From NCBI RefSeq assembly GCF_001192795.1, contig NZ_DF968181.1, positions 2,036,974 to 2,100,973 of the forward strand: a stretch of 64,000 bases of DNA. Direction: 5' to 3'. This document shows, piece by piece, positions 1 to 64,000 of the stretch. Each line of letters begins with the position of its first letter. Position 1 is the stretch's first letter. A program made the translations under genes and the position numbers. Below the pieces are notes generated by a model. It was given only the letters and a program-made list of their open reading frames with translations, had not been told where the DNA came from and made no database searches. This stretch comes from Flexilinea flocculi. Its GTDB lineage: Bacteria; Chloroflexota; Anaerolineae; Anaerolineales; Anaerolineaceae.

Positions 1-2
1 CA

Positions 3-338
3 ATTTCAGGCCTCGGTGGTCTCTATTATGTGATGGATTATATGAAAGGCACCTGGGACAGCGATGGCTCAATCGAAGGGCTGGGTTGGCTTGCGGTGGC
101 GCTGGTCATTTTCGCCTCCTGGAAAGCACCTCGCGCGATCTGGGGATCTTACCTGTTTGGAATGCTCTCATGGGCTTATTTCTATATCCCGGAACTGACA
201 CGCAGTTCACAGGAAATATTCAAAATGCTTCCCTATATCGTGACTGTTCTAGTTCTGATTGTCGTGGCTTATCAGCATAAACCGGACAATCAACCGCCCA
301 ATGCGCTTGGGCTTCCCTATTTCCGGGAAGATCGCTAA
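3..338 (+). CDS. Nucleoside/simple-sugar ABC transporter permease, C-terminal part
   Basis: Only the last ~112 codons are inside the window; the frame is open from base 3, so the Met at 30 is probably internal. It resembles the C-terminus of BmpC/NupQ-type permeases, inner-membrane subunits of ABC importers for nucleosides. A Gly-rich ISGLGGLYYV stretch is followed by hydrophobic segments and the family-like tail (LPYIVTVLVLIVVAY, then NQPPNALGLPYFREDR). Adenine deaminase follows, which fits purine uptake and salvage. A rho-independent terminator lies just after the stop, so deaminase is probably transcribed separately or by readthrough. The substrate is inferred from the family and the neighbour. 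Confidence 0.8.
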   Translation: MSGLGGLYYVMDYMKGTWDSDGSIEGLGWLAVALVIFASWKAPRAIWGSYLFGMLSWAYFYIPELTRSSQEIFKMLPYIVTVLVLIVVAYQHKPDNQPPNALGLPYFREDR

Positions 339-343
339 TGGCA

Positions 344-380
344 GGCATGGATTGTATATAAAACGATCCATGCCTTTTTT
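344..380 (+). terminator. Rho-independent terminator after the permease
   Basis: GGCATGGAT (344-352) pairs with ATCCATGCC (366-374) and is followed by six T. It ends the permease transcript. Confidence 0.85.
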
Positions 381-442
381 CATAAAAATTTCGGACAAAA
401 TATCTGGTCGGATAAAACAATAACAGGCAGGAGGAATAACAC

Positions 443-2281
443 ATGACAATTTATAATCACAAACCGAAAAAGCTTGCCGATGTTACCCGTGACCTTGCGG
501 CTGTCGCCATGGGCAGTTTACCAGCGGATCTGATCATTCGCAACGGTAATTTAGTCAATGTCAATATCGGTTGCATTCAAAAAAATATCGATGTTGCTGT
601 CAAACACGGTTTTATTGTCTATGTCGGTCAAGAATCAGAAGGAAAAATTAAAACAGACGATCATACGAAAATTGTAGATGCAAACGGGCGTTATCTGGTG
701 CCTGGTTTCATTGACAGCCATGTCCACATAGAGAGCTCAATGACGGATCCCCGTCATTTTATTAAGGGAATTCTTCCGAGGGGAACTACTACAATCTGTC
801 CTGACAACCATGAAATTACAAACGTTCTTGGATTAAAAGCTGTCGAGTTATTTCATCAGGCTGCTCAGGGATTGCCCATCAAGTTTTTACTGGCAATGCC
901 GGTTTGTGTTCCGGCTGTTGCAGGATTTGAGAATGCCGGAGCAGAAATTAACGCTGCGGATGTGTCCAAAGCTTACCAAAACGGCTGGGCACAGCTCCAG
1001 GGAGAGCAGATGAATTTTGTCGGGGTGATTCATGGCGATGAACACGTTCACTCCATCATTAAAGCATCCCATGATGCCGGTATGATCCTTACTGGTCATT
1101 ATTCCAGCCTGGAACTTGATCAGGGATTAAATGCATTTGCAGCAACAGGAATTAATTGCTGCCATGAAGTTACCACGGCAGACTCAGTCCTCCGTCGGGC
1201 TGAACTCGGTTTTTACAGTCAGTTACGCTACGGATCAGCATGGCTGGATCTGCCGAACACCATCAAAGCGTATACAAACAATCCAGGAATTGATTCCCGA
1301 TTTTTAACCATCTGCACCGACGATGTAAACGCATCGACGATTGTAGAAGAAGGGCAAATGGATCGAGCCATCCGTACTGCAATTCGAAATGGTGTACCGC
1401 CAATAACAGCGATTCAAATGGCAACGCTTAATCCTGCCCAGCTTCTGGAAAAAGCCCGCTGGATTGGTTCTATCGCACCAGGACGTGCAGCCGACATCCT
1501 GATTGTCAGTAATTTGACAGAACTCGTCATCGATGAGGTTTATAGTGACGGTGTGTTAGTTGCAAAGAATGGAATCCTTTCCGTTGATTTTGAACCGTAT
1601 TCTTATCCGGAAATTGCTACTAAAACGATGTATTTAGATCCTTTATCCCCTGAAGATTTTAAAATTCCTGCTGGTACCGAGAATCCCGTTAAAATCAGAG
1701 CAATTGAAATCATCCCGGGTATGGTTCATACTATCGAGAAAATGAAACGGATGCGCCCGGTCAACGGGAATTTAATTGCAGACAGCTCACGAGACCTGGC
1801 AAAGGCGTTCGTTTTCTATCGACACCAGCCGAAAGAAACGCTGAAAGGGTCTCGCGGATATGGTTTTGTCGCTGGAACGAAATTTAATTCGAATTGTGCT
1901 TATGCTTCCACAGTTTCACATGACTGCCATAATCTGTTAGTTGTCGGAACCAGCGATGAAGCCATGGCACTGGCAGCCAATGAAGTGATCCAGGCTGGCG
2001 GGGGAATAGCGGTGGTTGTAAACGGAATTCTGGATGCAATCATCGAATTGCCGTTTGCAGGATTGATGTCTTTGGAACCTATGGAGGTCGTCGCTAAAAA
2101 GATCAATGCTGTCGAACTGGCATTAAAAAAAGCCGGTTGCCCTTATCCCTCAATTGAAATGACACTTAGTCTCCTGGGGCTGATTGTGATTGAAGAGCTC
2201 CATTTAAGTAATCAGGGGCTTGTGGAACTTAAATCCAATGCTCCCCTTAAATTTGTCGATTTGATCATTCCGGAAGAATAA
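443..2281 (+). CDS. ade: Adenine deaminase
   Basis: Hydrolyses adenine to hypoxanthine and ammonia in cytosolic purine salvage. The 612-aa length fits the bacterial Ade family. The metal-binding motif of the amidohydrolase barrel is visible as GFIDSHVHIESSM near residues 88-100 (His93, His95). Further family signatures are GTTTICPDNHEI, HGDEHVHSI, TGHYSSLE, ICTDDVNAS and the C-terminal DCHNLLVVG region. The ATG is preceded by AGGAGG (429-434) with 8 nt spacing. Its position after a nucleoside-type permease suggests uptake followed by deamination. No purine riboswitch was recognised in the 60-nt leader. Confidence 0.95.
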   Translation: MTIYNHKPKKLADVTRDLAAVAMGSLPADLIIRNGNLVNVNIGCIQKNIDVAVKHGFIVYVGQESEGKIKTDDHTKIVDANGRYLVPGFIDSHVHIESSMTDPRHFIKGILPRGTTTICPDNHEITNVLGLKAVELFHQAAQGLPIKFLLAMPVCVPAVAGFENAGAEINAADVSKAYQNGWAQLQGEQMNFVGVIHGDEHVHSIIKASHDAGMILTGHYSSLELDQGLNAFAATGINCCHEVTTADSVLRRAELGFYSQLRYGSAWLDLPNTIKAYTNNPGIDSRFLTICTDDVNASTIVEEGQMDRAIRTAIRNGVPPITAIQMATLNPAQLLEKARWIGSIAPGRAADILIVSNLTELVIDEVYSDGVLVAKNGILSVDFEPYSYPEIATKTMYLDPLSPEDFKIPAGTENPVKIRAIEIIPGMVHTIEKMKRMRPVNGNLIADSSRDLAKAFVFYRHQPKETLKGSRGYGFVAGTKFNSNCAYASTVSHDCHNLLVVGTSDEAMALAANEVIQAGGGIAVVVNGILDAIIELPFAGLMSLEPMEVVAKKINAVELALKKAGCPYPSIEMTLSLLGLIVIEELHLSNQGLVELKSNAPLKFVDLIIPEE

Positions 2282-2305
2282 TTCTTACTCAATATAAATC
2301 AGAAT

Positions 2306-2329
2306 CACCCGCATAGCGGGTGGTTTCAT
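2306..2329 (+). terminator. Rho-independent terminator after ade
   Basis: CACCCGC-ATA-GCGGGTG at 2306-2322 is followed by GTTTCATTTT. The 7-bp GC-rich stem has a modest T-rich tail. Confidence 0.75.
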
Positions 2330-2359
2330 TTTCCAATAAGGAGGGTAGGGAGCTTAGAG

Positions 2360-2460
2360 TCGTTGACAACCCCGTACTTCTTCGGGCTTTTGCACTCCTC
2401 GCAATGACATTGTGACATAGTAGCTTAGCAGGTGCAAAACAATCCGCTGCGACATGAGAA
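2360..2460. repeat. Decayed copy of the CATTGCGAG / GAAGCAATC repeat family
   Basis: Contains CTTCTTCGGGC and CTCCTCGCAATGACA plus a second GACAT/AATCCGCTGCGACA part. Together these resemble the inverted-repeat element seen more clearly at 12307, 23036 and 39573. It lies between the convergent ade and ydcF-like genes. Confidence 0.55.
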
Positions 2461-2485
2461 AAGTGAGGATGGTTAAACGGTACTG

Positions 2486-3289
2486 TTAATCCATCCAGCC
2501 CCGTAACCGATATACTGCAATACCGATATATTCCTTTAACGCTGTTTCCAAAGAACTCATGTTGGAAGATTGTGGAACAATGTTCATAAACAAACGAGAC
2601 CAGGAAAATGAAGTCAATATATCCCATTCATCATCGGAAAAGTTGTAATCAGTCGGAGCAGGAATCACTTCAAGCCCTTGCGCTTCGAACAACCCGACAG
2701 CACGCCGCATATGCGTAGCTGAAGTAACCAGAATGATTTTTCCAACGCCCATTTTTCTTAAGATTTCCGCATCGTAAACTGCTTCTTCTTGTGTATTGAC
2801 AGAAGTATTTTGGATGATAATCCTATCCTTTGGAACCCCTAATTTCTCCGCTATCTCAGCCAATTCAGAAGCCGGAGAACTTTCTGTTTGATGAATCCAA
2901 TTGATATAACTGCCGCCAGTTAATAAATATTTGCCGAATCCTTTTTGATACAGATCCGATGCATATAGAATCCGATCACCCGCTCCGGAAATCTCAGTGA
3001 TCTGTCGCGGGTAGCTTTTTGTTTCCGTTCCCCCGCCTAAAACAACAATCACATCTGCTGTCTCCTCCCCGGTATATGGAGGATAGGATTTTTCCAGACT
3101 TCTGATTAAGAAAGCTGAAGGCAATGGATTACCGCTGATCCATAATACAACCAGAGCAGTTATCAGCAATATTTTCAGCAATTTTCTGTGGCGGATCAAC
3201 AGAATGGCAGCGAACAGCATAAAAAAGATCAATCCTGCCGGATAGACCAATTGCGGCAGGAATTTTGAAAGGTACACAAAAAGATCCAT
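2486..3289 (-). CDS. YdcF/ElyC-family (DUF218) envelope protein
   Basis: About 267 aa. Two N-terminal hydrophobic segments (roughly residues 5-60) precede a DUF218 domain. Visible domain landmarks are ADVIVVLGGGTE, YLLTGGS, QNTSVNTQEEA and ILVTSATHMRRA. Members of this family (SanA, ElyC, YdcF) are linked to cell-envelope integrity, but the reaction is not established. I place the start at MDLF (3289). The longer MVPD start at 3301 would overlap the stop of the upstream LRR gene by 11 bp, while the shorter one gives a tight non-overlapping junction. It is probably co-transcribed with the LRR protein gene. Confidence 0.85.
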   Translation of the reverse strand: MDLFVYLSKFLPQLVYPAGLIFFMLFAAILLIRHRKLLKILLITALVVLWISGNPLPSAFLIRSLEKSYPPYTGEETADVIVVLGGGTETKSYPRQITEISGAGDRILYASDLYQKGFGKYLLTGGSYINWIHQTESSPASELAEIAEKLGVPKDRIIIQNTSVNTQEEAVYDAEILRKMGVGKIILVTSATHMRRAVGLFEAQGLEVIPAPTDYNFSDDEWDILTSFSWSRLFMNIVPQSSNMSSLETALKEYIGIAVYRLRGWMD

Positions 3290-3290
3290 A

Positions 3291-6200
3291 TCAGGAACCA
3301 CCTTGGAACAATTTTATCAGCGGCCAAAATATGAATCGCAGTAGTCTTGAGAAAAATGAACCAATCGATGGCTTTTCAACCGGCTTTTCAGTTGGCACAG
3401 GTGTTGGAGTCAAACTGCCAGCTACCTGGAAACCGATCGGATCACTTTGATAAATTTTTCCAGAATAATCCTTTGCCTGTAGTTGTATATAGAACATACC
3501 ATTTTTGAGTAAGGAATCCGGAATCTTCACGATGTCATAGTTACAATTCGAGGCATTACACAGTTTTGTGGCAGGAGTCCACTCCATCGCAAATCCTGGA
3601 TACAGACTGCGGGAAGCCGTCAGAAAATTAATCATGTACTCCTTCATTCCTGTAAATTTCCATGTCATGGGAATCTTTTCTGATGTCATTTTTTCCGTCA
3701 CATAGTTGAATGCAAATTTTGAAGCCGGATTCACTGTCGGTGTTGGAGTCTTTATCAATGGCGGCACATATGCTGTCGCTATCGGATAAGTCACATTTCC
3801 GCTTGACGTTGGATAATACCAAATCGGAGGATTATATGGTACAGGAGTCGCAGTTCGATATGGCCAGTAATATGGAGTCGGTTTTTTCCAGGGGACCTGT
3901 GTTGCAGTAATCCAGCGAATTGGCGTAGGTGATCCGATGACAGGCTGCGTAGGCTGCGGTGTAGAAGTCATGACGATAATGATGATGGCGATAGTCGGTT
4001 GTGGCGTATTGGTAGGGACCAGTGTCGGAACCGATGTGGGCGGAACAGCAGTGTTTGTCGGTGCCGCTGTTGGAGGAACAGGCGTATTGGTCGGAATTGC
4101 TGTCGGCGCGATCGGAGTATTGGTAAAGACAGGAATCGCTGTATTCGAAGGAATTGCAGTTGGCGGTACAGATGTACTCGTAGGAACTCCTGTTGGCGGT
4201 ACGGATGTATTCGTAGGAACATCGGTTGGAGGGATAGCGGTATCCGTTATAACCGGAACTGGTGTTTCAGTAAAAACTTCCGTTGGCTGTAAAATTACAA
4301 CGCCGGAAAGATTACTTTGAGGCAAACTGGCAAACCTTTGCGCCAAATTCATGTCGCTGATTGTTAAAGGATTCTCCGTATTGTTATTACTCAGATTAAT
4401 GGCGGACAATTGAGATAAATCGCCAAGTGAAGACGGAATTTCTCCTTCCAATAAATTTCCTGAAAGATCGAGATTCTGCAAATTCGAAAATACAGAAAAC
4501 GAAGCCGGTATTCCACCACGCAATGGTATTCCACTATCCGCTCTCCTTCGATCCGGATATTGAACAGCCGACTGACAAATTTGGAGATTCGGACGATTGT
4601 CAAGATCCGATTGTTTTTCAGCAGTCAGCTGGTTATTCGCAATGACTAATGTCTGCAATGAAAGGCGACCGGATAAAGCAGGATCGATCTCAGGTAATGA
4701 TCCGGAAAGGATATTGTTGGATAGATTTAAAATGGTCAAATTTGCCATCGAGAGTATTCCAGATGGAATTATTCCGCGTAGACCCATGTTGGAAAGCGAG
4801 AGAACTCTCAATGCAGATAAGTTGGCAATCTCATCCGGAATAAAACAAAAATAATCAACAGAGTCAAATTTCAATTCGGTCACCCGATGATTTTCGCACG
4901 TGATCCCTTTCCATTCACAGGAAGATTCTGTCATGAACCATCCTGAATCTGTTTTTCCAAAAGGAGTCATTTTATTGAAAATTGCATATAAGACTGCCAG
5001 GTCTTCGTCAACAACTTTATTCGCTGCCGCTGCATCCGCAGTCTGCTGATAGGCAATCGCTGCTGCTGCATCCGCTGTCTGCTGATAGGCAATCGCTGCC
5101 GCTGCATCCGCGGTCTGCTGATAGGCGATGGCTGCCGCTGCATCCGCGGTCTGCTGATAAGCAATCGCTGCTGCTGCATCCGCTGTCTGCTGATATGCAA
5201 TCGCTGCCGCTGCATCCGCGGTCTGCTGATAAGCGATGGCTGCCGCTGCATCCGCTGTCTGCTGATAGGCGATGGCTGCCGCTGCATCCGCGGTCTGCTG
5301 ATAGGCAATCGCTACTGCTGCATCCGCGGTCTGCTGATAGGCAATCGCTACTGCTGCATCCGCTGTCTGCTGATAGGCGATGGCTGCCGCTGCATCCGCT
5401 GTCTGCTGATAGGCAATCGCTGAAGATTCTGTTTGTGCATAATCTGGCGTTTCGATAGCTTGAGGCATCGATACTCCGGAAAGATTATTTTCAGGTAGTG
5501 AAGAAAAACGTTGAGCCAAAGTCGGATTGCTGATTACGAGCGGATTTTGAGTACTGTTATCACTCAAATCGATGGACTGGATACTGTACAAGTATTCCAG
5601 TTCACCGGGGATTTCACCCTGCAAGTTGTTCCCGGAAAGGTCCAATTTTTGCAGATTTTGAAGATTACCCAATGATCCCGGAATGGATCCGTCCAAACCA
5701 GGTTCTGTATCAATACCTTCCGGATAAGTCACAACACTGGAACAAATCGAAAGATTGGGGCGACTATTCAAGTTCTGCTGTTTGGCATCTGTCCAGCGGT
5801 TGTCTTCAAGAATCAAGATCTGCAAAGGTGTCGGAAAATTAGCTTGTGGGATATTGCCTGTCAAAAGGTTACCGGATATCTCAATAGAACGCAGATTGGG
5901 CATGCTTAATAATCCAGAGGGAAGGATACCCCGCAGTCCCAGATTTCTCAGACGCAACTCCTGCAAGTTTGTCAGATTGGTAATTTCAGGTGGAATGAAA
6001 CAGAAAAAATCTGTTGAATCAAAATCAAGCCGGATGACAGATCCGTTTCCGTCACAGGCGATGCCGTTCCAGGTGCAAGGCTGATCATTTGCCTGAAACC
6101 ACCCCGATTGATTAATCCCTTCCGGAGTCATCTGGTTGTAAATCAGTTGCAATGTATTCAGATCATTTTCATTCATCCCTACATAAGCAGGCGTTCCGTC

Positions 6201-6308
6201 CTGATAAAATGCAGAAACGGGAATATACATGCTGAAAAGAAGCACGATCAGTAAGAATATGAGATAATTCCTTCTTTTTAAATGAATCATAGAACGCATG
6301 ATAGCCAT
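3291..6308 (-). CDS. Secreted/anchored leucine-rich-repeat surface protein with internal tandem repeats
   Basis: 1005 aa. It begins with a hydrophobic signal sequence (YLIFLLIVLLFSMYIPVSA). Two LRR modules of plant-like type follow (PSGLLSMPNLRSIEISGN and similar), each opened by a cap with CTWNGIACDG or CEWKGITCEN. Between them lie 11 copies of a 12-residue AIAYQQTADAAA unit. A Thr/Pro-rich stalk (NTPVPPTAAPTNTAVPP type) follows, then a beta-type C-terminal domain and a short hydrophobic tail (RLLRFIFWPLIKLF). The architecture suggests a cell-surface adhesion or binding protein; no enzymatic motif is seen. Met4 (6299) has a better-spaced AAGGA than the first Met, so translation may start there. 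Confidence 0.85.
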   Translation of the reverse strand: MAIMRSMIHLKRRNYLIFLLIVLLFSMYIPVSAFYQDGTPAYVGMNENDLNTLQLIYNQMTPEGINQSGWFQANDQPCTWNGIACDGNGSVIRLDFDSTDFFCFIPPEITNLTNLQELRLRNLGLRGILPSGLLSMPNLRSIEISGNLLTGNIPQANFPTPLQILILEDNRWTDAKQQNLNSRPNLSICSSVVTYPEGIDTEPGLDGSIPGSLGNLQNLQKLDLSGNNLQGEIPGELEYLYSIQSIDLSDNSTQNPLVISNPTLAQRFSSLPENNLSGVSMPQAIETPDYAQTESSAIAYQQTADAAAAIAYQQTADAAVAIAYQQTADAAVAIAYQQTADAAAAIAYQQTADAAAAIAYQQTADAAAAIAYQQTADAAAAIAYQQTADAAAAIAYQQTADAAAAIAYQQTADAAAAIAYQQTADAAAANKVVDEDLAVLYAIFNKMTPFGKTDSGWFMTESSCEWKGITCENHRVTELKFDSVDYFCFIPDEIANLSALRVLSLSNMGLRGIIPSGILSMANLTILNLSNNILSGSLPEIDPALSGRLSLQTLVIANNQLTAEKQSDLDNRPNLQICQSAVQYPDRRRADSGIPLRGGIPASFSVFSNLQNLDLSGNLLEGEIPSSLGDLSQLSAINLSNNNTENPLTISDMNLAQRFASLPQSNLSGVVILQPTEVFTETPVPVITDTAIPPTDVPTNTSVPPTGVPTSTSVPPTAIPSNTAIPVFTNTPIAPTAIPTNTPVPPTAAPTNTAVPPTSVPTLVPTNTPQPTIAIIIIVMTSTPQPTQPVIGSPTPIRWITATQVPWKKPTPYYWPYRTATPVPYNPPIWYYPTSSGNVTYPIATAYVPPLIKTPTPTVNPASKFAFNYVTEKMTSEKIPMTWKFTGMKEYMINFLTASRSLYPGFAMEWTPATKLCNASNCNYDIVKIPDSLLKNGMFYIQLQAKDYSGKIYQSDPIGFQVAGSLTPTPVPTEKPVEKPSIGSFFSRLLRFIFWPLIKLFQGGS
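5030..5425 (-). repeat. 11 x 36-bp in-frame tandem repeat
   Basis: The phrase GTCTGCTGAT recurs every 36 bp from 5041 to 5401 (11 times). Each unit encodes the 12-mer AIAYQQTADAAA/V. Variation is mostly at the third codon positions and the terminal Ala/Val. The repeat separates the two LRR modules of the surface protein. Confidence 0.95.
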
Positions 6309-6894
6309 CCTTTAGGAAAAAAGATTAAAGAATTCAACAAAAACTCAAAACATCAAACGGCATTTCGAAAAGAAATAAAAAACAAAAACTATTTCATGCT
6401 TCGAAATACTGATAATTCAATTCTACCCAAGTACACGCCAATAAAATCATCCATTTTCAATTCTTTGATAATATGACAAGCAATTCTAAATTTCGATTGA
6501 CCTTTCGAAATAAAAATAACCTTTTTCATTTTTCGAAGTATGATATTTTCCCTCGGTAATATTAAAAATACGATTACATGTTATACGATTCTCAGAAGAA
6601 TTTGTTCCATCGAATGAGTTTTTTATACAATTCTAAATATCGATAAACATCGAATAAAGAGGTAGTAATTCGAAATATTAAAAAGACTTTTAAGGGAAGA
6701 AGGATTACTTCAAACAACAGATGAAAATATTACACAACCAATAATGAAAATGAAATTCCAATTTTCATAGAAATTGCTGTCTGAAATTTGTGTGGAGAGA
6801 GAGATCGCGGTATACTGAAATGGGTAAAAAAAAAGACATCCGAAGTTGAAAATTATATCCAGCCTCATCAAAGAAAATCCGTAGAAAAAAGTAG
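6309..6894. other. AT-rich intergenic region with degenerate hairpin-element termini
   Basis: No convincing gene. Several fragments resemble the ends of the MITE family described elsewhere: AATTCTAAATTTCGATTGAC near 6483, CAATTCTAAATATCGATA near 6629 and GTAATTCGAAATATT near 6665. No complete palindromic core was found. The region separates the divergent LRR gene and the recombination-nuclease operon and should contain both promoters, but I could not assign them. Confidence 0.5.
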
Positions 6895-9150
6895 ATGATC
6901 CAACTCACGACCTTTCAAGAAGAATTTGCCAATCTCCCGCTGAATCAAAAAATCTATGCAGAAGGAAAATTTGGCTGTGGAAAGACGACAGCAGCCATCG
7001 CAAGGCTAAACCGCATCCTTGAAAATGTTGCTCTGGGTTCTGAAATACTGACGTTCATTCCGAATCGGACGCTTGCAAAGCCATATCAGGAGGCATTCTC
7101 ATCTCGGGGAGTTAAGCCGCAGATTCAAACCTACAATGGTTTCATTCAACGCAGTCTTCAGATTTTTTGGCCGATTATCTCAGAAAAAGCCGGTTTTGCT
7201 TTTCCGGAAAAACCACCTTGTTTTTTAACAATCGAAACTGCGCAAATTTTAATGGCACGTTTGATAGAATCCAAACTTGAACAAGGTTATTTCAGCGCAC
7301 TGAGAGTTCCATCCAGCCGAATTTATAATCAAATTATGATCAGTATGCATAAAGCTGCAGCGGCAGAATTTCCATTTCAAGACTATGCTGAGCGAATGAA
7401 AAAAAGCTGGACAGGAGAAAAAAGTCTGCTCCAGATTTTTGATCAGACGCAGGAATGCGGTGAGATTTTCAAAAAAATCTGTTATCAGAACAATCTGTTG
7501 GACTATTCAATCCAGGTCGAGGTCTTTCAACAATACTTGCTGCCGTTAAAAAGATACCAAAAATGGCTTGAATCTTCCTATCATCATTTTATCTATGACA
7601 ACGTTGAAGAGGATATTCCCGCAGCACATCACTTTGCCCGCGTTCTCTTAAAAAACTGCCAGTCGGCGCTCATCATCGCTGACCATTTAGGCGGATTTCG
7701 TTCTTTTTTAGGAGGTGATCCTTCATCTGCAGCCGAACTGAAAACGCTGTGCGACCGTCAAATCGTGTTCGAAAAAACACTGATTTGTTCGGATTCCATT
7801 CAATCCATGGCGATGTGTGTTGAAAATCCATTTATCGCGCAAAAAGACCTTCCTGGAGATCCCAAAACTGCGTATACTTTCCATCCTTACCATCAGTATC
7901 CTGCTATGATAAAACAAGCCGCTGCCGATGTCGCGGACTTAATTCATCGGCAAAATGTCCTGCCCTCAGATATTGTGATTATCGCACCACTGGTTTCCGA
8001 TGTCCTTTATACCTCCATGGAACGCGAATTGCGAATTCAGAACATTCCCTGTTTCATTTATCGCCCCTCAAGACCGCTGATCGGAGAAAACGCCTCTAAA
8101 AGCATTTTGACTGTGATCGCCTTGATCCATCCTGAATGGGGAATCCATCCTCGTCTTCTGGATATCGTTCAAATGCTGCAGACGATCATTCCGAATTTGG
8201 ATCCGATTCGTGGACATGTACTGGTTGCCAGAGCATTCAAAGAAATATTCAATGACGTTCAAGAAGCAGTCGATTATGAAATAAAAGCTTTTTCGGAAAT
8301 TCCATCCGATTCACGCAAGCGGATTCCGACCTCAATCGGTCTTCTGTTCGACACTTTTCGGCAATGGATCCTATCCAATAAAGGAATTGAAGAAACACCG
8401 GACATTTCGCTATCTCGCTTTTTTCATACTGTTCTGACAAAAAATGGTTTTGCAGCCGGGAATGAAGGCGCGGAAGAATTGAACCTTGGAATAAAAAAAG
8501 TTATTGAATCTCTGAAAAAATTCAGAGTAATTCTGGAACATGTGGATCAGGATTTGCTCAGCTGGAAAGACTACTTCCGCCTTGTCAATGAAGGGATGAT
8601 TGCAGCACAATATTATGAAGACTGGTTTCTTCAGCCTGAGAACTCTGTGCTGATTTCGCTGGCATCCGCATATGCGGTAATGAATCGTCCGGTCTCCTAT
8701 CAAATCTGGCTCAATGCAGGCAGTCCGCGCTGGTGGGAACGTATCTACGGACAGCTTACCAACGATATCGTCCTTTCAAGATCCTGGCAGGATGGCGACC
8801 AATGGGATATTCAAAAAGAATATGAAGCCAACAATGACAGTATGATTCGCCAAATTCTCGCGTTACTTTCGCGCTGTAGAAAACAGGTTCGCGTCTATGC
8901 AAGTGAGTTATCCGAATCCGGACAGGATCAAAAATCTCGTCTGTTGTATCTATTCGCAGACCTCTCATACCGCTTTGGAAAAAATAAAGACTTCATGGAA
9001 GGAATTGCTAATAAACTCACACAAGAAATATCTTCTGACGCATTCTATCCCGGAATCGATGACAAGGATATGAATATCGCGGGAAAAAATGAAGAGGAAA
9101 TATTGGGCGATGAGTCCAATCAATTCCTTTTAGAAGAGGACGGAAGATGA
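6895..9150 (+). CDS. AddB-like/UvrD-superfamily helicase-like protein (first gene of split AddAB-like operon)
   Basis: 751 aa. The N-terminus carries a Walker A (EGKFGCGKTTAAIARL, about residues 23-38), and FIYDNVEED sits where a Walker B would be. The remaining SF1 motifs are weak: near residue 570-590 VLISLASAYAVM and YQIWLNAG occupy the place of the QAKGLE-type motif. This pattern of an intact P-loop with decayed helicase motifs is seen in AddB/RecC-like subunits. It lacks the C-terminal nuclease of AddB (about 1150 aa); that domain is encoded two genes downstream. Its stop overlaps the next start (ATGA), which indicates translational coupling. The role in double-strand-break processing is inferred from the operon. 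Confidence 0.65.
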   Translation: MIQLTTFQEEFANLPLNQKIYAEGKFGCGKTTAAIARLNRILENVALGSEILTFIPNRTLAKPYQEAFSSRGVKPQIQTYNGFIQRSLQIFWPIISEKAGFAFPEKPPCFLTIETAQILMARLIESKLEQGYFSALRVPSSRIYNQIMISMHKAAAAEFPFQDYAERMKKSWTGEKSLLQIFDQTQECGEIFKKICYQNNLLDYSIQVEVFQQYLLPLKRYQKWLESSYHHFIYDNVEEDIPAAHHFARVLLKNCQSALIIADHLGGFRSFLGGDPSSAAELKTLCDRQIVFEKTLICSDSIQSMAMCVENPFIAQKDLPGDPKTAYTFHPYHQYPAMIKQAAADVADLIHRQNVLPSDIVIIAPLVSDVLYTSMERELRIQNIPCFIYRPSRPLIGENASKSILTVIALIHPEWGIHPRLLDIVQMLQTIIPNLDPIRGHVLVARAFKEIFNDVQEAVDYEIKAFSEIPSDSRKRIPTSIGLLFDTFRQWILSNKGIEETPDISLSRFFHTVLTKNGFAAGNEGAEELNLGIKKVIESLKKFRVILEHVDQDLLSWKDYFRLVNEGMIAAQYYEDWFLQPENSVLISLASAYAVMNRPVSYQIWLNAGSPRWWERIYGQLTNDIVLSRSWQDGDQWDIQKEYEANNDSMIRQILALLSRCRKQVRVYASELSESGQDQKSRLLYLFADLSYRFGKNKDFMEGIANKLTQEISSDAFYPGIDDKDMNIAGKNEEEILGDESNQFLLEEDGR

Positions 9151-11444
9151 CGTTTACTCCGCGTCCCACACAGGCGGAAATTCTAAACTATTCAGGCGGA
9201 ACAATGGGCATTTCCGCAGTTCCCGGCAGCGGGAAAACGCATACGCTCTCTGCTCTGGCTGCCAGACTGGTTGAGAAAAATGTGCTACAACTGCACCAGC
9301 AAATGGATTTGGAAAAATTCGAAAAGGAGATTTTAATCGTAACGTTTTCAAATTCAGCTGTAGCCAATTTTTCTGCCAGAATTGCCGGATTTCTCAGTGA
9401 AGAAGGAATGGTTCCCGGAATCGGTTACCGCGTTCGTACACTCCACGGTATGGCTGTGGACATCATTCGCGGAAGAGCTGAAAGTTTCGGAATTGATCCG
9501 GATTTTGTTATTCTGGATGAAATTGCCTCTGACGCTCTGCTGATTCGGGCGGTTGATTTATGGCTGGAAAAAGATTCACGAGCCATTTATGAAGCATTTG
9601 CAGAATCGACGATTTCACAAAATCAAAAAGACAAATTTTATACCGAAAAATGGCGGTCGGACGTTATCAGTATTTCCAGAAATGTGATATCTCAGGCAAA
9701 GGATTACATGATGCTGCCGGAGACAATCCGTCAGGCGATTGCCGCTGACAATGCCGCCGGATCTTTTCGAATTTTAGCTGCCATTTGTGACATCTATGAG
9801 ACATATCAGTCCTTGCTGAAAATTTATCCAGCGCTGGATTATGCCGATTTAATGTTTCATGCCTATCATATTTTGCAAAATGATCCGGCCTATCTGGATT
9901 TTTTACAGGATCGCTGGCCGATCATTTTGGAAGATGAAGCTCAGGATAGTTCCTTGATCCAGGAGAAGATCCTGCGTCTACTGACCCAGAAACATGGGAA
10001 TTGGGTTCGTGTGGGTGATCCGAATCAGGCGATCAACGAGACTTTCACAACTGCTGATCCCAAATATTTAAAAAGCTTCCTGAAAGAAGCACAAAAAACG
10101 GTGGATTTGTTCAATTCAGGCCGATCCAGCGTGAGCGTTTTAAGACAAGCCAATCGGCTGGTAAAATGGACCAGTCACGAGCATCCTTCGAGCCCCTGCC
10201 GCACCGCTCTGGTCGAACCTTATATTAAAACAACACCCAAAGATGATCCGCAGCATAATCCGCCGGATGATCCCAGGCGAATTATCTATGATCCCAGAAA
10301 TTATGAACCCGCTGAAGAAGTGGAAAAAATCAGCAGACTTGCGTATGAGCACATCCAAAAACATCCGGAAGAAACACTCGCCATTCTGACGCCCAGCAAT
10401 GATTTTGGAACGCAATTTATTGCTGAACTTGAAAAATATCCGGTTGATGTAATTGAAATTCTTAAAAGCAACCGAAAAACGAGAAACACTGCGGATTATC
10501 TGGCAAAAATCTTAACCTGGCTTTCAAGACCTCTGAATCAGAAAATTTGGCTTGATTTATTCGAAATGCTCTTTCATCATCATGCGGAAAATGATTTCTA
10601 CCTGAGTCCTGAACACTGCAAAATTGCCAGGGATCGATTATTGTCCATTCAAAATGTGGAAGATTTCTTATTTCCGCTCTCCGAGGAAACATTCAGAAGC
10701 GAATTATCCGGCTGGGATGATCCGGAGATTGTCATGCAAACTTTTTTCTCTTTTCGCTTCTTGTTAAAACGTTGGCTGGACGCCCGATTTCTTAAAATTG
10801 ACCAATTGATTCTGCTGATTGCTCAGGATCTTTTCACTTCTTCGGAGGATTTGTCGATTTCCAACCAATTTGGCCGAATACTGGCTCAAATGGTACGTAC
10901 CGATCCTTCATTGCGATTAAACGCACTGGCAGAAAAACTGCGGGAAGCGGCTGCCAATGCATCTGTATATCCAGGATTACAAAGTACAGATTCGCAATTT
11001 GATCCGGAATTGTATCGGGGAAAGATCGTTGTCATCACGTATCATCGCGCGAAAGGACTGGAATGGGATCAGGTTTTTTTAACAAGCTGTAATAATTACG
11101 ATTTTCCATCCGGAACATTGGATTTGCTAAAAAATTCGGCAAATCAAAGGAAAAAGATTGCACGGCCCTTTTATATCCGTAATAATCTTGATTTACAGGC
11201 TGAAGCGCTGCAGCAATTGGAAACAATCAGTTTCCCGGAACAAGGACTTGTGTATGTTGAAGGAGAAGGCAGCCAGAAAGCATATAATAACGCTGCATCC
11301 GAACGATTAAGGCTGCTATTTGTCGGAATTACGCGTGCAAAAAAAGGTTTGTATGTCTCCTGGAATACCGGACGATTCGGTAAACAATCCGAGGCAATCG
11401 CATGTACAATGCTGAGGAAAAAACAAAACGAGGCTCACTCATGA
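9147..11444 (+). CDS. UvrD/AddA-like ATP-dependent DNA helicase
   Basis: 765 aa SF1A helicase. Motifs in order: SAVPGSGKTHTLSALAARL (Walker A, near residues 20-38), VTFSNSAVANF (Ia), ILEDEAQDSS (II), VGDPNQAIN (III), ITYHRAKGLEWDQVFL (V) and RLLFVGITRAKKGLYV (VI). All are well conserved, so it is expected to be an active 3'-5' translocase. It is shorter than AddA (about 1200 aa) and has no nuclease domain. It overlaps the preceding gene by 4 bp and the following nuclease gene by 4 bp, so the three products probably form one complex acting on DNA ends. Confidence 0.85.
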   Translation: MTFTPRPTQAEILNYSGGTMGISAVPGSGKTHTLSALAARLVEKNVLQLHQQMDLEKFEKEILIVTFSNSAVANFSARIAGFLSEEGMVPGIGYRVRTLHGMAVDIIRGRAESFGIDPDFVILDEIASDALLIRAVDLWLEKDSRAIYEAFAESTISQNQKDKFYTEKWRSDVISISRNVISQAKDYMMLPETIRQAIAADNAAGSFRILAAICDIYETYQSLLKIYPALDYADLMFHAYHILQNDPAYLDFLQDRWPIILEDEAQDSSLIQEKILRLLTQKHGNWVRVGDPNQAINETFTTADPKYLKSFLKEAQKTVDLFNSGRSSVSVLRQANRLVKWTSHEHPSSPCRTALVEPYIKTTPKDDPQHNPPDDPRRIIYDPRNYEPAEEVEKISRLAYEHIQKHPEETLAILTPSNDFGTQFIAELEKYPVDVIEILKSNRKTRNTADYLAKILTWLSRPLNQKIWLDLFEMLFHHHAENDFYLSPEHCKIARDRLLSIQNVEDFLFPLSEETFRSELSGWDDPEIVMQTFFSFRFLLKRWLDARFLKIDQLILLIAQDLFTSSEDLSISNQFGRILAQMVRTDPSLRLNALAEKLREAAANASVYPGLQSTDSQFDPELYRGKIVVITYHRAKGLEWDQVFLTSCNNYDFPSGTLDLLKNSANQRKKIARPFYIRNNLDLQAEALQQLETISFPEQGLVYVEGEGSQKAYNNAASERLRLLFVGITRAKKGLYVSWNTGRFGKQSEAIACTMLRKKQNEAHS

Positions 11445-12283
11445 AACAGTTCAGTCAGACTCAGATTCAGGATTATCTGTTTTGTCCGCGGCGGTACTTT
11501 CTTTCCCACATTCAAAAAATAACCTGGCCGGAACCTGTCTCGCCATCATTCGAAAAAATCGAAGAGAGCAATCGTCAGGGCAAGGCATTCCATCTCTTTA
11601 TCAATCGTTTGATTCAGGGAGTCAGTTACAAGGAACTTATTTCCCAGGTTTATGAAACGGATTTGAATCAATGGCTGAAAAATTTTAAAAAATATAATCC
11701 ACTTCCCGATAACGCCAAAATCTTCTCTGAAATCGAAATATCCGCAATTTTTGCAGAGATTCTATGGATCGGTTATATGGACGCTGTTGCATTTCTGCCG
11801 GATAAAATTCAAATCTTTGACTGGAAGACTTCCAGACGCGTCGGGGATCCGAAAGTCCTGTTGAATTCACCGCAGACACGGCTTTATTGCTTTCTAATGA
11901 TGCAGAATCATCAAAATTTTCTGAATTTTTCAGGAAATATCTCGCCGGATCAAATTGAAATGGTTTACTGGTACGCACGTTTTCCATCTGATCCGATTCA
12001 TTTGCAGTATTCTGCAGAGTTATATGACAAAGATTTGTTTTATTTCAAAGATATGGCAGAAAAATTGTGCTATGATGATCGCGCAAATTATCCGCAGACA
12101 CTCCAGCAAAATAATTGCCGCTTCTGTCGTTTTCAAACCTTTTGTTTTAAAGAAACCCTTCTGGAAGATGAAAGTTTGGAAGACGAATTCCTGGACTCCG
12201 AATTGTTCGGTTTTTTCCAACAACCGGATCAGGATATTGCAGGCGGGTCAGAATCCGCGCAAAAGAATTTTGAAAGTTTCTAA
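11441..12283 (+). CDS. RecB-family PD-(D/E)XK nuclease with Cas4/AddB-type Fe-S cysteines
   Basis: About 280 aa from ATG 11441, whose ATGA overlaps the helicase stop; an in-frame ATG at 11402 is less likely. Near the N-terminus YLFCPRRYFLSHI holds the first cluster Cys. The catalytic core is IQIFDWKTSRR (the D-x-K motif) followed by the helical QTRLYCFLM (QxxxY motif). Near the C-terminus NCRFCRFQTFC supplies the remaining three cysteines of a C...CxxCx5C iron-sulfur nuclease, as in AddB and Cas4. The tail is acidic. It probably provides the nuclease activity for the two helicase-like partners. Confidence 0.8.
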   Translation: MKQFSQTQIQDYLFCPRRYFLSHIQKITWPEPVSPSFEKIEESNRQGKAFHLFINRLIQGVSYKELISQVYETDLNQWLKNFKKYNPLPDNAKIFSEIEISAIFAEILWIGYMDAVAFLPDKIQIFDWKTSRRVGDPKVLLNSPQTRLYCFLMMQNHQNFLNFSGNISPDQIEMVYWYARFPSDPIHLQYSAELYDKDLFYFKDMAEKLCYDDRANYPQTLQQNNCRFCRFQTFCFKETLLEDESLEDEFLDSELFGFFQQPDQDIAGGSESAQKNFESF

Positions 12284-12287
12284 AACA

Positions 12288-12303
12288 GTAATTCGAAATT
12301 TGA
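12288..12303 (+). repeat. Left end of a MITE abutting another repeat
   Basis: CAGTAATTCGAAATTTG is an intact left terminal repeat of the hairpin MITE. It passes directly into the CATTGCGAG-family element at 12307. No right end is found. Confidence 0.6.
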
Positions 12304-12306
12304 AAA

Positions 12307-12413
12307 GATTGCTTCGTCGGGCTTATGCCCTCCTCGCAATGACAGATTGTTTTGCGAGCCACAACAGGGGCGTAGTTTGTCATTGCGAGCGTAGCGAAGC
12401 AATCCTCCATCAC
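12307..12413. repeat. CATTGCGAG / GAAGCAATC inverted-repeat element
   Basis: Left part GATTGCTTCGTCGG...CTCCTCGCAATGACA (12308-12344). Right part TGTCATTGCGAGCGTAGCG followed by AAGCAATCC (from 12378) in inverted orientation. It lies between the AddAB-like operon and the rplT operon, which are convergent. Confidence 0.8.
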
Positions 12414-12420
12414 ATAGAGA

Positions 12421-12460
12421 AAAAAAAAGAGCCTTTTTTTATTTAGGCTCTTTTTTTTGC
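12421..12460. terminator. Bidirectional rho-independent terminator
   Basis: AGAGCC (12428-12433) and GGCTCT (12446-12451) are flanked by A8 on the left and T8 on the right. It can end the infC-rpmI-rplT transcript on the minus strand and the nuclease operon on the plus strand. Confidence 0.85.
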
Positions 12461-12465
12461 TTTGT

Positions 12466-12816
12466 TTATTCCGTTTTCGCTAATTCAACAATTTTGGAGA
12501 ATGCCTGCAGGTCACGAACAGCCACATCAGCAAGCATCTTTCGATTCAAACTGATATTGTTCTTTTTCAGACCGGAAATCAGACGGCTGTAAGAAATTCC
12601 ATTCAAGCGAGCTGCAGCGTTGATTCTGGTAATCCAAAGCTTCCGCAGATCACGTCTCCGTGTTCGACGATCACGATATGCATACCATAAACTTGCCAGC
12701 ATCGCTTCATTGGCGCGGCGATACAGTTTATGACGAGTGGCATGATAACCCTCGTTCATTTTTAATAATTTTTTGTGACGGCGATGTCCCTGAGGACCAC
12801 CCTTTACACGTGCCAT
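12466..12816 (-). CDS. rplT: 50S ribosomal protein L20
   Basis: 116 aa, the standard length. It starts MARVKGGPQGHRRHKKLLK and is very basic, with the conserved LWITRINAAARLNGISYSRL segment. It binds 23S rRNA early in large-subunit assembly. It is the last gene of the infC-rpmI-rplT operon. In other bacteria L20 or L35 levels are controlled by L20 binding upstream of rpmI; no such structure was checked here. Confidence 0.98.
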   Translation of the reverse strand: MARVKGGPQGHRRHKKLLKMNEGYHATRHKLYRRANEAMLASLWYAYRDRRTRRRDLRKLWITRINAAARLNGISYSRLISGLKKNNISLNRKMLADVAVRDLQAFSKIVELAKTE

Positions 12817-12902
12817 AAATAACTCCTTTGCTTCCCTCGGACGTCAATCATGAAAAATGATTTGTTATATACACCCGACAGTCGCACTAAAAAAGAATAC
12901 GA

Positions 12903-13133
12903 TTATTTCTCCATGTATGGAGCGAGACGTTTGATGCGCTGAATGGTTTTCTTTCCTTCAACCACAATCATCTCAGACAAAAGCGCCTTTGTTCGATCGG
13001 ATGAACGACGGCGGAAATGGCTTTTTCCACCTTTCGTCCGAACAACAATGCCAGACCCTGTCATGCGGAAACGTTTTGACGTAGCCTTATGGGTCTTTAG
13101 TTTGAATTTACCTACTGTTTGTTTGCGTGGCAC
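12903..13133 (-). CDS. rpmI: 50S ribosomal protein L35
   Basis: 76 aa from a GTG start at 13133 (VPRKQTVGKFKLKTHKATSK). AAGGAG lies 8 nt upstream of this GTG, and L35 proteins normally begin MPK/MPR. The open frame extends to 13166, but that extension (MPLNFVVRSFV) has no family support. The protein is a little longer than the usual 64-66 aa because of its C-terminus. Small basic large-subunit protein, second gene of the IF3 operon. Confidence 0.93.
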   Translation of the reverse strand: MPRKQTVGKFKLKTHKATSKRFRMTGSGIVVRTKGGKSHFRRRSSDRTKALLSEMIVVEGKKTIQRIKRLAPYMEK

Positions 13134-13228
13134 AACGAAACTCCTTACAACAAAATTCAATGGCAATCAGAACGATTTGCCATTCGATTAGCGGGCTAAT
13201 TATACACTATTTTTTGTTTTCAAAAATT

Positions 13229-13879
13229 CTATGATTCAGAATCCGTTGTTTCGTCCTCGTCATCATCTTCATCATCGAAATCTTCATCGGTTTCATCAGA
13301 TTCATCTTCAATGACGACCGGTTGAATCTCACCGGATTCAATGGCTGCTTTCCGTTTGGCAATTTTCTTTGCATTGGGCATCAGAAGCATGCTCATGACG
13401 CGGCCTTCGATTCCCGGAGCCTGTTCAATGGATGCGATATCGCTTAATTCTTGGGCAATCTCTTTTAAATCTTCAAGTGCCAGTTCCGGATATGAGATCT
13501 CTCGACCGCGAAAGCGGATTGTGACACGGACCTTCATTCCATCTTCCAACCAACGGCGCGCATCACGTGTCTTAAATCCCCGGTGATGCTCATTGGTCTT
13601 TGGCCGAAGACGAATCTCTTTGATTTCAATTTTTGTTTGGGCTTTTCGCGCTTCCTTTTCTTTCTTTGTTCTCTCATAAAGAAATTTTCCAAAGTCCATC
13701 ACACGACAGACCGGAGGATTCGCATTTGGAGAGACTTCAACGAGATCCAATTCAGCTTCCCGCGCTATTTGTAACGCCTCACGGGTTGAAATTACGCCCA
13801 GATTTTCACCTTTATGATCGATTACACGAACTTCAGGGATTCTGATAGTTTCATTAACACGAAAATCTTGTGTACTTAT
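13229..13879 (-). CDS. infC: Translation initiation factor IF-3, probable AUA start
   Basis: Prevents premature subunit joining and proofreads the initiator tRNA and start codon. The N-domain starts ISTQDFRVNETIRIPEVRVI, colinear with Bacillus IF3 (MISKDF...NEQIR), and the C-domain includes FRGREISYPELALEDL. A roughly 30-residue acidic tail (ESDETDEDFDDEDDDEDE) is unusual. I choose ATA at 13879 because GGAAGGAG lies 6 nt upstream and the family alignment begins there. The only upstream in-frame standard start (TTG 13966) coincides with a -35 box. IF3 genes commonly use rare AUU/AUC starts for autoregulation. Confidence 0.93.
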   Translation of the reverse strand: MSTQDFRVNETIRIPEVRVIDHKGENLGVISTREALQIAREAELDLVEVSPNANPPVCRVMDFGKFLYERTKKEKEARKAQTKIEIKEIRLRPKTNEHHRGFKTRDARRWLEDGMKVRVTIRFRGREISYPELALEDLKEIAQELSDIASIEQAPGIEGRVMSMLLMPNAKKIAKRKAAIESGEIQPVVIEDESDETDEDFDDEDDDEDETTDSES

Positions 13880-13937
13880 GGTAGCTCCTTCCTTCTTTTC
13901 GGAAATAATTCTTAGTTTCCGAACGAATACCGAATAA

Positions 13938-13966
13938 AATATACCACACTGGTCAAATTTTGACAA
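13938..13966 (-). promoter_or_regulatory. Sigma-70-type promoter of infC-rpmI-rplT
   Basis: On the minus strand TTGTCA (13966-13961), a 17-nt spacer and TATATT (13943-13938). Predicted transcription starts near 13931, about 50 nt upstream of the AUA start. Confidence 0.75.
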
Positions 13967-14073
13967 CCAGCCTTATTATTTCACTCCACCAATTCCTCTG
14001 AAGATTGAATTTTCATTATCAGATGTGTAATTTCTTTCATCTGCTGTTCATAATATGAAAAGAACGATTCCGT

Positions 14074-16098
14074 TTATGGTTGAATCACCGATGTGATTTT
14101 TTCGAGAGCCGCAGATCTCGCCGGAGAATCAACCGTATCGCGGAACAATAGTTCCCACAGGTTTTTAAAATATTCCCAGGTGATATGCGGTTCAATGCTG
14201 GCATCAATCGTCCATTGCGCTGCTTGTTCCCAATTCCCGCTCATAGCAGCACCCCGAATAAAGGGGGTCATCTCAACCGGTTTCAGCATGTTATATCCGT
14301 TCGCAATCGCTTCATCATGCAACCGAAAAACGGTTTCGTAATCGCCGAGATCCACTGCAAGCGCTGCTTTTTCATAGTAATAACACCAATCATGGCGAAA
14401 ATCCGAACCAAATATTTCAGTCGGCATCTGATAATCAGAATTATAGAGAATCCGGCTCTTATTCTGATACGGAATCAATTCTTTCATTTTTGGATCAATG
14501 TAAGGATTTTTTAAATCAGCTTCATCCAGAAGCCAAAGGCACCGATCCCATTCGGGCTTTGTGATCACCACCGAATTTTTTGAATCCATGTTTGTTTCAA
14601 ACATTTTCGTTGTATATCCAAGTGGCAATCCTTCACGAATCTCCTGCCAGAAATCCTTTCCACTCATATTGAAATACCAGTACGGAGTCGGTTTATGCCC
14701 CGTATTCTTGCCATACATCTCAAAAACCATACCTCCGTCTGCCCATCCACCCATATAAGAAGCGATAATCGCATCTCCGAGTATGGCTGTATTTTCTTGA
14801 AGATCTGGAACGCGCCATTTCATCTGCCATTGAAACTTTTGCTGCGATTCCCAAGCATATCGATAGGTAGCGGAATTTTGAATCTGGAAAAATGTGCTGA
14901 TCCCGCACAATGCTGCCAGAATCAGTATCTTTTTAACATTCCCATTCAAACAAGTCGCTGCAGCCGCTGCGATTGAAAGTGAAATACCCCAAAAACTGGG
15001 AATCAGAAACCGGTCATGATAAAGAAACGTTGAAGAAGGTGTCTTATCGATCGCAATTCCCGGGAGGAAACCGATTACTGCTGCAGCCATACCCAACAGA
15101 AAAATCTCTCGTGAATCGATTGTGTCCGAAAACAGTTGTTTTTTCTTTCGGAGTCGGAACAAAATCAGAAAAATTAATACAGCAATCAGAAAACCAACCG
15201 CACAAGCCGCTTGTGTGTTTTTCTTTGTCAGATCAAAATTAGCAGGATTGATACTGCGATACCAGATACCCCAGACCGATTCGGTTATGTACTGTATCAT
15301 TCTTTGAATCACAAACACAACCATTGACAACACACCATCGGTCTGCTGCAATATTTCCAATTCGTTCCGGTCATGAATCAATTTCGGCATGATAAAGAAA
15401 CGATAGAAGAAATATGCGAAAAAGATGAATAAAAATGGCAATTCGTAAAGAATCGTTTTTTGAATCCGCTTCTTAATCGCCAATTTTTGAGGACGAAGCG
15501 CGAACCAGATAATACCTATACGCAATAATTCAAGCGTCAGATAATATTCGGTCACCAGCAGTTGAAATGCGCTCAATACGGCAGAAATCAGAAAAAGCGG
15601 TATCCGCTTCCGCATATTCTGTGTCTGAATTGCTGCCGCTGTAAGCAGAAAAGAGCCAAGAATTACGGGATACTGCATCCAAATCTGATTGTACGTGATA
15701 CTTAGCGCCTGATGTTTAAAAAATGGAAAGATCGAAAATAGAATCGCAGAAATTGCGGCAATTTCTTTACATTCGAGCCATAAACGGCGTATTAATGCCC
15801 AACTGATGACACCTGCCAGAAAACGCCAGAAGAGGGAATAGATTTGCCAGGCGATCTTACTGGTCCCGGCAATCTTAAAATCCATTGACAGCACCCACGC
15901 CATTATGACCGGACGGCTGTCATTGATGGAATAATCCAGCAGTGCCTGATAACCGCCCTGATCATATCCGGAAAGACTCACCCAGTCATCCAGATAAAAA
16001 CCAACCTGCGGCAGTTGAATTGCCCAGGTACAGATCATAATCAACAAAAGCAAAAAGGGGAACCAGCGACCTAATAAAATTTTTTCACTTAATTTCAT
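14074..16098 (-). CDS. Polytopic membrane protein, GT-C glycosyltransferase-like
   Basis: 674 aa. About a dozen hydrophobic segments occupy the first ~430 residues, with a soluble C-terminal part after. Just after the first membrane segment lies GFYLDDWVSL, a DD motif in the position where GT-C enzymes (PMT/ArnT/STT3 type) carry their catalytic acidic residue. The C-terminal region includes YYYEKAALAVDLGDYETVFRLHDEA, a TPR-like helical segment. It heads the minus-strand side of a glycan locus with a GT2 and dideoxyaminosugar genes, so transfer of sugar from a lipid carrier is plausible. I do not recognise a named family. Confidence 0.6.
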   Translation of the reverse strand: MKLSEKILLGRWFPFLLLLIMICTWAIQLPQVGFYLDDWVSLSGYDQGGYQALLDYSINDSRPVIMAWVLSMDFKIAGTSKIAWQIYSLFWRFLAGVISWALIRRLWLECKEIAAISAILFSIFPFFKHQALSITYNQIWMQYPVILGSFLLTAAAIQTQNMRKRIPLFLISAVLSAFQLLVTEYYLTLELLRIGIIWFALRPQKLAIKKRIQKTILYELPFLFIFFAYFFYRFFIMPKLIHDRNELEILQQTDGVLSMVVFVIQRMIQYITESVWGIWYRSINPANFDLTKKNTQAACAVGFLIAVLIFLILFRLRKKKQLFSDTIDSREIFLLGMAAAVIGFLPGIAIDKTPSSTFLYHDRFLIPSFWGISLSIAAAAATCLNGNVKKILILAALCGISTFFQIQNSATYRYAWESQQKFQWQMKWRVPDLQENTAILGDAIIASYMGGWADGGMVFEMYGKNTGHKPTPYWYFNMSGKDFWQEIREGLPLGYTTKMFETNMDSKNSVVITKPEWDRCLWLLDEADLKNPYIDPKMKELIPYQNKSRILYNSDYQMPTEIFGSDFRHDWCYYYEKAALAVDLGDYETVFRLHDEAIANGYNMLKPVEMTPFIRGAAMSGNWEQAAQWTIDASIEPHITWEYFKNLWELLFRDTVDSPARSAALEKITSVIQP

Positions 16099-16154
16099 AT
16101 TTTTTTCTTCAACAAATGATTAAGTTCTCCGTCAGGAGTTTTGGAATCACCACG

Positions 16155-16278
16155 CAACAATGCGAAATATCGATGTGCTATTTAAATTAAGAAGGAAAAA
16201 CTATTTATTGTGATGATTTTGCGTGAAGATCAAAATCATCACAATAAAAATGAATCCTCCCCATATTTCGAATTGCTG
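16155..16278. mobile_element. Hairpin MITE copy (124 bp) with near-perfect 9-bp TSD
   Basis: Left end CAACAATGCGAAATATCG, right end CCATATTTCGAATTGCTG. The core arms TTATTGTGATGATTTTG and CAAAATCATCACAATAA are perfectly complementary. Flanks ATCACCACG (16146-16154) and AATACCACG (16279-16287) match at 7 of 9 positions. Confidence 0.85.
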
Positions 16279-16312
16279 AATACCACGTTAATAACTTGCG
16301 GGGATTACGCAG

Positions 16313-17266
16313 TTATTTTAAAATCGGATCCTTCTTTTTCGAGTTTTCATCAATAATGTAAGGCGGACGATTTCGAGCTGCATCAAACATACGCCATAAA
16401 TACTCACCTAACACACCAAGTGAAAGCATCACAATACCAAAACCGCCTAAAAGTAATATTGCCAGCGTTGTATATCCTGTAACAGGAATCTTTCCGCTCA
16501 GTTTATTAATCAGCAAGAAAACCATCCAGATGAATGCTCCAAAAAACATCAATACACCGATCGATGAAATAAAGCGGATTGGAAAATATGAAAATCCCAA
16601 TAAAGAATCGACGACCAGTTTGTATTTTTTTCCTAATGTCCAGCGTGATTTTCCGATATTCCGCTTTTTGCGTACATATCGGACTTCCGCTCTCTGAAAC
16701 CCACTCCAAAGTATTTGTCCAGTTAATGCAGTATTTTTTTCCTCCATCAAGTTGAGGACATCGATGACTTTCCTGTCGATCAGATAGCAGTCAAATCCGT
16801 TTCTGGGCATTTCTTTCAATGCGATTTTCTTAACCAAAAAATAATAGGCGTTTGCAAAGAATCGCTGAGAAAACCCTTCCTCTCTGCCCTCCCGAACCGC
16901 CAAAACCACTTTATTCCCTTCTAGATATTTTTCGATCATTTCAAGAATCATTTCCGAGGGTTCCTGCAAATCTGCCGCTTTCATAGTTGCACAGCAGCCA
17001 GTACTCACAGACAGCCCCGCCAGAACTGCAGCATGGGAACCAAAATTTCTCGATAAACGCAAATTGACAATTTTTTCGTCTTTTTCAGCCAGATCTGTCA
17101 TCACTTGAAAAGAATGATCGCCGGATCCATCATCGACAAAGATGATCTCATAATCGAAATCATATCGAACCAGTTGGTCCAGAACCTTTTCTTTCAGATC
17201 CTCATACAGCGGGATAAGATTTTCTTCATTATAATAAACCGGAATAATGATCGAAATTTTCTTCAT
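16313..17266 (-). CDS. GT2 family glycosyltransferase (DPM1/GtrB-like) with two C-terminal TM helices
   Basis: 317 aa. The GT-A fold opens with ISIIIPVYYNEENLIPLYEDL and contains IIFVDDGSGDHSF and MKAADLQEPSEM (the DxD-equivalent DLQ), the signature of polyprenyl-phosphate sugar transferases. Two hydrophobic segments (about residues 225-290) anchor it in the membrane. GtrB/DPM1 enzymes load glucose or mannose onto undecaprenyl phosphate. It probably supplies a lipid-linked sugar to the GT-C-like protein encoded downstream (14074-16098). Its stop is immediately followed by the FdtA-like gene on the 5' side, consistent with one operon. Confidence 0.85.
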   Translation of the reverse strand: MKKISIIIPVYYNEENLIPLYEDLKEKVLDQLVRYDFDYEIIFVDDGSGDHSFQVMTDLAEKDEKIVNLRLSRNFGSHAAVLAGLSVSTGCCATMKAADLQEPSEMILEMIEKYLEGNKVVLAVREGREEGFSQRFFANAYYFLVKKIALKEMPRNGFDCYLIDRKVIDVLNLMEEKNTALTGQILWSGFQRAEVRYVRKKRNIGKSRWTLGKKYKLVVDSLLGFSYFPIRFISSIGVLMFFGAFIWMVFLLINKLSGKIPVTGYTTLAILLLGGFGIVMLSLGVLGEYLWRMFDAARNRPPYIIDENSKKKDPILK

Positions 17267-17668
17267 TTACTGATTAACCTCCGAATAATACACTGCTTTA
17301 TCTCGGATATATTCATCAGGATCATACAGTTCGCTGCACAACACCAGCAAGACTGAATCCTCAGAAAAATCAAACATTTCTTTCCAGACCATTTTGGGAA
17401 TATATACTCCTACATGCGCACGATTCAGATCGAATTCTTCGGTTGAATTACCATAATCCACCCGCACTTTGGAAGTTCCGCTGACATTGATCAGCATAAA
17501 TTCACTTTTCCGGTTGGCATGCTTTCCCCTCAACGCATCGCGCTGACTTCCGTAAATATAAAATACTCGTTTAATTTCAAACGGAACATCTAATTTTTCT
17601 TCAATGACAACAAGGTATCCTTTTTCATCACCATGCTGCGGAAATTCAATCAGTTTCGCTTTTCTCAT
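17267..17668 (-). CDS. FdtA/QdtA-like dTDP-4-oxo-6-deoxyglucose 3,4-ketoisomerase
   Basis: 133-aa single cupin (WxcM-like). Conserved features are GYLVVIEE, VFYIYGSQRDALRGKHANRKSEF (with the catalytic His region RGxHA) and VGVYIPKMVWKEMFDF. The family isomerises dTDP-4-keto-6-deoxyglucose to the 3-keto sugar, which is then aminated. Together with the adjacent aminotransferase and formyltransferase it indicates a Qui3NFo or Fuc3NFo precursor. Which C4 epimer is made cannot be told by eye. The gene sits 4 bp from the aminotransferase stop and directly abuts the GT2. Confidence 0.85.
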   Translation of the reverse strand: MRKAKLIEFPQHGDEKGYLVVIEEKLDVPFEIKRVFYIYGSQRDALRGKHANRKSEFMLINVSGTSKVRVDYGNSTEEFDLNRAHVGVYIPKMVWKEMFDFSEDSVLLVLCSELYDPDEYIRDKAVYYSEVNQ

Positions 17669-17672
17669 TCGG

Positions 17673-18791
17673 TTAACCTGTATAACTGTTCAGGATCTGA
17701 ATTACATACGCTTGTTCGGATTCAGTCATCCCATTATAAAGCGGAAGGGATAACACTGTATCCGCATAGTCCTCAGCGATCGGCAAATCCCCCCGACGGA
17801 AACCTAAATATCCGTAGGCTTCGGATAAATGAGGCGGAATCGGATAGTGAATGATGCTGTCAACGCCATGTTCCTGCAAGTAAGCTTTCAAATGGTCTCT
17901 TTTTGTACAACGGATCACATACTGATGCCAGACAGACGAAGCATAAGGCCGCACTTTCGGCAGCAGAATCATCGGATTTTGGATTTCCAATGCGTATCGA
18001 TCAGTCAATCTTTGGCGTTCTTCATTCGTTTCGTTCAAATGTGCCAGCTTTACCCGCAGCAAGCCAGCCTGCAGTTCATCCAAGCGCGAGTTCGTTCCGA
18101 CAACCTGATTGTAATAGCGTTTTTCGCTGCCGTAATTGCGATACATGCGGAAAGCTCTGTCATAATCCGGATTGTTCGTGAGAATCGCGCCGCCTTCTCC
18201 AAAACCGCCCAAATTTTTCGTTGGATAGAAGCTGAAACAAGAAATATCGGTATAGGTATTCGTGAATTTTCCATCGAATTTGGCGCCATGAGATTGTGCG
18301 CTGTCTTCTATTAAAAGGAGGTGATAAGTGTCACAAATCTCTCGCAGCCGCTGCATATGACAGGATTGACCATACAAATTTACCGACAAAATCGCCTTTG
18401 TTCTCTCAGAGATCTTTGATTCAATTTTATCCGGATCAATTGTAAAATACGCGTCAGGCTCGACAAAAACAGGTTTCGCTCCATTGATTGTGATTCCCAT
18501 GACGCTGGCGATATAGGTATTGGAAGGGACAATCACCTCATCCCCTCGGCCGATTCCCAAGATTCGAAAAGAGAGCCACAAAGCATCCAACCCGCTGCCT
18601 AATCCAACACAGAAATCCGAACCAGCAAATGCGGCAAATTCTTTTTCGAATGACGTCACTTCCGGTCCAAGAACGTAATGACCGCTTCGTAAGACAGACA
18701 ATGCCTTCTCTTCGAACTCATCCTGATATCGAAAATAAAGGCGGGATATATCATTCGCTTTGATTTGCTTCATTTTCGTCACTGATTCCAA
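17673..18791 (-). CDS. DegT/DnrJ/EryC1 sugar aminotransferase (FdtB/QdtB-like)
   Basis: 372 aa, the typical length for PLP-dependent sugar aminotransferases. Signatures: GLGSGLDALWLSFRILGIGRGDEVIVPSN in pieces, LLLIEDSAQSHGAKF (PLP-binding Asp), SFYPTKNLGGFGEGGAI (Schiff-base Lys in PTKNLG) and SRLDELQAGLLRVKL. It is expected to aminate C3 of a dTDP-3-keto-6-deoxyhexose made by the neighbouring ketoisomerase. An in-frame ATG at 18773 (MKQIKANDI) would match the family N-terminus equally well. Confidence 0.9.
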   Translation of the reverse strand: MESVTKMKQIKANDISRLYFRYQDEFEEKALSVLRSGHYVLGPEVTSFEKEFAAFAGSDFCVGLGSGLDALWLSFRILGIGRGDEVIVPSNTYIASVMGITINGAKPVFVEPDAYFTIDPDKIESKISERTKAILSVNLYGQSCHMQRLREICDTYHLLLIEDSAQSHGAKFDGKFTNTYTDISCFSFYPTKNLGGFGEGGAILTNNPDYDRAFRMYRNYGSEKRYYNQVVGTNSRLDELQAGLLRVKLAHLNETNEERQRLTDRYALEIQNPMILLPKVRPYASSVWHQYVIRCTKRDHLKAYLQEHGVDSIIHYPIPPHLSEAYGYLGFRRGDLPIAEDYADTVLSLPLYNGMTESEQAYVIQILNSYTG

Positions 18792-18794
18792 TAT

Positions 18795-19622
18795 CTAAAC
18801 GATCGTTTGATCCATTGAGAAGTATAAAATCACATCAAAATCCAGGGTGGAAACTGTCATTTTCTGCTGATCCTGACGAATTATCGCACCGGCTTTCCCT
18901 CGGGAACGATCATCCGTGATCACGCAACGGTTAATCGTCCTGTTATAGACAATCGGAAGTTGATAAACATCGAATGAAAAAGCTCGAATCTGATTATATA
19001 CGGCAATGGCAGGCTGTTGAAAATCAATTTTCAAATCCTTGTAATTGATACTCTTCCTTGAATAATAGGTTGCATTCCATCTGTTTTGTGGTTTCGCAAC
19101 GATTTCTCCGCTTAAAAGGAGATCAAAATTCTTTTTTGTGAGTTCCGTTCCGTAACGGATATATTTCAAGTACAAATCTTTGCCGTTATCCGTTATAGTG
19201 ATTGGAAAAGCAATCTGATCGATGATAGCTCCTGTATCGATACCCCAATCAATACAGTGCAGCGTCACTCCGGATTCAGATTCATTATTAAGAATCGGCC
19301 AGGCAGAGGTATACATCCCGCGATATTTCGGCAGAAGCGAAAAATGAATATTGTAAAGACGGGTAGATTGAAACAAATCAGGACGAATGATCGTATCAAA
19401 TTCCAATGATAAAAAAATCAGATTCGGAACGCCATAAACCGATTCCAGTGGGACTATCGGAATATTCCATTGCGCTGCAGCTTTTTTAAAGGATCGTTGC
19501 CAGCCATCAATTCCCTGATCGGTTTGATTTACAATCGCACAAATTTCATGATGATCAATCCGCTCGAGTGCATATTCCAATAAATCGCATGCGATATTAT
19601 TTTTTCCAGCTATAGCCAGCAT
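18795..19622 (-). CDS. Sugar N-formyltransferase (methionyl-tRNA formyltransferase fold)
   Basis: 275 aa. The N-terminus MLAIAGKNNIACDLLEYALE resembles the start of WlaRD/QdtF-type enzymes. The catalytic Asn-His-Asp set of the formyltransferase family is visible as NIHFSLLPKYRGMYTSAWPI and IDWGIDTGAIIDQI. It uses N10-formyl-tetrahydrofolate and here probably formylates the 3-amino group of dTDP-Qui3N or Fuc3N. It is the first gene of the minus-strand operon: 3 bp separate it from the aminotransferase. The thymidylyltransferase and 4,6-dehydratase needed upstream are not in the window. Confidence 0.85.
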   Translation of the reverse strand: MLAIAGKNNIACDLLEYALERIDHHEICAIVNQTDQGIDGWQRSFKKAAAQWNIPIVPLESVYGVPNLIFLSLEFDTIIRPDLFQSTRLYNIHFSLLPKYRGMYTSAWPILNNESESGVTLHCIDWGIDTGAIIDQIAFPITITDNGKDLYLKYIRYGTELTKKNFDLLLSGEIVAKPQNRWNATYYSRKSINYKDLKIDFQQPAIAVYNQIRAFSFDVYQLPIVYNRTINRCVITDDRSRGKAGAIIRQDQQKMTVSTLDFDVILYFSMDQTIV

Positions 19623-19700
19623 ATTTCGGCTTCCTCATTTTCCAGGTTGTTCAATGCTGCTAATTTTATCTCACTTTTTTCTCTCTCGATCATCGTCAAT

Positions 19701-20085
19701 CAGTAATTTGAAATATGGAAAGAAAAGTTAATCGATATTTCGAATTGCTTTATGGGAAGGATTCCTGGTATTTGGTATCATGAACAAAGAATGCTGGTTT
19801 CTCTCAATCAATCAAAATACCGTATAATTTAATGCAATACATCAACCGGTTTTCTGCTGAAAACAGCCGATGCAGAAATGATTCGAAATATGGAAAAATC
19901 ACTTATTTATTTTGAAATTATTTTACGCTCCACCTAAAAAACATTACACAAAATTTTATTCAAATTTCGAATCACAAGAGGAATAGCAGCGTGCTGGTAT
20001 ATCACAGTCATACAGAGAAAACAGTAATTCGATATTTCGATTTTCTATTTGAATAAAGAAGAAAAAACTTGTTGTTATGCAGAGA
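19701..20085. repeat. Cluster of short or broken hairpin-MITE pieces
   Basis: In this 545-bp gene-free gap three pieces are visible. A 50-bp mini-copy (19701-19750) has both ends (CAGTAATTTGAAATATGG and ATATTTCGAATTGCT) but no core. A copy at 19873-19975 also has both ends. A left half runs from 20022 and ends in the core at TTGTTGTTATG. No gene is evident in the gap. Confidence 0.7.
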
Positions 20086-20168
20086 AATACTAACGCTTGT
20101 AGTTGTTCACAATGAAGGTCGATTTTTTTTATTGAAAATTACTCAAATTAGGAAAGGCACGATACCAC

Positions 20169-22400
20169 ATGCTGCTGGACGACCTTTTTGCAGTCTCACC
20201 CGATTCCTTTACACAATCCGACAAAGATCTCATTGAGAAAGCTTATTACTTTGCAGAAAAAGCGCATGAAGGGCAAAAACGAGCTTCCGGTGAACCGTAT
20301 TTTACACATTGCGTTGCCGTCGCGATGATCCTGTGCGAATTAAAGGTTCAAAGCAACGTCATTGCCGCAGCACTTCTGCATGATACTGTTGAAGATACGG
20401 AAATCACACTGGATCAAATCCGAAAAGAATTTGGTGATGAAATTTCTCAACTGGTGGACGGCGTCACAAAGCTCACCAATTTACCGGACGCCCACCGCTA
20501 TGAAAAATCGTTTACGTCATCTGCCGCTGCAGACAATCCTGAAAAAGGCGAATCCAATATTGAAGATCCGGAACAAAAAGAAGCCGCCATTCGCGAAAGC
20601 AAGCGCAGATTAAAAAATGAAACATTGCGGAAAACCTTTATCGCAATGGTAGATGACGTCCGCGTTATCATCATCAAACTGGCAGACCGCCTTCATAACA
20701 TGCGAACGCTAAGCCACACCAGCAAAGAAAAGCAAAAACGCATCGCTCAAGAAACATTGGATATCTATGCACCGCTGGCAAATCGGCTGGGCATTTGGCG
20801 CATCAAATGGGAATTAGAGGATCTGGCTTTCCGTTATGTCCATCCGGAAGAATACATCCAGATTGCTGAAAATCTTGCCACCACCCACGCCTTAAGAGAA
20901 AAAGAAGTCGAGGAAATTATAGCCAAACTGAAATCTGTCATGGAACAGGCACAGATTGAATGTGAAATTTCCGGAAGGCCGAAACACATCTATTCCATTT
21001 ACAATAAAATGTTGGATCGGAATAAACCGTTTGAAATGCTCCGCGATCTGCGCGGTGTCCGTGTAATCGTCAAGGATATACCTTCCTGTTATATGGCTTT
21101 AGGTCAAATTCATACGCATTGGCGACCGATCCCACAGGAATTCGATGATTACATCGCAGTCCCAAAAGATAATTTTTATCAATCTCTTCATACCGCTGTT
21201 TATTATGACGACGGAAAACCGCTGGAAGTTCAAATCCGAACGCCGGAAATGCATCAAAATGCAGAGTACGGTATCGCGGCTCATTGGCGTTATAAAGAAC
21301 ACGCCAAATCCGATGCCTACTTTGAAAAACGTCTGGACTATCTTCGCCGAATCATGGACTGGCGGAAGGATGTCGAAGACGCCGGTGAGTTTGTGGAAGG
21401 GATGAAATCGGATGTTCTCCAGGACAGAGTCTTTGTTTTCACACCCCGTGGTGATGTGATCGATTTGCCGGTTGGCTCAACCCCGATTGATTTTGCCTAT
21501 GGCGTTCATACGGAAATCGGACATCGCTGCCGAGGCGCCAAGATCAACGGCAAAATGGTTCCATTAACCTATCAACTGAAAACCGGAGATCAGGTTTCGA
21601 TCATGACTTCCAAACAGGGCGGTCCCAGCCGAGACTGGCTGAATCCGAATCTCGGGCTTGCTAATACACAACGTGCCCGATCAAAAATTCGCGCCTGGTT
21701 CAAATGGCAGGATCGTGAACTGAATCTGACTCAGGGCAAAGAAACCATTAAAAAGGATCTGCAGCGCTTAGGTATGAGTGACACAGACCTGAGCGAGATT
21801 GCTCGTGACCTTGATTATAAAAACGTAGACGAACTATACATCGCCATTGGCTGCGGTGATTTATCATCCTATCGGGTAATCAATAAAATTAACGAAGGAC
21901 TGAAAACCAACGAGCAGCAAGTACTGACACCGCGTCCCCAACAATTTGATCATACAAAAGAGTCCGGTATATCCGTTTTAGGAGCAGGCAGCATCTACAC
22001 TACCTTCGGGAAATGCTGCAGCCCCGCGCCAGGGGATGATATCATCGGTTACATCACAAAAGGACGCGGCGCAACCATTCACAAAAGCGACTGTCCTAAT
22101 GTAAAACGCGTGAAAGACCGTGAAAGACTGATCAACGTCACTTGGGGACAGCCTGAACAACGCTATCCCGTCGGTGTCACCATCAAAGCGTATGATCGTC
22201 AGGGGCTGGTTAACGACATCACCAACATGCTGGTTACCGAAGCGGTCAATCTGGAAAACATCAATGTCAATGTTGCGCATAATTACGCTAACATTCAGAT
22301 CGTGATCGATGTTCTGGATATCAATCAGCTCAGCCGCATTCTGACAAAAATCGAAGGACTGCCGAATGTTGTTGAAGCCTACCGCAATCGTCCAGGTTGA
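20169..22400 (+). CDS. rsh: Bifunctional RelA/SpoT (RSH) (p)ppGpp synthetase/hydrolase
   Basis: 743 aa long RSH enzyme of the stringent response. N-terminal HD hydrolase domain: YFTHCVAVAMILCEL and AALLHDTVEDTEI with intact HD and ED. The synthetase domain includes GRPKHIYSIYNKM, LRDLRGVRVIVKDI and LEVQIRTPEMHQNAEYG. A TGS domain follows (VFVFTPRGDVIDLPVG). C-terminal parts include CCSPAPGDDIIGYITKGRG and an ACT domain (GVTIKAYDRQGLVNDITNML). Both catalytic halves look intact. The insert between HD motifs is Lys/Glu-rich. Transcribed alone from a MITE-rich upstream gap. Confidence 0.96.
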   Translation: MLLDDLFAVSPDSFTQSDKDLIEKAYYFAEKAHEGQKRASGEPYFTHCVAVAMILCELKVQSNVIAAALLHDTVEDTEITLDQIRKEFGDEISQLVDGVTKLTNLPDAHRYEKSFTSSAAADNPEKGESNIEDPEQKEAAIRESKRRLKNETLRKTFIAMVDDVRVIIIKLADRLHNMRTLSHTSKEKQKRIAQETLDIYAPLANRLGIWRIKWELEDLAFRYVHPEEYIQIAENLATTHALREKEVEEIIAKLKSVMEQAQIECEISGRPKHIYSIYNKMLDRNKPFEMLRDLRGVRVIVKDIPSCYMALGQIHTHWRPIPQEFDDYIAVPKDNFYQSLHTAVYYDDGKPLEVQIRTPEMHQNAEYGIAAHWRYKEHAKSDAYFEKRLDYLRRIMDWRKDVEDAGEFVEGMKSDVLQDRVFVFTPRGDVIDLPVGSTPIDFAYGVHTEIGHRCRGAKINGKMVPLTYQLKTGDQVSIMTSKQGGPSRDWLNPNLGLANTQRARSKIRAWFKWQDRELNLTQGKETIKKDLQRLGMSDTDLSEIARDLDYKNVDELYIAIGCGDLSSYRVINKINEGLKTNEQQVLTPRPQQFDHTKESGISVLGAGSIYTTFGKCCSPAPGDDIIGYITKGRGATIHKSDCPNVKRVKDRERLINVTWGQPEQRYPVGVTIKAYDRQGLVNDITNMLVTEAVNLENINVNVAHNYANIQIVIDVLDINQLSRILTKIEGLPNVVEAYRNRPG

Positions 22401-22603
22401 AAACTGTATACTTCCCGACAATTTTGCAATAAATTTGCGCACATCCTGAAGCGAAGCGAAAAAACGGGTTCCTTTCGATTGCACGAATTCAAATTTCATC
22501 CTTTACACAGTTGACTCCTTGCGGTAGAATATCGCCAAATTGTCGCCATATGAAATAAACGGTTCGTGTGAATCGATTCCACAAAAATCAGGAGGCTGAA
22601 ATA

Positions 22604-22852
22604 ATGGCTAGAATTCGATGTAAGTATCTTGACTGCGCGTTTTTAGATGAGGGTTACTGCAGTGCAGCATTGGTCGAGTTGGACTCGAATAAAGGCTGTT
22701 TGACCTATTCCCCCAACGCCGAAACGCCGGTTGAAGATGATTGGGTGGATACCGATACAGAAGATTTGGAAGACTGGGAAGATCTCACTGAAGAAGATGA
22801 TGAAGATAAAGATGATGATCCTTGGATGGAAGATGAAGAGGACGAATTCTAA
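22604..22852 (+). CDS. Small Cys-containing protein with very acidic tail
   Basis: 82 aa from ATG 22604, chosen because AGGAGG (22591-22596) is 7-8 nt upstream; the frame opens earlier at 22568. The N-terminal half has four cysteines (RCKYLDCAFLDEGYC, then KGC), spaced as in a small metal-binding knuckle. The second half is almost only Asp and Glu. Function unknown. It is a monocistronic gene with its own strong terminator. The acidic tail recalls that of IF3 in the same window. Confidence 0.75.
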   Translation: MARIRCKYLDCAFLDEGYCSAALVELDSNKGCLTYSPNAETPVEDDWVDTDTEDLEDWEDLTEEDDEDKDDDPWMEDEEDEF

Positions 22853-22880
22853 AAATATTTAATCGTTTCATTCAGCCATA

Positions 22881-22922
22881 AAAAAAACGCGTCATTATCA
22901 TTTGAAATGACGCGTTTTTTAG
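22881..22922. terminator. Rho-independent terminator
   Basis: AAAAACGCGTCATT and AATGACGCGTTTTT form a 14-bp stem with a 9-nt loop, A/T-flanked on both sides. Confidence 0.9.
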
Positions 22923-23035
22923 TTCTGTGCAAAATACAAATCCGAATTGCCGTAAAGAAAAACAACAATCATTACCATTGGTTAAGCCAACAGAGTTTGT
23001 TCAATCCGATCATCGTGAGCCGAACAAGGGCGAAA

Positions 23036-23150
23036 CCTGTCATTGCGAGCCCTGCAAGGGCATGGCAATCTCCCTGCCGTATGAAGGGAAGAGTGTCATA
23101 CGAAAAGTGATTGCTTCTCTATGATCGCAACGACAAATTGTCATCCTGTT
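23036..23150. repeat. CATTGCGAG / GAAGCAATC inverted-repeat element
   Basis: TGTCATTGCGAGCCCTGCAA followed by GGGCATGGCAATC, then an inner segment, then AGTGATTGCTTCTC and ATCGCAACGACAAATTG in inverted order. It belongs to the same family as 12307-12413. Confidence 0.8.
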
Positions 23151-23267
23151 TCCATGTTCGCATTGGAAGCTCTCCTTTTCGACTGAATCTTCTTCCTTCC
23201 CATTTATAACCGAGAGCTTTAACACTTAAATAAAAAAGGTCCAAGTTTTCCTTGAACCTTTTGATTG

Positions 23268-23338
23268 CTGGGGACAAAGGAGTCGAACCCTTACATACAG
23301 ATTCAGAGTCTGCTGTCCTGCCATTAGACGAGTCCCCA
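23268..23338 (-). tRNA. tRNA-Gln (CUG)
   Basis: The minus strand folds into a cloverleaf. Acceptor TGGGGAC/GTCCCCA, anticodon stem GCAGA/TCTGT with loop CTCTGAA (anticodon CTG), and T-arm AAGGGTTCGACTCCTTT. The CCA end is not fully encoded. Confidence 0.95.
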
Positions 23339-23357
23339 AATTTTTGAAACGCTTTGT

Positions 23358-23386
23358 ATTCTACCAAATAATAGATTTTTCGTAAA
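23358..23386 (-). promoter_or_regulatory. Promoter of tRNA-Gln
   Basis: On the minus strand TTTACG (23386-23381), 17 nt, TAGAAT (23363-23358), ending about 20 nt before the tRNA 5' end. Confidence 0.55.
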
Positions 23387-23476
23387 GTAAAATCGCATAA
23401 ATATGTTTTTTGATCAGCGGTAATTTTGAATTGTGAATCCTCACGTCTCGAGAAATGCAAATTTTCGCAAAAAAGG

Positions 23477-23503
23477 TTGAATCCAAAAGAATTATGGTAT
23501 AAT
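23477..23503 (+). promoter_or_regulatory. Promoter of tRNA-Lys
   Basis: TTGAAT (23477-23482) and a perfect TATAAT (23498-23503) with a short 15-nt spacer. The tRNA starts 24 nt after the -10. Confidence 0.6.
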
Positions 23504-23526
23504 CCTGCATTGTTCAGCACGAACAA

Positions 23527-23600
23527 GGCCCATTAGCTCAATTTGGCAGAGCAATTGACTCTTAATCAATGTGTTCTGGGTTCGAGTCCCAGATGGGTCA
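23527..23600 (+). tRNA. tRNA-Lys (CUU)
   Basis: Acceptor GGCCCAT/ATGGGTC, D-arm TTAGCTCAATTTGGCAGAGC, anticodon stem ATTGA/TCAAT with loop CTCTTAA (anticodon CTT), and T-arm CTGGGTTCGAGTCCCAG. Confidence 0.96.
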
Positions 23601-24030
23601 CAATCCATTTTTTTACAATTATTAATCGATATTGAGAAAACGAAACATAAAGTTTTTTTTTCGATTTTTTTTATCAGTTACAGTGATCATGTCAAATTGA
23701 AAAACAAATCGTCTGATATATATTGGGCTGAAAATTACTGAATGGATAAAACAGCATCAAGACAGATGTGAATCCGCCCCTCTTGACTGCTTTCGAATCT
23801 TATTTTCTCCTTCCAAATCATCAACAAATAGTACTATTTCGACAAAAAATATTCAATTTTAATACTTTTTTGATTCGAAAAATTTATCCATATCTCGAGT
23901 TGCTGGGATTGCAAACCCTTCCCTCTCTTGCATTCATCCTCTCCCCGTTACACTTTTTCTTTTCTTTTTGTTTTGTGTTTTGCACTAAACGGTTTTATTT
24001 TCATGTCAAGGGCTAGAAATCATGGAAATA
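23601..24030. other. Gene-free AT-rich stretch
   Basis: Contains only a Phe-rich low-complexity open frame (23768-24016) that I do not believe is a gene. Weak MITE-end-like phrases occur, such as GATTCGAAAAATTTATCC and ATCTCGAGTTGCTG near 23872-23907. Confidence 0.4.
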
Positions 24031-24035
24031 TTCTG

Positions 24036-24172
24036 TATAATTTAGATATCTGAGGTGAGGAAATCCACCGCTCACGCACTGAGTCCGTAAACGGCCAGTC
24101 AAGGAAGACGCTGGATGTGGGTGGCCCAGCCAGATAATTATGTAGCCTGATTAATCGCCAGGCTACTTTTTT
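24036..24172 (+). ncRNA. Unidentified structured RNA, copy 1, with promoter -10 and terminator
   Basis: TATAAT (24036-24041) precedes a segment with four nested stems. P1 is TATCTG (24047-24052) with CAGATA (24131-24136). The others are GTGAG/CTCAC, ACTG...CCG/CGG...CAGT and GCTGG/CCAGC, giving a compact multibranch fold. A strong terminator follows: GTAGCCTG/CAGGCTAC plus T6 (24142-24172). An almost identical segment lies at 25040-25128, where P1 has changed to GATCTG/CAGATC, a compensatory change. No open reading frame; no family recognised. Confidence 0.7.
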
Positions 24173-24210
24173 ATTTGTCGACCGTGTTGTATTCCTGCTA
24201 TAAATTCCGA

Positions 24211-24331
24211 TATAATATAGTTAATCCTGGGGTGAGAAGGCGCCCCTCACTGTCATTGAGCGATGCCGACGTGGCGCACGGCGTACGGGATTATCTAAAT
24301 AGAAAAATTTTCTGATTTTTCTATTTTTATT
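24211..24331 (+). ncRNA. Second unidentified small RNA, related 5' motif
   Basis: TATAAT (24211-24216) with a possible TTGTAT 18 nt upstream. The transcript would start TTAATCC (24221), which pairs with GGGATTA (24287-24293). Inside are GTGAG/CTCAC (24232-24249), as in the neighbouring RNA, and a GCCGACGTGGC hairpin. An A/T-rich terminator hairpin follows: AATAGAAAAAT/ATTTTTCTATT plus TTTATTT (24298-24331). Not recognised as a known family. Confidence 0.55.
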
Positions 24332-24352
24332 TAATTCCCAGATATTTAGGCT

Positions 24353-24601
24353 TTATAGCTCTGTCGCCGGTTTTGGTTTTTTTCCAGACTCTAACAATTC
24401 TATAAATTTGTTCGCCTGTTCTAAAGTGATATCATCCACATCCGCCCAAGAGTGCGTACCATAATCCATGATACGATCCTCCATCACATTATCATTATCA
24501 ACTATCCAGCCTTTCCCTTTGATGTATATATATGGGATAGAATTTTCTTTTTTTGCGATAATTCCTATATCGTTCAGGTAACAGTAGTAAGGATTTTTCA
24601 T
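24353..24601 (-). CDS. Small hypothetical protein
   Basis: 82 aa (MKNPYYCYLNDIGIIAKKEN...). Mixed alpha/beta composition with many Tyr, Ile and Asp residues, and no signal or membrane segment. I do not recognise the family. It lies 40 bp downstream of the DUF4926-like gene on the same strand and may form a two-gene unit with it. Such pairs often accompany polymorphic-toxin or immunity genes, but nothing here proves that. It is probably a real gene, since codon-like composition is maintained throughout. Confidence 0.55.
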   Translation of the reverse strand: MKNPYYCYLNDIGIIAKKENSIPYIYIKGKGWIVDNDNVMEDRIMDYGTHSWADVDDITLEQANKFIELLESGKKPKPATEL

Positions 24602-24641
24602 TTCGATATGATTCTATTTTTTATTTCCAGAATTTTAGTCT

Positions 24642-24956
24642 TTATTGATCCCTCAGAGATAATATATCATCCTGGCAAATTAATTCCGTGCGATAATCAT
24701 CACCATCACGAATATCAGCTTCATAAGTGACGCCATGCTCATAAATTTCGACGATCGTTGCCTCTTCTCTCGTTTTGAGGATCACCTTATCATATTGTCT
24801 TATTATTGTCTTAACGCTTTTCATGGATTCAGTAATTCGAAATTTGGAAAAGTCTTTTAAGAAAGAAGGGAGAACTTGTTGTTGTGTTGTTTTTGCGCGA
24901 AGCGCAAAAACAACACAACAACATTTATTCCTTTCCATATTTGGAATCGCTGTCAT
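24642..24956 (-). CDS. DUF4926-like small protein extended in frame by a MITE
   Basis: The native protein is about 60 aa from Met at 24824 (MKSVKTIIRQYDKVILKTRE, then ATIVEIYEHGVTYEADIRDG). It resembles the small SH3-like DUF4926 family (VxL...GTVVEVYE.G..YEVEF). The MITE at 24830-24952 has inserted exactly over the start. The 9-bp target duplication contains the ATG, so a second ATG exists at 24956. Element plus duplication is 132 bp, so the frame stays open and adds 44 residues (including RNKCCCVVFALRAKTTQQQ). Which start is used is unknown; neither has a strong Shine-Dalgarno sequence. Confidence 0.6.
   Translation of the reverse strand: MTAIPNMERNKCCCVVFALRAKTTQQQVLPSFLKDFSKFRITESMKSVKTIIRQYDKVILKTREEATIVEIYEHGVTYEADIRDGDDYRTELICQDDILSLRDQ
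24830..24952. mobile_element. Hairpin MITE copy (123 bp) with perfect 9-bp TSD
   Basis: Ends CAGTAATTCGAAATTTGG and CCATATTTGGAATCGCTG. The 22-bp perfect core arms lie at 24877-24898 and 24902-24923 with a GAA loop. TCATGGATT is duplicated exactly at 24821-24829 and 24953-24961. This is the type copy for the family in this window. Confidence 0.93.
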
Positions 24957-25035
24957 GGATTCTATTTAACACACGTTGTCCGAATTTATTTTTTAATTTC
25001 GGGCATGGAAAAAGATGAAAAAATCCTTTATCATA

Positions 25036-25129
25036 TATAGATCTGAGGTGAGGAAATCCACCGCTCACGCACTGAGTCCGTAAACGGCCAGTCAAGGAAG
25101 ACGCTGGATGTGGTGGCCCAGCCAGATCA
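25036..25129 (+). ncRNA. Unidentified structured RNA, copy 2
   Basis: From 25040 to 25128 it repeats the 24047-24136 segment almost base for base. Differences are one G deletion in the P4 loop and a double change in P1 (GATCTG/CAGATC). It is preceded by the AT-rich CATATATAG, a possible -10. Instead of the simple terminator of copy 1, it runs into a long different hairpin at 25134-25219. Confidence 0.65.
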
Positions 25130-25133
25130 TTAA

Positions 25134-25219
25134 GGAACCGCTTGAGGTAGAGAGACAGGCGCTATTACGCGCGAGCAATTGATGCCGGGGAGCCTGTCCG
25201 GCCAGGCGGTTCAATTTTT
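25134..25219 (+). ncRNA. Long hairpin with T-tract, 3' part of the copy-2 RNA or separate terminator
   Basis: GAACCGC (25135-25141) pairs with GCGGTTC (25206-25212). Inside, GACAGGC pairs with GCCTGTC around a GCGC-rich loop. T8 follows. It could be an elaborate terminator or another small structured RNA joined to copy 2. Confidence 0.55.
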
Positions 25220-25477
25220 TTTATCGTACGATGATGTCACAATCGCAATTATAACAATTAATAGCATGCATAATTATTATCACTTACAAATATAACATAA
25301 TTAATATAACATCTTCTATGAGTTTTTTTAACTCATTTTAATATCTATTTCTAATTTCCCATCATCAACATCTCATTCCACGAGATATAAATCAAAAGAC
25401 AGGCTATTCCGATTCATTCTTTTATGTATAATTAATGTCACGTACATGCAATAATAGGAATAAACAGCGAGCAAATT

Positions 25478-25918
25478 ATGAAAAAATGTCAACATTGCGG
25501 AGCGCTTAGCGCAGACAAATCTTCCAGCTGCGAATATTGCGGCGTTCAATTCCCGGTTGCGGCTCCCTCGCAGCCTCTTCCCTCAGATTTTGGCGAAACT
25601 CCTGATCGAATGAATCCGCAGGTGATCACGCATAACAATAACTATTATTATTACAACCAGCCTGTCGCTCCTCAGCCACAACTGTTCAACACGGTCAGTA
25701 ATGTTCATGTGCCAGAGAAACCGAAAAAGAAGCACTCTCTATTGAAATTGATCGGATGGCTGATGTTGATTGGTCAGATTGGTCTGATAATCAGTGCTCC
25801 TGGAACTTATGGATCGTTGATCCTACCGATGATCTTAACCATCAGCGGTATCAGAAAGGGAAATTGGCTGTTGATTTTCATCGCGGTGATCCTATCGGGC
25901 GCTTTATTCAGTCAATAA
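25478..25918 (+). CDS. Zinc-ribbon membrane protein
   Basis: 146 aa. N-terminal zinc ribbon CQHCGALSADKSSSCEYCG (two CxxC knuckles), then a Pro/Asn/Tyr-rich linker with NNNYYYYNQP. The C-terminus has two or three hydrophobic segments (LIGWLMLIGQIGLIISAPG; GNWLLIFIAVILSGALF). Zinc-ribbon plus membrane proteins of this sort are common in Firmicutes and Chloroflexota, and their function is generally unknown. It runs convergent to the AlkA-like gene, with about 30 bp between stops. Confidence 0.75.
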   Translation: MKKCQHCGALSADKSSSCEYCGVQFPVAAPSQPLPSDFGETPDRMNPQVITHNNNYYYYNQPVAPQPQLFNTVSNVHVPEKPKKKHSLLKLIGWLMLIGQIGLIISAPGTYGSLILPMILTISGIRKGNWLLIFIAVILSGALFSQ

Positions 25919-25948
25919 TCCAAAGAGAATTCAAGAGCAATCCTGATC

Positions 25949-26590
25949 TTATTCCGGCGGCAGACCTTTCGTCATGCCCATGTCCAGCGCCTTATACAGA
26001 TAGCGGGCAGCGATGCTCGAATAGGGACGCCAATGCGCACACGCTGCGGCAATCTCGGATGGTTTCTGTCCGACCATCGGATACAGCCAGGAATAAGCCT
26101 GTAGAAAAGCGCCATCCTCATACGGAAGGACATCTTCACGGCACAGCATAAAAATCAGGTACATTTTGGCTGACCAGGGTCCGATCCCATTAAGTGCAGT
26201 CAATGCCTTGAGGACTTCTGCATCCGACATCGCTTCGAAAATCGAAAAATTCAGCTTTTCTGAAAGCACATTTTCAGTCAATTGTAGAATAAATCCGGCT
26301 TTTGAATTCGAAAGCCCGACACCCCGTAAGTCAGCAACCGAAAGGCCGGAAACCGCTTGCGGCGTCACTACACCGCCGCATATCTTTTCAAAGCGCTGCG
26401 TAATCACATCGGCAGCCTTATTGGAGAGCATCTGCCCGATAATCGTTTTGACGAGAAATTCGTACGAGTCAAAATCGCAGTGATATTCGATTGCGCCGAT
26501 TGATCGGATGAGGGATTTCATCTTCCCATCCACAGAAGATAGGTGCCGTACTGAGTCACTTTTTTCCGTAATCCGAATGGATACTGCCAT
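25949..26590 (-). CDS. HhH-GPD DNA glycosylase (AlkA-like 3-methyladenine glycosylase)
   Basis: 213 aa base-excision-repair glycosylase. The helix-hairpin-helix is visible as LTALNGIGPWSAKMYLIF (LxxLxGIGxWTA), followed by the GPD-type segment DVLPYEDGAFLQAY with the catalytic Asp. The upstream TIIGQMLSNKAADVITQRFE matches the AlkA QQxS-type helix. It lacks the N-terminal TBP-like domain of E. coli AlkA, like many short bacterial versions. GGAAGG lies upstream of the ATG. Confidence 0.88.
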   Translation of the reverse strand: MAVSIRITEKSDSVRHLSSVDGKMKSLIRSIGAIEYHCDFDSYEFLVKTIIGQMLSNKAADVITQRFEKICGGVVTPQAVSGLSVADLRGVGLSNSKAGFILQLTENVLSEKLNFSIFEAMSDAEVLKALTALNGIGPWSAKMYLIFMLCREDVLPYEDGAFLQAYSWLYPMVGQKPSEIAAACAHWRPYSSIAARYLYKALDMGMTKGLPPE

Positions 26591-26646
26591 AGGATCCTTC
26601 CCTTTTCAAACGGACAGATGCTTATGAATCGATGTGAATCTTAAAG

Positions 26647-27093
26647 TTAACGAATCCGAATCTTCAGAACAATTTTCCGGATCTGTTCGCTTTTTCCGAT
26701 CATAATTTTCGGCTGGTGGGCATCGCTCGGAAACAGGATGAAGAAATTTCCGGCGGTTAACGGGAAAATATCGCCTTTTCCTTCCAGGCGGATAAAATCC
26801 TTCTTTTCATCATAATCTGCCTGATGCAGATGGTCTGTCAACGCCCAACTGATGCCTTCAGAGCCGGAAATACTATACTGGACATCAATATAGCGTTTGT
26901 GGGCTTCAAAATGGCATTCCTCGATGGGTTTCGTCTCATAAGACTGTACCAGCGCATAATCATCATCGCTGATTTCATAACGTCCCAGCTCAAGGTCGCC
27001 ATTGCGGTGATCATACAGGAAATTCATCGCTTTCTCAAAACCTTCTCCCAAATAAGCGTAGGAATTTGCACGTTCGATTTGATCAATAATCAT
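26647..27093 (-). CDS. YhcH/YjgK/YiaL (DUF386) family cupin
   Basis: 148 aa. Family landmarks are EAHKRYIDVQYSISGSEGI, GNFFILFPSDAHQPKI and the basic C-terminus IRKIVLKIRI. The His and Glu residues of EAHKRYID and the His of DAHQP are the presumed metal ligands. Related proteins (YhcH/NanQ) act as sugar anomerases, for example on sialic acid; a sugar role here is inference only. AAGGAG is upstream of the ATG. Located just outside the rve-type IS. Confidence 0.88.
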   Translation of the reverse strand: MIIDQIERANSYAYLGEGFEKAMNFLYDHRNGDLELGRYEISDDDYALVQSYETKPIEECHFEAHKRYIDVQYSISGSEGISWALTDHLHQADYDEKKDFIRLEGKGDIFPLTAGNFFILFPSDAHQPKIMIGKSEQIRKIVLKIRIR

Positions 27094-27244
27094 TATTCAC
27101 TCCTTATTAATATCCGAATGGATCAGCATTATTTTTAGTGTTTTATTCTTTCAGAAAGTAGAATTATTTAAGAACTTTTAAAAATTATAAACGATACAGC
27201 TTGTTATTGAGCGATTCGATCCGCTGCGACGTGAATCATAATTA

Positions 27245-28705
27245 ATGTTACCCAAGAAGTATCGGTGAATCAAAATAAATTGTTACCATAAGCTGCGGAG
27301 GAAAGGCTGATGGGTAACAAAATGAGTAAGAAGAGCAGGCTGGAATTAGCAACACAAATACAATCCCGATATCTAAAAGCGAACAATGGGGTAAAAGGAA
27401 AAATTCTCGATGAATTTGTCGAGAGCACTGGTTACCACAGGAAGACGGCGATACGTTTATTGCATTCAGATCTTCGACCAAAGACATTCAAAAAGAGACC
27501 TGGGCGGAAAAAGAAGTATCCTCGAGAGATAATCAAAAAGTTGGAACGGTTGTACGAGATCAGCAATTATATCTGCGGACAGCGATTACAGCCATACATT
27601 TCCGAGCTGATAGATATACTGGAGCGATGCAATGAAATGTACTTCACATCTGAGGAAAAACGTCTGCTAACCGAGATGAGTTCGGCAACGATCAATCGAA
27701 ATCTGAGGGAATACAAGAAAAACCACCAAGGAAAAGGCAAAACCATGACGAAGCCCGGCGGATTACTCAAGAAACAGATTGCGATCCGGACGGGGATGGA
27801 CTGGGATGATAATCGCCCAGGTTTTCTGGAGATAGACCTGGTTGCTCATTGCGGGCAATCGGAAGCAGGAGCTTTCTTTTACACATTGACAGCTACCGAT
27901 GTATGCACTGGTTGGACAGATAACTTCATTCTCCGGAACAAATCAAAAGAAGCCGTTGTGGAAGCAATGACTTTGCTTGAATCCCTTTTACCTTATCCCA
28001 TCCTTGGTATTGATTCTGATAATGGCTCCGAGTTCATCAATTATCTCCTTTTTGATTATTGCAACAATCGGGAAAGAAAGATAATCTTCACCCGATCAAG
28101 ACCCTACAGGAAAAACGATCAAGCTCATGTTGAGCAAAAGAACTGGGCCGTAGTCAGACGGTTGCTTGGATATAACCGCTTCTATACTCCAGACCATTTT
28201 GTACTCATTCAGCGTATTTATCAGCTGAACCATGTGTTCAATAATTTCTTCCAACCTGTACGTAAGACCATTGCCAGACCAGACAAAGATGCCGGTGTCT
28301 TTTCTCCTAAATACGAATCTGCTAAAACACCTTTCCGTCGTATCCTTCCATCTGGCGTCTTATCATTTCCTAAAAAGGCCTCTCTTGTAAACCTGTATAA
28401 TGCATCAAATCCCGTCAAGATCCTTGCAGAAATCAATGATCTGCTCCGTATTCTTGCCGAAACTTCTTCTTATCAAACAAAGTAACGATAAAAATTGGCT
28501 GCTTGGGTTTTTTCGCTTTAGGCCAATCCCTATCGTTTATGGTAAAATGCCCCTGCACTTCCAGGGAGTAGAGCTCTGCTGGGGAGCAACTCGAGCACTG
28601 GATGTGCCCAATTTACTATCGTAGAGATGCCTACGCATCTCTACATTTTTCGTGGTCGTTGGGTAACATTTTTATTTGATTCTTCGATCCCCTCAAAGTA
28701 ACATT
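27245..28705 (+). mobile_element. Insertion sequence with rve/DDE transposase and ~46-bp double-motif TIRs
   Basis: Left end AATGTTACCCAAGAAGTATC (27245) continues to a second TGTTACC at 27282. The right end is its inverted counterpart, with GGGTAACATT at 28660 and AGTAACATT ending at 28705. Each terminus thus carries two TGTTAC motifs about 30 bp apart. No clear target duplication. Total about 1461 bp with one gene. Confidence 0.85.
27310..28485 (+). CDS. Transposase with integrase (rve) catalytic core
   Basis: 391 aa. N-terminal HTH region (ATQIQSRYLKANNGVKGKIL, then GYHRKTAIRLL) followed by basic RPGRKKKYP. The DDE triad is visible as GFLEIDLVAHCG (D), GIDSDNGSEFINYL (D) and HVEQKNWAVVRRLLGY (E). 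It resembles the transposases of ISNCY/IS481-like elements annotated as integrase catalytic domain proteins. The gene appears intact (start ATG; a second ATG four codons in). About 220 bp of non-coding tail, including GTAGAGATGC/GCATCTCTAC (28621-28644), separates it from the right TIR. Confidence 0.88.
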   Translation: MGNKMSKKSRLELATQIQSRYLKANNGVKGKILDEFVESTGYHRKTAIRLLHSDLRPKTFKKRPGRKKKYPREIIKKLERLYEISNYICGQRLQPYISELIDILERCNEMYFTSEEKRLLTEMSSATINRNLREYKKNHQGKGKTMTKPGGLLKKQIAIRTGMDWDDNRPGFLEIDLVAHCGQSEAGAFFYTLTATDVCTGWTDNFILRNKSKEAVVEAMTLLESLLPYPILGIDSDNGSEFINYLLFDYCNNRERKIIFTRSRPYRKNDQAHVEQKNWAVVRRLLGYNRFYTPDHFVLIQRIYQLNHVFNNFFQPVRKTIARPDKDAGVFSPKYESAKTPFRRILPSGVLSFPKKASLVNLYNASNPVKILAEINDLLRILAETSSYQTK

Positions 28706-28728
28706 TTCTTTTGATACACACCGGCTGC

Positions 28729-28843
28729 CAGAAATTCGAAATCGGAACAGAATTCATAGTTGTTCTTATGGATTTACGCTATGCGTAAATCCATAAGAAC
28801 AACAAATTTTCTTGATTGATTCGATATTTTTTCAATAAAATCT
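28729..28843. mobile_element. Hairpin MITE copy
   Basis: Left end CAGAAATTCGAAATCGG. Perfect 21-bp core arms lie at 28759-28779 and 28783-28803 (GTTGTTCTTATGGATTTACG...) with a TAT loop. The right end is degraded (TTCGATATTTTTTC). It lies 24 bp from the IS right end. Confidence 0.75.
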
Positions 28844-28844
28844 G

Positions 28845-29489
28845 ATGATTAACAGAAATGGAAATTCAAGTATGGAAAGAAATCAAAACGGCAGAAAATA
28901 CCCTTCCATGGAAGAAGCAAAAGCAGCATTAGCAGAAGCTGCGCTGCGCAATCCCGGCAACTGGGTTCCACATTCAGAGTATACTGCCATGGCCTGCAAA
29001 GCGATCGCCGAGCGATGCGAAAATCTGGATGCAGAGAAATCGTTTGTTTTGGGTTTACTGCATGACATCGGTCGGTACGTTGGTGTTGTTAAAGAGAAGC
29101 ACCAGATTGCCGGATACCAGTATTGCATGGAACGTGGATGGGAAGATGCTGCCCGAATCTGTCTTACTCATAGCCATCCGACCCAGGTGGTTTCAGCCAA
29201 TTTCCAGAATTGGGACATTCCCTATACGGATTGCGAGTTTTTACGGCACTTTGTGGAGGAAACCACTTTTGATGATTACGACCGTCTAATACAATTGTGC
29301 GATTGTTTGGCAATGCCGTACGGATTTTGTATTATTGAAAAACGGTTTGTAGATGTAGGTCTACGGTATGGCGTCAGCGATCATTCGATCATAGCCTGGA
29401 GGAAAGTGATCGAATTAAAAAAATACTTTGAAAAAGAAACCAGTTGTTCTATTTACCAGTTGCTTCCGGGAATTTTCGATAATTTGTAG
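28845..29489 (+). CDS. HD-domain phosphohydrolase family protein
   Basis: About 205-214 aa (Met at 28872 is an alternative start). The HD superfamily pattern is clear: H in WVPHSEYTAMACKAIA, HD in FVLGLLHDIGRYVG, then H in ICLTHSHPTQVV and D in DDYDRLIQLCD. Such proteins hydrolyse phosphate esters or nucleotides using a metal; the substrate is not predictable. The 5' region is crowded by an IS and a MITE, so its original promoter may have been displaced. Confidence 0.75.
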   Translation: MINRNGNSSMERNQNGRKYPSMEEAKAALAEAALRNPGNWVPHSEYTAMACKAIAERCENLDAEKSFVLGLLHDIGRYVGVVKEKHQIAGYQYCMERGWEDAARICLTHSHPTQVVSANFQNWDIPYTDCEFLRHFVEETTFDDYDRLIQLCDCLAMPYGFCIIEKRFVDVGLRYGVSDHSIIAWRKVIELKKYFEKETSCSIYQLLPGIFDNL

Positions 29490-29519
29490 GGATTTTATAA
29501 CCATTCAGCAGCAGCAATT

Positions 29520-29559
29520 ACGAGGTTGTTTTCAATAAGAAGCATGAAAACAACCTCGT
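29520..29559. repeat. Perfect 15-bp hairpin between convergent genes
   Basis: ACGAGGTTGTTTTCA (29520-29534) and TGAAAACAACCTCGT (29545-29559). It is preceded by CAGCAGCAATTA and may be the core of a degraded MITE. It could stall transcription from both sides, but no T-tract is present. Confidence 0.65.
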
Positions 29560-29577
29560 AAAAATTCTGCAAGCAGA

Positions 29578-29886
29578 TCACGGATTGTATTGAAAATCAA
29601 CCACTACCCGTGAAGCTGTTACTTTTGAAAGATATTCTCCTACTTTTTTATGGTCTGGATGGTTAATATAAATCTGAAGATCAGTTTCATTTTCAAAATC
29701 TGCAATCAGAACATAATCATAAGATGCTATTGTGTGCAGGATATCTTTTCCAATTTGCATCGATTTTATCTGTGGAATAATTGGCCGCAAAGCAAGCGCG
29801 CGTTCGCGGACGATATCCATATTTTCCTGTTTTGTATGTTCTTCCGCCTTATCCAGAAATCTCCACATTACAATATGTTTAATCAT
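29578..29886 (-). CDS. Dabb (stress-responsive A/B barrel) domain protein
   Basis: 102 aa ferredoxin-like dimeric barrel. It starts IKHIVMWRFLDKAEE, has SMQIGKDIL and SYDYVLIADFENETDLQIYI, and ends ASRVVVDFQ, all typical of the Dabb family (PF07876). The family includes small oxygenase-like and stress proteins; the exact role is unknown. Monocistronic. Confidence 0.88.
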   Translation of the reverse strand: MIKHIVMWRFLDKAEEHTKQENMDIVRERALALRPIIPQIKSMQIGKDILHTIASYDYVLIADFENETDLQIYINHPDHKKVGEYLSKVTASRVVVDFQYNP

Positions 29887-29956
29887 ATTTTTTCCTTTCC
29901 TGACTCTGATTCCTTAAAATAATTATAAAATAATTTCCATTATTTCGGCTCCTGAT

Positions 29957-30060
29957 CAGAGATTGGAAATTTAGAAACACCTTTTAAATAAAGAGAGAAA
30001 AATTGTTGTTGTATCGTGAAATCTTAAACCGACACAACAACATTTTTTTTCATAGATGGT
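29957..30060. mobile_element. Hairpin MITE copy, imperfect core
   Basis: Left end CAGAGATTGGAAATTTAG. Core TTGTTGTTGT (from 30002) pairs with ACACAACAACA (30035-30046). The right end is indistinct. It forms most of the 368-bp gap upstream of glmS. Confidence 0.6.
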
Positions 30061-30254
30061 GAAGTGGAACCCTATAATCGAAGACCTGAATCGATAGTCA
30101 TAGAAAAAATAAAGAACTGCTGTTAGAATATACCAGCAATTTGAATTGAAGATTAGCTTTTATAATTCGCTGAGAATTTGCGCTTTAATGAGATTTTCCA
30201 ACATTTTAAGGTCTTGAACAGATTACTGATGCAGTTTTCATAAGGAGAAACTCT

Positions 30255-32078
30255 ATGTGTGGTATTGTTGGATATACAGGTAAAAACAATTCGGTGGAAA
30301 TCCTTCTGGATTCATTATCCGGTCTCGAATACCGGGGGTATGATTCTGCTGGTATTTCAATTTTTGTAAATCAGGACATAACGACAATAAAATCTGTCGG
30401 ACGTTTAGAAAGATTACGAAATCGGATAGAGAAATTATATCCAAATCTTTACAGCACCTGCGGAATCGGACACACACGCTGGGCGACGCACGGCAAGCCG
30501 TCTGACACAAATGCACATCCGCATACCACGGAGAAATTATCGCTGATTCACAACGGCATTATCGAGAACTATCAAGCCATCCGGAAAGATCTCTATGACA
30601 AAGGCTATGAATTTGTTTCTGAGACGGATACCGAAGTCGCGGTTAAATTGATAGACAGCCTTTACACTGGGAATCCGATCAGGACTTTATTTGATATCCA
30701 GAAAAAACTGGAAGGATCCTACGCCTTTGCAATGATCTTCGCTGATCACCCGGGCCAAATCTATGCCATGCGGAATTCCAGTACGTTAATTTGCGCAAAG
30801 AACGAGGAAGGTTCATTCTTATCTTCCGACATGCCAGCAATTTTAAAATACACGCAGACATACACTCTAATTAATGAATTTGAAGTCGTATGCTTAGGAT
30901 CCGATCAAATCACGATTTATACATCCGAAAAAGAAACTCGTAATCCGGAATGGCAGACCGCAAAATGGACGATGGAACAGGCAAAAAAGGGCGGTTTTGA
31001 CCACTTTATGTTGAAAGAAATCTTTGAGCAACCGCAGGTTCTGTCTGATACGATCCACCCTCGCATCATCGACGGATTCCCGTCTTTCACACAGGACGGT
31101 ATTAATGATAATTTCTGGCTCCATTTTAACCGCATTTCCATCGTTGCCTGTGGTACAGCACTGCACGCTGGAATGGTCGGAAAAGCAATTATTGAAAAAC
31201 TTTCCCATATCCCTGTAGAATGCGATATTGCCTCCGAATTTCGGTATCGCAATCCGATCATGACGAAAAACACGCTGGTTATCGTCATTTCCCAATCCGG
31301 AGAAACCCTGGACACACTGGCTGCAGTACGTCTGGCCAAACTGCGCGGTCTTCCTACACTTGCCATCGTTAACGTTCCAGGGTCATCCATTTCACGGGAA
31401 GCGGATTATACCATTTACACCTATGCCGGTCCGGAAATCTCCGTTGCTTCAACCAAGGCGTATTCCGTCCAGTTATCGATTATGTACCTGGTTGCCATGA
31501 AACTGGCAATGACGACCGGTACGCGCAGCTTTGAAGAAATACGCACATTATCCAAAGGACTTTTAGAGGCAGCTGAAGCATCTCAACAGGTGCTGAAACT
31601 GAAAGAAGAAGCCAAATTTTGCGCACAGCAGTTCGCAAAGATTAAAGACCTGTTTTTCTTCGGACGTGGACTTGATTACTCGCTCTCTCTGGAAGGCTCT
31701 CTGAAGATGAAAGAAATCAGCTATATTCACTGTGAAGCCTATGCTGCCGGCGAAATGAAACACGGAACCATTGCGTTGATTGCTCCCGATGTTCCAGTTG
31801 TTGCAGTTTGTACACAGGAATTTTTGCTCTCAAAAATGATCGGAAACATTAAAGAAGTTCAAAGCCGTGGCGCCAATGTGCTGCTGATTACCAAAGAGGG
31901 AATGGAAATTGATCCCGAGTTATATAATCATCGGATTGATCTGCCGGCGCTCGATGATATCTTCATGCCGTTGGTCGGAGTCATTGTGTTGCAATTATTG
32001 GCTTATTACTCTGCTGTAATAAGAGATCTGGATGTGGATAAGCCAAGAAATCTTGCGAAAAGTGTAACTGTAGAATAA
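30255..32078 (+). CDS. glmS: Glutamine-fructose-6-phosphate aminotransferase (isomerizing)
   Basis: 607 aa, the standard length. It makes glucosamine-6-phosphate for peptidoglycan and other amino sugars. N-terminal glutaminase: MCGIVGYTGKN with Cys2 as nucleophile, RTRW-type GIGHTRWATHGKPSD and HNGIIENYQAI. Two SIS domains follow: IVACGTALHAGMVGKA, then ISQSGETLDTLAA; C-terminal DVDKPRNLAKSVTVE. AAGGAG precedes the ATG. I see no glmS ribozyme core in the leader, where a MITE lies further upstream. Confidence 0.97.
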   Translation: MCGIVGYTGKNNSVEILLDSLSGLEYRGYDSAGISIFVNQDITTIKSVGRLERLRNRIEKLYPNLYSTCGIGHTRWATHGKPSDTNAHPHTTEKLSLIHNGIIENYQAIRKDLYDKGYEFVSETDTEVAVKLIDSLYTGNPIRTLFDIQKKLEGSYAFAMIFADHPGQIYAMRNSSTLICAKNEEGSFLSSDMPAILKYTQTYTLINEFEVVCLGSDQITIYTSEKETRNPEWQTAKWTMEQAKKGGFDHFMLKEIFEQPQVLSDTIHPRIIDGFPSFTQDGINDNFWLHFNRISIVACGTALHAGMVGKAIIEKLSHIPVECDIASEFRYRNPIMTKNTLVIVISQSGETLDTLAAVRLAKLRGLPTLAIVNVPGSSISREADYTIYTYAGPEISVASTKAYSVQLSIMYLVAMKLAMTTGTRSFEEIRTLSKGLLEAAEASQQVLKLKEEAKFCAQQFAKIKDLFFFGRGLDYSLSLEGSLKMKEISYIHCEAYAAGEMKHGTIALIAPDVPVVAVCTQEFLLSKMIGNIKEVQSRGANVLLITKEGMEIDPELYNHRIDLPALDDIFMPLVGVIVLQLLAYYSAVIRDLDVDKPRNLAKSVTVE

Positions 32079-32150
32079 ATAATATCGATTGCATCATTTC
32101 CGGTGAAAAAAGGTGTTCTCTGGCTTTAAAATATCCTCTTCTTTTTTCAC

Positions 32151-32272
32151 CGGAATTCGATAGATGAAAAAATCTATTGAGAACAGAAAGATATTTTTTC
32201 GGTACGATGTTTTTGCACTCCGTGCAAAAACGACACAACAATAAATACTCCCTCTCATAATTTGAACCGCTG
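32151..32272. mobile_element. Hairpin MITE copy (122 bp)
   Basis: Ends CGGAATTCGATAGATG and CATAATTTGAACCGCTG. The core GTTTTTGCAC/GTGCAAAAAC (32209-32231) is perfect. Flanks TTTTTTCAC and GATTTTCTA share TTTTC only. Confidence 0.75.
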
Positions 32273-32333
32273 GATTTTCTATGGCAATGTCACAGACGGT
32301 GTATAATCTATTGCTAATCATCCAATCGATACC

Positions 32334-32455
32334 CGGTAATTCGAAAGATGGAAGCGTACTTAAAGAAAAGAGAGAAAGCTTGTTGTTGTGCTGTCTTGTA
32401 TAAAGCACAAAAATACCACAACAACAAATCATCGTTTCCATATTTCAAATCGCTG
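32334..32455. mobile_element. Hairpin MITE copy (122 bp) with 7/9 TSD
   Basis: Ends CGGTAATTCGAAAGATGG and CCATATTTCAAATCGCTG. Core TTGTTGTTGTG / CACAACAACAA. Flanks ATCGATACC (32325-32333) and ATCAATACG (32456-32464) match at 7 of 9. Confidence 0.85.
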
Positions 32456-32546
32456 ATCAATACGTTTTCATTCATCAGGAACCTCCGCTTAATGCGTGGT
32501 AATTTTTTAGTTATCAGATAAATGTTAGATAAGAAAGGAAGAAATT

Positions 32547-33617
32547 ATGTTGGAAATCAGGATCGAGAAAACAACAAAGCCAAAACAGAAGCCGGAAAAC
32601 AGTGCAAAACTTCCCTTTGGTTCGATTTTTACTGATCATATGTTTGTAATGAATTATGATGAAGGAAAAGGCTGGCATGATGCCAGAATCATTCCGTATC
32701 AGAATCTCTCATTAGAGCCATCCGCAATGGTTTTTCATTACGGACAGGAAATGTTCGAAGGACTCAAAGCATATAAAACCGATGATGGAAGAACGCTTCT
32801 CTTTCGTCCTCAAAAAAATATTGAACGGGCTAATAATTCGAATGCACGGCTTTGCATTCCTCAGATTCCCCCTGAAATATTCCTGGATGCATTAAAAGCA
32901 GTAGTTAAAATGGATGAAGACTGGATTCCGACCGCAGAAGGTACATCCTTGTATATCAGACCATTTGTCATCGCAACCGAACCGCATCTGGGTGTGAAAG
33001 CTTCTTCCTCCTATCTCTTCATCATCATTCTTTCACCAAGCGGCGCATATTATGCCAACGGTTTTAATCCTGTCAAAATCTGGATTGAAGACGATTACGT
33101 CCGTGCAGTTCGCGGCGGTATCGGCGAATCAAAAACTGGCGGCAACTACGTAGCCAGTCTGAAAGCACAAGAAAAAGCACACGACGGCGGGTACAATCAG
33201 GTTCTGTGGCTGGATGGTGTCGAACGAAAGTACATCGAAGAAGTCGGTGCAATGAATATATTCTTCAAGATAAATGGTACAGTAATTACCCCGCAATTAA
33301 ATGGCAGTATTCTTCCAGGCGTCACACGGTCATCTGTCGTTGATCTATGCAAAAGCTGGGGATACCCGACCGAAGAACGAAAGATTTCGATTGATGAGGT
33401 TTTTGAAGCTTTCCAAAAAGGTCAGTTGGAAGAAGTCTGGGGTACAGGTACCGCTGCAGTCATTTCTCCGGTAGATCAATTAAAATGGAAAGATCATCTG
33501 ATGCCGGTCAATCCCGGGAAAATAGGTCCTTTGAGCCAAAAACTCTACGATACCATTACGGGTATTCAACTGGGAAAAATCGAAGACACATTCCATTGGA
33601 CCCTCGAAGTAAAATAA
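32547..33617 (+). CDS. ilvE: Branched-chain amino acid aminotransferase
   Basis: 356 aa fold-type IV PLP enzyme of the BCAT2-like group. It interconverts Val/Leu/Ile and their 2-keto acids with 2-oxoglutarate. Landmarks: FHYGQEMFEGLKAY, RPFVIATEPHLGV, ESKTGGNYVASLKAQ (PLP-binding Lys), VLWLDGVERKYIEEVGAMNIFF and VWGTGTAAVISPV. Monocistronic with its own terminator. A MITE lies between it and glmS. Confidence 0.96.
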   Translation: MLEIRIEKTTKPKQKPENSAKLPFGSIFTDHMFVMNYDEGKGWHDARIIPYQNLSLEPSAMVFHYGQEMFEGLKAYKTDDGRTLLFRPQKNIERANNSNARLCIPQIPPEIFLDALKAVVKMDEDWIPTAEGTSLYIRPFVIATEPHLGVKASSSYLFIIILSPSGAYYANGFNPVKIWIEDDYVRAVRGGIGESKTGGNYVASLKAQEKAHDGGYNQVLWLDGVERKYIEEVGAMNIFFKINGTVITPQLNGSILPGVTRSSVVDLCKSWGYPTEERKISIDEVFEAFQKGQLEEVWGTGTAAVISPVDQLKWKDHLMPVNPGKIGPLSQKLYDTITGIQLGKIEDTFHWTLEVK

Positions 33618-33629
33618 TCAATCATCCCA

Positions 33630-33667
33630 TAAAAAAAGGTGAGAACAGAATCCCACCTTTTTTTTCA
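33630..33667. terminator. Rho-independent terminator after ilvE
   Basis: AAAAAAAGGTG and CACCTTTTTTTT flank a short inner stem. Confidence 0.8.
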
Positions 33668-33711
33668 CTTTTGGCTGTAACTTCTTATTCTTCAGGAGAA
33701 TGATCAACTTC

Positions 33712-33787
33712 ATGCGATTTGAAATATGAGGACAGTTTTTTGTTGTTGTGATTGATAAGAAAGGTTGGTTTATATTTCGAATTACTG
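33712..33787. mobile_element. MITE derivative lacking the second core arm
   Basis: Left end CATGCGATTTGAAATATGAG, core half TTTGTTGTTGTGATTG, right end ATATTTCGAATTACTG. It looks like an internal deletion of the right arm. Confidence 0.65.
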
Positions 33788-33846
33788 TTCTAATTGTTGA
33801 TGATCCTCATTTTTAGGGCGATTCTGATATACTTTTCATTAGTAAA

Positions 33847-33971
33847 CAGCAATTCGAATTTGTGAGAGGATTCTTATTTGTTATGATATTTTTTACACGA
33901 AGCGTAAGAATATCATAACAATAAGTTTTTCTCGACGGTTTCGATTAGCATATCAATATTTTCAATTACTG
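33847..33971. mobile_element. Hairpin MITE copy (125 bp)
   Basis: Ends CAGCAATTCGAATTTGTG and TATTTTCAATTACTG. The core TTGTTATGATATTTTTTACA and its complement (ATATCATAACAA) differ from those of other copies. Confidence 0.8.
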
Positions 33972-34060
33972 ATTCATTGTGTTTTGATTTGGTATTAAAT
34001 GTAAGTCAAATTTTCCCCATTGTATGATTAAAAGACGATAGCGGATCTGTTCCAGGGACT

Positions 34061-36352
34061 ATGAAAAAAAGACAACATACTTGCATATTGATCTTATTAG
34101 TCATTTCATGCTTCATTTGTTCAGCGCAGAATGTACAAATCAATCCGCTTTTTCATTCGTTTTTTTATAATCACCAGGTCACCTTCGTGGGATATGGTTC
34201 ATCCGATTGGAAGGCATTACAGCCTTTCGACGCTGAAATCCAGATCAACCAGACAGCATTAGAAAAGGTTAACATAACCGACCTGGAAGAAAGCAGCCTA
34301 CCAATCAATTTGATATTTTTCCTGGATGGATCAAAAGATTTTCTAAGAGCAAATCGGTTATGGATAACGGAACTGATCCTGCAATTCGCCGGCGCCCCTT
34401 TGTCAAAAGATCAAAAAAAATTGCGCATCGGTATTTTTCACGAAAACGCGGAGTTACAATTCTTTTCTCCTGAAGATCAAGCCGCAATAATCACTGCAGT
34501 TGAACATTTGGATTTCGAGACATCGGATATGAATTTCGAAAATAAACTGCTAAATTCGATCAATTCAATCAAGAATGATGATACGTTTTTATCGGGATTG
34601 AGCCAAATCGTTTTAATTACCGATGGAACTGGTTATAACGAGAATCAGATAGACAAAGAGAAAATCGAACAAATGATTGCATCGAGTGGAATTACGATTC
34701 ACCTTGTTGATATGGTTAGCACGGATACTGAATCGTTGAACTCCTCAGTTCCCAACTGGTTTACTGAATTTGTTTTCGATACTGGAGGATTAGTCACTTC
34801 CGCTGAAGCAATAAATCAAACAGCAATTTTCAAAGATCGCCTTTTAACCGCTATCAATAAAAAGCTGGTCATTCAGGGAACCATCCCGGAAAACTTGATT
34901 TCGAAGGATAATGATCCGATTATTCTCTCCCTTTCGTTATTAAAAGATCAGACCATCCTCGCAAAAATTACACAAACCGTCAGCCTCCCCCCGGAATTTT
35001 TTCAACCTGCTGTTTCAACTGTCCTTGAAATCGAACCGTTAATTGAAGCAACCGTTGTCCCGAAATTGTTCGAGGATAATTCCATGCTTACTGAAAATTC
35101 AGAAACAGCTATGGACGCAACAAGAGTTCCTGTATTTCAATCATTTTTTACGGCCGCTTCTCCGATTATCTCAAAGACACTGACCATGACATCCCTGCCG
35201 ACTTCCTCGCCTACGGTTGCGGCTTCACCAACACGCATATCGTCCGCCACATCTTCGCCGCTGCCTGCCCCGAGCCGCACCAATACGTCCCTGCCGACTT
35301 CTACTTCGACCATTCCGCCGACTTCCTCGCCAACGGTTGTTGCTTCACCGACACGCATCCCATCCGCCACATCTTCGCCGCTGCCTGCCCCGAGCCGCAC
35401 CAATACGTCCCTGCCGACTTCTACTTCGACCATTCCGCCGACTTCCTCGCCAACGGTTGCTGCTTCACCAACTCGCATATCGTCCGCCACATCTTCGCCG
35501 CTGCCTCCCCCGAGCCGCACCAATACGTCCCTGCCGACTTCTACTTCGACCATTCCGCCGACTTCCTCGCCAACGGTTGTTGCTTCACCGACACGCATCC
35601 CGTCCGCCACATCTTCGCCGCTGCCTGCCCCGAGCCGCACCAATACATACCTGCCGACTTCTACTTCGACCATTCCGCCGACTTCCTCGCCTACGGTTGC
35701 GGCTTCACCGACACGCATCCCATCCGCCACATCTTCGCAGCTGCCTGCCCCGAGCCGCACTAATACGTCCCTGCCGACTTCTACTTCGACCATTCCGCCG
35801 ACTTCCTCGCCAACGGTTGCTGCTTCACCAACTCGCATCCCGTCCGCCACATCTTCGCCGCTGCCTGCCCCGAGCCGCACCAATACGTCCCTGCCGACTT
35901 CTACTTCGACCATTCCGCCGACTTCCTCGCCTACGGCTGTTGCTTCACCGACACGCATCCCGTCCGCCACATCTTCGCCGCTGCCTGCCCCGAGCCGCAC
36001 CAATACATACCTGCCGGTCCCTTTGAAACCAACATTCATTTTAACGACTGCCAGTCTTACTGCATTGGATACTGTATTATCAGAAGAAAACCGACAGGAA
36101 AAATCCAAATCGGATCAAAAGGCGTTTTGTATCCAAAATCAATGTATTAAAATTCCTTCTTTTTTACAAGAAGAAAATATTCACAAGATTTCCGAATTTC
36201 TGGAAAAGCAACTGTTTGAAGTGACGCTGACACTCTATGCCAGTCTTGTGATTTTTCTGATCGTTTTCACCAGCATAAAAATACTTCAATATAAAATAAG
36301 AAGAAAAAAATCTGATATGAATCAAAAAGAAGAAAAAAAGAATCGGAACTGA
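34061..36352 (+). CDS. VWA-domain surface protein with Ser/Thr/Pro repeat stalk and C-terminal membrane anchor
   Basis: 763 aa. Signal sequence CILILLVISCFICSAQ. A von Willebrand A-type domain covers roughly residues 75-270: LPINLIFFLDGSKDFLRANR with a degenerate MIDAS (DGSKD instead of DxSxS), LSQIVLITDGTGYN, and ITIHLVDMVSTD. A stalk of seven 40-residue repeats (SPTVAASPTRIPSATSS...) follows. Near the C-terminus a single TM helix (YASLVIFLIVFTSIKIL) and a basic cytoplasmic tail (RRKKSDMNQKEEKKNRN) are visible. Probably displayed outside the cell with a role in adhesion or binding; ligand unknown. No clear Shine-Dalgarno. Confidence 0.85.
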   Translation: MKKRQHTCILILLVISCFICSAQNVQINPLFHSFFYNHQVTFVGYGSSDWKALQPFDAEIQINQTALEKVNITDLEESSLPINLIFFLDGSKDFLRANRLWITELILQFAGAPLSKDQKKLRIGIFHENAELQFFSPEDQAAIITAVEHLDFETSDMNFENKLLNSINSIKNDDTFLSGLSQIVLITDGTGYNENQIDKEKIEQMIASSGITIHLVDMVSTDTESLNSSVPNWFTEFVFDTGGLVTSAEAINQTAIFKDRLLTAINKKLVIQGTIPENLISKDNDPIILSLSLLKDQTILAKITQTVSLPPEFFQPAVSTVLEIEPLIEATVVPKLFEDNSMLTENSETAMDATRVPVFQSFFTAASPIISKTLTMTSLPTSSPTVAASPTRISSATSSPLPAPSRTNTSLPTSTSTIPPTSSPTVVASPTRIPSATSSPLPAPSRTNTSLPTSTSTIPPTSSPTVAASPTRISSATSSPLPPPSRTNTSLPTSTSTIPPTSSPTVVASPTRIPSATSSPLPAPSRTNTYLPTSTSTIPPTSSPTVAASPTRIPSATSSQLPAPSRTNTSLPTSTSTIPPTSSPTVAASPTRIPSATSSPLPAPSRTNTSLPTSTSTIPPTSSPTAVASPTRIPSATSSPLPAPSRTNTYLPVPLKPTFILTTASLTALDTVLSEENRQEKSKSDQKAFCIQNQCIKIPSFLQEENIHKISEFLEKQLFEVTLTLYASLVIFLIVFTSIKILQYKIRRKKSDMNQKEEKKNRN
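35191..36020 (+). repeat. Seven 120-bp in-frame tandem repeats
   Basis: The unit repeats with an exact 120-bp period: the phrase CCGCCACATCTTCGC recurs at 120-bp steps from 35248 to 35968. Copies are nearly identical. The block is rich in G+C, in contrast to the AT-rich gene around it. It encodes the TP/SP-rich stalk of the VWA protein. Confidence 0.95.
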
Positions 36353-36410
36353 TTTTAAATTAGGTACGATAATTGCACAATCAAGAAAAAAAGGGACTTT
36401 TTGAATTTCG

Positions 36411-36498
36411 CATTAATTCGAAACTTGGAATGACTTTGGAAAAGAAAGAACAACAAGTTTTCTTACTTTTTAAAATTGTTCTAAATTTCGTATTGCAG
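36411..36498. mobile_element. Short hairpin MITE copy, head-to-tail with the next
   Basis: Ends CATTAATTCGAAACTTGG and CTAAATTTCGTATTGCAG. Core AAGAACAACAAG with a poor partner. It directly abuts the following copy at 36499. Confidence 0.65.
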
Positions 36499-36618
36499 TA
36501 GCAATTCTAAATATCGACAAACTTCTCAATTTGAGCAAAGAAAATATGTTGTTGCGGCGTTTTTGCGACTTGCAGAGACACCACAATACCAATATTTTTT
36601 CCAAATTTTGAATCGCTG
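36499..36618. mobile_element. Hairpin MITE copy (120 bp)
   Basis: Ends TAGCAATTCTAAATATCG and CCAAATTTTGAATCGCTG. Core TGTTGTTGCGGCGTTTTTGC is now imperfectly matched by ACACCACAATA. Confidence 0.7.
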
Positions 36619-36849
36619 TGATTATAGAACCATAACGGATTTACATCAGTTAAAAATAGAAATTTTCGAAACGGTGATTTTTGAATATTGTCGATTATAA
36701 TAGGATTATTAATTGATTTGTATGATGATTCGGAAAACGATTTCAAAACATTCTTACCTCTAAAAAAAATAAAACTAACTTTTTTCTCGATCCAAAAACA
36801 ATGATAATATAATCATCGACATACTTATCACAGGTGAAAGGAGAATCGA

Positions 36850-37701
36850 GTGGATAAAATAGGTTTTTCTGTGTTATTGATGATCATCTATGCATTTGGT
36901 CTTGGCAACATAGATATGTTAAATATTTCAGGAATTAATATTTATATATCGAACATCACCTATATCTATATTCTTTTTGTCTATATCATCGTTTTTGTCT
37001 TTGATCCTCCAAAATACCTGACAATGTTCGCACAGACTTTTTTATGTGTGATTTTCTATACAATGGTATATTACATGGCGCACACAGCGCTGGGCGATCT
37101 GAATATCACCAATTTCTTAATAGAATTGCTTTTCGTCTTAATTGGTATGATTTTAGCCAGCGATATGAAGAGTTCCTTTGAGGAAATTATCAGCACATCA
37201 CGGAAGTTGGCTTTCTCAAACATCCCGACCAACGTCTTTGATCATAATGAATCTGACCGAATTATTAATTATGAAATCAATCGAAGCCGCAGATATGAAT
37301 ATCCATTGACGTTGCTTCTGATTGAGCCGGATTATCAATCCTTTGAAACCATCAAAAAAAGATGGAAATATCGGATCATGGGTAAATTTTTTAAACAATA
37401 TTTAGCTAACGATGTATTGAAGATTTTTTACGCAACGATTCGAGAAACCGATGTGTTTGTTGAGATGAATGATTATTATGTCATCGTACTGCCCAATACA
37501 TACCAACAAAATGCCCATTTCCTGATTGATCGATTGCGTCAGAGTTTCACGGAAAAAATGAAATTATCGATCCGAATCGGCATTTCACAATTTCCGGATG
37601 ATGGATTATTATATGATGACTTAATTCGGGTCGCCAAAAAAAATCTGGAAATACAAGATGAATCCGAATCTGGCGTTGAGGACAAAAACAAACCTGATTG
37701 A
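36850..37701 (+). CDS. Membrane protein with degenerate GGDEF domain
   Basis: 283 aa from GTG. AAAGGAG precedes it by 9 nt. Four or five hydrophobic segments fill residues 1-110. The rest has the layout of a diguanylate cyclase domain: EINRSRRYEYPLTLLLIEPD (where GGDEF proteins have RxxxPLSLLLxDID), then TDVFVEMNDYYVIVLPNT, where EMNDY replaces GGDEF, and SIRIGISQFPDDGLLYDDLI. The active site is lost, so it is expected to be a non-catalytic receptor, c-di-GMP/GTP-binding or scaffold protein. Located next to the VWA surface protein. Confidence 0.8.
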   Translation: MDKIGFSVLLMIIYAFGLGNIDMLNISGINIYISNITYIYILFVYIIVFVFDPPKYLTMFAQTFLCVIFYTMVYYMAHTALGDLNITNFLIELLFVLIGMILASDMKSSFEEIISTSRKLAFSNIPTNVFDHNESDRIINYEINRSRRYEYPLTLLLIEPDYQSFETIKKRWKYRIMGKFFKQYLANDVLKIFYATIRETDVFVEMNDYYVIVLPNTYQQNAHFLIDRLRQSFTEKMKLSIRIGISQFPDDGLLYDDLIRVAKKNLEIQDESESGVEDKNKPD

Positions 37702-37950
37702 TACGCTGAAGAAGTACCCTTCACGCCTGTAATTGCAAATTGCTTGGCAGTAATTTCCGATTATACAAATATGATCCAATCTTTCTTATCGAAAGATAAG
37801 TTGATTAACAATTAAAGATTCCCCCTTTCCATTTATAAAAACAGTCTATATCTGGATCTGATCCTATAAAAAAACGGATATCTTTTCCTTAATCAAAAAG
37901 CAAGTGATTTTTCGAATAGTTATCAGATAAAAGATTTAGTCTCAACAATT

Positions 37951-37990
37951 CCAGCATTCGGAATTTGGATTGACTTTTCGAAATAATGCT
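37951..37990. repeat. Solo left end of the hairpin MITE
   Basis: CAGCATTCGGAATTTGGATT followed by GACTTTTCGAAATAATGC. No core or right end. Confidence 0.55.
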
Positions 37991-38007
37991 AAAATCGTTC
38001 ATCAGAT

Positions 38008-38116
38008 CAGCGATTCGAGATTTGGGATGAAGTATTTATTTTTGTGTTTTTCTTGTGTTTCTCGCAAAAAACTTTTCCCATTGGTTCCAAAAGTAAATGA
38101 GTGTTTCGAATCACTG
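38008..38116. mobile_element. Hairpin MITE copy (109 bp) with perfect 9-bp TSD
   Basis: Ends CAGCGATTCGAGATTTGG and GTGTTTCGAATCACTG. TCATCAGAT is duplicated exactly at 37999-38007 and 38117-38125. The core is degraded. It ends 32 bp before the pepT start, so it may affect pepT expression. Confidence 0.9.
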
Positions 38117-38148
38117 TCATCAGATCGTGATTCGAAAAAAGGAAAACC

Positions 38149-39378
38149 ATGAAAGCTACAGAACGATTCTTAAAATATGTAAAGGTACATACCACTTCCG
38201 ATCCAACCGCAAATATAACGCCATCCACTTCCCGACAGTTTGACCTTGCGAATGAACTTGCTGAAGAAATGAGAAAGCTGGGAATGAAGAATGTCGTTGT
38301 GACTGACCACTGTTATGTGTACGGAACGATCGATGCATCAGAAGGTTATGAAAATGCACCCATGCCCGGTTTTATTGCCCATATGGATACAAGTCCGGAT
38401 TTTTCAGGTGAAAACGTTAATCCGCAGATTATTGAAAATTATGATGGAAATGACCTTTGGCTGAAAAACGGAAATCGCTGCTTGTCAGTCGATAATTTTC
38501 CGCATCTGTCTTTATTGAAAGGAAGAACGCTCATCACAACAGATGGAACGACGTTATTGGGAGCCGATAATAAAGCAGGAATTGCCGAGATAATGACTGC
38601 ATGCGAAATTATTATGCGAGAAAAAATTCCACATGGAAAGCTATGTATTGCCTTTACTCCGGATGAAGAAATTGGTAAAGGGACAGAATTTTTCGACAGA
38701 GATTTGTTCACGTCAAAATTTGCCTTTACCGTGGACGGTGATCAGGAAGGAGAAATAAATTTCGAAAATTTCAATGCCTGTGAAGCAGTCTTTCAAATTC
38801 ATGGTGTGAATGTCCATCCAGGTTCCGCAAAAAACATCATGGTGAATGCTTCCCTTGTAGCATTTGAAATCAACAGTATGTTACCTTGTGCTGATACTCC
38901 CAGAAATACAGAGGGATATGAAGGCTTTTTCCATCTGACAAAAATGGAAGGAACGGTCGAAAATGCTAAATTGGAATATATTGTCAGAGACCATTCCAAT
39001 GAATATTTTGAAATACGTAAAGAAATGCTGCGACATATCGAAAAAGTGATCAATGAGAAATATGGCACAGGGACTGTTCAGCTATCGATTAAGGATCAAT
39101 ATGCAAATATGGCTGCATTGATCGAACCACACCGCCATCTCATCGAAACAGCCATTGCAGCGATGCAAAATGTCGGTTTTACACCGGTTCTTGTCCCGAT
39201 TCGCGGAGGAACAGATGGCGCCCGACTGACATATGAAGGGCTTCCCTGTCCCAATTTGTGCACCGGCGGATATGCTTTTCACGGCCCTTTTGAGCATATC
39301 ACAGCAGAAAGCCTTGAAAGCTGCGCAGATATGATCGTTGAAATTGTAAAAATATATTCCGAGAAAAAGACCAGTTAA
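38149..39378 (+). CDS. pepT: Peptidase T (tripeptide aminopeptidase)
   Basis: 409 aa, the usual PepT length, M20 family di-zinc peptidase releasing N-terminal residues from tripeptides. Metal and catalytic motifs: GFIAHMDTSPDFSG, LLGADNKAGIAEIM, FTPDEEIGKGTEFFD, and the C-terminal GYAFHGPFEHI. The start has an AAAAGGAAAACC leader. Its upstream region ends in a MITE. Monocistronic. Confidence 0.95.
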   Translation: MKATERFLKYVKVHTTSDPTANITPSTSRQFDLANELAEEMRKLGMKNVVVTDHCYVYGTIDASEGYENAPMPGFIAHMDTSPDFSGENVNPQIIENYDGNDLWLKNGNRCLSVDNFPHLSLLKGRTLITTDGTTLLGADNKAGIAEIMTACEIIMREKIPHGKLCIAFTPDEEIGKGTEFFDRDLFTSKFAFTVDGDQEGEINFENFNACEAVFQIHGVNVHPGSAKNIMVNASLVAFEINSMLPCADTPRNTEGYEGFFHLTKMEGTVENAKLEYIVRDHSNEYFEIRKEMLRHIEKVINEKYGTGTVQLSIKDQYANMAALIEPHRHLIETAIAAMQNVGFTPVLVPIRGGTDGARLTYEGLPCPNLCTGGYAFHGPFEHITAESLESCADMIVEIVKIYSEKKTS

Positions 39379-39429
39379 TTTGCATGATCTGCAATTCGGA
39401 AAGCCAAACCAAATTTCGAAATACCAGTA

Positions 39430-39553
39430 CAGTAAATTTAAAATATGGACTGATTTTTCGAATCAATCAAGAAAATTTGCTGTTCTTATGGTTTTGCGCT
39501 TTGAACAAAACCATAAGAACAACAAATAATTCTTTTCATTTTTCGAATTAATG
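39430..39553. mobile_element. Hairpin MITE copy (124 bp)
   Basis: Left end CAGTAAATTTAAAATATGG, right end CATTTTTCGAATTAATG. Core TGTTCTTATGGTTTTG / CAAAACCATAAGAACA is perfect. Confidence 0.82.
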
Positions 39554-39572
39554 CGTGCGATCCCGAAAAAAC

Positions 39573-39705
39573 TTGTCATCGCGAGCCCCGAAGTGGCATG
39601 GCAATCTTCCTTCCTCATTAAGAAAAGATTACCGCACGAAAAGATATTGCTTCGTCAGTCTGACGCCCTCCTCGCAATGACAAATTGCCGTGTGTGTCAT
39701 CCTGC
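39573..39705. repeat. CATTGCGAG / GAAGCAATC inverted-repeat element
   Basis: Left TTGTCATCGCGAGCCCCGAA...GGCAATC, right TATTGCTTCGTCAG...CTCCTCGCAATGACAA, inverted. It lies next to a MITE copy, as at 12288-12413. Confidence 0.8.
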
Positions 39706-39796
39706 GTTCCTCAAATTAGTGCCTTGAAATCTCCAAATCTGAACATAAAAAGGGAAATTTTTTAAAAAGTGAGAAACTCAGGTAATAAAATGATAT

Positions 39797-39833
39797 ACTT
39801 TATAAAATAGTTTAATAAACTATTTTATAAAGT
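39797..39833. promoter_or_regulatory. Perfect 37-bp palindrome, candidate ROK regulator operator
   Basis: Arms ACTTTATAAAATAGTTT and AAACTATTTTATAAAGT are perfect 17-mers around AAT. TATACT (39794-39799), a possible -10, overlaps the left edge. The inner TAGTTTAATAAACTA resembles XylR/NagC-type ROK operators, which have AGTTT/AAACT half-sites. It sits about 155 bp upstream of the ROK gene start. Confidence 0.6.
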
Positions 39834-39989
39834 TGGTTGTTGTGGTTTAAAACCATACTATCGTAGTGATCCCGCTTCGGAATCAGCAACTTGAAATATG
39901 AGAGAAATTTTTTTCTCACTTTTCTAATATATTTTTATAAATTTCGAAGCAAGTATTTAAAAATTCTAAAACGGGAGATGATCATTGCA

Positions 39990-41009
39990 ATGGATAATTT
40001 GTCTTGTAATTCCTTAATGATTAAAGAGATCAATATCAATCTCGTGAAAAAAACGCTAAAAGAAGAACATACAGCCAGTATTCAAGGACTCGCAAAAGCT
40101 ACAGGGTTAAGTGTTGTAACCATTCATTCCATCATAAACATACTGCTCCAAAACGGCGAGGTTTTTGAAGTGGAAAAAAGCCCTTCAAGCGGAGGTCGAC
40201 CTGCACAATTGTTCCGCTTCAATCATCAATTTGCGCATGCTGCCATTCTCTATGCTCATGAATTTGTAGCAGAAGATACGATTTTCCTTCGAATTGTAGA
40301 TTTGTACGGGGATATTGTCATCAGTTATCAAAAAAAGTTTACCCGTATCTCATTACAAACGCTGGAAATGCTGCTTCAGGATATGTTTCATCAAGTTCCA
40401 TCCATTCAAGTGATCGGATTGGGATTGCCGGGAGTTGAATTTAATGGGCAGCTTCACTGCGACTACCCCGATTTAAACCAGTCAGGTTTCTTGGAATTCT
40501 TTCGGAATAAATTTCAAAAAACGACCATATTTGAAAATGACGTCAATGCTGCCTGTCTGGGCTATTGTCGCAGCCACCAGATTGATCCTGAACAGACTGT
40601 ATTGTATTTATTTTTCCCGAAAAAATACTGTCCTGGAACTGCAATTTTCTGTAATGGAAAGATCCATAAAGGATTCCGCAATTTTGCCGGAGAAATACGC
40701 GAAAACTACTTTCATATTCCCTGGACGGATGAAGAATTCTTGAAAAACGAGAATCAATATTGTTCAAAAATCGCACAATTCATTATCGGTATTTGCGCGA
40801 TTCTCAGTCCGCATGTTGTGGTATTGTCCGGCACTACCATTCAGGAATCGTATGCAGAAAAAATAATCCGTCAATGTAAAATGGACCTGGACTCTCGTGC
40901 CATCCCAAAATTTTTTCTTACAGAATCATTTCATCAGGATTTTGAGAACGGTATGATCGAAACAACTCTCAACGTTCTTGAACCAAATTTATTCATACAA
41001 AAAAAATAG
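39990..41009 (+). CDS. ROK-family transcriptional regulator
   Basis: About 340 aa from ATG 39990; the frame extends back to 39891, but that stretch is hydrophobic junk. N-terminal winged HTH (SIQGLAKATGLSVVTIHSII, then GRPAQLFRFN). ROK domain: VIGLGLPGVEFNGQL, FENDVNAACLGYC, GKIHKGFRNFAGEI. The zinc motif CxCGxxGC and a clear ATP-binding DxGGT are missing, so it is probably a sugar-sensing repressor rather than a kinase. The MFS gene follows after 12 bp and is its likely target. Confidence 0.85.
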   Translation: MDNLSCNSLMIKEININLVKKTLKEEHTASIQGLAKATGLSVVTIHSIINILLQNGEVFEVEKSPSSGGRPAQLFRFNHQFAHAAILYAHEFVAEDTIFLRIVDLYGDIVISYQKKFTRISLQTLEMLLQDMFHQVPSIQVIGLGLPGVEFNGQLHCDYPDLNQSGFLEFFRNKFQKTTIFENDVNAACLGYCRSHQIDPEQTVLYLFFPKKYCPGTAIFCNGKIHKGFRNFAGEIRENYFHIPWTDEEFLKNENQYCSKIAQFIIGICAILSPHVVVLSGTTIQESYAEKIIRQCKMDLDSRAIPKFFLTESFHQDFENGMIETTLNVLEPNLFIQKK

Positions 41010-41021
41010 AAAACCTACACC

Positions 41022-42248
41022 ATGACAACTTTTTTTATCCTCATCATCTATGCCGCTTTCATCAGCCTGGGGCTTCCGGATTCTCTCCTGGGAACAGCAT
41101 GGCCTTTGATGCAAGCGGATTTTCAAGTTTCCACCGACAGCGCTGGGATCATCTCCATGATTATCGCAGGCGGAACAATCATTTCCAGCTTCTTCAGCAG
41201 CAAGATTATTCGCCGCATTGGAACCGGGAATGTAACGTTCATCAGCATTCTGATGACTGCAATTTCTCTAATGGGATTTCACTTTGCCCCCTCTTTTTTC
41301 TGGTTGCCAATTTTTGCAATCCCTCTGGGGTTGGGCGCCGGGTCTATTGATGCCGGTTTGAATGAATTTGTTGCAGAGCATTATGAATCCCGCCACATGA
41401 GCTGGCTGCATTGTTTTTGGGGAGTAGGAGCGATGGCAGGGCCGATTCTGCTTTCCCAATTACTGGCTGGAGGTCAAAATTGGCGCAGTGTGTATCAAAT
41501 CGTCTCCATCATTCAACTGACTCTGGCTGTCGTCATATTCCTGACCTTGCCAATGTGGAAAAAAGTAGCGCGAAGAGATGCAATGCAAAAAGAAGCTTTC
41601 CCGTTGGAATCAATTGAAAAAACAAATCCGAAAAAACGATCCGGATTAAAAGAAGTGTTCCGATTAAAAGGAGTTGTCGCAGTGCTCCTCTCAGTGTTAT
41701 TCTACTGCGGGACTGAACAAACCATGATGTTATGGGGGGCTACCTACCTGATCCGGATTCACGAAATTCAGGTATCGACAGCGGCAGCCTGGATTTCACT
41801 CTTTCTTGGAGGTATTACGGTCGGACGATTTCTCTCCGGATTTGTCACTTTAAGAATCGATAACATCCGTATAATTCGCATTGGGCAGATCACAATATTG
41901 ATCGGGTTGCTGGTGATTATCCTTCCGCTGCCAGAATTTTTCCTGCCAGCAGGGATATTACTTGCCGGACTTGGCTGCGCTCCGATCTATCCCTGCATTC
42001 TGCATGAGACACCAGTCCGATTTGGAAAAAATCAGTCGCAGGAAATCATGGGTATTCAGATGGCTGCGGCTTATACTGGGTCCACTTTCTTTCCCCCAAT
42101 CATCGGATTTATCGGAGCACGGACTTCCATGGTAATTTTGCCATTTTTTCTGTTTCTTTTTACTTCCATTATGCTTCTGACCAGTGAAAGGGTCAATCAC
42201 CTGACTCGAGAAACAGAAATTCGAAATATGGACAAACTTCTCGAATAG
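41022..42248 (+). CDS. MFS transporter
   Basis: 408 aa with about 12 hydrophobic segments. Landmarks: GLPDSLLGTAWPLMQADF in TM1-2, FFSSKIIRRIGTG after TM2, LGLGAGSIDAGLNEFVAEHY, HCFWGVGAMAGPILL and, in the second half, GRFLSGFVTLRIDN. The layout fits fucose/glucose-permease-like MFS proteins. Coupled to the ROK regulator, so a carbohydrate or derivative is the likely substrate. The last ~11 residues (TEIRNMDKLLE) and the stop codon come from an inserted MITE starting at 42214. Confidence 0.88.
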   Translation: MTTFFILIIYAAFISLGLPDSLLGTAWPLMQADFQVSTDSAGIISMIIAGGTIISSFFSSKIIRRIGTGNVTFISILMTAISLMGFHFAPSFFWLPIFAIPLGLGAGSIDAGLNEFVAEHYESRHMSWLHCFWGVGAMAGPILLSQLLAGGQNWRSVYQIVSIIQLTLAVVIFLTLPMWKKVARRDAMQKEAFPLESIEKTNPKKRSGLKEVFRLKGVVAVLLSVLFYCGTEQTMMLWGATYLIRIHEIQVSTAAAWISLFLGGITVGRFLSGFVTLRIDNIRIIRIGQITILIGLLVIILPLPEFFLPAGILLAGLGCAPIYPCILHETPVRFGKNQSQEIMGIQMAAAYTGSTFFPPIIGFIGARTSMVILPFFLFLFTSIMLLTSERVNHLTRETEIRNMDKLLE

Positions 42249-42338
42249 CAAAAGAAAAACGATTATTGTGGTGTTTTTTGCGCTTCGCGCAAAAAACACC
42301 ACAACAACAAAAAAATTTCCCCGTATTTCGAATTCCTT
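42214..42338. mobile_element. Hairpin MITE copy overlapping the 3' end of the MFS gene
   Basis: Left end CAGAAATTCGAAATATGG lies inside the reading frame. Core TTGTGGTGTTTTTTGCGC (42266-42283) and its exact complement (42287-42304) with a TTC loop. Right end CGTATTTCGAATTCCTT. Confidence 0.85.
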
Positions 42339-42371
42339 CTAAAAATTTGTCATTTCTTTGCAAAAAGGATG

Positions 42372-42444
42372 TTGACGTCTTTGACTATTCGATATATATT
42401 TATCGATATAAATATATCGATAAATATATATCGAATAGTCAAAG
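42372..42444. promoter_or_regulatory. rex promoter embedded in a perfect 66-bp palindrome
   Basis: 42379-42410 and 42413-42444 are exact 32-bp inverted repeats around AA (CTTTGACTATTCGATATATA... and its complement). TTGACG (42372-42377), 17 nt, TATATT (42395-42400) gives a promoter whose start point would fall near the centre. The right arm runs into the rex Shine-Dalgarno (AAAGGAG 42441-42447). Candidate operator. Confidence 0.75.
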
Positions 42445-42453
42445 GAGATCTGC

Positions 42454-43113
42454 ATGAATAGGGATGAACAAAACAAAGCGCCAATATCCAAACAGACATT
42501 GAACCGCATGCCGGCATATCTTCTATATCTGAAAAATTTAGATTTACAAGAACGTCAATCAATTTCTGCTTCCGCAATTGCCAGTGATCTGAATCTGAAC
42601 GAAATTCAAGTAAGAAAAGATTTAGCTGCAGTCAGCTCATCCGGCGGAAAACCGCGGAAAGGCTTTGATATTCATATGCTGATTGAAGATATCAAAGCAT
42701 ATCTCGGTTACGATGATGTCAACAATGCTGTCATTGCAGGCGCAGGAAAATTGGGACAAGCACTACTTTGTTATGATGGCTTTTCAGAATATGGATTAAA
42801 TATCCTGGCGGCATTTGATTCAGATCCGGCTGTAATCCATCAAAGTGTAAATGCGAAAATGGTCTATCCGATAGAAAAAATGCCGGAAATCTGTCATCTT
42901 CTGAATATCCAGATCGGAATTATTACCGTTCCGGCAGCTTATGCACAGCTCGTCTGCGATCAATTTGTCAAAAGCGGAATTCGCGCTATCTGGAATTTCG
43001 CACCCGTTTTATTGAATGTTCCGCAAGATATCCTGGTTCAAAATGAAAATATGGCCGTTTCGCTTGCGATCCTGTCCAAACATTTGTCAGTCAAACTGAA
43101 GAAAAACGACTGA
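42454..43113 (+). CDS. rex: Redox-sensing transcriptional repressor Rex
   Basis: 219 aa, the family length. N-terminal winged helix (LNRMPAYLLYLKNL; IQVRKDLAAVSSSGGKPRKG), then a Rossmann NAD(H) domain with AVIAGAGKLGQALLCY, FDSDPAV and IGIITVPAAYAQLVCDQF, and the C-terminal swapped helix (SVKLKKND). Rex represses fermentation genes and leaves DNA when NADH/NAD+ is high. It directly precedes adhE, a classic Rex target, and lies behind a very large palindrome that may be its operator. Confidence 0.96.
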   Translation: MNRDEQNKAPISKQTLNRMPAYLLYLKNLDLQERQSISASAIASDLNLNEIQVRKDLAAVSSSGGKPRKGFDIHMLIEDIKAYLGYDDVNNAVIAGAGKLGQALLCYDGFSEYGLNILAAFDSDPAVIHQSVNAKMVYPIEKMPEICHLLNIQIGIITVPAAYAQLVCDQFVKSGIRAIWNFAPVLLNVPQDILVQNENMAVSLAILSKHLSVKLKKND

Positions 43114-43114
43114 A

Positions 43115-43160
43115 TTCAAGCAATTCGAAATGTGGAACGACCTTTCGAAATGCAAATTAT
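43115..43160. repeat. Short MITE-end fragment between rex and adhE
   Basis: CAAGCAATTCGAAATGTGG followed by AACGACCTTTCGAAATGCAA. One terminal repeat plus the sub-terminal CTTTCGAA box; no core. Confidence 0.55.
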
Positions 43161-43190
43161 TGAATGAAATCGAAGAAGATTGAGGGGAAA

Positions 43191-45794
43191 ATGAAAACAA
43201 AAATAAGTCTTGAAACAGAAAATATGGAACCCAAAACAATGATCGACATACTGGTCCGAAACGCTGAAGAAGCGCTGAAAGAATTTTTGAAGATGGATCA
43301 GGAGCAGATTAACGAAATCGTCCATGCCATGACACTCGCAGGGCTTGAAAATCACTTCAAACTGGCGAAAATGGCGTTTGAAGAGACTGGTCGCGGCATT
43401 GTTGAAGATAAAGATATCAAGAATATCTTTGCAACTGAGTATATCTGGCACTCGATCAAAGACCAAAAAACCGTCGGCGTCGTGGATGAAAACGAAATGG
43501 AAGGATACATAGAAGTAGCTGAACCAGTCGGCGTTGTGGCAGGCGTGACGCCGGTGACCAATCCGACATCGACTACGATGTTCAAAAGTTTGATCTGTAT
43601 TAAAACGAGGAATCCGATTATTTTTGGTTTTCATCCGTCAGCTCAAAAATGTTCTTCAGAGGCTGCCCGTATTCTTAAAGAAGCAGCAATCAAGCATGGA
43701 GCGCCAGAACATTGTATCCAATGGATTGAGGTCCCTTCAATAGAAGCAACGAATTTATTAATGAATCATCCGGGAGTTTCTATGATTCTGGCAACGGGCG
43801 GATCAGGAATGGTCAAATCAGCATACAGCGCCGGTAAACCAGCCCTGGGTGTCGGTCCGGGAAATGTACCTTGCTATATCAACAAAAACGTCAATCTGAA
43901 ACGCGCCTGTACAGACCTGATTCTTTCAAAATCCTTTGATAACGGGATGATCTGCGCCTCCGAACAGGCAGTCATCGTTGATCAGGATATTCAAGCTGAA
44001 TTTGAAGTTTTCATGCAAGAGAATCATTGCTACTTCTTGAATGAAGATGAAACGAAAAAGGTATCGGATTTTATCTTTCCTCCCGATTTGCATTCGCTTA
44101 ATGCAAAGATTGTCGGGCATCCGGCCGCTGAGATTGCAGCGCAAGCAGGAGTCCATGTTCCTGCCGATACGAAAATTCTGCTGGCAAAATTACCCGAGCC
44201 ATCGCTGAATTATCCGCTCTCATTGGAAAAATTATCTCCGGTTTTAGCCTATTTTGTGTGTAAGGACTCCGATCAGGGTTTTCAATATGCAAAAAAAATG
44301 CTGGAATTGGGAGGGCTCGGTCACTCCGCCGTCATTCACAGCAACGATCAGGATTTATGCGTTCGGTACGGTCAGGAAATGAAAGTCGGGCGAGTTATTG
44401 TCAATTCGCCTTCTTCGCAGGGAGCGATCGGAGATATCTACAATACGAATACGCCATCCCTTACATTAGGCTGCGGTTCATATGGACGGAATTCGACAAC
44501 TGCCAATGTCTCCAGTGTAAATTTGATCAATAAGAAAAGGTTGGCTCAAAGGAGAGTCAATATGCAATGGTTCAAAATACCTCCGAAAATTTACTTTGAA
44601 AGAGGATCCGTTCAATATCTGGAGAAGATGCCAAATATCACGCGGGCTTTCATCGTCACAGATCCGATCATTCTTAAGTTAGGATATGTAGAAAAATTAA
44701 CCTATTATCTCGGAAAACGTCCGGATCATATTCATTATGAAGTCTTTTCAGAAGTAGAATCCGATCCATCCGTTGAAACCATTCAACGTGGCGTGGAAGC
44801 TATGAATCGCTTTCAGCCGGATGTCATTATCGCTTTAGGCGGCGGGTCCGCAATCGACGCAGCAAAAGGGATGTGGCTTTTCTACGAAAATCCCGATACA
44901 GATTTTGACGGGCTTCGATTGAAATTTATGGATATCCGCAAACGTGCCTTTCATTTTCCCAATCTTGGAAAGAAAGCACAGATGGTAGCGATTCCGACAA
45001 CAAGCGGTACCGGATCCGAGGTGACATCCTTTGCTGTCATCACCGACAAAAAGAACGGCAATATTAAATATCCGCTCGCTGATTACGAATTAACGCCGGA
45101 TGTTGCAATCATTGATCCGCAATTTGTGGATACGATGCCGAAATCAATTGCAGCTGATACTGGATTGGATGTTCTGACGCATGCAATTGAAGCTTATGTA
45201 TCGGTACTTGCCTCCGATTACACCGATGGTTTGGCGTTGAAAGCGATCGAACTGGTCTTCCATTATCTGCCCCGCAGTTGGGATGATCCAAAGGATGAGA
45301 TCGCCCGCGAAAAGATGCACAACGCTTCCTGCATCGCCGGCATGGCATTTACCAATGCCTTTTTAGGCATCAATCATTCACTGGCTCATAAATTGGGAGG
45401 AGAGTTTCACATTCCGCACGGCAGAGCCAACGCACTGTTATTGCCGCATGTCATCGAATATAACGCGCAAAAACCTACGAAGTTCACCTCCTTTCCAAAA
45501 TATTCGGAATTTGTAGCTGATGAAAAATATGCTCAGATCGCAAGGTTTATGGGATTTGGAGGCGAAACAAAAGAAGAACAAATCCAAAATCTGATAAAAG
45601 CCGTTAAAAACTTGATGGAACGGGTGGCTTTGCCAAAAAGTATCCAGGAATGCGGTATTGAGGAAAAGACATTTCTCGCTTCTTTGGAAAAAATGTCAGA
45701 AAATGCCTTCGAAGATCAGTGTACCAATGCAAATCCAAGGTATCCGCTGATCTCCGAGCTTCAGGAGCTGTATAAGAAAGCGTTCTATGGCTGA
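43191..45794 (+). CDS. adhE: Bifunctional acetaldehyde-CoA/alcohol dehydrogenase
   Basis: 867 aa from ATG 43191 (GAGGGG upstream); the frame opens at 43164. Reduces acetyl-CoA to ethanol in two NADH-dependent steps. N-terminal ALDH half: [27 protein letters not shown], and catalytic Cys in [12 protein letters not shown]-terminal iron ADH half: [26 protein letters not shown], and metal-binding His residues in [17 protein letters not shown]. Both halves look complete. Adjacent to rex; probably repressed by it under low NADH. Indicates ethanol fermentation. Confidence 0.97.
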
Positions 45795-45795
45795 T

Positions 45796-45836
45796 CAAAA
45801 GAAACGCGCTCGAAATAAGCGCGTTTCTTTTTTCCT
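45796..45836. terminator. Rho-independent terminator after adhE
   Basis: GAAACGCGCT / AGCGCGTTTC with a 7-nt loop, then CTTTTTTTCC-like T-run. Confidence 0.88.
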
Positions 45837-45930
45837 TTTAAACCGAATAATCGAAGAACCAAGTCTAAGTCATTAGTAGAAAATTTTAAAGAAACAGGAC
45901 AGCCAATTTTTCTATATGATGCTTATCGAT

Positions 45931-46067
45931 CAGTATTAATTCAAAATATGGGGAGAAATATTTATTGTTAAATTATTGTTGTGATGTTTTTTTACTTTGT
46001 GCAAAAACATCACAACAACAAATCTTCTCGATTGATTCGAAAGAATGGTTTATATTATGAATTACTG
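45931..46067. mobile_element. Hairpin MITE copy (137 bp)
   Basis: Left end CAGTATTAATTCAAAATATG, right end TATATTATGAATTACTG. Core TTGTTGTGATGTTTTT / AAAAACATCACAACAA. Confidence 0.8.
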
Positions 46068-46124
46068 ATCAATCATTTAAAAATCTTTCATTCCTTTTCG
46101 ATCAGTCATTCATTTATCATTCCA

Positions 46125-47729
46125 TTAAGATCCTTGTTTTTCCAAAGCTGCGCGCACAAAACCAAGAAAAAGCGGATGAGCCCGATTCGGACGGCTCTTA
46201 AATTCCGGGTGAAATTGAACACCAATAAAAAATGAATTTGAAGGAATTTCAATTGTTTCGACAATGTGCCCGTTCGGAGAAATCCCGCTGATTTTCATTC
46301 CCATCTTCTCGATCATTTCCCGATACTCATTATTAAACTCATAGCGATGGCGATGGCGTTCCGAAATCAGTTCTTGCTGATAGCAGCGCTCCAACAAGGT
46401 ACCCTTCACAATTTTACAGGGATAACTGCCAAGCCGCATGGTCCCGCCTTTGGCAATTTCATTGCTTTGATCCGGCATAAAGTCTATAACCAAATTCTGT
46501 GAATTTTCATTAAACTCTCTTGAATTTGCATCGCTCAGGCCACAGATGGTACGCGCATACTCAATAACGGCAATCTGCATACCCAGGCATAATCCAAGGT
46601 ATGGAATATTCTTTTCACGAGCATATTTTGCGGACAGGATCATACCTTCAATTCCACGGTTCCCAAAGCCCCCGGGAATGATGATACCAGAACAACCTGA
46701 AAGCAGCTGATCGATGTTTTCTTCACAGACACATTCTGAATCGACCCAGTTGATTTCCACCTTCGATCCCAGCTCATAACCTGCATGCTGCAGCGCCTCC
46801 ATCACAGAAAGATACGCATCATGCAGCTTCGTGTACTTGCCTACCAGAGCGATTTTTACTGTCTTGTTCCGTTTTTCAATTCGATCCACCATCTTTTTCC
46901 AGTCAGAAAGGTCTGGGTCGGATGCTTTAATCGCTAATTCCCTGCACACAATTTCGGAAAAATGGCTCTTTTCGAGCATTAAAGGCGCTTCGTATAATAC
47001 GGAAATGGTTTTATTCTCGATAACACAATCAGGTTTTACATTACAAAACAGGGAGATTTTATTGATAATTTCGTGTTCAATGGGTTCGTCACAGCGCAGA
47101 ACAATGATACGGGGAGAAATTCCCATTGATTGCAATTCCTTTACGGAATGTTGTGTCGGTTTGGATTTTTGTTCCCCCGAACTTTTTAAAAATGGAACCA
47201 AAGTAACATGAATAAACAGGCAGTTTTCCTGTCCGACTTCAATCGCAACCTGGCGGATTGCTTCCAAAAATGGCTGGCTTTCAATATCGCCGGCTGTTCC
47301 GCCGATTTCTGTAATGACAACATCCGCATTGGATTTTGAGCCAACATTATAAATAAAGGATTTGATTTCATTGGTGATATGCGGAATAACCTGAACTGTT
47401 TCTCCTAAATATTCTCCATTGCGCTCTTTATTTAATACATTCCAATAGACTTTTCCAGTTGTCAGGTTCGAAAACTTGTTCAGATCCTCGTCAATAAATC
47501 GTTCGTAATGCCCCAGATCGAGATCGGTTTCTGCACCGTCTTCGGTAACAAAAACTTCACCATGCTGATATGGATTCATCGTTCCTGGATCCACATTGAT
47601 ATAAGGATCCAGTTTTTGCGCAGCGACTTTCAGACCGCGTGTTTTTAACAAACGGCCGAGTGATGCTGCCGTGATACCTTTTCCGAGGCCGGAAACAACC
47701 CCTCCTGTTACAAAAATAAATTTTGTCAT
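46125..47729 (-). CDS. pyrG: CTP synthase
   Basis: 534 aa from ATG 47729, which has GGGGAG upstream; the frame opens at 47768. Converts UTP to CTP with glutamine. Synthase domain: [40 protein letters not shown], and [11 protein letters not shown]. Glutaminase domain: [30 protein letters not shown] with the catalytic Cys, and [12 protein letters not shown]. Monocistronic, transcribed away from the thioesterase. Confidence 0.97.
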
Positions 47730-48113
47730 AAAAACTCCCCAATTCGATGTACATTCAATGACAAACACGGTTCTGAATCAGCAAAAATACAGAAGGATTA
47801 TACCTGTTCCTAAAATACTTGCGATTACCAAAATAGATTTTTAAGAAATTGTTTTTCTATTTTGCCTGAAGTTGGAGATTTCATCGGAAAAATTCTTCAT
47901 AAAAAAATTTTATCCTGTTTTCTATTTTATAAGACCAGTCTTATTCTGGAAATTAAAAAATTTAGAAAGGATCCTTTATTGTTTTGATATTTTTTCACAG
48001 AGAATTAGTAAATTCAATGATTAGTTTTTTCCTTTTTGTATAATTACTTGTTTTATGAAAAGAATTCTTTGTTATTCGATTGAATTCCTGATTTCTTTTA
48101 TAATCTTCGGATA
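47730..48113. other. AT-rich divergent intergenic region
   Basis: Separates pyrG and the thioesterase gene, and should hold the pyrG promoter. No structured element or gene seen before the MITE that begins at 48114. Confidence 0.4.
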
Positions 48114-48248
48114 CAGTAATTCGAAATATGGATTGACTTTTTGAATTAAGAAAGAAAATCAGTTGTTCTTATAGTTGTTCTTATAGTTGTGCGTGAAACG
48201 AAAAACTATAAGAACAACAAAAAATCCTTTTGATATTTAGAATTACCA
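48114..48248. mobile_element. Hairpin MITE copy with internal duplication in one arm
   Basis: Left end CAGTAATTCGAAATATGG, right end TTTGATATTTAGAATTACC. The left arm carries AGTTGTTCTTATAGTTGTTC, where GTTCTTATAGTT is tandemly doubled. The right arm AACTATAAGAACAAC has only one copy. Confidence 0.82.
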
Positions 48249-48281
48249 AAATAAATACCAGATTCAAACGGAGGGTTTATC

Positions 48282-48665
48282 ATGCTGATACTTGGAATTA
48301 GAGGTAGACATACAGAAATTGTGACCATGGAAAAAGCAGCCAGTTCACTGGGAAGCGGCGGTTTGGATGTTTACGGCACACCAGCCATGATAGCATTGAT
48401 GGAAGGTACTGCCCTATACAGTGTTCAACCATATCTGGACCCGGGAATGACAACCGTAGGTACGCTTGTAAATATTCAGCACAAAGCGGCAACACCAATT
48501 GGATCCACTGTTACTTGTGAAAGCGAACTGATTGAAATTGACCGTAAAAGACTTGTTTTCCATGTTGTCGTTTCAGATGAAAATGGAGAAATTGGAAGCG
48601 GAGTACACGAGCGCTTCATTGTCAACATCGATCAGTTCCTTGAAAAAGTCAAACAAAGAAAATAG
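48282..48665 (+). CDS. FlK-like hotdog acyl-CoA thioesterase
   Basis: 127 aa single hotdog domain. The catalytic triad of fluoroacetyl-CoA thioesterase FlK (Thr42, Glu50, His76, plus Gly69) has exact spacing counterparts here: Thr33 in YGTPAMIALMEGTA, Glu41, Gly60 and His67 (VNIQHKAATP). The Phe36 gate of FlK would fall on Gly27, so specificity for the fluorinated substrate is unlikely. Proteins of this kind are common in anaerobes and are probably housekeeping acyl-CoA thioesterases. GGAGGG precedes the ATG. Confidence 0.85.
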   Translation: MLILGIRGRHTEIVTMEKAASSLGSGGLDVYGTPAMIALMEGTALYSVQPYLDPGMTTVGTLVNIQHKAATPIGSTVTCESELIEIDRKRLVFHVVVSDENGEIGSGVHERFIVNIDQFLEKVKQRK

Positions 48666-48705
48666 AAATCTAATTTTCTCAATCGGAAAGCATGATCAAA
48701 TCTCG

Positions 48706-48821
48706 CAGCAATTCGAATTATGGATTGACATTTCGAATCCATCAATAAAATTTGTTATTCTTATGGGTTAGCGTAAACTCATAAGAATAACAAATATTTC
48801 ATTTCATATATCGAATCACTA
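48706..48821. mobile_element. Hairpin MITE copy (116 bp)
   Basis: Left end CAGCAATTCGAATTATGG, right end CATATATCGAATCACT. Core TTTGTTATTCTTATG / CATAAGAATAACAAA. Confidence 0.8.
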
Positions 48822-49053
48822 CTATTCGACGTAAATACATGCTAAAAACTTTACAGAATCATGACAAAAAGCAGAAGGTTCCTTTGTATAATTACAAATA
48901 GAAAACAAACCATTGGAGATTCAGCAATTTATAATTTGGAAGATCCAATAAATCAGGAAAGTAAGTTTGATGGTAATTTGTTAATATACAAATCGAATAA
49001 TAAAGAAAAGATAAAATCCTGCAAAAATTTGGACTGCTAGGGATTACAGAATA

Positions 49054-49884
49054 ATGAAAAAGAAAACTTCGTGGTATAAAATCATTCTGATCGGGATATT
49101 GCTGATCTGGACATTATTTCCAATTTATTGGATGATCTCTCTTTCGCTGCGAAACAGTGCAGAATTGCGATCATCAATTCCATTAATACCCCAATCCTTC
49201 GCAACCGAACATTTTTCAAGATTATTTACAGAAAAAGATTTTGGCAGAGCATTGTTTAACAGTCTTCAGGTAACCGTAATATCCTTATTTTTTGCTTTGG
49301 CATTTGGATTGGCCACAGCATATATTCTGTCCCGAAAGCGATTGAAAATTACCGGCGGAGACGTCTCATTATTTTGGATTCTTTTAGTCAGAATCTTACC
49401 GCCAATTGCATTTGCGATTCCGCTGTATCTTATCATGACTCGGCTCAATTTGATTCAAACGAAAATACCGATCATTTCCGCACACATCATGATCAATATT
49501 GCTTTTATTGTTTGGTTTATGATCACCTTCTTCATCACACTGCCTGAAGAAATGGAAGACAGCGCCCGAATTGACGGTGCATCTGAAATGCAGCTTCTGA
49601 CAAAAATTATTTTTCCACTGGTAATGCCGGGAGTAGCTTCAGTTGCAATCCTTGCGTTTATGACCTCCTGGAATGAGTATTTATATGGGGTGATATTTAT
49701 ACAGAGTCCAAAAAATTATACAATTCCGCTGATTCTGGCTACATTGAATTCAGAACAGGAATTAGCGGATTACGGTTTGATTGCAGCCGGCGGGACTATA
49801 TCTTTAATTCCCATACTCCTGTTCGTTATTTTCGCTCAAAACTATCTGATCAGCGGCCTTTCCAGCGGCGCTGTAAAAGAGTAA
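49054..49884 (+). CDS. Sugar ABC transporter permease (MalG-like)
   Basis: 276 aa CUT1-type inner-membrane permease with six hydrophobic segments (KIILIGILLIWTLFPIYWMI at the start). The EAA loop that contacts the ATPase is EEMEDSARIDGASEMQLLTK. It is the first of three genes in the order G-permease, binding protein, F-permease, with 19 bp to the next frame. No ATPase is encoded nearby, so it probably shares an MsmK/MalK-type ATPase encoded elsewhere. Substrate unknown, probably an oligosaccharide. Confidence 0.92.
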   Translation: MKKKTSWYKIILIGILLIWTLFPIYWMISLSLRNSAELRSSIPLIPQSFATEHFSRLFTEKDFGRALFNSLQVTVISLFFALAFGLATAYILSRKRLKITGGDVSLFWILLVRILPPIAFAIPLYLIMTRLNLIQTKIPIISAHIMINIAFIVWFMITFFITLPEEMEDSARIDGASEMQLLTKIIFPLVMPGVASVAILAFMTSWNEYLYGVIFIQSPKNYTIPLILATLNSEQELADYGLIAAGGTISLIPILLFVIFAQNYLISGLSSGAVKE

Positions 49885-49948
49885 GGATTCTAAGAATTCC
49901 TTATTGCAGGAAAATTATAAAAACCTTATAAGAATTGAAAGGAAAAAA

Positions 49949-51163
49949 ATGAAGAAAATTTTAGTTGTCACGATCATGTTGTTGTCTGTCATCCTCTTGA
50001 CCAGTGCGTTCGCACCAGCCAATCAGGAAACGCTGACGATTGCTGCCCGCGGCGGATCCCACGTGGATGCAATGGAAGCAGTCAAAGGTGAATTTGAAAC
50101 CGCCAATAATGTTAAAATTGAGATTTTAGGTCTTGAAAGCGCCGATCTCAAACAAAAAATTGGTCTCGATTCCGTCAACAAGACCGGACAATTGGATCTG
50201 ATCATGATTGATGATCCATGGATGCCGGAATTTGCTGAAAGCGGGATCATGGCCAACCTGACAGAGATGGGTTATGTGGAAGATGAGGATTTTGCTGCGC
50301 CTTCCCGCGCAATCGGAAAAGACCCCTATGGTGAAGGTGATGTCTATGCGCTCCCATATTCCGGAAATGTGATGCTTTTCTTCTACAATAAAGACCTTTT
50401 CGATTCGAAATCGCTTTCTGTTCCCACTGACTGGAAGTCCGTTTTGGATATCGCAAAACAGATGAAAAGCGATGGAAAAATCGGCTATGTCATCCGCGGT
50501 CAGCAAGGAAATCCGATTGTAACCGATTATCTGCCGATTCTCTGGTCATTCGGCGGAAATGTATTTGATGCAGATTGGAATGTAACGATTAACTCTCCGG
50601 AAGCTAAAGCAGCATTGGAACTCTATATGGAATTGCTTGCCAACGGCGTAAACTATGAAAAGAATGACATCGTTGCCGCTGTATCTGAAGGGAAAGCCGC
50701 AATGTCTCTGGGATGGCCTTCCTGGTACATTTCTGGCGCAGACGCAAAAGCTGCCTATGCCCCGATCCCCGGTAAAGTAGATGCGGATTCTGAATTGCAC
50801 GGCTCCGGTATGATTGGAAACTGGATGATGGCAGTCACCGCCAATTCTCATAACAAAGAATTAGCGCTCGAGTTTTTGAAATTTGTCACTTCTGCTGAAA
50901 ATCAAAAAATTGAAGCAACCTTCGGTGGAGTTCCAACACGAGCAAGCGTCCTGACTGATCCAGAATTAACCGCGAAATATCCATATTTCCCAACACTTCT
51001 GGAAGCCACCAACAACTCGGTTGTCCGGCCGCGAACTCCGCTTTGGAGCAATGTAGAAACCGCATTAGGAACAGAGCTTTCCAGCGCCATATCGGGTGTC
51101 AAGACTGTGGATCAGGCTCTGACTGATGCCGCAGCCGCTATCACCGCTATAATGGCTGAGTAA
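49949..51163 (+). CDS. Extracellular sugar-binding protein of ABC transporter
   Basis: About 404 aa from ATG 49949 (GAAAGGA upstream). N-terminal signal peptide KKILVVTIMLLSVILLTSAF without a lipobox Cys, so it is secreted rather than lipid-anchored, or held by other means. Family 1 solute-binding signatures: LDLIMIDDPWMPEFAESG, YALPYSGNVMLFFYNKDLF, GKAAMSLGWPSWYISG and NKELALEFLKFVTSAENQ. It captures a carbohydrate for the two flanking permeases. A stem-loop just after its stop may protect the mRNA and give it the highest expression of the three. Confidence 0.93.
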   Translation: MKKILVVTIMLLSVILLTSAFAPANQETLTIAARGGSHVDAMEAVKGEFETANNVKIEILGLESADLKQKIGLDSVNKTGQLDLIMIDDPWMPEFAESGIMANLTEMGYVEDEDFAAPSRAIGKDPYGEGDVYALPYSGNVMLFFYNKDLFDSKSLSVPTDWKSVLDIAKQMKSDGKIGYVIRGQQGNPIVTDYLPILWSFGGNVFDADWNVTINSPEAKAALELYMELLANGVNYEKNDIVAAVSEGKAAMSLGWPSWYISGADAKAAYAPIPGKVDADSELHGSGMIGNWMMAVTANSHNKELALEFLKFVTSAENQKIEATFGGVPTRASVLTDPELTAKYPYFPTLLEATNNSVVRPRTPLWSNVETALGTELSSAISGVKTVDQALTDAAAAITAIMAE

Positions 51164-51188
51164 TTTGTCCTTCGTTTATCGTATCAAA

Positions 51189-51214
51189 CCTGTCATCTCT
51201 TAAGGGATGACAGG
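51189..51214 (+). promoter_or_regulatory. Intercistronic stem-loop
   Basis: CCTGTCATC (51189-51197) and GATGACAGG (51206-51214), no long T-run. It lies between the binding-protein stop and the F-type permease start, where differential-expression hairpins are typical (as after malE in enterics). Confidence 0.7.
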
Positions 51215-51234
51215 TTTCCTGATTGAGGTCATTT

Positions 51235-52098
51235 TTGAAACAAAACAAAAAGTTTTCATATTTGATGTCTCTTCCAACCGTCATCATTCTGGCATTTTTG
51301 ACGGTTTTTCCGCTGGGATATACGATCTATTACAGTTTTACCAATTTCAATATGCTGAAGCCGAAAACATTGAAATTTATCGGCCTGTCCAATTTCGAAA
51401 AAATCCTCGCGGACTCCTATTTCCAGCAGGCACTGCTGAACACATTGAAATTTATGGTACTGGCAGTCATTCTTGAAACAGGAATTGGATTGCTGGTTGC
51501 GTTACTCGTTAACAGTCTGACAAAAGACCAGAAAATCATACGCACTTTACTCTTGCTGCCTGTTGTTCTGCCTCCGGTCACGGTAGCATTAATTTGGCGT
51601 ATTATGCTATCTAATAATTATGGCATTATCAATAAATTATTAGAGCTCATCGGTATTGCACCGGTCAGTTGGCTGAATGATGTCAGAACTGCCTTTTATT
51701 GCATCCTGGTGATCGATGTCTGGCAGTACATGCCATTTGCTTTCCTGTTGATTTATGCTTCTTTGCAATCCGTGCCTGAATCACAATATGAAGCTGCACA
51801 AATTGACGGAGCCAATGCCTTCCATCGTTTCTGGTACATAACCATTCCCAATATCATGGGTGGGATCGTGCTCGTCATCCTGTTGCGGTCGATCGATTCG
51901 ATCCGCTTGTTTGACAAAGTCAATATACTGACAAGAGGCGGTCCGGCGAATACAACAGCCACAATTACTCAATACATTTACAATTACGGCGTCGGTAATT
52001 ATCGGATCGGCTTCAGTTCAGCCGGCGCAATCGTAATGACATTGATTGTATTGCTCATTTCCTCGTTGTACGTTAAACGGGCTTTCCAAAGAAATTAG
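51235..52098 (+). CDS. Sugar ABC transporter permease (MalF-like)
   Basis: About 287 aa. I choose the TTG at 51235 because GAGGT lies 5-6 nt before it; the TTG at 51223 lacks a ribosome site. Hydrophobic segments include LMSLPTVIILAFLTVFPLGY and AVILETGIGLLVALLV. The EAA loop is PESQYEAAQIDGANAFHRFW. It pairs with the MalG-like permease to form the membrane channel. The TTG start, hairpin upstream and third position in the operon suggest lower expression than the binding protein. Confidence 0.9.
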   Translation: MKQNKKFSYLMSLPTVIILAFLTVFPLGYTIYYSFTNFNMLKPKTLKFIGLSNFEKILADSYFQQALLNTLKFMVLAVILETGIGLLVALLVNSLTKDQKIIRTLLLLPVVLPPVTVALIWRIMLSNNYGIINKLLELIGIAPVSWLNDVRTAFYCILVIDVWQYMPFAFLLIYASLQSVPESQYEAAQIDGANAFHRFWYITIPNIMGGIVLVILLRSIDSIRLFDKVNILTRGGPANTTATITQYIYNYGVGNYRIGFSSAGAIVMTLIVLLISSLYVKRAFQRN

Positions 52099-52149
52099 CC
52101 ACCGTATACTCCTGAATTCCAGTTTCATGATGGTTTTTTGTAAAATAAT

Positions 52150-52310
52150 TTGAGAGTTGAACTGGATTTCCAAATTAAAAAAGTGAAAATGATTGGTTAT
52201 TTATTTTTTGCGTTTCATGTAAGAAATAAATAACCAATATTAATTTAACCGCTATTTCGAATCATATCGATCAACAAAACGAATCTGAAATTCGAAATAT
52301 GGGAAGTAAG
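52150..52310. mobile_element. Degraded hairpin MITE plus a solo left end
   Basis: Core TTGGTTATTTATT (52192) / AATAAATAACCAA (52227) with right end CGCTATTTCGAATCAT (52251-52266). A separate CTGAAATTCGAAATATGG follows at 52287. The core sequence is unlike those of other copies. Confidence 0.65.
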
Positions 52311-52406
52311 AGGAACAATTAAGAAATGTCTAAAAAATAAAAAGACTCTTACCTAAATGAATCATGCAATTTTTAAAACGATTTGAAAACAAATCAAAGG
52401 GAATGG

Positions 52407-52490
52407 ATGAAACCTGTCATAGGATTGAAGCAATCTCCTACAATAGGCGAAAATAGATTGCTTCTCTATGATTGCAATGACGGATTCATC
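52407..52490. repeat. CATTGCGAG / GAAGCAATC family, AT-drifted copy
   Basis: AACCTGTCATAGGATTGAAG followed by CAATCTCC, then AGATTGCTTCTCTATGATTG followed by CAATGACGG, inverted. Confidence 0.65.
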
Positions 52491-52564
52491 CAAGAATGAT
52501 TCACCAAATAAAATTTTGGCACATAGAACAGAATTAAAACAACATCTGATAGTTTTTTGGATAA

Positions 52565-53728
<1,164 letters not shown>

Positions 53729-53747
53729 TAAAATCTGATCAGCTATA

Positions 53748-53782
53748 AAAAAACAGACCGGTTATGACTGGTCTGTTTCTTT
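53748..53782. terminator. Shared terminator of tgt and trmD
   Basis: AAACAGACC and GGTCTGTTT, A-rich left and T-rich right. The right arm lies within the last codons of trmD. Confidence 0.8.
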
Positions 53783-54517
53783 TTCAGCAGGTTTCCAACC
53801 GATTTTTTTCAATTTTGCATAATCAGCAGCAGATAGTGCCGCTTTCTCCAGTAAATCCGGGCGGCGTTCCCATGTCCGCCGGAGTGATTGTTCGCGCCGC
53901 CAGTCAGCAATCAATGCGTGATTTCCGCTGAGAAGAATTTCTGGAACTTTCCAACCGCGAAAATTCTCCGGCCGTGTGTAATGCGGGTATTCCAACAAGT
54001 TTTCCGCATGCGAATCATCTTGAGCTCCATCCGGGTCACCAAGCACACCAGAAATATTCCGGCTGATCGCGTCGATAAGAACCAGTGCAGGAAGTTCCCC
54101 TCCTGTAAGAACATAATCGCCAATCGAGATTTCATCAGTCACTAAATGCTGTCGAATTCGTTCATCGAACCCTTCATAACGTCCGCACAACAGCGCAACA
54201 TGAGGAATGCGGGCGAAATTTTGCGCATCTTTCTGTGTAAAAACTCGCCCTTGCGGTGTTAAAAGGATAATCGGGCATTCCGGGGGCACACCTAACACGC
54301 CTTCAATTGCATGAAACACCGGTTCAGGTTTCATGACCATACCGCCGCCACCACCATAAGGTGGTTCATCGGTGACATGATGCTTCCCGGAAGCCCAATC
54401 CCGGATATCATGCACAGCCACCTCGATTAACTGATTTTCGATCGCTTTCAACAGTATACTGCTGTTTAAATAATCATTAAAAACCTGGGGGAAGAGTGAA
54501 AAAACGTCAAATTTCAT
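53762..54517 (-). CDS. trmD: tRNA (guanine-N1)-methyltransferase
   Basis: 251 aa SPOUT enzyme, methylates G37 in tRNAs with SAM and prevents +1 frameshifts. Starts [50 protein letters not shown]; the knotted SAM site [40 protein letters not shown]. Unusually it stands alone rather than in the rpsP-rimM-trmD-rplS operon. Confidence 0.97.
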
Positions 54518-54560
54518 GGTTCAATTGTATGTTGAAATGCATGATTGTAAAGGAAATCAT

Positions 54561-54692
54561 CAGTAATTCAGCAGTTTAATAAATGAAAAGGATTCTTTGT
54601 TGTTAAGATGTTTTTGTGCTTTGCACAAAACATCTTAACAACAAACTTCTTTCTCGATTGATTCAAATAGCGAGTCTATATTTCGAATTACG
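54561..54692. mobile_element. Hairpin MITE copy (~132 bp)
   Basis: Left end CAGTAATTCAGCAGTTT, right end CTATATTTCGAATTACG. Core TTTGTTGTTAAGATG (from 54596), then TTTTTGTGC, and its complement with one A missing. Confidence 0.8.
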
Positions 54693-54803
54693 ATCAGTTA
54701 TTCGAGGTAATTGCAGGATTAATACGAATTGCAACCTTTGCAGAAATTCTAAAAATAAAGGTATAAATAGGGATGAGTCGACCTTTAACTGGAGGGACAT
54801 CAT

Positions 54804-55763
54804 ATGAAGATACTTCTCGCATCATTGCGGCAAATAGTAATTACGAAATCTTCGGTCCACTGGATAGCTAAGATTTTCCTTCTGTTGCTGATGTTGAGTT
54901 TTTCGGAAAAAGAAATATATGCAAAAGATACTGGCACTGCGGTGATCTCACCGCAAGACATTCAGAAATTCGAAACGTATCTATCGGATCAAAGTACACC
55001 GCAGCCGGATTTTTCCGATCAGCCGAAAGGGAATGGTCTGGATACGTCCGAAATGGTCTATGTTCCAGCCGGAGAATTTATCATGGGGGCTGATTCAGAG
55101 AATCATCAGGCGATGTCCTGGGAAAAACCATCACATGAAGTTATTCTCGACGCATTTTGGATTGACAAGCATGAAGTGACCAACGGGCAGTTTGCTAAAT
55201 GTGTCGCCTCGGGTTATTGTGTTCAGCCAAGATCGGTTGCCAGTAAAACCAGGCCACAATACTATGGCCTAGCGGATTTCGCAGATTATCCAGTCATCTA
55301 TGTTGATTGGAATCAGGCTTATTACTATTGCGCCTGGGTTGGGAAGCGACTTCCAACTGAAGCAGAATGGGAAAAGGCAGCCAGAGGAACTGACAGCAAC
55401 TACTATCCCTGGGGCAATGAAGGAGATCCGGTTGAATTGATGAACTGCGGTCATCTACAGGATGGTGATACGGAAAAAGTCGGATCATATCCAGATGGTG
55501 CAAGCCCATATGGAGCATTGGATATGGCAGGCAATGTATGGGAATGGACTGCTGATTTATTTGACAGGAAAGCGTACAGCAACAGTCCGCGTGAAAATCC
55601 AAAAGGCGGAATAGAAGGTCAAATACATACTGTTCGCGGTCTTTCCTGGGCTTATAACGCAACCTATCAGTCCATGACAATCCGCAACAGGGCAGATGCA
55701 TACGCATTTTCCTATGATTTAGGATTTCGCTGCGCTTTCTCAGAGCCGGTTCAGCAACATTAA
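54804..55763 (+). CDS. Secreted SUMF1/FGE-domain protein without FGE cysteines
   Basis: 319 aa. Hydrophobic N-terminal signal (WIAKIFLLLLMLSF). The FGE-sulfatase fold is unmistakable: MVYVPAGEFIMGADSENH, DAFWIDKHEVTNGQFAKCV, GKRLPTEAEWEKAARG, YYPWGNEGDP, DMAGNVWEWTADLF and GFRCAF. The active-site Cys pair of true formylglycine-generating enzymes normally lies in the RGGSWxxxxxxCR-type segment; here it reads VRGLSWAYNATYQSM without Cys. It therefore likely serves as a binding or structural domain rather than a sulfatase activator. GGAGGG precedes the ATG. Confidence 0.85.
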   Translation: MKILLASLRQIVITKSSVHWIAKIFLLLLMLSFSEKEIYAKDTGTAVISPQDIQKFETYLSDQSTPQPDFSDQPKGNGLDTSEMVYVPAGEFIMGADSENHQAMSWEKPSHEVILDAFWIDKHEVTNGQFAKCVASGYCVQPRSVASKTRPQYYGLADFADYPVIYVDWNQAYYYCAWVGKRLPTEAEWEKAARGTDSNYYPWGNEGDPVELMNCGHLQDGDTEKVGSYPDGASPYGALDMAGNVWEWTADLFDRKAYSNSPRENPKGGIEGQIHTVRGLSWAYNATYQSMTIRNRADAYAFSYDLGFRCAFSEPVQQH

Positions 55764-55973
55764 TAATCAATTAGATCTGTTCTTGTTAAATAACAGCGAT
55801 TCGAAATTTAAATCAAACTTCCGTTCCAATTAAGAAATTTTTGTTGTACCTTTTTATTTTTTCAATTCGAAAGATAAGGAATATTCTTTGATATTGTGAT
55901 GGCTTTGCGCAGAGCGCAAAGCCATCACAATATCAGATTTCCCGCTTTTTGTGCGAAAAGTCAATCCAAATTT

Positions 55974-57279
55974 GATTATGCAACCCTTTTTCTGTAAATT
56001 AGAGTCTGAAATATCCATAGATCTTTAAGAATTCATAAACTTGCCAGTACAAAAATGTTTTCCGATCTGCCATTCTTCGCAGGTCTCCATCAGTAATGCC
56101 GAGACCAACCTGAGACAAGAAGCTTGATTTGGAAACACACCAACCACTCTTGTCCGTCTGCGAATCTCTTTATTAATCCTCTCCAGACTATTGGTTGTTC
56201 GTATCGTTCTTCGATGTTCCAATGGAAAATCAAAAACCAAAAAACCCTCAAAAAGGTTATTTTCGAGCCAAGATGAAAGCCGCGGAGCAGAAATAGCATA
56301 CTTCTGGATGGCGCTCTGCAAGAGCTCTTCTGCTGTCTTTCGATCAGGAGCATTAAATATGGCTCTGATGTCTGCTGCCACTTCCAATCTCATCGATTGT
56401 CTGGGCAGATAAGCTCCGGCATTCTGTTGCAGATGGAACTGACACCGTTGCCAGGGAATACCGCCAAAAACTGCTCTTCTGGCTGCCCCTAGACCTTCAT
56501 GGTCATCACTGATAATCAGCTTTATTCCGTGTAACCCTCGCTCTTTTAGACTCTTTAAAAATGCTTTCCAATGTGTTTCATGCTCACTAAGCGAAACTGA
56601 AACCCCAAGTATTTGCCGTTCGCCTTCTGGCGTAATGCCAGAGGCCACCAAAACCGCTGCATCTCTTACTTGTCCTGCTTCACGAATCTTCTCATATCGG
56701 GCATCCACAAAGAGATAGCTGATCTCTCCTAATGGCCTTTCACGCCATTCTTGCAGTACTTCGTCCAATTGCGCTGTTGCCCGGCTGACTTGTGTGGCTG
56801 AGACCTCAATCCCACAAAGCTGTTCCGTAATGGTTTTTACCTTCCGAGTCGATACTCCCTGTACATACATTTCAGCCAGTGTGATCGTAAGGGCTCTTTC
56901 ACTTCGCAGTCCCTTTTCCAGAGCACTGGGATAAAAACCACCCTCTCTAACCTGTGGAACTGCAAAGGTAATGTTTCCTATCCTGGTCTGTATCGTCTTC
57001 GGTTTGAAACCATTTGCATGTCCCTTGCGATCCTTTGTGCGTTCGTACTGTTCAGCTTGTAAGTACCTTGATCTTTCTACTTGCATGGCGTTATTTATCA
57101 GCACTCGCATCATTTCTGGAATTGCTTCCAATCCTTTTTCCGCTATTTCCTCTGCAAAGGTATAATTATTTGGGTGAGTCATTTCTAGTCTCCTTTTATG
57201 GTTTGGTTACTATAAGGATACTTCTGACTCACCTCTTTTGTTAAGGTTCTTTATTTTACAGAAAATATGTTACACCAAC
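55974..57279 (-). mobile_element. IS256-family insertion sequence (about 1306 bp)
   Basis: Terminal inverted repeats about 31 bp: left GATTATGCAACCCTTTTTCT..., right (complement) GTTGGTGTAACATATTTTCT.... They align without gaps. The 8-bp target duplication CCAAATTT is exact at 55966-55973 and 57280-57287. One intact transposase gene. Confidence 0.88.
56025..57182 (-). CDS. IS256 (mutator-type) transposase
   Basis: 385 aa, full length. Family signatures: KDRKGHANGFKPKTIQTRIG, the first catalytic Asp in YLFVDARYEKIRE, the second in IKLIISDDHEGLGAARR followed by WQRCQFHLQQNAGAYL, and the Glu in RTTNSLERINKEIRRRTRVVG. The start has AAAAGGAG upstream. Frame uninterrupted, so probably functional and a recent arrival. 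Confidence 0.95.
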   Translation of the reverse strand: MTHPNNYTFAEEIAEKGLEAIPEMMRVLINNAMQVERSRYLQAEQYERTKDRKGHANGFKPKTIQTRIGNITFAVPQVREGGFYPSALEKGLRSERALTITLAEMYVQGVSTRKVKTITEQLCGIEVSATQVSRATAQLDEVLQEWRERPLGEISYLFVDARYEKIREAGQVRDAAVLVASGITPEGERQILGVSVSLSEHETHWKAFLKSLKERGLHGIKLIISDDHEGLGAARRAVFGGIPWQRCQFHLQQNAGAYLPRQSMRLEVAADIRAIFNAPDRKTAEELLQSAIQKYAISAPRLSSWLENNLFEGFLVFDFPLEHRRTIRTTNSLERINKEIRRRTRVVGVFPNQASCLRLVSALLMETCEEWQIGKHFCTGKFMNS

Positions 57280-57369
57280 CCAAATTTCAAATGAATGGTT
57301 GATAAAACAGTATTTCTAAAATTTTCCCGATTTTATTATTAAAAATTTGTTAGAAATATAAAAATAATC

Positions 57370-57398
57370 TTGACAATCCCCTTTGAGAGGATTATTAT
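57370..57398 (+). promoter_or_regulatory. Sigma-A promoter of groES-groEL
   Basis: Perfect TTGACA (57370-57375), 17 nt, TATTAT (57393-57398), immediately upstream of CIRCE. Confidence 0.85.
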
Positions 57399-57409
57399 AA
57401 GATTTGTAA

Positions 57410-57436
57410 TTAGCACTCACTATTTTTGAGTGCTAA
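57410..57436 (+). promoter_or_regulatory. CIRCE operator (HrcA binding site)
   Basis: TTAGCACTC, 9 nt, GAGTGCTAA: both half-sites perfect. Indicates HrcA repression of the chaperonin operon; hrcA itself is not in the window. Confidence 0.98.
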
Positions 57437-57480
57437 AATAATGAAAAAGTCTTAAAACAGTCCATATTTGGAGGAAAAAA

Positions 57481-57768
57481 ATGAATTTAAAGCCATTAGG
57501 TAACCGAGTTGTTGTTGAACCGATTGAAGAAGAGGATATCACCGCCGGAGGTATTGTACTTCCTGAAACCGCTAAAGAAAAACCGCAAAAAGGCAATGTA
57601 ATTTCTGTTGGTCCTGGTGAAAGAAATGAAAAAGGTGACCGAATTCTGATGGACATCAAAAAAGGCGACGTTGTTCTGTATGCAAAATATGCCGGCACTG
57701 AAATTAAAGTCAGCGGCAAGAAACTGCTCATCCTCCGCGAGAGTGACGTCCTCGCAATTGTTGAATAA
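57481..57768 (+). CDS. groES: Co-chaperonin GroES
   Basis: 95 aa. [20 protein letters not shown] at the start, then the mobile loop region [20 protein letters not shown], and [18 protein letters not shown] at the end. Forms the heptameric lid of the GroEL chamber. TTGGAGG is upstream of the ATG. 34 bp before groEL, same CIRCE-controlled transcript. Confidence 0.98.
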
Positions 57769-57787
57769 TTTTTCGAAAGAACTCTAA

Positions 57788-59431
<1,644 letters not shown>

Positions 59432-59443
59432 AAAATAAAGATT

Positions 59444-59478
59444 AAAAAACCTCCGTCAGAAAAACGGAGGTTTTTTTA
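59444..59478. terminator. Terminator of groES-groEL
   Basis: AAACCTCCGT / ACGGAGGTTT with CAGAAAA loop and T7. Confidence 0.92.
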
Positions 59479-59494
59479 TGAATGATCAAATAAA

Positions 59495-59632
59495 CAGCAA
59501 TTCAGAAAATGGAATAACTTTTCGAATCAGGAAAGAAAATATGCTGTTTCTATGGTGTTCAATTTTACGCAAGAACACCGCAACAACAAATCCCCTCTTT
59601 TTTTGAGAAGTTTTTCAATATATCAATTACTG
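59495..59632. mobile_element. Hairpin MITE copy (138 bp), partly decayed
   Basis: Left end CAGCAATTCAGAAAATGG, right end CAATATATCAATTACTG. Core ATGCTGTTTCTATGGTGTTC pairs in part with GAACACCGCAACAAC. Most of the rest of the 59479-59890 gap is AT-rich with no gene. Confidence 0.75.
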
Positions 59633-59890
59633 GAAGGAAGTTTTTCCATTTTTTTTCTTTTGATTTATAATATCAAAATATTAATAGATAAAATTTGAAA
59701 ATTAAAATGACTGGAAAATATTAAGCACGCTATTTTGTTTATAATTCTATGTAATAATTAACAGCAGCAATGAGTTGCAATCTATTGCGCCGTTTTTATC
59801 GATTCTCAAGCAACACGAACTGGTAAAACAGAAGCATTTACATAATCAGGATAAACTTAGTAATATTTTGGCTATAAAAATATTCGGGGG

Positions 59891-61333
59891 ATGTTTGCAA
59901 TGCAGGAACATGTAGGAAAAGCTCAGACAATCCTCACTTTTTTTTTGGATGAAATTTTAATCCAGAAAAAATTGGATCAGGTAGTTCCCGTATTATCAGA
60001 AAATCTAATTGCAACAATTCCTGGGGTTCCGGGAGAGTTTTGCGATAAAAGAGCGTTTATAGGCTACTTAAGAGAAGTCATTTCATCAGAACAGCATTCA
60101 GGTTGTACTTCATATCAAATTAGTTCTGTAAAAATATTGCCTAATGAAGGGGTCCTCTATGCTGTTATTTTCAGCAAATCCGTTGAACAATCCTCTAATT
60201 TTGAACACACCTGTCCGGATATTGCATATTTCAAACTGGTCAATGATCAAGGCAAGTATTACATATCTTCCGTCCTTCTGCATCAATGTTCCCCTGAAGT
60301 ATTAAATCTGCACAAAACAGATCATAAGGATCAGTATCGCAGGCTTGTCGAGAGCACAGGAACGACAATTTTTGAATACAATATGGATCTGGATGAAATG
60401 GAATTGTTCCTATTAGCTGAAACATCAAAGGTTAAAAGTTATCGGTCAATAACCATAAAGCATTTCAGTGAACCTGGAGCGACGGATCTGGAAATCATCC
60501 ATCCTGCAGATCGCGACCGCGCCATCTGGTTTTTGAAAAACAGACAGCCTTTAAACGGATCAGAAATGCGTTTTCATGTGGCAGGGCTGGATCCGGCTGA
60601 CTATTATTGGCATGAGGTCTATGGATCGGTCAGTCGCGGTACGGATGGCAGAGAAAACCGCTATATCGGAATGCTGCGTTTTGTTGATACAGAAAAGAAG
60701 AGAATTTTAGACCTGACCACGAAAGCGGAACGTGACAGCCTGACAAAACTGTACAATAAATTATCTGTCGAACAAATTATCAATCAATCGATTGAAAACA
60801 ACAGCTCCACAAAACACGCTTTCCTGCTGCTGGATATCGACCATTTCAAGATAATCAACGATTCCGCTGGACATCCATTTGGTGATTTAATTCTGAAACT
60901 CTTCGCAAGATTATTAACAGAGACATTTCGCACGAATGATATAATCGGCAGAATCGGCGGAGATGAATTCGTGGTCTTTATGCGGGACATTCGGGATTCG
61001 GGCGATGCTTTAGAAAAAGCCGGTAGACTGATTGCTGCATTTCAAAAAAAATATGTTCGAAATAATTTTTCAGATGAAGAGAAAATGAACTGCAGGTTAT
61101 ATAACGTAAATCATTGCGATTGTCCAATCGGTTACTCCTGCAGCATTGGGATCTCTTTTTATAATCTGGATGGCAGCAATTTTTATGAGCTGTATCACGC
61201 TGCAGATGCAGCCTTATATAAGGCAAAGGAATCCGGCAGAAATCGTTATGTTTGTTTTCAAAAGCCAGACCAACACCAGCCTTCTCAAAGCATTGTATTG
61301 CTCCCGCCTAACGGTGAGGCGCTGGAAAACTGA
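59891..61333 (+). CDS. Diguanylate cyclase with SnoaL-like and PAS-like sensor domains
   Basis: 480 aa soluble protein. Residues ~1-145 resemble an NTF2/SnoaL-type domain (LIATIPGVPGEFCDKRAFI). A PAS-like region follows (GTTIFEYNMDLDEMELFLLA; WHEVYGSVSRGTDGRENRYI). The GGDEF domain is intact: KAERDSLTKLYNKLSVEQII, FLLLDIDHFKIINDSAGHPF, IGRIGGDEFVVFMRDIRDSG. It carries an unusual Cys insertion (MNCRLYNVNHCDCPIGYSC) before SIGISFY. Expected to make c-di-GMP in response to a bound ligand or redox state. Met4 (59900) is an alternative start. Confidence 0.85.
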   Translation: MFAMQEHVGKAQTILTFFLDEILIQKKLDQVVPVLSENLIATIPGVPGEFCDKRAFIGYLREVISSEQHSGCTSYQISSVKILPNEGVLYAVIFSKSVEQSSNFEHTCPDIAYFKLVNDQGKYYISSVLLHQCSPEVLNLHKTDHKDQYRRLVESTGTTIFEYNMDLDEMELFLLAETSKVKSYRSITIKHFSEPGATDLEIIHPADRDRAIWFLKNRQPLNGSEMRFHVAGLDPADYYWHEVYGSVSRGTDGRENRYIGMLRFVDTEKKRILDLTTKAERDSLTKLYNKLSVEQIINQSIENNSSTKHAFLLLDIDHFKIINDSAGHPFGDLILKLFARLLTETFRTNDIIGRIGGDEFVVFMRDIRDSGDALEKAGRLIAAFQKKYVRNNFSDEEKMNCRLYNVNHCDCPIGYSCSIGISFYNLDGSNFYELYHAADAALYKAKESGRNRYVCFQKPDQHQPSQSIVLLPPNGEALEN

Positions 61334-61354
61334 CGTTTGAAAATCTTAATAACC

Positions 61355-61479
61355 CAGGAATTCGAAATATGAAAATAATTCTTTGTTGTTCTTATGGTTT
61401 TGCGCTTCGCGCAAAACCATAAGAACAACTTATTCCCTCTTTTAATTCGAAAGGTTAATCCATACTTCGAATCAATTGT
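61355..61479. mobile_element. Hairpin MITE copy (125 bp)
   Basis: Left end CAGGAATTCGAAATATG, right end CATACTTCGAATCAATTG. Perfect 21-bp arms 61385-61405 and 61409-61429 (GTTGTTCTTATGGTTTTGCG...) with a TTC loop. Confidence 0.83.
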
Positions 61480-61563
61480 GAAAAAATTGTTGATGAGATG
61501 TTTTTGTGCTCCGCGCAAAAACATCTCATCAACAAAGAATCCTCCCCATATTTCAAATTACTG
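61480..61563. mobile_element. Hairpin MITE copy with shortened left side
   Basis: Core arms of 23 bp at 61487-61509 and 61513-61535 (TTGTTGATGAGATGTTTTTG...) with a single T/G mismatch that would be a G-U pair in RNA. Right end CCATATTTCAAATTACTG. The left terminal repeat is missing or shared with the copy to its left. Confidence 0.78.
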
Positions 61564-61645
61564 GTCTTTCAGGGATCATGATAAAATTTCCACTGATATT
61601 TAGAAACATCCGGATCTCCGGAAATTTATTTTTTAGGGAAGACTT

Positions 61646-62686
61646 ATGAAAGTTGTCGTACTTGCAGGAGGATACTCACCTGAAAGAGACGTATCGCTCT
61701 CATCAGGCTGTATGATCAGCAATGCTTTAGCCGAAAAAGGACATGCGGTTGTCCTTGTGGATGCATTCCTCGGGATAAAAGAACCTGCCGCTGGACTTGT
61801 GTCATTATTTAAAAAGAATCCGGACTACGTCCCATGTCAGTATCCAATACCCACCGTTCCACCGGATCTTGAAAAAATGTGGGCGGAACGAAAGCCGGAT
61901 ACTGGAATGTTCTTTGGTGAAAATGTTTTAGAAATATGCCGAATGGCTGACGCTGTTTTCCTCGGTTTGCATGGGAATGCCGGAGAGAATGGTCAGATAC
62001 AGGCTGCCTTTGATCTATTAAATATCCATTACAGCGGATCCAGTTTTCCGGGCTGCGTGTTGGCTATGGATAAAAATCTGACAAAACAGATCTTATACGC
62101 CAATGGTTTACCTACTTCTCCCTGGGTTCACATTCAAGATGTTCATCGTCCAAATTTTGAAAAAATCAGTAAAATCGGTCTTCCTTGCGTGATTAAACCT
62201 GTGAACGGGGGATCCAGCATTGGCGTCAGCATTGCCACAACAATTGATGAACTAAAAGAAGGCATTCAAAAAGCTGCCAATTGTGACAAAGAAATTATCA
62301 TCGAAAAGTATTTGGATGGTCGGGAATTTTGCGTCGGAATCCTCGATCAAAAAGCGCTGCCGGTCATTGAAATCATCCCTAAAGACGGCTGGTTTGATTA
62401 TGAAAAAAAATACCAGCCCGGCTTAACTGCTGAAATCTGTCCGGCTGATATTTCCGAGAAACTGTCAGATGCCATGCAGCAGGCAGCCATAAAAATTCAC
62501 AATGTGCTGAAACTCGGATTCTATTCACGGATCGATTTTAAAACAGACTCCAGCGGCGATTTTTACTGTCTGGAAGCCAATACACTTCCAGGTATGACAC
62601 CCAACAGCTTGCTTCCCAAAGAAGCTGCTGCAGATCACATCCTTTATGCTGATTTATGCAATCATATAATTAATCACTGCAATTGA
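61646..62686 (+). CDS. ddl: D-alanine-D-alanine ligase
   Basis: 346 aa ATP-grasp enzyme that makes D-Ala-D-Ala for peptidoglycan. VVVLAGGYSPERDVSLSSG; FLGLHGNAGENGQIQAAFDL; YSGSSFPGCVLAMDKNLTKQ; CVIKPVNGGSSIGVSI; YSRIDFKTDSSGDFYCLEAN; TLPGMTPNSLLPKEA. All expected active-site regions present. A cupin gene follows after 23 bp, probably co-transcribed. Confidence 0.95.
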   Translation: MKVVVLAGGYSPERDVSLSSGCMISNALAEKGHAVVLVDAFLGIKEPAAGLVSLFKKNPDYVPCQYPIPTVPPDLEKMWAERKPDTGMFFGENVLEICRMADAVFLGLHGNAGENGQIQAAFDLLNIHYSGSSFPGCVLAMDKNLTKQILYANGLPTSPWVHIQDVHRPNFEKISKIGLPCVIKPVNGGSSIGVSIATTIDELKEGIQKAANCDKEIIIEKYLDGREFCVGILDQKALPVIEIIPKDGWFDYEKKYQPGLTAEICPADISEKLSDAMQQAAIKIHNVLKLGFYSRIDFKTDSSGDFYCLEANTLPGMTPNSLLPKEAAADHILYADLCNHIINHCN

Positions 62687-62709
62687 GATAATTAGAAAGG
62701 ACGCTCACT

Positions 62710-63051
62710 ATGATCGATTTCGATAATCGCCCTTGGGGTCGCTGGGAAGAATACCTTTTTGAACCTGGTTATCGCGTAAAACGCATTATGGTTTTTCCGC
62801 ACAAACGGTTATCACTGCAATACCACCGCATGCGCTCAGAAGTCTGGGTCATTGTTGAAGGTGCAGGTAAAATGACACTGGGAGAAAAAACATTTCCGAT
62901 TAAAGCCGGAGATGTCATTCAAATTGAAAAAGAACAACCCCATCGCGTCGAAAATGATTCAGATACAATGCTTGTCCTCATCGAAACACAAATCGGAATC
63001 TGCCCGGAGGATGACATCGTCCGTATTGAAGATGACTTTGGCCGGAAATAA
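62710..63051 (+). CDS. Single-domain cupin related to type II mannose-6-phosphate isomerase
   Basis: 113 aa. It matches the C-terminal cupin of ManC/GMP-PMI proteins: RPWGRWEEYLFEPGYRVKRI, HKRLSLQYHRMRSEVWVIVEGAG with metal-binding His and Glu, AGDVIQIEKEQPHRVEN. The guanylyltransferase half is absent. Stand-alone versions may isomerise mannose-6-phosphate, but activity is inferred. AGAAAGGA is upstream of the ATG; follows ddl. Confidence 0.85.
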   Translation: MIDFDNRPWGRWEEYLFEPGYRVKRIMVFPHKRLSLQYHRMRSEVWVIVEGAGKMTLGEKTFPIKAGDVIQIEKEQPHRVENDSDTMLVLIETQIGICPEDDIVRIEDDFGRK

Positions 63052-63057
63052 AAGATT

Positions 63058-63087
63058 AAAAAACTCCGAAAAATCGGAGTTTTTTAA
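63058..63087. terminator. Terminator after the cupin gene
   Basis: AAACTCCGA / TCGGAGTTT with T6. Confidence 0.9.
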
Positions 63088-63099
63088 TACAGTCTATAA

Positions 63100-63216
63100 T
63101 GTAAAATTTTGAAAAGGCTTCTATTAAAAACGAGAAAGCTCGCTGATGTGTTGTTTTTGCGATCTGTGAAAACTCCCCATCATGAAGTAATTCCACTCAT
63201 ACTTGAATCGCTGTTG
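63100..63216. repeat. Highly decayed hairpin MITE copy
   Basis: AATTTTGAAAAGGCTTC at the left, TGTGTTGTTTTTGCGATCTG in the middle and CATACTTGAATCGCTG at the right, in the order expected for the family. The second arm is nearly lost. Confidence 0.5.
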
Positions 63217-63232
63217 TCACGCAAAGATTTAT

Positions 63233-64000
63233 TTATTCTTTTTCATAAGGAGTACCGCTGGCAGCCGGACCTGAGCTGCTGCCAACTACACCTGCTAATA
63301 CGACAATCGTCACCAGATATGGCAGCATATTGATGAATTGGCCAGGAATGGAAGATCCGAGGATCGATACAGATGAGGACAATGAATCGGCAAAACCAAA
63401 CAGTATCCCAGCCAACATCGTGCGGAAGGGGATCCAGTTGCCAAAGATCATAGCAGCAAGGCCGATGAACCCTTTGCCGGAAGTCATTCCCTCATCAAAG
63501 CGGCCGACTGATCCAAGTGAAAAATAAGCCCCGGCAAAACCTGCCAGCAACCCGCCCAGGATAACAGCCATATAACGCGTCTTAAACACGTTAATTCCCA
63601 AGGTGTCTGCTGCCTTAGGATGTTCTCCTACTGCACGCAGACGCAAACCCCAGCGAGTCTTAAACAAACCAAATTGCAGCAGGATCAAAAGAAGAAACAT
63701 GCCGTAGACAAACAGACTGTTATCGAAGATGATCGGCCCGATAAATGGAATATCCGCAAGTCCTGGAATGGCAACACTCGGAAAACGTGGTGTTTTATTC
63801 AGATTTGGAAAATTCTGCAGGTACATGGAAGAAATATAACTGGTCATTCCGGTAGAAAATATATTGATAACTGTACCGGATACAATCTGGTTAATTTTAT
63901 ATTTAATCGAAAGCCAGGCATGAACCAACGCCAAAATACCGCCGCCTAACATAGCTGCTGCCAGACCGAGCCAAATATTCTTCGTCGTGGAACCCACAAC
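63233..64000 (-). CDS. Nucleoside/simple-sugar ABC transporter permease, N-terminus outside window
   Basis: At least 255 aa; the frame is still open at the window edge. Hydrophobic throughout, with family landmarks WLGLAAAMLGGGILALVHAW, INQIVSGTVINIFSTG, FKTRWGLRLRAVGEHPKAADT (EAA-like cytoplasmic loop), GRFDEGMTSGKGFIGLAAMI and LPYLVTIVVLAGVVG. It belongs to the same BmpC/YufP-Q type as the fragment at the start of the window, so the region carries two such permease genes about 63 kb apart. Confidence 0.9.
   Translation of the reverse strand, partial: VVGSTTKNIWLGLAAAMLGGGILALVHAWLSIKYKINQIVSGTVINIFSTGMTSYISSMYLQNFPNLNKTPRFPSVAIPGLADIPFIGPIIFDNSLFVYGMFLLLILLQFGLFKTRWGLRLRAVGEHPKAADTLGINVFKTRYMAVILGGLLAGFAGAYFSLGSVGRFDEGMTSGKGFIGLAAMIFGNWIPFRTMLAGILFGFADSLSSSVSILGSSIPGQFINMLPYLVTIVVLAGVVGSSSGPAASGTPYEKE

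Follow-up and report, generated by a model that had tools for sequence, protein, structure and literature searches.

The two near-identical RNA segments of this locus, c1 and c2, belong to a known family, the skipping-rope RNAs (Rfam RF02924), as new diverged members, and in the genomes and mobile elements surveyed this family is strongly and near-obligately associated with small genes for PBECR3, a predicted BECR-fold ribonuclease. Skipping-rope RNAs are probably toxin antidotes, kept in the window (the whole 64,000-nt stretch of the Flexilinea flocculi genome analyzed here) as a cluster without a recognizable toxin. The fuller reading, that the family is a type III-like antidote of BECR nucleases and that c1 and c2, together with the less certain c3 and c4, form an orphan set of it beside an immunity-like ORF, is one that we hold to be fairly probable. 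The features of the array and its surroundings are as follows.

23527-23601, forward strand: tRNA-Lys, 5' of the array
24014-24041, forward strand: promoter of c1, sigma-70-like TAGAAA-16-TATAAT, identified by a 10/12 consensus match alone
24045-24138, forward strand: c1, skipping-rope RNA (RF02924, 38.9 bits); P1 TATCTG/CAGATA, P2 GTGAG/CTCAC, P4 GCTGG/CCAGC, kissing helix CCACC/GGTGG
24142-24172, forward strand: intrinsic terminator of c1, a hairpin at 24142-24166 followed by a T run
about 24216-24299, forward strand: c4, candidate diverged skipping-rope-like RNA (15.5 bits under model R1); P1 TAATCC/GGATTA, P2 GTGAG/CTCAC, P4 GCCG/CGGC, kissing helix GCGCC/GGCGC
24297-24326, no strand assigned: AT-rich hairpin 3' of c4 (-10.0 kcal/mol, 0/200 shuffles as good)
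24353-24601, reverse strand: 82-aa ORF between c4 and c2, related to a phage ORF located directly after a MuF head protein
24642-24824, reverse strand: 60-aa ORF (longer reading 24642-24956), resembling phrog_34731 (E 1.2e-5)
25006-25034, forward strand: promoter-like site of c2, TGGAAA-17-TATCAT, a 9/12 match by consensus alone
25038-25130, forward strand: c2, skipping-rope RNA near-identical to c1 (RF02924, 37.7 bits), with P1 GATCTG/CAGATC
25131-25216, forward strand: c3, diverged skipping-rope RNA abutting c2, with a T run after it; P1 GAACCGC/GCGGTTC, kissing helix ACAGGC/GCCTGT

The duplication of about 90 nt described in the original prediction is borne out: an alignment of 24047-24136 with 25040-25128 has 87 identical columns out of 90 and 3 that differ, and their 90-nt flanks are unduplicated (57/97 and 50/98 aligned columns identical). 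The outermost P1 pair is T-A in c1 and G-C in c2, altered on both sides as had been proposed, and the P4 loop of c2 has one G fewer. The prediction was right about these two copies and missed c3 and the candidate c4. It had also credited c1 with a TATAAT box (24036-24041) and a strong terminator, and here the terminator is secure, its hairpin (-12.8 kcal/mol) being equalled by 0/200 shuffles; the box does sit in a 10/12 promoter match, of a kind to be expected in a stretch so rich in AT (6 as good as that of c1 seen vs 4.4 expected in shuffles). The resulting view of c1 as a free-standing gene agrees with its own promoter-like box and terminator, both of which are enriched in the relatives described below. 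Another TATAAT lies at 24211-24216, at the start of c4, and the hairpin at 24297-24326 may terminate transcription from both sides, that of c4 and that of the ORF convergent with it. The folding energy of the two 90-mers (z -1.8 and -2.3 against shuffles) is by itself weak evidence, and the stronger evidence for structure in c1 and c2 is their match to RF02924 together with covariation in relatives.

Neither the array nor any notable model match is present in the 8 kb after relA in one genome of the same genus and three of the same family, which marks the array as accessory. Insertion at tRNA-Lys was considered and ruled out, the 3' end of the tRNA being unrepeated within the window. Nearby are a perfect long inverted repeat at 24877-24924, between the ORFs and c2, with a GCGCGAAGCGC core and 20 pairs counted, and, 2 kb past the array, a 391-aa ORF at 27310-28485 that reads by eye as transposase-like.

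Both c1 (38.9 bits) and c2 (37.7 bits) exceed the RF02924 gathering score of 36.7 bits in cmscan, which rules out a new RNA family and overturns the earlier description of them as unassigned, on the very terms then set for refuting their novelty. They reach this score even without the GAGATG core of typical skipping-rope RNAs, which is replaced by GAAGACG in c1 and c2, TTGATG in c3, and GCGATG in c4. In a permissive RF02924 scan c3 (25137-25210) scores 24.9 bits (E 0.0076), under gathering, and c4 is reported by none of the RF02924 scans of the window, the permissive one included; in the genome as a whole there are no copies other than c1 and c2 at E 0.001. A covariance model built solely from relatives outside the window (R1) gives the top three ranks among 75 window matches to c1, c3, and c4, in that order, with 21.3 bits for c3 and 15.5 bits (E 0.046) for c4. 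The support that R1 lends c4 is modest and c4 stays a candidate, given that E-value and the rank of c2, a true member, at only tenth. The 14-pair P1 of R1 favors plain hairpins, and the model also picks out many more strong hairpins of this plain kind elsewhere in the window, such as those at 63055-63088 and 48752-48793. Over 396 genomes of the window's class R1 gave two matches and missed the window itself.

Searches for relatives were prone to chance matches: a descriptor scan placed them above true ones, and a first loose pattern for viral sequences yielded mostly such matches. RF02924 is absent at E 0.001 from all 14 control genomes, and at E 1 matches appear in 9/14 of them, so weak matches mean nothing; weak matches in three same-phylum genomes were rejected, one of these matches lying in an apparent protein gene. 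Several diverged skipping-rope RNAs, some of them in tandem, also occur together in Hungatella hathewayi (6 copies) and Candidatus Limimonas (8 copies), and arrays are thus not unique to the window.

The fold supports the family assignment. The four-stem structure that had been predicted agrees with the P1-P4 layout of the family, and in an alignment of 29 of 41 representatives (12 were omitted, mostly for long P3 inserts) P1-P4 and the pseudoknot are paired in 88.3% of cells vs 66.1% in shuffles and under 45% in slid versions of the structure. The covariation that the prediction had asked for is found in these 29 relatives, with two-sided changes in 23/31 pairs. The pseudoknot, already published for the family (PMC7779021, the Rfam 14 paper), joins the P2 loop to the P4 loop, typically as GGY with RCC. 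The proposed pairing of GGTG with CACC belongs here, the P2-loop CCACC being complementary to the P4-loop GGTGG; as an alternative to GTGAG/CTCAC it fails, for the latter is P2 itself, and a switch within P2 is ruled out by the P4 loop being the partner.

Each of c1, c3, and c4 holds this loop complementarity with different letters, by 5, 6, and 5 Watson-Crick pairs, respectively. Random loops equal these helices in 212, 33, and 145 of 5000 trials, a chance of about 0.7 to 4% for each taken singly. Over 15 loop pairs, own loops form 4.13 Watson-Crick pairs vs 2.74 for swapped loops (0/20000 permutations), and own again exceeds swapped in the 12 pairs left when the window RNAs are omitted (0/20000). 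Nine loops tested at first had been picked for apparent complementarity, and the rerun on all 15, weak ones included (three loci have just 2-3 loop-loop Watson-Crick pairs), gave the same result. Each RNA has a kissing helix of its own.

The association with PBECR3 genes was approached from both sides. Starting from the RNA, at least 144 loci were gathered as structure-checked typical members in a pattern-limited search of viral and genome contigs (one of 145 was omitted before counting as a chance match in coding sequence). A homologous ORF of about 125 aa lies directly upstream on the same strand in 66/144 among the matches listed, mostly with a gap of 10-100 nt between ORF and RNA, and all seven representative upstream ORFs tested are PBECR3 (PF18812) above the 30-bit Pfam cut-off. 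The other 78/144 among the matches listed have no PBECR3 ORF, some of them being cut by contig ends. An even sample of 299 genomes from the phylum of Clostridium ljungdahlii contains 17 PF18812 matches in 15 genomes and 26 RF02924 matches in 21. Wherever PBECR3 occurs there in a frame of 85-509 aa, a skipping-rope RNA lies 63-222 nt beyond the domain (13/13, or 12/12 without the seed genome; 2 of the 13 protein matches are below the Pfam cut-off at 22.3 and 21.1 bits, and some are fragments). Twelve of these RNAs are above gathering and one is 0.2 under it at 36.5 bits; protein and RNA share a strand in 11 pairs and are convergent in the other 2, both in genome G953, and these convergent pairs argue against the RNA being a mere 3' UTR element. 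PBECR3 in frames of 1413-2356 aa has no skipping-rope (0/4), and the genomes concerned have no RF02924 match at all. Half of the RNAs in the sample (13/26) lack a PF18812 neighbor, one of them having a PBECR2 fragment upstream. It follows from these 13 and from the 78/144 among the matches listed that orphans are common or that the RNA has other roles.

Starting from the protein, the RNA lies downstream in 7/7 testable named plasmid and phage records, at 54.7-70.3 bits; 8 of 16 matched records were examined, one of which ends with the gene. These seven pairs come from a streptococcal phage and from plasmids of Bacillota and a spirochaete. Among 22 chosen genomes, 20 of which were picked for carrying the RNA, 16/17 PBECR3 matches adjoin it. 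The rli23 model of Rfam (56.4 bits) likewise matches a plasmid region of Priestia that carries PBECR3 and skipping-rope (L378:572-674). Once duplicates are omitted, an upstream promoter match of at least 10/12 is seen at 84/131 distinct loci vs 2.6% of shuffles, and a terminator after the RNA at 82/132 loci vs 11/396 shuffles, both among the matches listed. Distances between proteins and between their RNAs are correlated (r 0.688, 0/2000 permutations, 58 pairs, 3 of the 66 proteins having been omitted as under 110 aa and 5 as near-duplicates), which shows joint inheritance and not contact, as co-inheritance would suffice.

The PBECR domains carried by phages and conjugative elements have been described as predicted ribonucleases that also occur solo in phages (PMC5512222). 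An AlphaFold model of the PBECR3 protein at locus L213 (pLDDT 88.9, 39 sequences) most resembles BrnT (Z 6.6, rmsd 3.3, 75 aligned), a Salmonella toxin, CdiA toxins, and HigB/RelE with Z down to 4.2, all of these being under the Z of 8 that the tool itself trusts, and Foldseek returned nothing at E 0.001 or better for this model. In an alignment of 49 proteins, four residues (H48, H54, P71, and K89) never vary. Phage homologues are annotated as 'spbA protein', and the spbA locus of plasmid pHT1030 was reported to act in plasmid stability (Lereclus and Arantes 1992); the identity of that locus with PBECR3 is a matter of this record annotation.

Linkage to a predicted ribonuclease toxin gene, seen at the level of the family, is not seen in the window. 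PF18812 has no match in the window genome, a wider profile of 49 proteins has no significant match there, the best being E 0.089 with a stop inside, and none of the window ORFs matches the PBECR profile. What does lie between c4 and c2 is the 82-aa ORF. It has one viral relative (39% over 74 columns), which begins 4 nt downstream of a 598-aa MuF protein; the C-terminal part of this protein is long and contains no recognized toxin domain. Immunity ORFs of MuF toxins are usually located directly downstream (PMC5576092), and by the position of its relative the 82-aa ORF may be akin to such immunity genes. It has no family match worth the name in Pfam, NCBIfam, PADLOC, or PHROGs, and a search of plasmids and of 345 further genomes from the class found no relative. 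The 60-aa ORF, for which no viral relative was found, is possibly a second immunity-like gene, phrog_34731 being a phage family without assigned function. Another genome of the same class (L326) encodes a MuF head protein whose C-terminus is PBECR2-like (hhalign 76%, E 2.3e-5), and after it comes a skipping-rope RNA, in the position that an immunity ORF takes in MuF polymorphic toxins.

Other toxin families are found upstream of the RNA in a few loci, and part of the linkage may therefore reflect shared genomic islands. CptN genes precede the RNA at L233 and L090 (above the NCBIfam cut-off), a TenpN-like gene below that cut-off does so at L164, and PBECR4 (L234), PemK, YafQ, and ParE are upstream in a few more. 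CptN is ruled out as a general partner, as 0/5 CptN genes in the 299-genome sample are near a skipping-rope, and we read CptN-type neighbors as toxin islands and not as the main partner. The CptN at L090 has its own 46-nt repeat, and the skipping-rope there need not be its antitoxin; a repeat of this kind was looked for and not found at L233 and L164. At L234:1067-1834 the PBECR4 gene (PF18813, 44.5 bits) stands between two catalogued orphan RNAs, with Bacilli-1 (RF02931, 79.5 bits) on its upstream side and skipping-rope on the other, and Bacilli-1 may be a second BECR-linked RNA. At L182:5973-6383 a 136-aa protein with no Pfam or NCBIfam match occupies the usual toxin position upstream of a high-scoring skipping-rope and is possibly a new toxin. 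An ORF at L003 was dropped as a partner, its hhalign probability against the PBECR profile being 1.6% and not significant.

In the mechanism that we propose, a small BECR-fold ribonuclease (PBECR3 and its relatives) would act as a toxin, and an RNA of about 90-130 nt, transcribed from its own promoter 3' of the toxin gene, would fold into a P1-closed junction locked by the kissing helix that joins the P2 loop to the P4 loop, and in this form would bind the nuclease and inhibit it. Toxicity of PBECR3, its binding by the RNA, and its neutralization are matters of inference here. The window would then hold orphan antidotes with no recognizable nuclease, placed beside the 82-aa immunity-like ORF, and one may speculate that such an array protects against incoming toxins. 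A more inclusive version, in which the family provides RNA immunity for the whole BECR group, from solo PBECR3/SpbA-like proteins to MuF-PBECR2, with private kissing loops helping to prevent cross-protection and the window combining a toxin-free array with a protein immunity gene, is conceivable, and we lean against it.

There are other ways in which an RNA might come to lie beside a toxin gene. Type I-like antisense control, in which the skipping-rope would pair with the toxin mRNA rather than bind the protein, might be expected from an RNA that adjoins the gene and is transcribed separately. However, the RNA is downstream of or convergent with the toxin gene and not antisense to its start, and own RNA-mRNA pairs have no significant advantage over swapped ones, 752/5000 permutations being as good for the start region and 471/5000 for the whole ORF; both tests lean in the expected direction (37 of 62 pairs, thinned) and a weak effect is conceivable, yet we consider this explanation highly improbable. 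An RNA that is the substrate or activating partner of the nuclease, such as a guide or processing target, would account equally for linkage and joint divergence, which suit any RNA-protein partnership, but the strong separate promoter and terminator and the toxin-free copies better suit an antidote made in excess; these points are not decisive, and we regard such a role as quite improbable.

The RNA might instead serve a mobile element as a regulatory, packaging, or target-site RNA, with PBECR3 as a fellow passenger. Many of the loci are in viral sequence or have integrase and lysis genes close by, and half of the RNAs in the 299-genome sample have no PBECR3 neighbor, as this would predict. 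Against it, an association of 13/13 small frames and 7/7 named records is too tight for passengers, and the four giant-protein cases, in genomes without the RNA, show that this association is not a phage marker, which leaves the idea improbable. For the window in particular, the four RNAs could be decaying remnants without function, given that the genome contains no partner gene, that the array is missing at the matching place in four relatives, and that c3 and c4 have diverged. Yet c1 and c2 have stayed alike at 87/90 columns between unlike flanks, the sole pair that differs between them is altered on both sides, and c3 and c4 have each retained complementary loops of their own, so that decay seems rather unlikely. 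An antidote role remains the reading that we prefer.

AbiF is a HEPN protein. A precedent for the antidote reading is AbiF-RCd22, a type III-like system whose RNA (the abiF motif, RF03085) is described as neutralizing the toxin in cis and in trans, and in which AbiF is linked to ancestral Cas13 proteins (PMC12373285). It too pairs a catalogued small RNA with an adjoining toxin gene in phages, and as a case of a catalogued RNA proving to be a type III-like antitoxin it supports the reading advanced here, but its RNA is upstream with two motif copies, whereas in the present case a BECR-fold protein is proposed as the toxin and the RNA is downstream. Type III antitoxins are usually described as tandem repeats upstream of the toxin with a terminator between (PMC5086642). 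The ToxIN, CptIN, and TenpIN systems share with skipping-rope an endoribonuclease toxin and a pseudoknotted RNA antitoxin (here predicted), and differ in having upstream repeats and a ToxN-like toxin, whereas in the 66 RNA-first pairs, among the matches listed, the RNA is a single unit 3' of PBECR3. The solo PBECR forms are of the same PF18812, PF18810, and PF18813 families as the neighbor proteins found here, and where they are treated in PMC5512222 no RNA partner is named. MuF polymorphic toxins offer a further likeness, both in the order of MuF protein, PBECR2-like end, and RNA at L326 and in the viral relative of the 82-aa ORF that follows a MuF protein. Within RF02924 itself, c1 and c2 share the P1-P4 layout, the loop-loop pseudoknot, and a gathering-level score, and the window departs from typical members in its kissing helices of 5-6 pairs vs 3-4, its diverged GAGATG core, and its four-member array with two members below cut-off and no adjoining PBECR3 gene.

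The literature searched, which did not take in the 2017 discovery paper, contained no stated role for skipping-rope. The family has been catalogued as a covariance model, and its partnership with PBECR3 is a new lead on what it does; a near-obligate partner that is a small predicted ribonuclease makes that role directly testable. If the antidote reading is true, a BECR-fold toxin and a non-repeat RNA would join the type III-like systems, solo PBECR3 proteins would gain a control mechanism, and antidote RNAs would be seen to persist as orphan arrays such as the one in the window.
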